The notes under the pieces were generated by a model, which did not search any database, was not told the origin of the DNA, and saw only the letters and a program-made list of their open reading frames with translations. Positions 1 through 33,345 of a stretch of 33,345 nt of DNA are shown here, piece by piece. This stretch comes from Chloroflexi bacterium HGW-Chloroflexi-2 (GTDB taxonomy: Bacteria; Chloroflexota; Anaerolineae; Anaerolineales; Anaerolineaceae): contig PHBY01000032.1 in assembly GCA_002840735.1 (NCBI GenBank), positions 1 through 33,345 on the forward strand, in the 5' to 3' direction. The position numbers were made by a program, and so were the translations under genes. Numbering within the stretch: position 1 is the first letter of the stretch; every line of letters starts with the position of its first letter.

Positions 1-225
1 TTCATTGTTTTTTCCTTGTGGTAATGAGGCGATTTTTGATATTTCCAATTTTACGCCGAATTGAAAAATCTACAGTTGATTTTTCGAATCAAATTCAAGG
101 ATGTAAAATCCTTAACGGGCATTTTCAAAATTTGTTTTCCCGAACCGAAAGGTATTAATTCAATAGATTGTCACCTTATTCAATAATCAATAGAGACGTT
201 GTACAAATTTGATACTTGAATCATC

Positions 226-254
226 TTGACAACCGGAAAATACAACTTTATACT
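226..254 (+). promoter_or_regulatory. Sigma-70-type promoter of the riboswitch/ATPase transcript
   Basis: TTGACA (226-231), a 17-base spacer and TATACT (249-254) form a near-consensus promoter. The predicted transcript starts near 261, exactly where the riboswitch-like structure begins. The AT-rich stretch from 1 to 225 upstream shows no gene and no other element that I recognise. Confidence 0.75.
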
Positions 255-261
255 TTTTTTA

Positions 262-383
262 TTGTTTGGGGATTAGCTTTCCCGCCAGGGAATGGGTTAT
301 CGTCAGGACGGAGGAATATGCTCCCGGTGACCTATGCGTATAAAGCGTTTGCGAGACCAACACATCCGTGCTGGTTTTTTTTA
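262..383 (+). promoter_or_regulatory. yybP-ykoY-type (Mn2+) riboswitch with terminator
   Basis: The leader has the conserved marks of the yybP-ykoY family: GGGGATTAGC at 268-277, GGTTATCGTCA at 295-305 and GCGAGACC at 351-358. The 3' strand of the closing P1 stem (CCAACA, 357-362) can pair with TGTTTGG at 263-269, with one bulged T. The same bases form the 5' arm of a hairpin (356-363 with 368-375) followed by a run of T, which looks like an intrinsic terminator. In this family Mn2+ stabilises P1, so the terminator is disfavoured and the gene is switched on. The downstream gene is a P-type cation ATPase, as with yoaB of Lactococcus. The motif match is visible; the ligand and the ON logic are inferred from the family. 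Confidence 0.8.
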
Positions 384-433
384 ATTAATCAGCAATGAAA
401 ATGAGATTAAATGTTGTAAGGAAGGATTGAATT

Positions 434-3184
434 ATGAAAAATTGGTTTGCTAAGCAACCACAAGACATCCTGCAAGAATTTGAAACCAACCTGGAGAATG
501 GTCTTTCGGAAAAAGAAGTTGCTCTCCGGCAGCAGAAATATGGACTAAATGAATTAATTGACCGTGGTACGAAGAGCCCCTGGAAGATTATTCTGGAACA
601 ACTCACCGAGACGATGGTGGTGATTCTGATTGTTTCCGCGATCATCATGCTTTTTCTGCATGAATATAAAGATGCCATCGTGATCCTGATCATTGTTGTC
701 CTGAACTCTGCACTTGGTTTCAGTCAGGAGTATCGTGCCGAGCAAGCGATGGCAGCACTTAAGAAAATGGCAACCCCCAGGGTTCGGGTGCGTCGTGGCG
801 GCCGAGTTTTTGAGATTTCCTCACGTGAACTGGTGCCAGGCGATGTGTTCTACCTGGAAGCGGGTAATTCTGTACCTGCTGATGGTAGCTTGATAGAAAA
901 TGCAAATATGCGTGTACAGGAGGCGGTGCTCACCGGGGAATCAGAAGCTGTTGAGAAAGATCTCAAGCCAATTTTAAAAGAGAACCCAGCGCTGGGTGAC
1001 CAACATAATCGTGTCTTTATGGGAACATTGGTATCGTATGGTCGTGCTACTGCCGTTGTAACTAATACGGGCATGGAAACAGAACTGGGAAAAATCGCCG
1101 AAATGATCCAATCAGTCGGCTCGGAGCGCACACCATTACAAAAGCGCCTGGATCAACTTGGCAAATCGCTGGCAATTGCCGCCCTGGCCATTGTGGTGGT
1201 GGTTTTTCTTTTAGGTGTCCTACGTGGAGAAGACTTACGTACGATGTTCTTAACCGGTATCAGTATGGCAGTTGCTGCTGTTCCGGAAGGTTTACCGGCA
1301 GTTGTGACAATTGCTCTTGCCATGGGTGCTCAACGAATGTTGAAGCGCAATGCACTCATTCGCAAATTACCGGCGGTAGAAACACTGGGTTCAGTAACCA
1401 CCATCTGTTCAGATAAAACTGGTACCCTGACCGAAAATAGGATGACAGTTACATTGATCGATGTGGCTGGCAACCGAAGTGATTTGATAGAGTCACTTCG
1501 CGATTATAGTCCCAGCATGACGGAAGCTGAATCAACTGCCCCGCTCATTGATCAGAGCAGCTCTCTGGCATTAATGTTGACTGGTGGGGCATTGTGTAAC
1601 GATGCAGTTCTCGAACAGACAGAACACGGTTTTTCTTCTGTGGGTGATCCTACGGAGGGTGCGTTGGTGGTTGCGGCTGTCCGGGCTGGATTGTGGAAAG
1701 AAAAATTAGAAGAAGCTTTACCCCGTGTGGCGGAGTTGCCATTTGATTCTGACCGCAAACGCATGTCCACAGTGCACAAGATTGAACACCCGGATAAATT
1801 ACCGAATGTGCTCAAGTCCCTGATTAAATCACCTGCATTCTCTGCAGATGAACCATTTATATCTATCACCAAAGGATCGGTAGATGGCTTATTAGAGATA
1901 TCAAATCGCGTCTGGACTGAAAATGAAATTGTTAATCTGGATCATAATTGGAAAAACCGTATTCAGAAAGCCCATGATGATCTGGCGCAGAAAGGTATGC
2001 GCATCCTGGGCGTTGCTTTCCGCCAATGTACAGGCCAAAGCACACAGCCCGAATGCGAGGACATTGAAAATAATCTGATCTTTGTTGGCATGTTTGCCAT
2101 GATTGACCCGGCGCGTTTGGAAGTGAAGGACGCTGTCGCAGAGGCGAACACCGCAGGTATCCGCTCGATCATGATTACAGGTGATCACCCCCTGACCGCG
2201 ATTCACATCGCAAAGGAATTAGGCATCGCATCTAATGATGACGTGATCACTGGTGCTGAATTGAGCAAAATGGATGATGCTACCCTGAAAGCCCGGGTAA
2301 AAGATACCTCCGTTTTTGCGCGTGTTGCTCCAGAACACAAATTGCGGATTGTCAAAGCATTACAGGAATTGGGACAGATTGTTGCCATGACCGGTGATGG
2401 AGTCAATGATGCACCAGCACTCAAAAAGGCTGATATTGGTGTAGCAATGGGTATCACCGGCACAGATGTTTCCAAAGAAGCTGCGGATATGGTTTTGCTG
2501 GATGATAATTTTGCCACGATAGTTTCAGCAGTGCGCGAAGGCCGCCGCATTTATGAAAACATTCGCAAATTCATTAAATACACCATGACATCCAACTTTG
2601 GAGAAATTGTGGTTATGCTGGTGGGTCCATTTGTGGGCTTAGGATTACCCCTGTTACCCTTGCAGATATTGTGGGTCAACCTGGTAACGGATGGCCTGCC
2701 TGGACTGGCTTTAACGCAGGAACCATCTGAACCCGATATCATGAAGCGGCCACCCCGTGATCCCAAAGAGCAGATTTTTGGCCGTGGTTTGGGAATTGAT
2801 GTACTCTGGATTGGAGCGTTAATGGGCGCTGTCTCATTGGGAGTTGGCCTATGGGCATTCAATTTTAACCATGAATTTGCCTGGCAGACAATGGTCTTTA
2901 CGACTCTGACGATTGCACAGATGGGAAATGCGCTGGCATCCCGCTCTGAAAGCCAAACCCTTTTAGAAGCCGGCGTATTCCGAAATAAGATGATGTTAGG
3001 TGCTGTTTTGTTGACCTTTGTATTGCAACTGGGTGTCGTTTATTTGCCATTCCTGCAGGATATCTTTAGCACACAATCACTTACAATGCTAGAATTAGGT
3101 ATCAGCTTTGGCGCCAGTTTACTGGTTATGTTAGTGATTGATACTGTCAAAGTAATTCGTCGGAAAATCAACAAGACAAAATAA
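434..3184 (+). CDS. P2-type cation-transporting ATPase, probable Mn2+/Ca2+ exporter
   Basis: This 916-residue protein is a full-length P-type ATPase of the SERCA/PMR1 class. It pumps divalent cations across the membrane using ATP. It has the N-terminal cation-ATPase domain, TGES (167-170, actuator loop), PEGLP in TM4 (284-288), the phosphorylation motif DKTGT (Asp327), the hinge TGDGVNDAPAL, and a C-terminal group of membrane helices. The ion-site segments PEGLP (TM4), TSNFGE (TM5) and NLVTDG (TM6) keep the SERCA-like Glu, Asn/Glu and Asn/Thr/Asp residues. The start ATG follows AAGGATTGAATT. The Mn riboswitch in its leader makes Mn2+ efflux the preferred role. From protein sequence alone Ca2+ would be equally likely. 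The gene ends before a strong terminator shared with mrp. Confidence 0.93.
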   Translation: MKNWFAKQPQDILQEFETNLENGLSEKEVALRQQKYGLNELIDRGTKSPWKIILEQLTETMVVILIVSAIIMLFLHEYKDAIVILIIVVLNSALGFSQEYRAEQAMAALKKMATPRVRVRRGGRVFEISSRELVPGDVFYLEAGNSVPADGSLIENANMRVQEAVLTGESEAVEKDLKPILKENPALGDQHNRVFMGTLVSYGRATAVVTNTGMETELGKIAEMIQSVGSERTPLQKRLDQLGKSLAIAALAIVVVVFLLGVLRGEDLRTMFLTGISMAVAAVPEGLPAVVTIALAMGAQRMLKRNALIRKLPAVETLGSVTTICSDKTGTLTENRMTVTLIDVAGNRSDLIESLRDYSPSMTEAESTAPLIDQSSSLALMLTGGALCNDAVLEQTEHGFSSVGDPTEGALVVAAVRAGLWKEKLEEALPRVAELPFDSDRKRMSTVHKIEHPDKLPNVLKSLIKSPAFSADEPFISITKGSVDGLLEISNRVWTENEIVNLDHNWKNRIQKAHDDLAQKGMRILGVAFRQCTGQSTQPECEDIENNLIFVGMFAMIDPARLEVKDAVAEANTAGIRSIMITGDHPLTAIHIAKELGIASNDDVITGAELSKMDDATLKARVKDTSVFARVAPEHKLRIVKALQELGQIVAMTGDGVNDAPALKKADIGVAMGITGTDVSKEAADMVLLDDNFATIVSAVREGRRIYENIRKFIKYTMTSNFGEIVVMLVGPFVGLGLPLLPLQILWVNLVTDGLPGLALTQEPSEPDIMKRPPRDPKEQIFGRGLGIDVLWIGALMGAVSLGVGLWAFNFNHEFAWQTMVFTTLTIAQMGNALASRSESQTLLEAGVFRNKMMLGAVLLTFVLQLGVVYLPFLQDIFSTQSLTMLELGISFGASLLVMLVIDTVKVIRRKINKTK

Positions 3185-3240
3185 TTGTCAAATTCATTAG
3201 TTAGGAAAAAACACCCCACCCGCTAATTATTGAAAGGACA

Positions 3241-3283
3241 CAAAACACCCCTAATAATTTGCTTCGGGGTGTTTTGGTATTTC
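3241..3283. terminator. Bidirectional terminator between ATPase and mrp
   Basis: CAAAACACCCC (3241-3251) and GGGGTGTTTTG (3266-3276) form a perfect 11-bp stem with A/T flanks on both sides, so it can end both converging transcripts. A second AACACCCC at about 3210-3217 could offer alternative pairing. Confidence 0.8.
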
Positions 3284-3300
3284 TTTGTTGAGCCTGATGA

Positions 3301-4356
3301 TCAGAGCTGCATGGTGGTTTCAACCATGATTTGAGCAGCCAATGCCAAGATCTCCGGTAACTGCACCTGTTCCACCTTGCCCTGATCACATAGCTCTGCG
3401 ATGTCAGGGTCAACCGGCAAACGTGCTACCAGTGTGGTCTTGAAATCTGTTGCCAGTTGAATTGAATGACTGGGACCAAAAATGGAATACTCTTCCTGGC
3501 AACCCGGGCAACGGAAATAACTCATATTCTCGACGATACCCAGGATGGGGATATCCAGGCGGTTGAGGAGATGGGCGGCTTTGCGCACCACCAACCCGGA
3601 GAGTTCCTGCGGGGTGGTGACCAGCATGACGCCTTTGATGGGTAGATTCTGTAGAACTGTAATGGTGGCATCGGATGTGCCTGGCGGTAAATCAACCAGT
3701 AAGGTGTCAAGCTTACCCCAGAGCACATCATCCCAGAATTTCTGGATCATACCAGCGATAAGGGGTCCACGCCAGGCAACCGAGGTGTCTTCTTCCTTGA
3801 GCATCAGGTTACTGGAAACAATACGAATGCCCAATGGGGTAATCGCGGGAAGAATACCCATGTCCCCACCTCGCAGACCACCAGCAGGGAGACCGAACAG
3901 CTTGGGAATGCTGGCTCCAGTGATGTCTGCGTCCAGAATGCCTACCTTGTGTCCCTGTCTGGCCAGTTCCACTGCCAGCATGGCTGTCACGGAAGACTTA
4001 CCCACCCCGCCTTTGCCACTCATGACGGAAAAAACATTCTCGATTTTGTTCATCGTGTTCAGTTTTGGTAGCGAACGTCTGCCATTGTTGAGCACTGCTT
4101 TGCGTTCCTCTGCAGTCATGCTGCCAAATTCGATGTGTACCTGACGCACATCAGGTAATTTCATCAGGGTCTCACGGGCATCTTTCGCCATATGATCTTT
4201 CAAAGGACAACCAGGAATGGTGAGTTGCAGGGTGAATGAAATCGTATCGTCTTTGATTACCAGATCGCGGATCATATTTAGGGAAACCAGGTCACGACCT
4301 AATTCTGGATCCTGTACAGATGAAAGCGCCTGCATAATCTGATCAGATGTCAGCAT
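3301..4356 (-). CDS. mrp: Mrp/ApbC Fe-S cluster carrier P-loop ATPase
   Basis: The 351-residue protein begins with a MIP18/DUF59 domain (about 1-85). It continues with a deviant Walker A GKGGVGKS (114-121), the LDADITG switch segment, VDLPPGTSDA, and a CPGC pair (Cys283, Cys286) that in Mrp/NBP35 proteins holds the bridging Fe-S cluster at the dimer interface. The family assembles or transfers Fe-S clusters to apo-proteins in the cytoplasm. The start has a good Shine-Dalgarno sequence (GAAGAGGA). It lies 25 bases after the GNAT gene on the same strand, so the two are probably co-transcribed. Length and motifs are normal for the family. Confidence 0.95.
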   Translation of the reverse strand: MLTSDQIMQALSSVQDPELGRDLVSLNMIRDLVIKDDTISFTLQLTIPGCPLKDHMAKDARETLMKLPDVRQVHIEFGSMTAEERKAVLNNGRRSLPKLNTMNKIENVFSVMSGKGGVGKSSVTAMLAVELARQGHKVGILDADITGASIPKLFGLPAGGLRGGDMGILPAITPLGIRIVSSNLMLKEEDTSVAWRGPLIAGMIQKFWDDVLWGKLDTLLVDLPPGTSDATITVLQNLPIKGVMLVTTPQELSGLVVRKAAHLLNRLDIPILGIVENMSYFRCPGCQEEYSIFGPSHSIQLATDFKTTLVARLPVDPDIAELCDQGKVEQVQLPEILALAAQIMVETTMQL

Positions 4357-4381
4357 AAATCCTCTTCTAGTCCATAATGAA

Positions 4382-5401
4382 TTACTGCCTTGAAATTGTT
4401 ACCCGATGGACAAAACGGTCTTTGGCGCCAAAACGGTATTTATAATCCTCATCGCCACGCATGAAATCGAACTTGGTACGTCCATTCTCATTTGCCCAAC
4501 GCAGCAGATAACCGAGCAATACCCAACCAGGGGAGTACGAATAAAAGTCGCGGTTTAAACCGGAATTGTAGATCCATAAATGATGATCATAATTAAAGTT
4601 GAAGTAAGCTGCTGCTTTCTGCCCATCAATCTCAAGGAATGACAGCTGCAAATATCCCTGTGCAAAGGCAGTCTTTATGGCGCCAGACATGGCAGTGACC
4701 ATCTCCTCTGTCAGAAAGGCTTCTTTCTCGGGATCCTGAGACATGAGCGCCAGAAAATGGTCTATCTCTTCGTCCAATGAATTTTCATCTTCGACGATGT
4801 ACCATTTTGAGGATACTTCGGCTTCCTCCAGACGGCGGATTTTACGACGCAGTTCATGACGCTGTTTCTTATCCAGACTGGCAAGGTATTCCTCCCAATC
4901 CCCGGGTAAATTGATGACCGGGGCATGATTGGTAACAGCAGTGGTAACACTCCATCCCATCGCTGTGACAGATTGCTGGAGTTGATCGAGGCTGGGGGAA
5001 GAATCGAGCAAATTATATAAATCCAGCATATCCCATTGTGGGATATCTGGATGGGCGGTCAGAAACGCCAGCAAGCCCTCAATAAAGGTGCTCAGATCCC
5101 CTGGACGGACAATAAAATCGAGATAATCGGAGATTTCAATCGATCCGAGAAATAACAGCGCAGATTTCCCGTCATGCTGGCTGTGAAATAGTGGTGCAAT
5201 CCCCACCAGGTGGTCATCCTTATGAGCAGTGATGATCACCAGGCGTGCATCGCTTGGCCATTCGCCACCACCACGGGTTTGCCACCAGTTCTGCAAATAC
5301 TCAAACCGCAAAAAAGGAACGTGTGTGATGCTTTGTGCAAGTAACCCGTTCCATTCTTTTTCCAAATCGACTGGAAATAATGTATGTAGTTTAAAATCCA
5401 T
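4382..5401 (-). CDS. GNAT protein, BioF2/FemAB-like acyltransferase domain
   Basis: The 339-residue protein matches the Acetyltransf_6 (BioF2/CelD-like) type. It has an N-terminal half with VPFLRFEYLQNWW and GIAPLF, and a C-terminal half with KKQRHELRRKIRRLE, AAAYFNFNYDHHLWIYNSGLNRDFYSYSPGW and a KFDFMRGDEDYKYRFG segment. Such proteins transfer acyl or aminoacyl groups, often to cell-envelope or polysaccharide substrates. The substrate here cannot be read from the sequence. No signal peptide or membrane helix is evident. The -10 box sits six bases before the ATG and no Shine-Dalgarno is visible, so the message is probably leaderless. The gene precedes mrp by 25 bases, and the functional link between the two is unknown. 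Confidence 0.8.
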   Translation of the reverse strand: MDFKLHTLFPVDLEKEWNGLLAQSITHVPFLRFEYLQNWWQTRGGGEWPSDARLVIITAHKDDHLVGIAPLFHSQHDGKSALLFLGSIEISDYLDFIVRPGDLSTFIEGLLAFLTAHPDIPQWDMLDLYNLLDSSPSLDQLQQSVTAMGWSVTTAVTNHAPVINLPGDWEEYLASLDKKQRHELRRKIRRLEEAEVSSKWYIVEDENSLDEEIDHFLALMSQDPEKEAFLTEEMVTAMSGAIKTAFAQGYLQLSFLEIDGQKAAAYFNFNYDHHLWIYNSGLNRDFYSYSPGWVLLGYLLRWANENGRTKFDFMRGDEDYKYRFGAKDRFVHRVTISRQ

Positions 5402-5407
5402 ATTCCA

Positions 5408-5436
5408 ATTATAACGGCTGGCAATAAGGCTGACCA
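5408..5436 (-). promoter_or_regulatory. Promoter for a leaderless GNAT-mrp transcript
   Basis: On the minus strand, TGGTCA (5431-5436), a 17-base spacer and TATAAT (5408-5413) lie so that transcription would start at about the A of the ATG at 5401. No Shine-Dalgarno is present between them. Confidence 0.6.
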
Positions 5437-5514
5437 GTGATTAATTGATACAAAGGGAAGGAACTTAATTCATTTCTGCTGGAGTAATAATGAATTTAAC
5501 ATCATGCTTTTAAA

Positions 5515-5554
5515 TCAAAATCTGTGAAATTTCACTTGATTCCACAGATTTTGA
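5515..5554. repeat. 12-bp perfect inverted repeat in a 368-bp intergenic gap
   Basis: TCAAAATCTGTG (5515-5526) and CACAGATTTTGA (5543-5554) are perfect complements around a 16-base loop. There is no T run after it on the plus strand and only a weak one on the minus strand, so it may be an operator or a weak terminator. The rest of 5402-5769 is AT-rich and shows no gene or other clear site. Confidence 0.45.
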
Positions 5555-5769
5555 AAGGAGAGTTCTCATATTTCCAATTTGTTTCACCCAAACAAAAAGA
5601 AGTATTCTTATAATAAAGGAGATAGATTAAAGAAATATGAGTAAAACTATCTAAATTATTAAATAAAATTAAGAGTTTTTAATTTTCGAAGGAAAAAATA
5701 TAGGCTACAATAATAAGCAACGAAATGACAGAGGATGTAACCCACTAATCCTCTTAAGTAAAGGAAACC

Positions 5770-6771
5770 ATGATTTCACAAGACATTCCCTTTATTGACT
5801 TACATCGCCACATAGAAGGCAATATTCGCATCAGCACTATCCTGGATCTCGCCCGGCAGCATAATCTGGATCTTCCAGCCGGGGATGAAGAAAGCTTGCG
5901 GCCTTATGTTCAGGTGCAAAGCCAGCAACCAGGCGTAATGGCGTTTCTGGAAAAATTTGATTTACCTATGAAGATGCTGGTTGATCTGGACGCCTGTCGG
6001 CGAATTGCCTATGAAGCTGTAATAGACGCTGCCGCGGAAGGAATCGACTACATCGAATTACGTTTCAGCCCCTGGTTTATGGCGGAGACGCATGCTCTTG
6101 CACCTCAGGGGGTGGTTGAAGCCGTTTTGGATGGTGTTCAGTCAGGAAAGATCGAGAGTGGAATGAAAGTGAAGATATTGGGAATTCTCAGTCGCACCTA
6201 TGGACCCGATATCGCTATGAAAGAATTAGAAGCCATGCTGCCTTTTGCCGACCACATCGTCGGGCTCGACCTGGCGGGGGATGAAGCCAACTTCCCGGCC
6301 GAATTGTTCGAACGGCATTTTGAGCGCGCTCGCGAGGTGGGGTGGAAGGCAACCGTGCACGCCGGGGAAGCAGCTGGGACCGAAAGTGTCTGGCAATCAA
6401 TCAAAATACTGGGTGCCCAGCGCATTGGTCATGGATTGGCGATTGTGAAGGACCCGGCATTGATGGATTACCTGTTCGAGCGCCAGATTGGGATTGAAGC
6501 CAATCTGACCAGTAATGTACAAACCAGCTCTGTGATAGATTATGAAAGTCATCCTTTGAAGACTTTTCTGGAGAATGGTCTGTGTGCCAGTATCAATTCG
6601 GATGATCCCGGCATCAGCGCGGTTGATTTGAGGTATGAATATGAGGTGGCAGCACCAAAAGCGGGATTGACCGATGCGCAGATTCGTCAGGCACAGTTGA
6701 ATGCAGTGGAAAGCGCGTTTTTAACACCGCGAGAAAAACAGAGTTTGGTGAAGAAGGCCAAAGGCGATTAG
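5770..6771 (+). CDS. add: Adenosine deaminase family protein
   Basis: The 333-residue protein has the metal-dependent deaminase signature in order: HRH (His12, His14), IELRFSP, GLDLAGDE, HAGE (His197 and Glu200), RIGHG (His221), LTSNVQTS and NSDDP (Asp278, Asp279). These supply the Zn2+ ligands and the catalytic Glu/His/Asp that convert adenosine to inosine and ammonia in purine salvage. The length is typical. The start ATG follows AAAGGAAACC. It stands alone between intergenic gaps. Adenine deaminase or a related nucleoside deaminase cannot be fully excluded from motifs alone. Confidence 0.9.
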   Translation: MISQDIPFIDLHRHIEGNIRISTILDLARQHNLDLPAGDEESLRPYVQVQSQQPGVMAFLEKFDLPMKMLVDLDACRRIAYEAVIDAAAEGIDYIELRFSPWFMAETHALAPQGVVEAVLDGVQSGKIESGMKVKILGILSRTYGPDIAMKELEAMLPFADHIVGLDLAGDEANFPAELFERHFERAREVGWKATVHAGEAAGTESVWQSIKILGAQRIGHGLAIVKDPALMDYLFERQIGIEANLTSNVQTSSVIDYESHPLKTFLENGLCASINSDDPGISAVDLRYEYEVAAPKAGLTDAQIRQAQLNAVESAFLTPREKQSLVKKAKGD

Positions 6772-6902
6772 GGTTTGGGTGTTAGGGATTAGGAGGCTTG
6801 ACCCATCCTGAAATAGGTTTCCATCATTAAATCCAAAAAAAACCGATAGATACCGTACGGGTGGGTTCGGTATCCACCCCGAGTCTGTGGATAAATTCAT
6901 TC

Positions 6903-6960
6903 ATAATTAAATTAATTATATTTTTTCTCAAAATACCAATATTTTTGGGTAATTAATTAA
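6903..6960. promoter_or_regulatory. AT-rich palindromes upstream of the XRE-cupin gene
   Basis: ATAATTAAATTAATTAT (6903-6919) is an odd-centred perfect palindrome, and TAATTAATTAA (6950-6960) lies just before the -35 box. A similar run (7661-7684) lies upstream of the E1-alpha promoter. They could be operators of the XRE-cupin protein or simply UP-like AT tracts. This is inference. Confidence 0.3.
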
Positions 6961-6967
6961 GCTATGC

Positions 6968-6996
6968 TTGACTTATGATTCTCGGTGTGATATCTT
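6968..6996 (+). promoter_or_regulatory. Promoter of the XRE-cupin regulator
   Basis: TTGACT (6968-6973), a 17-base spacer and TATCTT (6991-6996) give a predicted start near 7003. The promoter overlaps a possible TTG start at 6968, which argues for the downstream ATG at 7028. Confidence 0.6.
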
Positions 6997-7027
6997 ATTT
7001 TCAGATACTTTTCACAGGGTGATTCCA

Positions 7028-7630
7028 ATGCAGGTAAAAAACAATAATAATATTGGTGAGAGATTGCGTAGGCGACGCAAAGAATTACACTTGACTTTAA
7101 AAGATTTGGCTGAATCCACGCAACTGACTTCTTCTTTTTTAAGTCAGGTGGAAAACAGCAAGGTTAACCTTTCTTTAAATTCATTGCATCTGATTGCGGA
7201 TGTATTGGATGTGCCGGTTACCTACTTCATGGTGGATGAAAATACACAGAAATTTGAAACAAACGACGTAGTTGGATCAAACCGTACCCGCTACAATCCT
7301 GTGGTGAACAAGGATCGACGTTCCAGGTTGGTGCTGCCAGTTTCCGGAGTGGAACTGGAGCTTCTGGTCCCAAATTTGGGGCGAAAGATGGTCTCCTTTA
7401 AAGGAAGATTGGAACCCGGTACCGAGAATGTGGCTTCACGTTTACGGGAACCAACAGAGGAAATCATTTATGTATTGACTGGAACACTGCTGGTTGATCT
7501 GGATGAAGGGGAATACCTGGTGCACAGCGATGAGAGCATCTACTTCGAGGGACAGCACCTGATCCGTTTGGTTAATGTGACTGACATTGAAACCACCTGG
7601 GTTTCGGTGATTACGCCAGCTGTTTTTTAA
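7028..7630 (+). CDS. XRE-family transcriptional regulator with C-terminal cupin
   Basis: With the start at 7028 the protein has 200 residues. An XRE helix-turn-helix (about 8-65: GERLRRRRKELHLTLKDLAESTQLTSSFLSQVE) is followed by a cupin domain (about 110-198, with EPGTE, EEIIYVLTGTLLVDLD and STYFEGQHLIR-like strands). Such proteins bind DNA through the N-terminus and sense a small ligand in the cupin barrel. I prefer ATG 7028 because it has AGGGTG in front and because the promoter covers the alternative TTG at 6968. It sits directly upstream of the E1/lipoyl/SDR genes on the same strand and is the likely local regulator. The ligand is unknown. Confidence 0.88.
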   Translation: MQVKNNNNIGERLRRRRKELHLTLKDLAESTQLTSSFLSQVENSKVNLSLNSLHLIADVLDVPVTYFMVDENTQKFETNDVVGSNRTRYNPVVNKDRRSRLVLPVSGVELELLVPNLGRKMVSFKGRLEPGTENVASRLREPTEEIIYVLTGTLLVDLDEGEYLVHSDESIYFEGQHLIRLVNVTDIETTWVSVITPAVF

Positions 7631-7704
7631 AATGACTATTATGGATGAAAAAGTTAATATATAATTAATTTATTAATTTATAATCATTAATAATTAATAT
7701 TTAC

Positions 7705-7732
7705 TTGACATTTTGTTGAAAAATGCTATGAT
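7705..7732 (+). promoter_or_regulatory. Promoter of the E1-lipoyl-SDR operon
   Basis: TTGACA (7705-7710), a 16-base spacer and TATGAT (7727-7732) predict a start near 7739, giving a leader of about 68 bases. AT-rich palindromic sequence lies just upstream (7661-7700), where a regulator could bind. Confidence 0.6.
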
Positions 7733-7806
7733 GGATTTGATTTTTTCCTCCATTTTATATCCTTATCCTTAAAAATATCAGATAAATAATCCATAAAGGA
7801 GATTTC

Positions 7807-8781
7807 ATGATGGATAGATCTGAGTTGTACTTGAAAATGTATCGCGATATGTTGCGGGTACGAAAGTTTGAGCAAGCGCTGGAGCGCGAATTCAAGCTGG
7901 GAAATGTGCCGGGCATGTTGCACACCGGCATCGGTCAGGAAGCTACCATGGTTGCGGTTGCCCATTCGCTACGCACCAAAGATGGGCTCTTCCCGGATCA
8001 CCGCAGCCATGGTTTGTTATTCCTGAAGGGCACACCAGGTGAACGCATCATGGCAGAACTATTTGGCAAGGCGACCGGGGTCTGTTCTGGCAAAGGCGGT
8101 TCATTACACTCGGCAGATAAATCCGTCAATAATTTTGGTGACAACGCCGTGGAAGGTTCTTTCATGGTGACTGCATTAGGTGTGGCATTGGGTTGGCAGA
8201 TGCAGGGCAGTGATGCACTGGCAGCAGTCATGTTGGGCGATGGAACCGCTGGGGAAGGTGCCTGGCATGAGAGTCTCAACCTGGCGGCTGCCTGGAAGCT
8301 CCCGGTGCTGTATTGTTGTGTCAACAATGGCTATGCCATCTCTACCCCGGTCGGAAAAAGCCATGCCACCGGTGACCTGTATAAATTTGCTGCAGCTTAT
8401 GACATGCCTTCTGTTCAGGTAGATGGCAATGATCTAATGGCTGTTTATGAAGTCACACAAAAAGCAGTCGAACATATCCGAGCTGGAAAAGGACCTTATT
8501 TCATTGAATATATCACCTGGCGCTGGCAAGGCCTTTTTATGGGTGAGTTCCGTGATAAAGAAGAGGTGCGTTATTGGAAAGAGGTGCACGAACCGATCAA
8601 GCTGGCTGATGAGGATATGTTGCAAAAAGGAATTGCCACCATTGAGCTGCTGAAGCAAATTGAAAATGAAGTCCAGGAGGAAATCGAAAGCTGGGTGACC
8701 TTTGCCAAGCAAAGCCCGGATCCCGATCCGGCTAAAGCCACGGGGAATGTCTATGTTGGATGGGAGGTGGAAACACGATGA
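7807..8781 (+). CDS. Thiamine-diphosphate-dependent dehydrogenase E1, alpha subunit (acetoin/pyruvate type)
   Basis: The 324-residue protein is a complete E1 alpha subunit. It shows HTGIGQEA, DHRSHG, GKGGSLH, and the ThDP/Mg binding motif GDGTAGEG (144-151) ending in NN (173-174). With the beta subunit it would decarboxylate a 2-oxo substrate or cleave acetoin and pass the acyl group to a lipoyl arm. Sequence character is close to acetoin dehydrogenase AcoA and pyruvate dehydrogenase PdhA; which substrate is used cannot be decided. It starts after AAAGGAGATTTC and overlaps the beta subunit by four bases (ATGA), so translation is coupled. Confidence 0.9.
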   Translation: MMDRSELYLKMYRDMLRVRKFEQALEREFKLGNVPGMLHTGIGQEATMVAVAHSLRTKDGLFPDHRSHGLLFLKGTPGERIMAELFGKATGVCSGKGGSLHSADKSVNNFGDNAVEGSFMVTALGVALGWQMQGSDALAAVMLGDGTAGEGAWHESLNLAAAWKLPVLYCCVNNGYAISTPVGKSHATGDLYKFAAAYDMPSVQVDGNDLMAVYEVTQKAVEHIRAGKGPYFIEYITWRWQGLFMGEFRDKEEVRYWKEVHEPIKLADEDMLQKGIATIELLKQIENEVQEEIESWVTFAKQSPDPDPAKATGNVYVGWEVETR

Positions 8782-9758
8782 GCAAGATGAGCATGGTTCA
8801 GGCACTGAATAATGCGCTGGATATTATGATGGCAGAAAATGAAAAAGTCTATTGTTTGGGGGAAGATATCGGCTGGATGGGTGGAGATTTTGGTGTTACG
8901 CGTGGATTATTTGACAAATATGGCCCTGAGCGGATACGCGATACCCCTCTTTCCGAATCAGCCATCATTGGAGCAGCTGTCGGATCAGCCATGGTGGGTA
9001 TGCGTCCCGTAGCTGAGATTATGTTTGCTGATTTTATGGGGGTTTGCTACGATCAGCTGGTCAACAATGCTGCCAAGGTGCATTATATGTTTGATGGACA
9101 GTATAAAGCACCCATTGTGGTGCGCACCGCATGTGGCGGGGGTTTTGGCGGTGGACCGCATCACTCGCAGATGATTGAAGGCTGGTTTATGAATGTCCCT
9201 GGTCTGGTGATTGTGGCACCCTCCACACCAGAGGATGCCAAAGGATTACTGATTGCCAGCATAGAGGATGATAATCCCATTCTGTTCCTGGAGCATAAGG
9301 CTTTGTATAGCAAAAAGGGTGAAGTGCCGGAGGGAAAATATGTCACACCGTTGCGCAAAGCCAGGGTTGCCAGACAAGGCAGTGATGTGACGATCGTTGC
9401 AGATAGCTGGTTGGTACACAAATCACTGGCAGCAGCAGAAGTATTGGCAGGGGAAGGAATTTCTACAGAAGTAATTGACCTGCGCACCCTGCGACCCTGG
9501 GATCATGAGACCGTGTTGGATTCCGTTCGAAAGACCGGACGGGCTGTGGTGGTCAGCGAATCACCGGGCACGGGTGGGTTATCAGCGGATGTGAGTGCAG
9601 TGATTGCTGAGCAGGCTTTTGGCGATCTTAAAGTCGCGGTGAAACGCGTTACAGCATTGGATACTCCGATACCATTTTCGGTCATACTGGAGAAAATCAT
9701 TCTGCCGAGTGAAGAGGATATCATCCGGGCAATACAACAGATTTACAAACAATCTTAG
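8778..9758 (+). CDS. Thiamine-diphosphate-dependent dehydrogenase E1, beta subunit
   Basis: From ATG 8778 the protein has 326 residues. An earlier in-frame codon at 8760 would add six residues but lies inside the likely Shine-Dalgarno GGGAGG, so 8778 is preferred. It has the GEDIGWMGGDFGVTRGL, DTPLSESAIIGAAVGSAMVG, FADFMG and C-terminal transketolase-C features of E1 beta (AcoB/PdhB). It pairs with the alpha subunit just upstream to form an alpha2beta2 enzyme. A free lipoyl domain follows after nine bases. Confidence 0.9.
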   Translation: MSKMSMVQALNNALDIMMAENEKVYCLGEDIGWMGGDFGVTRGLFDKYGPERIRDTPLSESAIIGAAVGSAMVGMRPVAEIMFADFMGVCYDQLVNNAAKVHYMFDGQYKAPIVVRTACGGGFGGGPHHSQMIEGWFMNVPGLVIVAPSTPEDAKGLLIASIEDDNPILFLEHKALYSKKGEVPEGKYVTPLRKARVARQGSDVTIVADSWLVHKSLAAAEVLAGEGISTEVIDLRTLRPWDHETVLDSVRKTGRAVVVSESPGTGGLSADVSAVIAEQAFGDLKVAVKRVTALDTPIPFSVILEKIILPSEEDIIRAIQQIYKQS

Positions 9759-9767
9759 GAGGAAGCG

Positions 9768-10010
9768 ATGAGTGTGGTGGAAGTGAAATTGCCCAAGTGG
9801 GGACTGACGATGGAAGAGGGTACCGTATCGGAGTGGCTGGTTTCCGTGGGTGAGACTGTCGAAGCAGGTCAGGTGCTGGCGAATGTGGAAACAGAAAAGG
9901 TGACCACAGCTTTAGAATCACCTGTAGCGGGGGTGGTGCAGCGTATTGAGGTGCCGGAGGGGGAAGATGTGGCAGTGGGGACGGTGTTGTGTGTTTTAGT
10001 TGAAAGCTAA
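9768..10010 (+). CDS. Free-standing lipoyl-domain carrier protein
   Basis: The 80-residue protein is a single lipoyl/biotinyl barrel and nothing more. The ETEKVTT hairpin places the modified lysine at Lys44. The context fits lipoyl (EK-V) rather than biotinyl (M-K-M). Classical E2 proteins continue with a subunit-binding domain and a catalytic acyltransferase domain; both are absent and no further ORF continues it. It would act as a swinging carrier for the E1 product, like GcvH or other stand-alone lipoyl proteins. It starts after AGGAGGAAGCG, nine bases after E1 beta, and clearly belongs to the same operon. Confidence 0.85.
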   Translation: MSVVEVKLPKWGLTMEEGTVSEWLVSVGETVEAGQVLANVETEKVTTALESPVAGVVQRIEVPEGEDVAVGTVLCVLVES

Positions 10011-10029
10011 AAGTTTAAAGTTGAAAGCT
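9999..10029 (+). repeat. Short direct repeat after the lipoyl gene
   Basis: GTTGAAAGCT occurs at 9999-10008 and again at 10020-10029, straddling the stop codon of the lipoyl gene. Its role is unknown. It resembles the AGCT-rich short repeats seen in other gaps of this window. Confidence 0.3.
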
Positions 10030-10104
10030 GTTAAGCTTAGATTATGAATCATTGAAATTGATGAATTTCTGTTAAACGGATAAATAAATTTATGGAGGGT
10101 TGGA

Positions 10105-10884
10105 ATGCTTGACAAACGGGCTTTTGCAGGAAAGGGTGTGTTGGTGACGGGGGCTTCGCGTGGTATTGGCAGGGCGACAGCACTGGCATTTGCTCAGCAT
10201 GGTGCTAACGTGATCATTAACTATAGAGCGGATGAAGATAGTGCAAGGGAGACCCTGGAGCAGATTCAAAATGCGGGTGGCACGGGATTTATTGTTCAGA
10301 CAGATGTGGCTGATCCATCTGCAGTGGAGCGTATGGTTTTGCAAGCACAAGGTTTAGTGTCATCGATTGATGTGCTGGTCAATAATGCAGCGGCCTTCAA
10401 TCGTTCTTCCTTTCTGGATGTCAATCTTGAGGATTTTGATGTTTCCTTCAATACCAATGTGCGCGGGGTTTATTATCTCAGCCAGCTGATAGCAAAGGGT
10501 ATGGTGCAACGGAGACAGGGCAGTATCATCCATATCAGTTCGATATTGGCAACGCTAACCATCCCCCAACGCAGCGTTTATGCTGCTACAAAAGGCGCAA
10601 TCGAGTCGTTGACAAAAGCCATGGCATTGGATCTTGTTGATTTTGGCGTGCGAGTCAATGCGATCGCACCGGGTTTGATCGGCACGGAAGCGATGACAGC
10701 TGGGTTTGGATCGGACACAATGCTTGCGGAGATGGAGTCGCATATCCCGGGTGGAAAATTTGGTAGGCCGGAAGATACTGCCAGCGCGGTCATGTTTCTT
10801 GCTTCTGATCTGGCGCGTTACATTACCGGGGTGATTCTGCCGGTGGATATGGGATTATCAGCCAGGGAAGCGGGACCGGTATAG
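10105..10884 (+). CDS. Short-chain dehydrogenase/reductase (classical SDR)
   Basis: The 259-residue protein has the classical SDR features: TGASRGIG nucleotide-binding loop (15-22), NNA (93-95), catalytic Ser146, Tyr159 and Lys163 (YAATK), and the PG turn after it. It would oxidise or reduce an alcohol/carbonyl substrate with NAD(P)(H). Its place 94 bases after the E1/lipoyl genes suggests that it prepares or removes their substrate, for example acetoin/diacetyl/butanediol, but FabG-like or sugar dehydrogenase activity would look the same. The start ATG follows GGAGGGTTGGA. No terminator is obvious before the converging toxin-antitoxin operon. Confidence 0.87.
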   Translation: MLDKRAFAGKGVLVTGASRGIGRATALAFAQHGANVIINYRADEDSARETLEQIQNAGGTGFIVQTDVADPSAVERMVLQAQGLVSSIDVLVNNAAAFNRSSFLDVNLEDFDVSFNTNVRGVYYLSQLIAKGMVQRRQGSIIHISSILATLTIPQRSVYAATKGAIESLTKAMALDLVDFGVRVNAIAPGLIGTEAMTAGFGSDTMLAEMESHIPGGKFGRPEDTASAVMFLASDLARYITGVILPVDMGLSAREAGPV

Positions 10885-10920
10885 CCGGGGAGATTGCTTG
10901 ATCTACCGTTTGAAAACTCA

Positions 10921-12120
10921 TTACTTGTGTTCTGTGAATTGTTCTCGGATCTGATGATGACCGAGCAGGTCTGAGAATTTTTGATAATTTCCAGATGCCT
11001 GCTGGACCTGACCAGCCAGAATTGCTGGAGACATCCCCAATTGAGAAGCAAAAATTTGAATATCTTCTTTACTGAGATCATTTAATTTTGGTAAACATTG
11101 TTCTTCCCAAAAATGACGAGGAACTAAGTGGTCGAAAGCGAATTGATTGGCTTGTTTTTCTAATAAATTGGTCGTTTCATGCGCGCCATGATCAAATTCA
11201 TCAAAAAATACTCGCTCTGAACCCTGGATTAAATGTAAAAAGATATGTCCCAATTCGTGAAATAATGTAAACCAGAAATTATCCTGACGATCTTGACGAA
11301 GAGTCATTGCGACTACCGGGTTATTATCAGGTCCGATGAAGGATGCACCATCTATATGTGTTCCTGACAGGGTTGGTAAAATAACAAAATGAATTCCTCT
11401 TCGATTTAAATGTTCCTTTACCAGGAGAACCCCTTTTTGATATTGACTGAATCTCAACAATTCGGTAAAAAAATCTAGCCCTACTTTGTCATAATGAAAT
11501 TCGCATAATTGATTTTGTCTGGCTATGGTTGCTACTCTTGCAAGCCAGGCATTCAGTGCATTCAAATTTATTTGTTGATTTCCATGTTTGTAAATTACAA
11601 ATTCTAATTCTCTGGAATTGAAAACCGAAAACAGATCACTGAGTAATTCTTCAGCAAATAATCTCGCTTTCCGAACATCTGAAACATTGGAAAAGTACTC
11701 TGCCTGAACCATTTCGCGAAATGGGAAATCCTCAGCACGATATTTTTGTTCCTGAAAGGTGGCTAGCGAATCCTGAATCAAAACACTATACGGGATTCCA
11801 AGCCCTTTATGTAGTTCTCGAATCATACTTAAACTTAAAGTTCGACGACGATTAAGGATGTCTGAAACTTTGCTGGCACTGCCAATAAATGGCACTAAAT
11901 CCTTTTGTTTTAGACTCATTTGCTCCATTCTAAATTTAATAGCCTCAATAGGATCAGGCATTTCGACCGGAAAATTTTCCTGCTCGTAGTGTTCAATCAA
12001 TACAGAGAGTACTTCTAATAAGTCTGCTTCAGGAGTGCCTGGTGAAGCAGCCATGAGTTTTTCTACCTCCAATAATGCTGCTTCATATTCTTCTTCATCG
12101 CGAATGATCTTGATGTTCAT
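10921..12120 (-). CDS. higA: HigA-type antitoxin fused to ImmA/IrrE (M78) metallopeptidase
   Basis: The 399-residue protein joins two modules. Residues about 1-118 look like a HigA antitoxin (acidic helical N-terminus, then an XRE HTH: MSLKQKDLVPFIGSASKVSDILNRRR). Residues about 200-340 are an ImmA/IrrE-like zinc peptidase with HELGH (288-292) and a downstream EKQANQFA (Glu321) as the expected third ligand. HigA proteins are normally much shorter, so this is a fusion. It follows the HigB gene with a four-base ATGA overlap, the order typical of higBA. It probably neutralises HigB and represses the operon. The peptidase could degrade the antitoxin or a regulator under stress, which is inference. 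Confidence 0.85.
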   Translation of the reverse strand: MNIKIIRDEEEYEAALLEVEKLMAASPGTPEADLLEVLSVLIEHYEQENFPVEMPDPIEAIKFRMEQMSLKQKDLVPFIGSASKVSDILNRRRTLSLSMIRELHKGLGIPYSVLIQDSLATFQEQKYRAEDFPFREMVQAEYFSNVSDVRKARLFAEELLSDLFSVFNSRELEFVIYKHGNQQINLNALNAWLARVATIARQNQLCEFHYDKVGLDFFTELLRFSQYQKGVLLVKEHLNRRGIHFVILPTLSGTHIDGASFIGPDNNPVVAMTLRQDRQDNFWFTLFHELGHIFLHLIQGSERVFFDEFDHGAHETTNLLEKQANQFAFDHLVPRHFWEEQCLPKLNDLSKEDIQIFASQLGMSPAILAGQVQQASGNYQKFSDLLGHHQIREQFTEHK

Positions 12121-12425
12121 TTCAAATTTCTCACATTGATCTGGTTATACTCTTTATGGTTTCCAAACCAGCGAACTAAAACAGTACCGTTGTTTTTACC
12201 ATAAGCATAAAAAACATCAATAACCAACCGGTACTGATTTCCCATTATGTTGAAAATAACCCGATGACCATCAATAAAATCTGCAGAGTTATACGCTTGA
12301 CGAATATCAGCTGGGTTTTCCCAGCGTTCTTCTCTGACCTGATAATACCAGGCTCTTAATGGTTGGGCAGCTGGTTTATAAAACTCACAATATTGATTGA
12401 TCTTCCGTCTGGTTATAATGTTCAA
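12117..12425 (-). CDS. higB: HigB-family mRNA interferase toxin
   Basis: The 102-residue protein matches the HigB toxin family (RelE superfamily): MNIITRRKINQYCEFYKPAAQPLRAWYYQV, RQAYNSADFIDGHRVIFNIMGNQYRLVI and VRWFGNHKEYNQI are the characteristic blocks. These toxins cleave mRNA on the ribosome. The start is TTG at 12423-12425; no ATG or GTG is available and an in-frame stop lies just upstream, while the N-terminus aligns with the family as it stands. The -10 box lies only four bases upstream of the TTG, so the message may be (near-)leaderless or a second promoter may exist. The toxin gene comes first, as in other higBA loci. Confidence 0.87.
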   Translation of the reverse strand: MNIITRRKINQYCEFYKPAAQPLRAWYYQVREERWENPADIRQAYNSADFIDGHRVIFNIMGNQYRLVIDVFYAYGKNNGTVLVRWFGNHKEYNQINVRNLK

Positions 12426-12429
12426 TGTG

Positions 12430-12458
12430 AGTATATTCCTTTATGGGAAGTTTGTCAA
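12430..12458 (-). promoter_or_regulatory. higBA promoter
   Basis: On the minus strand TTGACA (12453-12458), a 17-base spacer and TATACT (12430-12435) form a strong promoter. The spacer is itself the palindromic operator-like element described separately. Confidence 0.75.
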
Positions 12459-12479
12459 ATAATTAATACCCATTATGGG
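12436..12479. promoter_or_regulatory. Two operator-like palindromes at the higBA promoter
   Basis: TTCCTTTATGGGAA (12436-12449) fills the promoter spacer, and CCCATTATGGG (12469-12479) lies just upstream of the -35 box. Both share a (T)CC(C)-ATAA/T-GGGA core. HigA proteins repress their own promoters through such palindromes, so these are likely HigA sites. Confidence 0.6.
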
Positions 12480-12550
12480 AATATTTATAAATTAACAACA
12501 GATCATTGCTATTATTTCTCAATTCCAATATTTATTATATATCCTCGCGT

Positions 12551-12556
12551 TATAAT
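12551..12556 (+). promoter_or_regulatory. -10 box of a leaderless nitroreductase message
   Basis: TATAAT lies seven bases before ATG 12564 and no Shine-Dalgarno is present. The -35 region is weak. Confidence 0.5.
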
Positions 12557-12563
12557 CATCCCC

Positions 12564-13436
12564 ATGCCAACCTATACCCAACCCATCACAGAATTGATTC
12601 AGCAGCGTTTCTCCTGCCGAAAGTACAACAAGGAGCCGATTCCTGTAGAAATGCAGGAAAAACTGCGTAGCATGATGGCAGAGCTGAGTACCGGTCCGTT
12701 TGGGACCCCGATGCGGTTTGACCTGATTACAGCAGAAAACCAGGATGGTAAAGCTTTACGTGGATTGGGAACCTATGGCTTCATTCAGGGCGCGAGTGGT
12801 TTTGTGGTTGGGGCATTGGGTGCAGGTCAACTGAATCTGGAAGAGTACGGCTACCGTATGGAACAGATTGTACTGGCAGCCACGAATCTGGGGTTGGGCA
12901 CCTGCTGGCTGGGCGGTACGTTTACCAAGAGTGCTTTTGCCAGAAGAATCGTGTTGCAAGATGACGAACGCATGCCGGCTATTCTGGCCATTGGGTTGAT
13001 AGATGATGAAGTGCAGTCCCGAAAGGGTGCCATCCGGCAGTATGTGGCTGGGCAGCGACGGATTCCCTGGAAGGAGCTCTTTTTTGATCGTGTATGGGGA
13101 ACAGCGTTATCGCCTGAGGATGCTGGAGAATACTCCAGGTCTTTGGAGATGGTTCGCCTGGGTCCCTCCGCATCGAATAAACAGCCCTGGCGAATTGTAC
13201 GAACAGATGGGTTTTTCCATTTCTTTATACAGCGCACGAAAGGGTATCGCAATTTGATGACCCGGCTGGTGCAGATCGACGATATGCAGCGTCTGGATAT
13301 GGGTATCGCGATGTGTCATTTCGAATTGACGGCCTGCGAGTTAGGATTAAATGGGAAATGGGGGATTGTGGATCATGGGCTGGATTTGCCCAATGATCTG
13401 ATCGAATATTCGGTAAGTTGGATCTTGACAGATTAG
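12564..13436 (+). CDS. Nitroreductase family protein (FMN-dependent, TM1586-like)
   Basis: From ATG 12564 the protein has 290 residues. An in-frame start at 12363 would add 67 residues that run through higB and its promoter, so it is rejected. The N-terminus (ITELIQQRFSCRKYNKEPIP) and AATNLGLGTCWLGGTF are typical nitroreductase segments, and RLGPSASNKQPWRI is the FMN-proximal block. The layout matches the TM1586-like branch, in which two half-domains sit in one chain. It likely reduces a nitro or other unsaturated substrate with NAD(P)H. The true substrate is unknown. It is divergent from higBA and its 3' end carries the -35 box of the ssb operon. Confidence 0.8.
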   Translation: MPTYTQPITELIQQRFSCRKYNKEPIPVEMQEKLRSMMAELSTGPFGTPMRFDLITAENQDGKALRGLGTYGFIQGASGFVVGALGAGQLNLEEYGYRMEQIVLAATNLGLGTCWLGGTFTKSAFARRIVLQDDERMPAILAIGLIDDEVQSRKGAIRQYVAGQRRIPWKELFFDRVWGTALSPEDAGEYSRSLEMVRLGPSASNKQPWRIVRTDGFFHFFIQRTKGYRNLMTRLVQIDDMQRLDMGIAMCHFELTACELGLNGKWGIVDHGLDLPNDLIEYSVSWILTD

Positions 13437-13453
13437 AACAATCATTCTATAAT
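13425..13453 (+). promoter_or_regulatory. Perfect-consensus promoter of the ssb operon
   Basis: TTGACA (13425-13430), a 17-base spacer and TATAAT (13448-13453) match the sigma-70 consensus exactly. The -35 box lies in the last codons of the nitroreductase gene. The predicted start near 13460 gives a leader of about 150 bases. Confidence 0.8.
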
Positions 13454-13457
13454 ATAG

Positions 13458-13603
13458 TAGCTCATGGCTCAAGAATTCAGGAACTATTCTCACTTGCACT
13501 TATAAAATTTGATATAAAATTAATCTCACATAAACTTAATGGCTGTCAGCCAACAACTGTCAGCTTTGAGCCAAATTAGACCAATCAGAAACTTTAGACC
13601 AAT
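13458..13603 (+). repeat. Repeat-rich 5' leader of ssb
   Basis: The leader has TAGCTCATGGCTCA (13458-13471), the palindrome GGCTGTCAGCC, a second CTGTCAGC copy, and TTAGACCAAT twice (13576-13585 and 13594-13603). The first element recurs at 33234-33247, and a TAGACCAAT-like block occurs there in inverted orientation. It may be a dispersed intergenic repeat or a structured leader. Confidence 0.4.
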
Positions 13604-13612
13604 GGAGGAATT

Positions 13613-14023
13613 ATGTATCAAAAAGTAACAATCGTAGGAAATTTAGGCAGAGATCCAGAAATGCGCTTTACCCCGTCCGGACAGGCAGTAACGTCATTTC
13701 CAGTAGCAACAAACCGCACCTATACCGGTTCGGATGGCCAACGTGTCAAAGAAACCGTCTGGTTCCGTGTTTCCGCCTGGGGCAAACAGGCAGAGAACTG
13801 CAATAATTTCCTGCATAAAGGCAGCAAGGTACTGATCGAAGGCCGCTTAATGGCGGATCCAGCTAGCGGTGGTCCCCGGGTTTTCAACCGGCAGGATGGA
13901 ACCGCTGGCGCAAACTTTGAGTTGACCGCCATGACCGTGCAGTTCCTGGATAGCCGCACGGAGAGTGAACAAGCCGGCACTGAGGAAATGGGTACACTCA
14001 GTGACGACGAAATTCCATTCTAA
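13613..14023 (+). CDS. ssb: Single-stranded DNA-binding protein
   Basis: The 136-residue protein has the OB fold of bacterial SSB (MYQKVTIVGNLGRDPEMRFTPSGQAVTSFPVATNR, WFRVSAWGKQAENCNNFLHKGSKVLIEGRL) and ends in the acidic tail DDEIPF that recruits repair and replication proteins. The central region is slightly shorter than in E. coli SSB, as is common. It starts after a strong GGAGG. It is the first gene of a run that continues with DUF3467, translin and the two nuclease halves, with gaps of 11 bases or less. Confidence 0.95.
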   Translation: MYQKVTIVGNLGRDPEMRFTPSGQAVTSFPVATNRTYTGSDGQRVKETVWFRVSAWGKQAENCNNFLHKGSKVLIEGRLMADPASGGPRVFNRQDGTAGANFELTAMTVQFLDSRTESEQAGTEEMGTLSDDEIPF

Positions 14024-14034
14024 AGCCCCATCTA

Positions 14035-14421
14035 ATGACAGAACCTAAACAACCAAAACCCGGCATCCCACCCTTGCGGATGCCGGAAGGTTTACAAAGT
14101 AAATATAGCAATATGGCGCGGATCGCGCACACCCCATCCGAGATGATTTTCGATTTTGCCACGATGTTACCGGGTACCCATCCGGAAGTAGTGGCGCGTG
14201 TGTTGATGTCACCCATGGGCGCCAAAATGTTCTTGCAGGCATTGACAGAGAATGTTGCCCGCTACGAAGCCAACTTTGGTCCGATTAAGCTTCCGGTTGG
14301 GACAAGTGACCTGGCAAGCTCTCTCTTTCGCAATATCCAGCCGCCTGACAAAAACAATCCCTCTGAAACACCCGAAAAGGATACGCCACCCGACACTGAA
14401 CCCCCTGAAAGTGAAGCATAA
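14035..14421 (+). CDS. DUF3467 family protein
   Basis: The 128-residue protein matches the DUF3467 pattern: KYSNMARIAHTPSEMIFDFATMLPGTHPEVVARVLMSPMGAKMFLQALTENVARYEANFG. A proline/acid-rich tail (about 100-128) is probably disordered. Function is unknown. It lies between ssb (11 bases) and the translin gene (one-base overlap, stop TAA/ATG), so it is firmly in this operon. Confidence 0.8.
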   Translation: MTEPKQPKPGIPPLRMPEGLQSKYSNMARIAHTPSEMIFDFATMLPGTHPEVVARVLMSPMGAKMFLQALTENVARYEANFGPIKLPVGTSDLASSLFRNIQPPDKNNPSETPEKDTPPDTEPPESEA

Positions 14422-15101
14422 TGGATCGCTTTTCACAATTATCCGATTCCGTCCACAATGCATTTGAAGTCCGTAACCAGGCGCGCGACAAAGCCCTGAT
14501 GCAGACCCGCAAGGTCATTCAGCATGCTGCGCATGCCATCCGGGCAATCCACCGGCTGGATGTGGATCTGGCAGACGGCTTTCTCAATGATGCGCGCCTG
14601 CTGGTGGATCAGCTACGGCGTGATTTGGGTGAGCACCCCGATCTATTCTACGCTGGCTATACCCAGGATGCGCTCAAAGAATACGTGGAAGCCTGCGTAA
14701 CCTGTGCGCTCATTCGTGGGCAGGAAATGCCACTCCCTGAAGAGATTGAAGTAGAACCAGCCGTGTACTTGAATGGCCTGGCAGAGGTGGTTGGCGAACT
14801 GCGCCGGCGCTGCCTGGATGTGATGCGGCAGGGTTATTCTCCCGAGGTGGAACGTCTGCTGTCCTTGATGGACGAAATCTATGCTTTGTTGATCACCATT
14901 GACTATCCGGATGCATTAACCAATGGTTTGCGTCGTCAGACGGATCTGGCTCGTGGGATTGTGGAGCGTACGCGTGGTGATGTGACCATCAGTCTGCGGG
15001 AACAGCGACTCTCACAATCCATGAAGGAGCTGGCAGTGCTGTTGAAGACCGAAAGCCTGAACGACGACGAAATTTTACCGGAGATTGAGGAAGAGGATTG
15101 A
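14421..15101 (+). CDS. Translin-family protein
   Basis: The 226-residue, largely helical protein matches the translin/TRAX fold family as seen in archaea and some bacteria: EYVEAC (87-92), YLNGLAEVVGELRRRCLDVMRQG (116-138), MDEIYALLITIDYPDALTNGLRRQTDLARGIVERTRGDVTIS (150-191). Eukaryotic translin and TRAX form octamers that bind single-stranded nucleic acids, and TRAX is an Mg-dependent RNase. Candidate acidic residues (Glu90, Glu122, Glu126) are present here, but whether this is a nuclease is open. An acidic tail (EIEEED) ends the chain. It overlaps the next gene by four bases (TTGA). Database names for this family are sometimes misleading (haloacid dehalogenase). Confidence 0.75.
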   Translation: MDRFSQLSDSVHNAFEVRNQARDKALMQTRKVIQHAAHAIRAIHRLDVDLADGFLNDARLLVDQLRRDLGEHPDLFYAGYTQDALKEYVEACVTCALIRGQEMPLPEEIEVEPAVYLNGLAEVVGELRRRCLDVMRQGYSPEVERLLSLMDEIYALLITIDYPDALTNGLRRQTDLARGIVERTRGDVTISLREQRLSQSMKELAVLLKTESLNDDEILPEIEEED

Positions 15102-15343
15102 GAAAACGCACCATACGTGCGTCGGAGATCGGTACCTATCTATATTGCAAACGAGCCTGGTGGTATCAATCCCAGGGTGTTGAGTCGTCCAACCAGCAGG
15201 AGATGTCAGGTGGCACGGCTTATCACCACGCACATGGGAAGAATGTTCTTAAGGGTATGTTATTGCGTGTGTTTGCCTGGTTGGTATTGGCGGCAGCGTT
15301 GGTATTGCTGGCTGTCTGGCTAACCGGGAAATTGTTGGGTTGA
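15098..15343 (+). CDS. N-terminal half of a Cas4/RecB-like nuclease with C-terminal membrane helix
   Basis: The 81-residue product starts at TTG 15098 (GAGGAAGAGGA in front, four-base overlap with translin). Residues 6-26 (IRASEIGTYLYCKRAWWYQSQ) match the first block of Cas4-type PD-(D/E)XK nucleases, with the first Fe-S cysteine at Cys17. GTAYHHAHG (39-47) matches the helix that carries the metal-binding His. Residues about 54-76 form a membrane helix, where the chain stops. The catalytic D/E-x-K part and the other three cysteines are in the next ORF, which begins one base after this stop, in another frame. Either the enzyme is made of two subunits or a frameshift has split one gene. Confidence 0.7.
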   Translation: MRKRTIRASEIGTYLYCKRAWWYQSQGVESSNQQEMSGGTAYHHAHGKNVLKGMLLRVFAWLVLAAALVLLAVWLTGKLLG

Positions 15344-15344
15344 T

Positions 15345-15857
15345 ATGGAAGGAATCCTCGCGCTTGTTTTGTTTTTGGTTGCGTTTGTGCTCTTTTGGCG
15401 CAGCCGCTGGGTGCGTCAGAAGTCGGGATTGCCACCTGGCAGAATCGTGTATTCCGACCCAAAGCTGTGGGGCAAGACCGAGAAACCTTTCTACGACGTC
15501 GAGACCCAACTGACAGGAAAACCGGATTATTTGATCAGCCAGGGAATGGTCCTCATCCCGGTTGAGGTCAAAAGTCAATTCGCCCCGGCAGAACCATATG
15601 ATAGCCATGTTTACCAGCTCATGGCTTACTGTTATCTGGTAGAACACGCCACCGGGCAACGCCCCCCACACGGAATTCTGCAGTATCGCAACCGCACCTT
15701 TGCCATCGATTACGGCAATGAGCAGGAAACTGCCCTATTGGAATTGCTGGAACAGATGCGTACCGATGATAAAGCCAAAGATTGCCCACGATCACACACA
15801 GAAGCAATTCGCTGCCTGCGTTGTGGTTTCAACCATGTCTGTGATCAGAAGCTTTAA
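15345..15857 (+). CDS. C-terminal half of a Cas4/RecB-like PD-(D/E)XK nuclease with N-terminal membrane helix
   Basis: The 170-residue product begins with a membrane helix (about 3-19) and basic residues (RSRWVRQK). It then carries the nuclease core: GKPDYLI (Asp61), IPVEVKS (Glu74, Lys76), QLMAY (Gln91 to Tyr95), and the C-terminal cluster Cys157-x2-Cys160-x5-Cys166, which in Cas4 joins one N-terminal cysteine to hold a 4Fe-4S cluster. That cysteine is in the ORF just upstream. Together the two products would put both nuclease parts on the cytoplasmic face, joined by a helical hairpin. No cas gene or CRISPR array is in the window, so a CRISPR role is not supported. DNA end processing next to SSB is more plausible. 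Confidence 0.75.
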   Translation: MEGILALVLFLVAFVLFWRSRWVRQKSGLPPGRIVYSDPKLWGKTEKPFYDVETQLTGKPDYLISQGMVLIPVEVKSQFAPAEPYDSHVYQLMAYCYLVEHATGQRPPHGILQYRNRTFAIDYGNEQETALLELLEQMRTDDKAKDCPRSHTEAIRCLRCGFNHVCDQKL

Positions 15858-15884
15858 CCTCTTCTGGCGTGTAGAACCTCTCGT

Positions 15885-15914
15885 TTGACCTCTTTGGGAC
15901 TATCTCATTAAACT
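15885..15914 (+). promoter_or_regulatory. Probable promoter of the YpdA-like gene
   Basis: TTGACC (15885-15890), an 18-base spacer and TAAACT (15909-15914) lie about 40 bases before the start codon. Confidence 0.4.
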
Positions 15915-15951
15915 ATAGGCAGATCGATCACTCTGAAATGGAGGATATTGT

Positions 15952-16995
15952 ATGCAGATCAATGAAAAAACCCAGGTTGCGATTATTGGCGCAGGTCCGA
16001 CGGGTGTTGAACTGGCGGTAGCCCTTACCCAGGCTGATATCCCATTCCTGCTGTTCGATGCCGGGCAAATCGGGCAAACCATTACCTGGTGGCCGAAACA
16101 CACCCGTTTTTTCAGCACCTCCGAACGTATTGCCATACCGGGTTTGCCGTTGACAGTCTTTGACCAACAACATCCCACAAATGATGATTACCTGGCTTAT
16201 CTGCGCAGCGTGGTGCAGCAATTTGGTATACAGGCGCATGCTTACCAACCGGTGATTGAGGTGAAACCCTTATCGGGTGGTGATTTTTTGTTGATCACGG
16301 AGAGAAAGGGTATCCGGCAGCATTACCGGGCAGCTTTTGTGGTGTTAGCGACGGGTGGTATGGCAGAACCGCGCCTGCTGAATATTCCGGGTGAAGATCT
16401 ACCGCATGTCAGTCATTTTCTGAACGACCCACACGTTTATTTTCACCAGGAATTGCTGGTGGTCGGTGGACGTAATTCGGCGGTCGAATATGCGCTGCGT
16501 TGCTGGCGGGCTGGGGCTAAGGTGACACTCAGTTACCATAAATCGGATTTTCCGAAAACTTCTATCAAACCGGCTTTGCTGCAGGATATTGAAACAGTTG
16601 TGCGTGAAGGTAATATGCGCTTCCTACCAGGCACAGTCCCAGTTGAGATCACGATGCAGGATGTGCTGCTGGCAACCACAGATGAGCTTGGCAACCCACT
16701 CGCTGGTGAGATTGAGCAATTACCTTTTGACTTTGTATTGCTGTGCACTGGTTACCAGGCTGATTTGACACTCTTCCGGCAATTGGGCGTTGATTTATTA
16801 GGGGCTGAACAATCTCCGCGTTTCGATCCGGAGACGATGGAGAGTAATGTGCCTGGTGTGTTCGTGCTGGGCACAGTGGCGGGTGGAACGCAAAGCAAAT
16901 TCATGCATTTCATAGAAACCTCGCACGCGCATGTACCAAAAATACTGACAACTATTCAACAGCGTCTGGCAGGTTCCAGTGGGGTGATTCGTTGA
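15952..16995 (+). CDS. YpdA-like FAD/NAD(P)-binding oxidoreductase
   Basis: The 347-residue flavoprotein has the FAD-binding GAGPTG (13-18), the segment FFSTSERIAIPGLPL that is characteristic of YpdA-type enzymes, a second Rossmann motif VVGGRNSAVEYALRCWRAGAKVTL for NAD(P)H and a late CTGYQAD. YpdA in Firmicutes reduces bacillithiol disulfide. Here the thiol partner is unknown. There is no redox CxxC, in agreement with that family. Start after GGAGGATATTGT. Followed after 32 bases by nadK, which makes NADP and would support an NADPH-dependent thiol system, but that link is inference. Confidence 0.8.
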   Translation: MQINEKTQVAIIGAGPTGVELAVALTQADIPFLLFDAGQIGQTITWWPKHTRFFSTSERIAIPGLPLTVFDQQHPTNDDYLAYLRSVVQQFGIQAHAYQPVIEVKPLSGGDFLLITERKGIRQHYRAAFVVLATGGMAEPRLLNIPGEDLPHVSHFLNDPHVYFHQELLVVGGRNSAVEYALRCWRAGAKVTLSYHKSDFPKTSIKPALLQDIETVVREGNMRFLPGTVPVEITMQDVLLATTDELGNPLAGEIEQLPFDFVLLCTGYQADLTLFRQLGVDLLGAEQSPRFDPETMESNVPGVFVLGTVAGGTQSKFMHFIETSHAHVPKILTTIQQRLAGSSGVIR

Positions 16996-17013
16996 AGACT
17001 CAGGCCGCACTGG

Positions 17014-17019
17014 TATAAT
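17014..17019 (+). promoter_or_regulatory. Extended -10 box of nadK
   Basis: TGGTATAAT (extended -10, TATAAT at 17014-17019) would start transcription near 17026, two bases before ATG 17028. No Shine-Dalgarno is visible, so the message is probably leaderless. Confidence 0.55.
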
Positions 17020-17027
17020 TAATGATT

Positions 17028-17894
17028 ATGGTTATGAATCCTCCCCGTAGATTTGCAATTGCCACACATCCCTCTCAGCCCCAGGTGGCTGAAGGCGCCC
17101 GGGAACTGGTAGAGCGGTTAAAGATATTGGGGGCTGACCAGGCCTCGGCATACACTATTTACGAACCCGAACTCAAACAACTGGTTCAACAAAAAGAGAT
17201 TGATGTCTTAATTACGCTGGGTGGTGATGGCACTATGTTACGTGCAGGGCATCTGGTAGCACCCATGGGTATCCCGGTGCTGGGCATCAACCGTGGCCGC
17301 TTCGGCTTCCTGATGGAAATTGACGAGCTGGAATGCGAAGACCGCCTGAATCAACTGTTGGGTGGTGATTACCGCCTGGAAAAACGGATGATGCTGCATA
17401 GTATTCATCGTCGCGAAGACCAGAAGCTGGGCGAGTGGCATGTACTCAATGAGGTGGTGGTCTGCAGAGGGCAATATGTGCGCCCGATTCAGGTGAAAGC
17501 ACGCCTGGATGGCTATTTACTGGCTTCCTATGTGGCTGATGGAGTCATTGCTTCCACAGCAACTGGCTCAACCGCCTATGCTCTGGCGGTCGGTGGGCCG
17601 ATCCTGCCACCGGAGATGCGTAATATCCTCATCGTTGCAATTGCCCCACATCTCTCCGTCGACCGCTCGATTATCCTTTCGGAGGGATCACACATCACCC
17701 TGGAGGTCAATACCAACCACGAAGCGGTACTGAGTGCGGATGGTCAACCGCCAGTCATCCTCAAAGATGGGGATGAGGTGGATGTCTGTGCCAGTGAGCA
17801 CGCTATTAATTTTGTGCGTTTCCAGGATCAGGGATATTTTTATCGTAACTTACATAAATATATGGAACAAAATCCAATCGCAGGTGCATTGTAA
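17028..17894 (+). CDS. nadK: NAD kinase
   Basis: From ATG 17028 the protein has 288 residues. ATG 17022 and 17034 are in the same frame; 17022 would lie upstream of the predicted transcript start. It has the NAD kinase signature GGDGTMLR (about 65-72), the GINRGRFGFLMEI loop and the conserved DGVIASTATGSTAYALAVGGPI block, which bind ATP and NAD to make NADP. The length is typical. The stop codon overlaps the start of the next gene by one base (TAATG), so the B-box protein and then recN probably belong to the same transcript. Confidence 0.93.
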   Translation: MVMNPPRRFAIATHPSQPQVAEGARELVERLKILGADQASAYTIYEPELKQLVQQKEIDVLITLGGDGTMLRAGHLVAPMGIPVLGINRGRFGFLMEIDELECEDRLNQLLGGDYRLEKRMMLHSIHRREDQKLGEWHVLNEVVVCRGQYVRPIQVKARLDGYLLASYVADGVIASTATGSTAYALAVGGPILPPEMRNILIVAIAPHLSVDRSIILSEGSHITLEVNTNHEAVLSADGQPPVILKDGDEVDVCASEHAINFVRFQDQGYFYRNLHKYMEQNPIAGAL

Positions 17895-18412
17895 TGACTG
17901 AAACAAATGGTAAAAAACTTTACTGCACATGGCATCCAGATCGTGAAACTTACTTGCGTTGTAACCGTTGTGACAAGCCAATGTGTATCGAATGCGCAGT
18001 GAAAACACCCACGGGCTATCGCTGCAAGGAATGCGTGCGTGGTCAACAGAAAATCTTTGAGACCGCGATCACCCAGGACTATGTCTTTGGGATCCTGATT
18101 GCGCTGGTGTTGGGTTATATCGGTGGCCTTCTGGCGACACGTATCAGCTTCTTTGTGATTTTCCTGGCACCTTTTGCAGGTGGGATCATAGCGGAAGCGG
18201 TGCGCAATGTGATCCAGAAACGGCGTTCCAAAAAGCTATTTCAGGCAGTCACAGCTGCTGCCGTGATTGGCGGTTTGATCAGCGCATCACCACTACTGCT
18301 GGGTCTCTTATTTGGCTCTATCAATCTATTTGGCATCATCTGGATGTCTGTTTATATTGTATTAATGACCAGTGCTCTTTATTACCGGCTGGCTGGCATT
18401 CAAATTCGCTAA
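17894..18412 (+). CDS. B-box zinc-finger membrane protein
   Basis: The 172-residue protein opens with a cytoplasmic B-box-like zinc finger (Cys11, His14, Cys23, Cys26, Cys31, Cys34, Cys44, Cys47). About four membrane helices follow (residues about 60-170), with a basic loop (QKRRSKK) between them. Function is unknown. Related proteins often combine such a finger with membrane or rhomboid domains; no rhomboid catalytic motif is seen here. It sits between nadK (one-base overlap) and recN (six-base gap). Confidence 0.7.
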   Translation: MTETNGKKLYCTWHPDRETYLRCNRCDKPMCIECAVKTPTGYRCKECVRGQQKIFETAITQDYVFGILIALVLGYIGGLLATRISFFVIFLAPFAGGIIAEAVRNVIQKRRSKKLFQAVTAAAVIGGLISASPLLLGLLFGSINLFGIIWMSVYIVLMTSALYYRLAGIQIR

Positions 18413-18418
18413 AAACCT

Positions 18419-20164
18419 ATGCTGACTGAATTGCACATCACCAACTTTGCCATTATTGACCAGCTGGAACTACGTTTTCCTGCCGGGTTGGTGATCTTTA
18501 CCGGTGAGACCGGAGCAGGCAAATCGATTATTCTGGATGCCATTGAAGCATTGGTGGGAGCACGGGCTGAGACAACCAGCATTCGCGAAGGTGCCGACCG
18601 TGCCAGCCTGGAAGCTGTATTCAAGCTGAATGAGTTAAACCGGGCAGTCATCACGGATCTTCTCGCCGCTGAAGACTTGCTGGACGACCCCGATTATGTC
18701 ACATTAGGACGAGAAATTCGACGTGAGGGGCGCACTGTCGCGCGCGTCAATGGACGCGCAGTCAATGTCGGATTGTTACGTGAGATCGGCGAGCAATTGG
18801 TGGATATCCATGGGCAATCCGAGCATCTCTCTTTATTAAATGTGAAGAAGCATCTCTCCCTGTTGGATCGCTTTGCGGTCATCGCGGAGTTGCTGGAGGA
18901 TTACCAGAGTAGCTACCGAATCTGGCAGGGCATCCGCCGTGAATTGGATCAACTACGCCAGCTGGAACGGGATGCAGATCGCCGGATGGAATTATTATCC
19001 TTTCAGATTGAAGAGATTGAAGCGGCCAAACCTCTGGTGGGTGAGGAGCAGGAACTCAAGGAAGAGCGCAATCGTCTGGCTAATGCCGAAAACCTGGCGG
19101 AGTATGGGCGTACTGCTCTCGGTTTGCTGGATGAAGCCAACCCGGAGATGCCGGGTATCAGCGATTTGGTAGGACAGGTGTTACAGGCCTTGCATGGGCT
19201 GACACGCATCGATAGCTCGCAAACGAACCTGGCAGAGCAGGCAGACAGCCTGTCTGTGCTGGTAAGTGAGCTCTCGCGTGACCTGCAAACCTATCTGGAT
19301 CAGATTGAATTCAATCCCCGTCGATTGGAAGCAGTAGAAGAGCGTTTGGAAGTCCTACGGACACTACAACGAAAATATGGTGGTAGCATCGAAGCGGTAC
19401 TGGCATATGCCTACAAAGGGCGTGAAGAGTTAGAGCAAATCACCCATGCTACTGAACGAATTGAGGAATTGACCGGGCAGGAGCAGCAGATTCGGCTGAC
19501 ACTGGCTGACAAAGCGCAGCGATTATCAACGCAGCGCAAACAATCGGCGAATAAATTGTCTCTTGCTGTCGAAAAAGAATTGATGGATTTGAGCATGGAG
19601 GGGGCACGTTTTGAGGTTAGTTTCGGTATCCAGCCTGATCCACATGGTCTGGAACTGGAGACGGGCGAAACAGTTCGTTTTGACGTAACGGGTATCGACC
19701 AGGTGGAGTTCCTGATCGCTCCCAACCCGGGTGAGGGACTCAAACCAATGGTCAAGATCGCTTCAGGTGGTGAAACAGCACGGCTGATGCTGGCACTTAA
19801 ACGCGTACTGGCACAGGCTGATGAAGTCCCTACGCTGATATTTGATGAAATTGACCAGGGTATTGGTGGAAGAATCGGTTTTGTGGTCGGTGAGAAACTC
19901 TGGCATCTGGCGCGTGATCATCAGGTGTTGTGTGTCACCCATCTGCCACAGCTGGCTGCCTTTGGTGATCAACATTTGCGGGTTTCGAAGCAGGTGCAGA
20001 ACGGCAGAACTTTAACCCTCGTGGAAGCATTGGCAACCGAAGGACGACGAAACGAGTTGGCACAAATGCTGGGGGCTATCAGCGAGTCGCATCTGACTAC
20101 CGCGGATGAAACTCTACGTACCGCTCAGGAACGCACCCGGCTTTCCAAACCATCTCTACTTTAA
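18419..20164 (+). CDS. recN: DNA repair protein RecN
   Basis: The 581-residue SMC-like ATPase has Walker A GETGAGKS (29-36) at the N-terminus, the family segment VDIHGQSEHLSLL, a long central coiled coil, then the ABC signature SGGETARLMLALK, Walker B TLIFDEIDQGIGG and the His loop CVTHLPQLAAFGDQH. RecN acts early at double-strand breaks, holding DNA ends for recombination. It is full length. The start is six bases after the B-box gene, without a strong Shine-Dalgarno, consistent with translational coupling. The BTAD regulator follows after 18 bases. Confidence 0.95.
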   Translation: MLTELHITNFAIIDQLELRFPAGLVIFTGETGAGKSIILDAIEALVGARAETTSIREGADRASLEAVFKLNELNRAVITDLLAAEDLLDDPDYVTLGREIRREGRTVARVNGRAVNVGLLREIGEQLVDIHGQSEHLSLLNVKKHLSLLDRFAVIAELLEDYQSSYRIWQGIRRELDQLRQLERDADRRMELLSFQIEEIEAAKPLVGEEQELKEERNRLANAENLAEYGRTALGLLDEANPEMPGISDLVGQVLQALHGLTRIDSSQTNLAEQADSLSVLVSELSRDLQTYLDQIEFNPRRLEAVEERLEVLRTLQRKYGGSIEAVLAYAYKGREELEQITHATERIEELTGQEQQIRLTLADKAQRLSTQRKQSANKLSLAVEKELMDLSMEGARFEVSFGIQPDPHGLELETGETVRFDVTGIDQVEFLIAPNPGEGLKPMVKIASGGETARLMLALKRVLAQADEVPTLIFDEIDQGIGGRIGFVVGEKLWHLARDHQVLCVTHLPQLAAFGDQHLRVSKQVQNGRTLTLVEALATEGRRNELAQMLGAISESHLTTADETLRTAQERTRLSKPSLL

Positions 20165-20182
20165 TATTGATACGAGTAAAAT

Positions 20183-23100
20183 ATGCCGCCTGAAAATCGA
20201 TTGATGATCCACATGCTGGGGCAACCCCGGATTTTTTGGGGAGATCGGCAGATTAATATACAACGTAAACTGGCGCGTTTCTTTATTTATTACCTGGCAT
20301 GTCAGACATCAATGATCGGGCGTAGCGATCTGGTGGTTTTATTTTGGCCAGATTCGCCCAATTCACGACAACATTTACGTGATCTGTTGAGTAAATTGCG
20401 CGCCGAATTGCCTGATCCTGATCTCATCCTCACAGACCGAGATTGGATCGGACTGGATTATGCCAAAGTCAACTCAGATGTATTGATCTTTGAAGATTTA
20501 TTTGAACAGCTCTCGCTACCTTTTTTGAATATCGAAAACCGCCCATTACCTGAGGCAATATACCAGAAAATGTTAAACGCGATCAATATGTGGGAAGCAC
20601 CGGCATTTTTGTATGGGATTCGGCTTTTGGATAGCGATGACTTGAACGAGTGGGTTACAGAGCAAAATCGCAGATTGAGGCATAAATGGTTGAGCCTGAT
20701 GATGCGTATCAGTCATCACTTAATTGCAAAAGGGGACTTTGAAAGCGCTCTGACCTGGCTTGAAAAGATCAACGAATATGATGATAATTATGACTTTCCC
20801 CAGGTGATTTATAACCATCTGGATGTTCTCTATCAACTGGGAAGACTTTCCCAGGCTTATGAGTATGGCTTGCGTTTTACAGACCAGATTAAAACCGATT
20901 GGTTTGCGGAACACCGTCTGGCGTTTGAAACCTTGATGAAACGGATTAAAAGTGAACGTATCCAGGTCGCGATGCGCACGCAACCACCCGCACGATCAAG
21001 CCGTGGGAAAAACATACCGTTTGTTGGCAGAGATGATCTGCTCACACAATTCCAAAGGGCTTCCCGTCGCGGTGACATTGTTGTGATTTCCGGTGAAACC
21101 GGGCTTGGTAAATCGCGCCTGTTGATTGAATTTGTAAATAGTTTAGCCAATCCTACCCCTGTCCATTCCATGGAAGCTATATATTCTGAGCGAACAATTG
21201 CTTTTCATCCCATCATTGAACATTTACGCCAGGTTTTGAACATGAGTGATTGGCAGAAAATTGAAAGGTTTTGGGTTTCTCAACTTTCCCTTCTCATGCC
21301 AGAATTGCAGAGCCAGCTGGAATACAAATCAGAATTATTTAACCTGGCGGAAAATCAACAACTCAGTGTGTATGAAGCCTTTCGACAGATATTGTTGACG
21401 CTTGCAGGAAATCAAAAAATTTTAATCAGTGTTAAAAATGCCCAATGGCTGGATCAAGAAACAATTGGTTTATTTTCCTACCTGACCCACAGACATTTTT
21501 TCAGCGAAAAGGCACATCTGGTATTGCTGTTGGGAAAGAATGAACTGAATGTGCCAGTCTTCGACTTCCTGAAAGATCCTGCCTGGGTCAGCCAGATTGC
21601 ATGGATTCATATCCCACCATTGGAATTGGATGCCATTTCGAATATAGCTCTTTATATTCTTCGCAAACCGCTTTCAGAGAAACTTACACAACAACTCAAG
21701 GATGCAACCGGAGGCAATCCATTATTTGTGATTGAAACTTTGCAGATGATGATAGAAAAACCAGACCTATTAACAGAATTATCCTGGGACCAGATTCCAT
21801 TATCGGGTGTGGTTCAGATTGTCATCCGGGAGCGATTGGGTCATCTTACACAGAATGCCCGGCTGGTTTTGGATTGTGCTGCTATTGTGGGATCGGAATT
21901 TAGTTTTGATTATGTTGAAGTAATGGCTGATCTACAGGAAACAGCATTGGTATCGGCCATCGATGAATTGATTGATAAAGATATCATTGGGATTAGTTCG
22001 CAACTTCAACAGCCTTTACGCTATAAATTCAACCAGACATTCGTGCGGGATGTAATCTGGCAGGGACTCAGCCAGACTCAAAAGCAGATATTACATAAAC
22101 ACCTGGCGGATCACTTGCTGACAAGAATCATGCATAAGAAGACTGCGGATGAACTGGCGGATATCGGTTACCATTTAGGCAGTGCGGGAAAGGTTGATCA
22201 GGCATTCCAGTACTGGATTGAAGCAGCGGAATTGTTCAATCATGCGGATATTAATCAGAAAGCAAACCATGCTTACGAACAGGCATACCTTCTATCCCAA
22301 AATCACAACTTTAATTTCACTGATGAACAACTGTACAAATTATGGGTGGGTTGGGGCGAATTGGCAAACAAAATGAATGATTTTAAATCCGCGATTGAGT
22401 ATTATCATCATGCGGTTAAAGAAGGCTTATTTCGCAATTCCTCTTTGTTGATTGGCAGCGGTCTGAGTGGAGAAGGTTATTTATTTCTGATGCGCGGGTT
22501 GCCTGATAAAGCAAAACAATATCTGGAACAAGCCGCATTGCATTTGAAGGAAGGATCAGTTTCAGAATATATTCGCAATAGTATTCGTATGATGCTCACT
22601 CATTTGTATTGTTTTGATTTACAGGCCAGTATCACTGAATATAAATCGATTGCCTGGTTGGAGAGCCAAATGAAGACGGACAACGATCATTTGATCTTTG
22701 CCAGTCTTCAAAGCACTATAGCCTTGACTTACACATTATCTGGAGAATTTAAGCAAGCAGAAACAGAAGCCAATAAGTCCATTCAAACCGCTATGCGGTT
22801 AAATAACCCAACTTTGAGGATTGAAAATGAGTTTTCGCTTGGTCTTGGTTATTATTACCAGGGATTATATAAAAAGTCTTTGGATAAATTTGGTCTGGTA
22901 ATCCAAATTGCAGAATCCAATTATTATTGGCGATTCGTTTTGGAATCGCTTTCGGTGATCAATCGCGTCTTTTTAGCCTTAGGAAAAACGTATCTATGTT
23001 TCGAAAATATTCAAAATGGTTTTACACTGGCTAAAATATATCAATATACAAGCATGCATAGCATTTTGATCAATTCGGAAGGACGATTTTATTTAGCTTT

Positions 23101-23698
23101 TGGAAAATACGAAAAAGCAATTACATTATTTGAGGAAGCGCTTAAATTCAGTAACAATAAGCGCAATGTACTTCTTAATCAAATGTGTATTGGTTTCTCT
23201 AAAATCTTGATGGGTGAACATGAAAATGGGTTAAAGATGTTACAGGAAGTGCTGGAGGATGAAGAAACGCAGAAGTTAATCCAATTACAGTCAGAATCCA
23301 AAGCGCGTCTTGGATTGGCATACTATTTTAAAGGCGATACACAGAAGGCACTTACCATACTGGAAGAGGTTACAATTCAAATGCAAGAATTTAGATTTGC
23401 AGGTGCAGGGACTGCATACGCCTATGTGCGGGCTCAGGATGCATTGAACAAGCATGAGCCAAAGGTTGCGAGAGAGATGGCTGAAATCATCATGCAGAAA
23501 GCCAAACAGGAAGAATCTCCCTGGCTGGAGTGGCACGCATTGGAAATTATGATCGCTGCTGACCAATTAGAGGGGAAACTTTGTAATAAATGCCTGAATC
23601 AAAAACAATATATCATACGAAATCTGAATCAATCAAAACCACAAAATCTCAATTTATCCTTTGATCCGAATTCCCCACCACTCTTCGTTTTAGTGTAG
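20183..23698 (+). CDS. Large BTAD/AAA/TPR transcriptional regulator
   Basis: The 1171-residue protein has an N-terminal winged-helix plus bacterial transcriptional activator domain (about 5-260: MLGQPRIFWGDRQI, ARFFIYYLACQ, LFWPDSPNSRQHLRDLLSKLR). An AAA/NB-ARC-like ATPase follows (FVGRDDLL, Walker A GETGLGKS 304-311), and then a long run of TPR-like helices to the end (about 640-1120). Such proteins activate promoters in response to unknown signals. The usual Walker B acidic residues are poor: ILISVKNAQWLD stands where a D-D/E-x-x-W-x-D is expected. The last codons (from 23687) lie in the 100-bp repeat that flanks the insertion sequence, so the reading frame is intact but its 3' flank has been changed. 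Confidence 0.82.
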   Translation: MPPENRLMIHMLGQPRIFWGDRQINIQRKLARFFIYYLACQTSMIGRSDLVVLFWPDSPNSRQHLRDLLSKLRAELPDPDLILTDRDWIGLDYAKVNSDVLIFEDLFEQLSLPFLNIENRPLPEAIYQKMLNAINMWEAPAFLYGIRLLDSDDLNEWVTEQNRRLRHKWLSLMMRISHHLIAKGDFESALTWLEKINEYDDNYDFPQVIYNHLDVLYQLGRLSQAYEYGLRFTDQIKTDWFAEHRLAFETLMKRIKSERIQVAMRTQPPARSSRGKNIPFVGRDDLLTQFQRASRRGDIVVISGETGLGKSRLLIEFVNSLANPTPVHSMEAIYSERTIAFHPIIEHLRQVLNMSDWQKIERFWVSQLSLLMPELQSQLEYKSELFNLAENQQLSVYEAFRQILLTLAGNQKILISVKNAQWLDQETIGLFSYLTHRHFFSEKAHLVLLLGKNELNVPVFDFLKDPAWVSQIAWIHIPPLELDAISNIALYILRKPLSEKLTQQLKDATGGNPLFVIETLQMMIEKPDLLTELSWDQIPLSGVVQIVIRERLGHLTQNARLVLDCAAIVGSEFSFDYVEVMADLQETALVSAIDELIDKDIIGISSQLQQPLRYKFNQTFVRDVIWQGLSQTQKQILHKHLADHLLTRIMHKKTADELADIGYHLGSAGKVDQAFQYWIEAAELFNHADINQKANHAYEQAYLLSQNHNFNFTDEQLYKLWVGWGELANKMNDFKSAIEYYHHAVKEGLFRNSSLLIGSGLSGEGYLFLMRGLPDKAKQYLEQAALHLKEGSVSEYIRNSIRMMLTHLYCFDLQASITEYKSIAWLESQMKTDNDHLIFASLQSTIALTYTLSGEFKQAETEANKSIQTAMRLNNPTLRIENEFSLGLGYYYQGLYKKSLDKFGLVIQIAESNYYWRFVLESLSVINRVFLALGKTYLCFENIQNGFTLAKIYQYTSMHSILINSEGRFYLAFGKYEKAITLFEEALKFSNNKRNVLLNQMCIGFSKILMGEHENGLKMLQEVLEDEETQKLIQLQSESKARLGLAYYFKGDTQKALTILEEVTIQMQEFRFAGAGTAYAYVRAQDALNKHEPKVAREMAEIIMQKAKQEESPWLEWHALEIMIAADQLEGKLCNKCLNQKQYIIRNLNQSKPQNLNLSFDPNSPPLFVLV

Positions 23699-23786
23699 AC
23701 AAAATCATAAACAAATTGGTATAATTTGTCTACGCTTTGTCAATGGCAGCGGCGTATAAATAAATTATCATTTGCGTTGCAGAAAA
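23687..23786 (+). repeat. 100-bp direct repeat, left copy (flanks IS)
   Basis: Identical base for base to 25337-25436, exactly 1650 bases apart. The match ends abruptly on both sides (C/G before, T/G after). It covers the last 12 bases of the BTAD gene and a small promoter. It is best explained as a long target duplication made by the insertion sequence between the copies. Confidence 0.93.
23695..23733 (+). promoter_or_regulatory. Promoter inside an inverted repeat, left copy
   Basis: TAGACA (23696-23701, over the BTAD stop codon), 18 bases, and an extended -10 TTGGTATAAT (TATAAT 23720-23725) are bracketed by GTAGACAAA (23695-23703) and TTTGTCTAC (23725-23733). It points to the transposase gene, with a predicted start near 23732. 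Confidence 0.55.
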
Positions 23787-25336
23787 TCATTAACTGCAAA
23801 AAAGCATGATTTTGAGCGTAAAAAATGAATTTTGGGGACACTAGGCGGTGGTAAAAGATGAGCTACAATTGTAATTATGGCGTTCATCCGGAAAGTAAAA
23901 ACCACAAGTGGCGCAACAGCAGTTCAAATTGCTTACAAACAAAAAGGCAAGATTGTCAAGATAAATCACCTTGGCAGTGCTCATACTGACGAAGATCTGA
24001 AAATTCTGTTGGCTTTGGCACGCAAGCAATTGCAGAAAAACCAACTACCATTGTTTCCAGAAATACAAACATCTCTACAAGTAGGGATCAAACGGTCCTT
24101 TTCAGATTTATTATGGAAGACCTTACGGGAACAATATCAAAAGCTCGGATTCGATCAGTTGAATGACGAAGTATTTGAGGCTCTATGCCTGGCACGTATT
24201 GTTGAGCCCAGCTCCAAATTGGATAGCTTGCGAGTATTGGCAGATCTAGGATTGGGAAAACTTGACCAAAATAAGCTATATCGATGTTTAGCCAAGGCAG
24301 CAGACCAGAATTACAGAAAGATAATCAATCAAGCCTGTTTTGAGCATGTTGGAGGGGATAAACTTGCGCTCATTCTCTACGATGTTACCACCCTGTATTT
24401 CGAGACACAAAAAGAAGATGATTATCGGAAACCAGGGTTAAGTAAAGAACGCAGATTAGAACCACAGATCATTATTGGACTACTGGTGGATCAAAGAGGA
24501 TTTCCCCTGGGTTTACACAGTTTTGAAGGCAATAAAGCGGAAACAAAGACCATTTTGCCTGTAATCGAAGCATTTCAAGCCCAGCATGGGCTAAAAAAGA
24601 TTACCATTGTGGCGGATGCTGCCATGCTCAGTGCGACCAATTTGACAGCCTTCACGGAAGCCGGGTACACCTACATTGTGGGTTCACGGCTTCATAAGAT
24701 CCCCTATGAGCTGACAGAATTTCAAAAAACAGGTGAAATGTTTGACCAACAAATTATAGTCTCACAGCAGAACGGATATCGAGTAATCTACCAGTATCGA
24801 ACAAAGCGAGCTGCATTGGATCTCCGAAATATTGAAAAACAGATTACCAAGGCCAAAAAGGCGATCAACGGACAGATACCAGCCAATCGAATGAAATTCT
24901 TGACAATCCAGGCAACCAGCAAACAACTAAATCAGAAATTGATTGATAAAGCGAGAGCATTGGCTGGGATCAAAGCATATGTAACCAACCTGGATATCCC
25001 GGATGAGGAGGTGATCGCTTACTACCATCAGCTTTTTCAGGTGGAAGCTTCATTTCGAATGGCCAAATCTGATCTGAAAGCCAGACCCATCTATCACCGC
25101 AAGCGGGATGCAATAGAAGCGCACCTTACGATAGTGTTGGCTGCATTGGCGATTAGTAGAAATATTGAATATCAGACAGGTGTCAGTATAAAGAAATTTG
25201 TGAAGTTGATGCGACCATTGCGATCTGCAATTGTTACTATCAATTCAAAGGAGGTTTTAGCGAACCCAGAGCTTTCTCCTGAGGTTAGTTTACTGCTAAA
25301 TAATCTGGCTTCAGGACACTAGGATGATAAACTCAG
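23787..25336 (+). mobile_element. IS1634-like insertion sequence
   Basis: The 1550-bp segment between two perfect 100-bp direct repeats carries one transposase gene. Long and variable direct repeats are a known trait of IS1634 of Mycoplasma. I see no convincing terminal inverted repeats, so the exact ends are inferred from the repeats. GGACACTAGG occurs near each end (23836-23845 and 25314-25323) but in direct orientation. AAAATCAT/ATGATTTT (23783-23790 and 23806-23813) forms a hairpin across the left junction. Confidence 0.8.
23877..25322 (+). CDS. IS1634-family transposase (DDE, IS4 superfamily)
   Basis: The 481-residue protein is intact. The N-terminus AFIRKVKTTSGATAVQIAYKQKGKIVKINHLGSAH is typical of IS1634 transposases. 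The DDE core shows LALILYDVTTLYFE (first Asp), TIVADAAMLS (second Asp) and YHQLFQVEASFRMAKSDLKARPIYHRKRDAIEAHL (Glu with the Y-R-E-K arrangement of the IS4 superfamily). It cuts and joins the ends of its own element. TACAAT seven bases before the ATG may give a leaderless message, and a stronger promoter lies in the left repeat. The stop lies 14 bases before the right repeat. Confidence 0.92.
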   Translation: MAFIRKVKTTSGATAVQIAYKQKGKIVKINHLGSAHTDEDLKILLALARKQLQKNQLPLFPEIQTSLQVGIKRSFSDLLWKTLREQYQKLGFDQLNDEVFEALCLARIVEPSSKLDSLRVLADLGLGKLDQNKLYRCLAKAADQNYRKIINQACFEHVGGDKLALILYDVTTLYFETQKEDDYRKPGLSKERRLEPQIIIGLLVDQRGFPLGLHSFEGNKAETKTILPVIEAFQAQHGLKKITIVADAAMLSATNLTAFTEAGYTYIVGSRLHKIPYELTEFQKTGEMFDQQIIVSQQNGYRVIYQYRTKRAALDLRNIEKQITKAKKAINGQIPANRMKFLTIQATSKQLNQKLIDKARALAGIKAYVTNLDIPDEEVIAYYHQLFQVEASFRMAKSDLKARPIYHRKRDAIEAHLTIVLAALAISRNIEYQTGVSIKKFVKLMRPLRSAIVTINSKEVLANPELSPEVSLLLNNLASGH

Positions 25337-25436
25337 GTTTTAGTGTAGACAAAATCATAAACAAATTGGTATAATTTGTCTACGCTTTGTCAATGGCAGC
25401 GGCGTATAAATAAATTATCATTTGCGTTGCAGAAAA
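25337..25436 (+). repeat. 100-bp direct repeat, right copy (flanks IS)
   Basis: Identical to 23687-23786. It starts with a remnant of the BTAD reading frame (last codons and stop, TAG at 25346-25348) that is now detached from the gene, and includes the promoter at 25346-25375. Confidence 0.93.
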
Positions 25437-25492
25437 GCCGCAGAAAGAGGTCGGTAGTGTTCAGGGGAATTCACTATCGACCTGTTTTTCTT
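25346..25492 (+). ncRNA. Possible small RNA or 3' UTR unit: promoter to terminator, about 110 nt
   Basis: The right-hand promoter copy (TAGACA 25346-25351, TATAAT 25370-25375) predicts a start near 25382, and a strong terminator ends near 25492. The transcript of about 110 nt contains no ORF of note. Short GCGGC/GCCGC pairing is possible inside it. Before the insertion this unit lay directly after the BTAD gene. It may be a small RNA or just a chance promoter in a 3' UTR. Confidence 0.3.
25448..25492 (+). terminator. Intrinsic terminator, rightward
   Basis: AGGTCGGTAGTG (25448-25459) pairs with CACTATCGACCT (25472-25483) over 12 bp with one G-U, followed by GTTTTTCTT. The T run and the G-U pair favour the plus strand. 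It was probably the terminator of the recN-BTAD operon, now 1.75 kb away from its stop codon. It may also help to end mutS2 on the other strand. Confidence 0.8.
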
Positions 25493-27920
25493 AATCAACT
25501 TTCAAAAAGGAGATGGTGACACCTTCGCCACCTTCGCGTTCGACACCACTCTCCCAATGATCGACATACTGGTTCTTGCTGAGTGCCTCACGAACCACCT
25601 GCCGTAATCTGCCGGTGCCTTTGCCGTGAATGATGCGCACAAATGGCATGCCGGAAAGATAGGCAGATTCGATAAAATTGGATAACCCCGCCAATGCATC
25701 CTCGGCTAATTGACCACGCAAGTCCAGTTCCATACCAGGAGAAGGATGGAGAATCGAAGGTGGCTGGCTGGGGCTCTCGTCCAAATTCTGAAGCGCTTTA
25801 CGTACACTGGAGCGCATTTTGGGTTTGGTTTCTTCTTCGGTCTGTTTTCTGGCATCGCTGGTGCGCAAAACATCGTGAGTGGCAGCACGCACCCGCAAAT
25901 TACCGATTTGCACTTCAAGCTCATCGGCTGAGATAGCCGTTATGACTGCCTGCATCCCCAGGGAGCGAACCATAACCTTCTCTCCCAGTCGCAACGGTTG
26001 CTCATTCAGAGTGGGAGCTCGGCTTTTTCTCACAGGCGGCAAATTGACTTCCTCGTGAATATCGCTCACCTTTTCTTCGATGCTCTTCAAGGCATCCAGG
26101 GGTTGGCGGGCACGAGCCAGTTCTTTGCGCAGGTCGAGTAATTCGCGCTGCAATTTTTCTACTTCATCTTCCGCTGACTGCCGGGCTTTATCCAGAATGG
26201 CTAAACGCTCATCCTCAATTTCTTCCAGGCGCTGGTTTAACTGGCGTTCGAGCCGGCGGGCTTCACTGCGGGAGATTTCAGCTTTACGACGTTCCTTGCG
26301 TGAGATGCTGCGCTGGCGATGAATCTCATTTAACAAATCTTCTGCTTTTAACTCGCTCGGGTCGACCATACTGCGCGCATCTTCAATGATTTCTTTGGAT
26401 AAACCCAGTCGCTCACTGATCGCCAGGGCATTGGATCTGCCGGGAAGACCGATCATTAGATTATAGGTGGGTCGCAAGGTGCGCAGATCAAATTCCATGC
26501 TGGCATTGATCAGTCCAGGCGTGTTATGCGCGAATGCTTTCAATTCAGGGTAATGCGTGGCAATCAGACAGGTGATGTGGCGTTTGACCAGATAGGACAG
26601 CATGGCGCGTGCCAGGGCTGACCCTTCCTGAGGATCGGTGCCAGACCCGAGTTCATCCAGTAGTACCAGACTGCGCGAATTGGCTCGTTTGAAAATACGG
26701 GTAATGTTGGTGATGTGTCCGGAGAAGGTGGATAGCGATTGCTCAATGGATTGTTCATCGCCAATATCGGCGAAGATATCCTGAAAGACGCACAGACTGG
26801 AACCGGATTCTGCCGGGATATGCATGCCAGATTGTGCCATCAATGCCAGTAAGCCGATTGTCTTCAGGCTGACCGTCTTACCGCCGGTGTTTGGTCCGGT
26901 AATCACCACTCCGAAGGTATGCTGGTCGAGTTCCACATCGATCGGCACTACGGTTTTGGGATCCAGTAAGGGATGTCTTGCGTGACGCAAAGCGATGGTA
27001 CTGCCGGGATGATCTTCATTGCGGGGAATAAAATCCACCAGAACTGGTTCAGCCGCGTCCAGATCTTGAGCGTATTTCGCCATCATCAATCCCAGATCGA
27101 AGCGCGACAATGCATCCACAATACAGCGGATCTGCACCACTTCTGCACCGATCATATCGCTGAGTTCGAGTAATATTCGACGGATCTCATCCCGCTCTGC
27201 TAACTGCAGTTCATGCCAGCGGTTGTTAAGTTCCACGGTGACCAGTGGTTCCACAAAAAGGGTGGCACCGGAAGCCGATTGATCGTGGATAATCGCATTG
27301 ATGCGGCCTTTAAATTCAGAGCGCAGGGGAATGACATAGCGGCCATTGCGCTGGGTGATGAGTGTTTCCTGCAACATCTTGCTCTTATGCGGGTCGGCAA
27401 TGATCTGGTTCAGCTTGGAAATCAAACGATCATGAGCAACTTTTATCTCACTGCGAATGGATGCTAATTTTTGGGAAGCATTATCCAGCACTTCACCGCG
27501 CTCAGAAATGACACGTGAAATCGCTTCAATGATTCCGGGTGGTGGGGGAAGCTCCTGGCCTAATTGACCCAGTAATGGTAATGTTTCCGCCTGTTCCAGC
27601 AAGGTGCGGCTCAGGTCACGCGCAGCAGCCAATGTATAACGAATGCTGAGTAATTCGGAGGGCTCTAACATGCCATGTTGGGCGGCGCGGTTCGCCAGGG
27701 GGCGTACATCCCGGCTACCGCCAATGGTGATATCTGCTTCTGAGCTAAATAGATGACGTGTTTCGGTGGTGAACGCCTGACGTTCCCTGGCTGTCTGTAG
27801 TTCACTGCTGGGATGAATATTTCGAGCAAGCTCTGCTGAAGCACTGAAAGCAGCATAAGAACTCAATTTCTCGAGTACTTTCTCAAATTCAAGGGTGTGA
27901 AGCGTTTTTACGTCCATCAT
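25491..27920 (-). CDS. mutS2: MutS2 family DNA mismatch/recombination or ribosome-rescue protein
   Basis: The 809-residue protein has the MutS core and ATPase with Walker A GPNTGGKT (342-349), DIGDEQSIEQSLSTFSGH, Walker B LVLLDELGSGTDP, then a long coiled coil (about 505-620), a KOW-like strand segment (LGEKVMVRSLGMQAVI) and a C-terminal Smr endonuclease domain (LDLRG at about 732-736, HGKGTG at 765-770). It lacks the mismatch-recognition domain of MutS1. Family members limit recombination at branched DNA, and in Bacillus MutS2 splits collided ribosomes. It is full length. TACACT lies nine bases before the first ATG, so its leader is very short. Confidence 0.94.
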   Translation of the reverse strand: MMDVKTLHTLEFEKVLEKLSSYAAFSASAELARNIHPSSELQTARERQAFTTETRHLFSSEADITIGGSRDVRPLANRAAQHGMLEPSELLSIRYTLAAARDLSRTLLEQAETLPLLGQLGQELPPPPGIIEAISRVISERGEVLDNASQKLASIRSEIKVAHDRLISKLNQIIADPHKSKMLQETLITQRNGRYVIPLRSEFKGRINAIIHDQSASGATLFVEPLVTVELNNRWHELQLAERDEIRRILLELSDMIGAEVVQIRCIVDALSRFDLGLMMAKYAQDLDAAEPVLVDFIPRNEDHPGSTIALRHARHPLLDPKTVVPIDVELDQHTFGVVITGPNTGGKTVSLKTIGLLALMAQSGMHIPAESGSSLCVFQDIFADIGDEQSIEQSLSTFSGHITNITRIFKRANSRSLVLLDELGSGTDPQEGSALARAMLSYLVKRHITCLIATHYPELKAFAHNTPGLINASMEFDLRTLRPTYNLMIGLPGRSNALAISERLGLSKEIIEDARSMVDPSELKAEDLLNEIHRQRSISRKERRKAEISRSEARRLERQLNQRLEEIEDERLAILDKARQSAEDEVEKLQRELLDLRKELARARQPLDALKSIEEKVSDIHEEVNLPPVRKSRAPTLNEQPLRLGEKVMVRSLGMQAVITAISADELEVQIGNLRVRAATHDVLRTSDARKQTEEETKPKMRSSVRKALQNLDESPSQPPSILHPSPGMELDLRGQLAEDALAGLSNFIESAYLSGMPFVRIIHGKGTGRLRQVVREALSKNQYVDHWESGVEREGGEGVTISFLKVD

Positions 27921-28146
27921 ATCGATGCGAGTGTACCATAAAACAGGTTCAATCCAAACAATTTAAACGAAAAACCGATCCAATGGCGGGGAAAATCACT
28001 GGTCAACCAGCAGATGCATGTGAAGTGATAAATGCAGCCGAGCAAGTGCTTTTTATAACATGATTTTGATTAATATTGTTGCTAGAATGAAACTATAGAT
28101 TTTATTATTTCCAGACATCCTGGCAACTCAAAAAAGGCAGGCATAA

Positions 28147-29259
28147 ATGACACCTACGGTACAGGATCGGATTGATCCCTTAACCACAGTTGGCACCTTG
28201 AAGGAAGAACTGGGGGAAGGTGTTGTACGTTGTACTGCCTGTGCGCATCGCTGCCTGATAAAACCGGGGCGACGTGGTATCTGTCAGGTGCGCTTCAACA
28301 AGGACGGAGAGCTGCGGGTTCCATGGGGATATGTAGCTGCCTTACAGATTGACCCGGTGGAGAAAAAGCCTTTTTCGCACTTCTATCCCAGCTCGGATGC
28401 GCTCTCTTTTGGCATGTTGGGCTGTGATTTTCATTGTGATTATTGCCAGAACTGGTTGACCTCGCAGACCTTGCGTGATCCTCGAGCGGATATTGGCGCG
28501 CAGTACATTCGCGAGATTTCGGCCGAGAAGCTGGTGGATATTGCCCTGCAAAACAATGCTCCTATCCTGGTCTCCACGTACAATGAGCCTTTAATCACCA
28601 CAGAATGGGCGGTGGAAATCTTCAAACGAGGGAAAAAAGCCGGGTTGGGTTGTGCCTATGTTTCCAATGGTAATGCCACGCCGGAAGCGCTGCGAATGTT
28701 ACAGCCGTATCTGGATGCTTACAAGATTGATCTCAAATCCATGCAGGATAAAAATTACCGCAAACTCGGTGGGGTGCTGAAAAATGTATTGGATACCATC
28801 CAGTATGCCAGCCAGTTGGGTATCTGGGTGGAAGTGGTGACCCTGGTGGTACCAGGTTTCAATGATGATCCGGAAGAACTCTGGGATGCGGCACGATTTC
28901 TGGCTTCCATTTCACAGGATATCCCCTGGCATGTGACTGCTTACCATCCGGATTACAAAATGCTGGATAACCACGCCACCCCGATTACTACTTTGCAAAC
29001 AGCCGCTGAAATTGGACAGGAAGCCGGATTGAATTATGTGTATGCCGGGAATATTCCAGGTCGGGTTGGATCATTGGAAAATACGTATTGCCCGCATTGC
29101 CAGGAACTTTTAGTCTCCCGCCGTGGTTTTGTGATTCGAGATTACAAAATTACGGCCAAAGGGACCTGTCCAAAATGTGGTGTCAGGGTAGCAGGACGCT
29201 GGACGGATGAGCCCGAGTCAGTACACCTGGGTGGCTGGGGATTGCCACGCCGCATATAG
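28147..29259 (+). CDS. amrS: AmmeMemoRadiSam system radical SAM enzyme
   Basis: The 370-residue protein resembles pyruvate-formate-lyase-activating enzymes of the AmrS type. It has an N-terminal Cys-rich block (CTACAHRCLIKPGRRGIC), the radical SAM motif CDFHCDYC (C-x3-C-x2-C, about residue 98-105), STYNEPLITTEW, and a C-terminal zinc-ribbon-like part (CPHCQELL...CPKCGVRVAGRW). AmrS normally occurs with AMMECR1 and Memo proteins; neither is in the window. The reaction is not known to me with certainty. Start after AAAAGGCAGGCATAA. The 226-bp gap upstream (27921-28146) shows no clear element. Confidence 0.88.
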   Translation: MTPTVQDRIDPLTTVGTLKEELGEGVVRCTACAHRCLIKPGRRGICQVRFNKDGELRVPWGYVAALQIDPVEKKPFSHFYPSSDALSFGMLGCDFHCDYCQNWLTSQTLRDPRADIGAQYIREISAEKLVDIALQNNAPILVSTYNEPLITTEWAVEIFKRGKKAGLGCAYVSNGNATPEALRMLQPYLDAYKIDLKSMQDKNYRKLGGVLKNVLDTIQYASQLGIWVEVVTLVVPGFNDDPEELWDAARFLASISQDIPWHVTAYHPDYKMLDNHATPITTLQTAAEIGQEAGLNYVYAGNIPGRVGSLENTYCPHCQELLVSRRGFVIRDYKITAKGTCPKCGVRVAGRWTDEPESVHLGGWGLPRRI

Positions 29260-29300
29260 GCTGATTATTTAATCTCATTTTGAAAGGGTATGAGGTTAAT

Positions 29301-30914
29301 CTAGCTCAAGGGTTTGACCATATACAGTTCACCGGGTTCAAATCCACGAGCCTGATAGTATTGGCGGGTGCCAATCGCAGCAATGACTGCCAGGCTGGAA
29401 TAACCATTTTCCCGGGAAATCCGGCTGGCTTCTTCGAGGAGTTGTTTTCCCAGGCCGATATGTTGGGCTGCCCCTTCTTTCTCCGCGCCGACTGCCAGGG
29501 ATTGCCCATAGACGTGTACTTCACGCACCAGAGCGGCGTTGTGTAAATCCGCGAAATTCAGATCAGCAGCGGGATGATTTTCCTTTGTATCCTGGGGGAG
29601 GGAAAGGCGCAAATAGCCAGCAATTTTATCTTCAGGTGTGCGAAAATGGATGAAGTGCTCCTCAGCATTGGCCGGGTGGTAGATATGATCTTCCAGGCGC
29701 AGATTTTCCATCTGCACCTGCTGCTTCTTGACCTCATTACAGCGGATGCAGTTGCATTTTTGTCCCCGACGAGCGACTTCTGCCAGCACATCCTGGCGCA
29801 GGCTGGTACGTTTGTTGCCTTCAACTACGTGGTGTGAAGGAATGTCGCGAATCACCCGATTGACGCGGCAATACGGCTGGATCATAGGTTTAACATCCGC
29901 AATCAGATGAATCAGATCTTCCTGGGTATAGGGCTCGTATTCACCATTTTGCCAGTAGGTGTGAAGCTCGGTGCCTTCCAGTAACTGCGTGGGGTAAATC
30001 TTAATCTCATCCGGGGAAAATCCATCTGTCCACAGGCGAGAGAAATCCTCTTTATCGGATTGCAGGGTAGCACCCAGGAGATTGGGCATCCAGTGCAGAA
30101 CGATCTTAAAGCTGGCAGCCCGTAAAAGCGAGGCAGCATACAACGCATCAGCGACGGTGTGACCACGCTTGTTGAGTTCCAAAACACGATCATCGAGGGA
30201 CTGCACCCCCATCTGTACCTTGGTGACGCCCAGTTTTCGTAGCCAGGCCAGCTCTTTGGGATTAATTTCGTCCGGGCGGGTTTCGATTACCAGTCCAACA
30301 TTACGATGGGCAGCGGTTTCGTTGAAACGGTGGGCTTCTTCCAGGGTTTCGCTGTCCACGCCGTTCATGGCATCGAAACAGCGTTTAATAAAGTGTTCCT
30401 GATAATCCCGACGATAAGCGCTCCAGGTGCCACCCAGAATGAGAAGCTCGATTTTATCAGTTGGGTGACCATTGGCTTCGTAGGAATCCAGGCGTGATTT
30501 CACCTGCAAATAAGGGTCGAAACTGTGCTGATACGCACGGGCAGCACCGGGTTCGTCAATCAGGTAACTCTTGGGCATGCGCACATCATCCGGGCAGAAG
30601 ATACATTTGCCGGGACATGGATATGGTTTGGTCAGGACAGTAACAGTGGTGACACCTGAAAGGCTGCGCACCGGCTTCATGCGAATGCGTTCTACAAGCA
30701 TCGGATCTTCTTGCGCTTCTCCGTTCTCGATCTGGCGTTTGTATTCAGCAACCAGAATAGACTTGGGAAGGTAACCACCCTTTGGGATTGGGTGTGCGCT
30801 TACCGCGCTGGCTACGTTTTTTCCCTTTCGAATATCTTCCAGTATGTTGCGGGCAAGTTCCAGGCGCTCAGGGGTTATCTGATAGCGTTTTGTCCATTTT
30901 TCGTAATCTCTCAT
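29301..30914 (-). CDS. elp3: Elp3-type tRNA uridine-34 carboxymethyl-modifying enzyme
   Basis: The 537-residue protein joins a radical SAM domain (PYPCPGKCIFCPDD: Cys100, Cys104, Cys107) to a C-terminal GNAT acetyltransferase domain (about 400-537, HIGLGKQLLEEASRISRENGYSSLAVIAAIGTRQYYQARGF). Between them lies the Cys-rich KCNCIRCNEV segment that binds zinc in Elp3. It uses acetyl-CoA and SAM to place a carboxymethyl group at C5 of the wobble uridine of tRNA. Bacterial Elp3 proteins act alone, without the other Elongator subunits. The start follows TTGGAAAGTT. It is divergent from a methyltransferase gene 95 bases away that could perform the next step. Confidence 0.93.
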   Translation of the reverse strand: MRDYEKWTKRYQITPERLELARNILEDIRKGKNVASAVSAHPIPKGGYLPKSILVAEYKRQIENGEAQEDPMLVERIRMKPVRSLSGVTTVTVLTKPYPCPGKCIFCPDDVRMPKSYLIDEPGAARAYQHSFDPYLQVKSRLDSYEANGHPTDKIELLILGGTWSAYRRDYQEHFIKRCFDAMNGVDSETLEEAHRFNETAAHRNVGLVIETRPDEINPKELAWLRKLGVTKVQMGVQSLDDRVLELNKRGHTVADALYAASLLRAASFKIVLHWMPNLLGATLQSDKEDFSRLWTDGFSPDEIKIYPTQLLEGTELHTYWQNGEYEPYTQEDLIHLIADVKPMIQPYCRVNRVIRDIPSHHVVEGNKRTSLRQDVLAEVARRGQKCNCIRCNEVKKQQVQMENLRLEDHIYHPANAEEHFIHFRTPEDKIAGYLRLSLPQDTKENHPAADLNFADLHNAALVREVHVYGQSLAVGAEKEGAAQHIGLGKQLLEEASRISRENGYSSLAVIAAIGTRQYYQARGFEPGELYMVKPLS

Positions 30915-30974
30915 AACTTTCCAACAAGCGATTTTATAAAGATCAATCGCTATGGTATCCTTTTCATTCTTGCA

Positions 30975-31003
30975 CTGTCATCTCTGTTTGCTGTTGGTAT
31001 AAT
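30975..31003 (+). promoter_or_regulatory. Promoter of the methyltransferase (leaderless)
   Basis: CTGTCA (30975-30980), a 17-base spacer and an extended -10 TTGGTATAAT (TATAAT 30998-31003) place the start at the A of ATG 31010. There is no Shine-Dalgarno. Confidence 0.65.
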
Positions 31004-31009
31004 CACTGC

Positions 31010-31765
31010 ATGCAGGCAGAAGTTATTCAACAGCTTTTGGATATTAATTATCAATTTTACCAGACATTTGGTGGCGCTTTTGCAACCACCCGCAGGCGTG
31101 TACAACCAGGCATACGGAAAGTGTTGGAGCTGATACCAGAACACGGTTATTGGTTGGACCTGGGTTGTGGTTCGGGGGCGTTGGCGCAACTATGGATGCA
31201 ACAGCACCGCCAGGGCGGGTATCATGGGCTGGATTTTTCAGCGGTTCTGTTGCAGGAAGCACGTAATTTGTTGGCAGGTGAGGAAAAGAACCCTGGGTTA
31301 GAAATCCGATTTACAGAGACTGATCTGTTGTCCTCGACGTGGCAGGCTGTGGTGGAGCGAATGAACTATGATGGCATCCTGTGCTTTGCTGCCATGCACC
31401 ACATCCCCGCGTATGAAAAACGCTTGCAACTGGTTCGCCAGGTGCGGGAATTGTTGACGGATGGTGGTTTATTCATTCACTCAAACTGGCAATTTCAGCA
31501 CAGTCCCCGCTTGATGGCACGTGTGCAACCCTGGTCAAAAGTTGGGTTGCGGGATGAAGATTTGGAAGAAGGCGACACCCTGCTGGATTGGCGTTATGCT
31601 TTGCCAGGGCAAAGTGAACAGGTGGGTTACCGCTATGTTCATCGCTTTTCTGAGGATGAGTTTAATAGTCTGGCACGCGAGGGTGGATTTGAAATTAAGG
31701 ACAAATTTGAGTCGGATGGTGAAGGTGGACGCCTGGGGTTATACTTTGTCTGGCAGGCTGTCTAG
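31010..31765 (+). CDS. Class I SAM-dependent methyltransferase, Trm9/ALKBH8-like
   Basis: The 251-residue protein has motif I WLDLGCGSGALAQLW (48-62), an acidic HGLDFS, and FAAMHHIPAYEKRLQLVRQVRELLTDGGLFIHSNW, the standard Rossmann methyltransferase order. The C-terminal part (GDTLLDWRYALPGQSEQVGYRYVHRFSEDEFNSLAREGGF) resembles the substrate end of Trm9/ALKBH8, which methylates 5-carboxymethyl-U34 in tRNA. This likeness was judged by eye. Its place beside elp3 supports a tRNA role. A generic small-molecule methyltransferase remains possible. Its stop codon overlaps that of the converging LuxR-type gene within one CTAG. Confidence 0.8.
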   Translation: MQAEVIQQLLDINYQFYQTFGGAFATTRRRVQPGIRKVLELIPEHGYWLDLGCGSGALAQLWMQQHRQGGYHGLDFSAVLLQEARNLLAGEEKNPGLEIRFTETDLLSSTWQAVVERMNYDGILCFAAMHHIPAYEKRLQLVRQVRELLTDGGLFIHSNWQFQHSPRLMARVQPWSKVGLRDEDLEEGDTLLDWRYALPGQSEQVGYRYVHRFSEDEFNSLAREGGFEIKDKFESDGEGGRLGLYFVWQAV

Positions 31766-32217
31766 CTTTCCCGCCGGCGCATATGTGGTCGACAATATCC
31801 CAGAGCCGTGGCACGACCGACCGATTGCGCATTGGTTTCCGCATTAAGTCGGGCTTTCAGGTTGGCAATGTGCATATTGACCGTGCGCTGAGAGAGATTT
31901 AACTTCTGGCAGATTTGTTTATGGGTTAATCCCTGCGAGAGAAGTTCCAACACATCCTGCTGGCGCGGGGTAAGTTTGATATCCACAGGAAACGAAGCAC
32001 GGGCAAGCTCCTTTGGCTCTTCGAAGCTGGCAACCACCCAATTTCCGAGCACAACAGCCCGCAAAGAAGATCCCTGCAGGTTCTCAAGCAACTGAGAAGC
32101 TGGAGGCGGTGGAATCCATCTGCCATCGCTGATCTGTTCCACTAACAGCACGGCAGGTTGATCCTCCTCAAAGGTCAGCATGGATTGATCGTTGAAAATC
32201 AGTAAAATACGTGTCAT
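31762..32217 (-). CDS. Small LuxR-type helix-turn-helix protein
   Basis: The 151-residue protein ends in a GerE/LuxR DNA-binding domain (about 82-142: LTPRQQDVLELLSQGLTHKQICQKLNLSQRTVNMHIANLKARL). The N-terminal 75 residues (TRILLIFNDQSMLTFEEDQPAVLLVEQI) are too short for a receiver domain and have no phospho-acceptor site. The gene has a short leader: TATTCT lies five bases before the ATG. TAGAA-N6-TTCTA (32222-32237) just upstream could be its own operator. The target genes are unknown. The C-terminus MRRRES is basic. Confidence 0.8.
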   Translation of the reverse strand: MTRILLIFNDQSMLTFEEDQPAVLLVEQISDGRWIPPPPASQLLENLQGSSLRAVVLGNWVVASFEEPKELARASFPVDIKLTPRQQDVLELLSQGLTHKQICQKLNLSQRTVNMHIANLKARLNAETNAQSVGRATALGYCRPHMRRRES

Positions 32218-32221
32218 ATTT

Positions 32222-32237
32222 TAGAATATCCGTTCTA
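32222..32237. promoter_or_regulatory. Inverted repeat upstream of the LuxR-type gene
   Basis: TAGAA, six bases, TTCTA. It overlaps the putative -10 region of the leftward gene, so it could be an autoregulatory operator. The rest of 32218-32512 is AT-rich and holds no gene I can support. Confidence 0.35.
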
Positions 32238-32512
32238 TATTATCACAGAAAACAGAAGATGAGTCAAGATAAAAGAGCTTCTTGGACCTCATTTATGGAA
32301 TGTTATTGAGAGGTTTAATTAAATTTTTCCACGAAACTATGAGAAAAATTAGACAACTAAAAAAGGTAATCTTAAAAACATAGTGTGATAATATAATAAT
32401 TAAGTTTTCTCTGGATTTTGGGACTGCTTCCATTGTTTCAAGTGCAGTTTCATAACCATGAATTTATTTGACAATAATTTGCACTTACCATCAAATATAA
32501 GGTAAAAAAACC

Positions 32513-33190
32513 ATGAGCAGCAAGATTTTACTCGTTGACAATGACATCCCATTACAAACTATGCTGACAGAACACCTGCAGAAAGTGTACCGGGTAGTAA
32601 CCGCAACCAATGGCCAGGAAACCATGCGTAAAGCTTTTATTGAGCACCCGCATCTGGTGATTATTGAAGTGGATTTGCCCGGCATGGATGGTTGGGAAGT
32701 GATTGCTCGCTTGCGTGAAATTACTTCGATACCGATTATCATCCTTTCGAAAAAGACTTCCGAAGCGGACAAATTACGTGGCTTTACTCTGGGGGTGGAT
32801 GATTACATCAGCAAACCGTTCAGCTACGCCGAATTGCTGGCGCGCATTAATGCCGTTTTAAACCGTACCCGGCGAGGGACCGGTACCCTGGAGAATATCC
32901 TGATCGTGGACGATTTAATGGTTGACCTCAACCGGCGTGAGGTGCGTCTGGACAGCAAGTTGGTTGATTTAACGCCGACAGAATTTCGTTTGTTAGAGAT
33001 TCTGGCACGCCGGCATGGGAAAGCGGTTTCGGAGGAAGAGTTGACCAAACAGATGTGGGGAGATTACAGACATGAAGGTTCAACGATCTTACGCCGTTAT
33101 ATCTGGTCATTGAGGAGTAAGCTGGAGGAAGATCCAGCCAATCCGAAATGGATTGTGACGGTGCGCGGGTTTGGGTATATGCTGGAGTAG
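32513..33190 (+). CDS. OmpR/PhoB-type response regulator with atypical receiver
   Basis: The 225-residue protein has a receiver domain (1-118) and a winged-helix DNA-binding domain (about 128-225: VDLTPTEFRLLEILARRHGKAVSEEELTKQMWG, RRYIWSLRSKLEEDPANPKWIVTVRGFGYML). In the receiver, VIIEVDLPGMDG aligns with VLLDxxLPGMDG so that the phospho-acceptor Asp is Glu52; Asp54 is two residues further on. The acidic pocket reads VDND (Asp9, Asn10). The switch Ser (IILS) and Lys (SKPF) are kept. No histidine kinase is adjacent. It may be a phosphorylation-independent regulator. TTGACA (32468-32473), 17 bases and TCAAAT (32491-32496) may be its promoter. Confidence 0.9.
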   Translation: MSSKILLVDNDIPLQTMLTEHLQKVYRVVTATNGQETMRKAFIEHPHLVIIEVDLPGMDGWEVIARLREITSIPIIILSKKTSEADKLRGFTLGVDDYISKPFSYAELLARINAVLNRTRRGTGTLENILIVDDLMVDLNRREVRLDSKLVDLTPTEFRLLEILARRHGKAVSEEELTKQMWGDYRHEGSTILRRYIWSLRSKLEEDPANPKWIVTVRGFGYMLE

Positions 33191-33345
33191 GCTGAAGGCT
33201 GACAGCTAATAAAAGTCTGAACTGGAATTGGTCTAGCTCATGGCTCATGGCGAATTTGGTGCGATGCACTTAAGGATGAGAAATCTACACCATTTTGCAA
33301 AATTGATCCGGTGAAAAGTCCGGCAGAAGTGCGTTGCACCTTGTA
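33191..33345. repeat. Intergenic repeat cluster at the window end
   Basis: TAGCTCATGGCTCA (33234-33247) repeats the element in the ssb leader. GGTGCGATGCACTT (33258-33271) and AAGTGCGTTGCACC (33327-33340) form an imperfect inverted repeat (12 of 14). No gene is visible before the window ends. Confidence 0.4.

Follow-up and report, generated by a model that had tools for sequence, protein, structure and literature searches.

A probable two-chain, membrane-tethered nuclease of the solo-Cas4 type encoded behind ssb, DUF3467 and translin-like genes in Anaerolineae

The last two genes of a five-gene cluster in Chloroflexi bacterium HGW-Chloroflexi-2 encode complementary halves of one Cas4/RecB-type nuclease on two separate chains, each with its own membrane anchor. 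The pair is probably a membrane-tethered Fe-S DNA exonuclease of the solo-Cas4 type. The cluster lies on contig PHBY01000032.1, of which positions 1 to 33,345 were analysed (referred to below as the window).

The only perfect TTGACA/TATAAT combination in the window at a spacer of 16-18 bases is located at 13425..13453 on the forward strand. This candidate sigma-70 promoter (TTGACA-17-TATAAT) was assigned by consensus match; at least one perfect promoter arose in 3 of 100 shuffled sequences. It is followed on the same strand by ssb, a DUF3467 gene, a translin-like gene and the N and C halves of the nuclease, with successive distances of 11, -1, -4 and 1 bases. The coordinates thus bear out the original prediction of five genes behind one perfect-consensus promoter with overlaps or gaps of at most 11 bases.

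The ssb gene (13613..14023, forward strand) encodes an OB-fold single-stranded DNA-binding protein (PF00436, 1.6e-27; TIGR00621, 1.9e-33, score 116.1 vs a cut-off of 53.95), whose acidic C-terminal tail ends in DDEIPF by direct reading of the sequence. It is not the sole ssb of the genome, which contains four PF00436 matches. The DUF3467 gene (14035..14421, forward strand; PF11950, 2.7e-18) encodes a protein with a predicted beta-beta-beta-alpha core at residues 27-81 (model pLDDT 77.5, pTM 0.54). Compared with known structures, the model reaches a best Z of 6.0 and is weakly similar to PUR-alpha/PC4 folds, at Z 5.3 and 5.1 with Foldseek E-values no lower than 0.21. Foldseek gave no significant match for it, and the single match in a sequence search of the PDB (E 0.11) was taken as chance. 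In a literature search covering few subscription journals, DUF3467 appeared in one passing mention.

The third gene (14421..15101, forward strand) belongs to the translin superfamily and is of the archaeal TRAX type. Its Pfam Translin match (2.9e-4) is below the cut-off, but the assignment is secure because of a profile match to archaeal TRAX (AFTRAX, PDB 3zc1) that covers positions 9-200 of the 214 in the profile, with an E-value of 1.4e-37. Residues E87-x2-E90 and E122 are invariant in 16 aligned relatives. The protein is thus homologous to the archaeal TRAX/translin proteins (3zc0/3zc1; NEQ131, 5jr9) and has their acidic residues in common. It differs from them in being bacterial and in being encoded in an operon with ssb and the DNA-nuclease pair, and its RNase activity is putative. 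Neither the DUF3467 nor the translin-like protein was matched by PADLOC.

The N half of the nuclease (81 aa; 15098..15343, forward strand) begins with a TTG codon overlapping the translin stop, and carries in order C17, a putative Fe-S ligand, H43 and a C-terminal membrane helix. The conserved H43, which we take to be the motif I histidine of the nuclease family, adds to the residues originally listed. The C half (170 aa; 15345..15857, forward strand) starts with a membrane helix, followed by D61, E74xK76, Q91xxxY95 and C157/C160/C166. All Cas4/RecB marks that had been described as divided over the two ORFs are therefore present, as is a membrane helix on each side of the junction. Pfam Cas4 (PF01930) matches the C half at 1.2e-7 (score 32.4 vs a cut-off of 22.7) and the N half at 0.0062, under the cut-off with a score of 17.1. 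The NCBIfam Cas4 model TIGR00372 matches the N half at positions 2-47 and the C half at positions 57-178; the C half scores 55.6 and the N half 23.5, both under its cut-off of 65. A single Cas4 profile is thereby tiled without overlap by the two halves, in the window as well as on a Bacillus subtilis plasmid. In PADLOC, Cas4 models match the halves, and there is weak similarity to DruK as well (4.7e-8 for the C half). When the N-half profile was searched by itself against PDB sequences, the 8 matches all had E-values of at least 0.52 and were regarded as chance. Among the Pfam matches, no helicase profile was found in the halves and no Cas protein among four neighbouring proteins of the window.

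The split is conserved. Two separate ORFs are present in all 79 intact distinct pairs, comprising 77 from Chloroflexota and one each from plasmids of B. subtilis and Paludisphaera. These are the 82 pairs collected minus a cut duplicate of the window pair (L105) and two with damaged C halves (L075, L081). In G+C-rich loci, profile searches replaced a greedy gene caller, which gave antisense shadow ORFs. That the window ORFs lie one base apart in different frames is what a conventional solo-Cas4 gene would show if interrupted by a frameshift or an assembly error, or if read by programmed frameshifting. Against this stand the 79 of 79 split pairs, the separate helix in each half, and the spacing of the halves in relatives: 0.6-2.5 kb lie between them in 33 of 121 genomes (best-listed places), and in one genome (G228) they are encoded on one contig 434 kb apart. 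The linkage counts refer to the best places for 150 of the 201 genomes with a C half and 149 of the 199 with an N half. A frameshift or assembly artefact was rejected on these grounds, and a broken gene is extremely improbable.

Both halves are typically inherited together. Among 298 genomes of the class Anaerolineae, 196 have both, 5 only the C half, 3 only the N half and 94 neither. At one locus (L120), N and C are both absent around a retained L,D-transpeptidase-like gene, while both are present in two members of the same family (L142/L143). Overall, the pair was found in several Chloroflexota classes and, carried by plasmids, in two further phyla. No relative was found among 22 pattern stretches obtained with the C-half profile in viral contigs, and a tblastn search of phages gave no match.

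A hydrophobic stretch is found at the end of the N half and at the start of the C half in 79/79 pairs, and in the rest of the C half in none of the 79; for the C half, counting began 14 residues before the profile match, regardless of the start codon. An excess of K/R on the cytoplasmic side is seen in 77 of 79 N halves (equal in the other 2) and in all 79 C halves. This charge distribution places both nuclease parts in the cytoplasm.

The Cas4 motif residues (H, D, ExK and QxxxY) are all found in the window sequence, and each is kept in most of the 79 pairs: H43 in 76, D61 in 75, E74 in 77, K76 in 78, Q91 in 78 and Y95 in 73. The four cysteines suited to a putative 4Fe-4S cluster are likewise maintained (C17 in 79; C157, C160 and C166 in 78 each). 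One pair (L080, from the locus set that includes redundant loci) has lost D and ExK, so that some pairs may lack nuclease activity. This would fit a non-cutting role, in which the pair binds DNA ends as a membrane-bound sensor or adaptor. Since D61, E74, K76 and Q91 are each retained in 75-78 of the 79 pairs, such a role is very unlikely for the pair in general.

The predicted fold was obtained from a relative (L022), whose two halves were modelled as one read-through chain with pLDDT 95.4 and pTM 0.90; the stop was read as glycine, which makes the tether between the halves artificial. The model matches the Cas4-Cas1 fusion 7mi4 with a VIA Z of 20.6 (183 residues at 2.7 A) over model residues 2..257, a range spanning both halves, and 8d3l with a Z of 19.0. 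In the model of this relative, the two halves together thus complete a Cas4-type PD-(D/E)XK fold, as had been proposed for the window pair. Further structural neighbours are Dna2, AdnA, AddB, EXO5 and lambda exonuclease. These, like Cas4, act on DNA.

The substrates of these neighbours bear on a further explanation, in which the TRAX-like protein is the cleaving enzyme of a membrane-bound RNA-clearing module, with help from the membrane nuclease and the single-strand binders. TRAX proteins of archaea and eukaryotes are RNases, and the translin homologue keeps E-x2-E and the third acidic residue in alignment with archaeal TRAX. Since the nuclease resembles DNA enzymes and the neighbourhood includes the DNA genes ssb and recN, an RNA module is quite unlikely.

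Compared with known families, the pair is closest to solo-Cas4/Cas4 (TIGR00372, PF01930; PDB 7mi4, 8d3l, 4ic1, 4r5q), with which it has in common the PD-(D/E)XK fold, the D-ExK-QxxxY site, a histidine in the N-terminal part and the arrangement of 1+3 cysteines. To our knowledge, Cas4 proteins are single soluble chains or domains of larger enzymes. The pair differs in consisting of two chains, with membrane helices where the chain is broken; judged by eye, this point follows the G-x3-H helix and precedes the segment that leads to the core. The nuclease domains of AddB, AdnA, Dna2 and EXO5 share the fold (Z 10 to 15), and several of them likewise have a single cysteine ahead of the nuclease core and three behind it. 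They are, however, domains of helicase-nucleases or larger enzymes, whereas the pair has no helicase domain. In a tree that includes 21 single-chain Cas4s, a branch with support 100/97 separates these from the membrane-type C halves and both plasmid C halves. L075, L081 and L149 were left out of the tree, in which split refers to a membrane-type C half, the N half sometimes lying outside the locus; in the joint alignment (A6), N rows were trimmed and the read-through rows of L102 and L092 omitted. Some genomes encode single-chain Cas4s alongside the pair, which is thus not invariably their sole Cas4. The part of a 2017 Cas4 survey that was available mentions solo-Cas4 in Chloroflexi and does not contain the words split or transmembrane. 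A literature search covering few subscription journals found no description of a Cas4 that is split or bound to membranes.

The gene order, whose conservation had been set beforehand as a point on which the prediction could fail, recurs in many relatives. Downstream of the pair, NAD kinase (17022..17894, forward strand; PF01513/PF20143) is a recurrent neighbour in the class Anaerolineae, as is recN (18419..20164, forward strand; TIGR00634, 2e-162), the second gene after NAD kinase; both are context and not part of the enzyme. No neighbour of the pair is universal. On the B. subtilis plasmid (NZ_OX419568.1), which has the same two-chain, two-anchor layout, the pair is preceded by a gene for a DinG-type helicase and an ORF of 77 aa, not by ssb and translin, and is followed by hfq. 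It is annotated there as 'hypothetical protein' and 'Dna2/Cas4 domain-containing protein'.

The nuclease pair may be real but independent, with its position after ssb, DUF3467 and translin reflecting shared transcription and no common machine; we give this explanation considerable weight, somewhat short of an even chance. In line with it, ssb-DUF3467-translin occurs without an adjacent pair at three loci (L115, L116, L122), the first two in genomes with the pair elsewhere and the third in a genome outside the set having either half. Translin is also found in 265 of 298 class genomes vs 201 for the C half, and none of the three genes was found upstream at the 21 loci from other classes that extend 3 kb or more in that direction. 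On the other side, translin lies immediately 5' of the N half in 65 of the 106 class genomes counted, in 5 genomes with the C half on another contig, and at a shorter locus from another class (L085). The first two counts concern best-listed places (107 for translin) and omit genomes taken to have no listed N or C half; the long loci were picked for carrying these genes, so that neighbourhood counts are not a random sample. Of the membrane-tethered processing module originally proposed, the split nuclease with its helices stands. Because ssb, DUF3467 and the TRAX-like gene also occur without it, a single functional module of all these proteins is plausible only. Co-occurrence with ComEC cannot discriminate for a role in DNA uptake, as ComEC is present in 264 of 298 class genomes.

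For the preferred reading, a two-chain Fe-S DNA exonuclease, the following mechanism is proposed. One solo-Cas4-type PD-(D/E)XK nuclease would be divided into two chains, with the break at the apex of a hairpin in the membrane. Chain N would contribute a cytoplasmic part with one cluster cysteine and the conserved histidine and then pass out through the membrane; chain C would enter through the membrane and bear the metal-binding D/ExK site, QxxxY and three further cysteines. Helix-helix pairing in the membrane would bring the halves together in the cell, and a 4Fe-4S cluster, with one cysteine from N and three from C, would staple them. The assembled enzyme would degrade DNA exonucleolytically or trim its ends while held at the inner face of the membrane, a position suggesting that it acts on DNA reaching the membrane and not on the free chromosome. 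Its role may be the clearing or processing of incoming or broken DNA, possibly in partnership with SSB, DUF3467 and the TRAX-like protein.

The split form of Cas4 raises the questions of why the enzyme is tethered to the membrane and whether it is controlled by chain assembly or by the Fe-S staple. With the N half annotated as 'hypothetical protein' on both plasmids, half of the enzyme is missed in annotation. With one copy on a plasmid of B. subtilis, a standard laboratory species, the split nuclease becomes accessible to experiment. A more far-reaching version, which we consider possible but rather doubtful, is that active site and Fe-S cluster form only when the two membrane proteins meet, their pairing gating the activity. 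Together with SSB, the PUR/PC4-like DUF3467 protein and the TRAX-like RNase, the pair would then be a membrane-bound machine dismantling single-stranded nucleic acid that crosses or is attached to the membrane. If so, a widespread layer of DNA clearance or defence in Chloroflexota would pass as plain solo-Cas4.

A perfect-consensus promoter (13425-13453) lies upstream of five tightly packed genes, encoded in the order ssb, DUF3467, translin-like and two small ORFs of 81 aa (15098-15343, N half) and 170 aa (15345-15857, C half). Pfam assigned SSB, DUF3467, Translin (weakly) and, for the last two ORFs, Cas4 in two parts. In the source genome (4.1 Mb, 40 contigs), the C half is single-copy and SSB has four matches; the C half is 96% identical in near relatives (Chloroflexi bacterium, Anaerolineaceae bacterium). 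Elsewhere in the window, a HigB-type toxin gene (12117-12425, minus strand; 1.6e-25) precedes a gene whose product has an IrrE-like peptidase (M78) domain (10921-12120, minus strand); by sequence, the two are a toxin-antitoxin-like pair. An Elp3-type radical SAM/GNAT enzyme, from a family more familiar from eukaryotes and archaea, is encoded at 29301-30914 (minus strand; TIGR01211 2.5e-143), and an IS1634-family transposase gene (23877-25322; 3.7e-106) adjoins mutS2 (25491-27920; 4.4e-254), on the opposite strand.

The two small ORFs are probably a two-chain, membrane-tethered Cas4-type DNA nuclease. Against the 180-position NCBIfam Cas4 model, the N half aligns to 2-47 and the C half to 57-178, and the halves of a pair from a Bacillus subtilis plasmid align to 1-44 and 61-179; each of the four scores is below the model's cut-off. 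Single-chain Cas4s of the same phylum carry both regions within one ORF, and the N profile matches the N-terminus of 3 of 20 that were fetched (loci L153, L154 and L160; E 1e-4 to 8e-4). Compared by eye with single-chain Cas4, the pair has a membrane hairpin between the G-x3-H helix and the 'RR..YGL..GER' segment at the entry to the Cas4 core. Single-chain Cas4s (L150-L169) share some genomes with the split pair (e.g. G271, G009, G033, G111, G444).

Conservation was assessed from 85 distinct C matches at loci that also had an N match. Left out were the three single-chain Cas4s L153, L154 and L160, the cut duplicate L105 of the window pair, and L075 and L081, whose C halves are damaged. The halves are separate ORFs in all 79 remaining intact distinct pairs. 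In the N half, C17 is kept in 79/79 and H43 in 76/79; in the C half, the active-site residues D61 (75), E74 (77), K76 (78), Q91 (78) and Y95 (73) are kept, as are C157, C160 and C166 (78/79 each). A C half without the D and ExK (L080:4552-5106) is possibly an inactive variant. All 79 pairs have a hydrophobic stretch (Kyte-Doolittle mean of at least 1.6 over 19 residues) near the end of the N half and near the start of the C half, and the same scan found none in the remainder of the C half in any of them. Lys and Arg are commoner before the N helix in 77/79 pairs (equal in two) and after the C helix in 79/79, so that under the positive-inside rule the nuclease parts of both halves would be cytoplasmic, with the break on the outer side.

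Seven relatives encode N and C in the same frame, separated by one or two stops. One of these, L022, was read through its stop (TGA as glycine) and modeled with AlphaFold2 from 95 alignment rows, 90 of them single halves. This artificially tethered chain of a relative of the window pair gave a mean pLDDT of 95.4 and a pTM of 0.90, and its two long helices (37-80 and 86-114) are consistent with a hairpin. Cas4 ranked top with Foldseek and VIA-align (7mi4: Z 20.6, with 183 residues aligned at 2.7 A over model positions 2..257; 8d3l: Z 19.0), followed by AdnA, EXO5, SSO0001, Dna2 and AddB. The original expectation that the two short ORFs complete a PD-(D/E)XK fold was thus borne out in the read-through model.

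Of 298 Anaerolineae genomes, 201 carry the C half and 199 the N half: both occur in 196, C only in five, N only in three (one weak, E 6.5e-4) and neither in 94; many of these genomes are fragmented, and single absences may be gaps. In the 121 class genomes counted, N is directly before C in 63, 0.6-2.5 kb away in 33, farther in three and on a different contig in 22. In G228, a single-contig genome, the halves are 434 kb apart; here and in two more genomes of its family (loci L107, L109 and L110), an esterase-like (SASA) gene stands between the unlinked N half and nearby smc (Pfam on L107, by similarity in the others). At several loci (L086:3739-4491, L126, L134, L142), the halves are separated by a gene for an L,D-transpeptidase relative (YkuD, E 2.4e-12; Pfam on L086 only); this gene also sits next to translin at loci lacking both halves (L117, L120, L121). 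Within family f44, two loci (L142, L143) read translin-N-YkuD-C-NAD kinase-recN and a third (L120) translin-YkuD-NAD kinase-recN; neither half was found in the genome of the latter, where N and C are both missing from either side of the retained YkuD gene. At L118, from a genome without the C half, translin is followed by no more than a weak N remnant (E 0.011). G383 has an apparently decayed second N-half copy (L077:8588-9334), and G499 has the pair in a second, broken copy (L075).

A midpoint-rooted tree was built from 88 membrane-type C halves, two plasmid copies and 21 single-chain Cas4s. Membrane-type and plasmid rows all fall to one side of a branch supported at 100/97, in a tree with few columns, long branches and single-chain rows all from Chloroflexota; a single origin is likely on this alignment. 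Plasmid matches to the C half came from B. subtilis (three plasmids) and Paludisphaera borealis (one), and an N half was read on one plasmid of each species. On B. subtilis plasmid NZ_OX419568.1 (L149:17408-20729), a DinG-type helicase gene (PF13307 1.5e-44; PADLOC typeIV_DinG, a type IV-A DinG model, 2.2e-118) is followed by a 77 aa ORF, the pair and hfq; this row may be a small mobile module for defence or replication. The phage search gave no match, and no relative of the C half was found in viral contigs.

The original prediction had joined ssb, DUF3467, translin and the nuclease in one module with a gene order conserved in relatives, and this stood in part. Translin is directly before N in 65 of 106 genomes counted, also in five genomes with the C half on another contig, and the complete order ssb-DUF3467-translin-N-C recurs in L097, L127, L128, L136, L137 and L144, as well as, with more sequence separating translin from N, in L125. 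Among 25 chosen class loci that extend 4 kb downstream, nine have NAD kinase and recN there. Against a fixed module, the first three genes occur without an adjoining pair in L115, L116 and L122, and none of them was found in 21 other-class loci with 3 kb upstream, using class-derived profiles that may miss distant relatives; in L085, a shorter other-class locus, translin precedes N. The translin family, present in 265/298 class genomes, is also more widely spread than the nuclease. The translin-like protein belongs to the archaeal TRAX type (3zc1, E 1.4e-37; NEQ131, about 4e-18). Its E87, E90 and E122 are invariant in 16 aligned rows, and E122 aligns with an aspartate in 3zc1 and an alanine in 3zc0, presumably a catalytic-site mutant. 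An archaeal TRAX homolog in an ancestral SepRS operon was mentioned in a 2017 paper (PMC5424206), which also cites a study on translins in eubacteria. The DUF3467 model, of moderate confidence (pLDDT 77.5, pTM 0.54), has three strands and a helix; its best but weak matches include COMMD domains, then PUR-alpha and PC4 (Z at most 6.0; Foldseek E at least 0.21), and the likeness to these two single-strand binders is a hint only. A partnership of SSB, DUF3467 and the TRAX-like protein with the nuclease is a tentative and rather doubtful proposal.

The split is conserved, anchored and co-inherited, and the finding is real. Split, transmembrane, truncated and translin are absent from the main text of a 2017 Cas4 survey that mentions solo-Cas4 in Chloroflexi, and literature searches on membrane-bound or split Cas4 found nothing relevant; the pair would therefore be the solo-Cas4 type in a new form. 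ComEC was considered as an indicator of DNA uptake and is nearly universal, hence uninformative. The function of the pair is an inference. According to a 2023 report (PMC10653904), a Synechococcus Cas4-like nuclease reduces transfer or maintenance of RSF1010 replicons, which would fit a role against incoming DNA.
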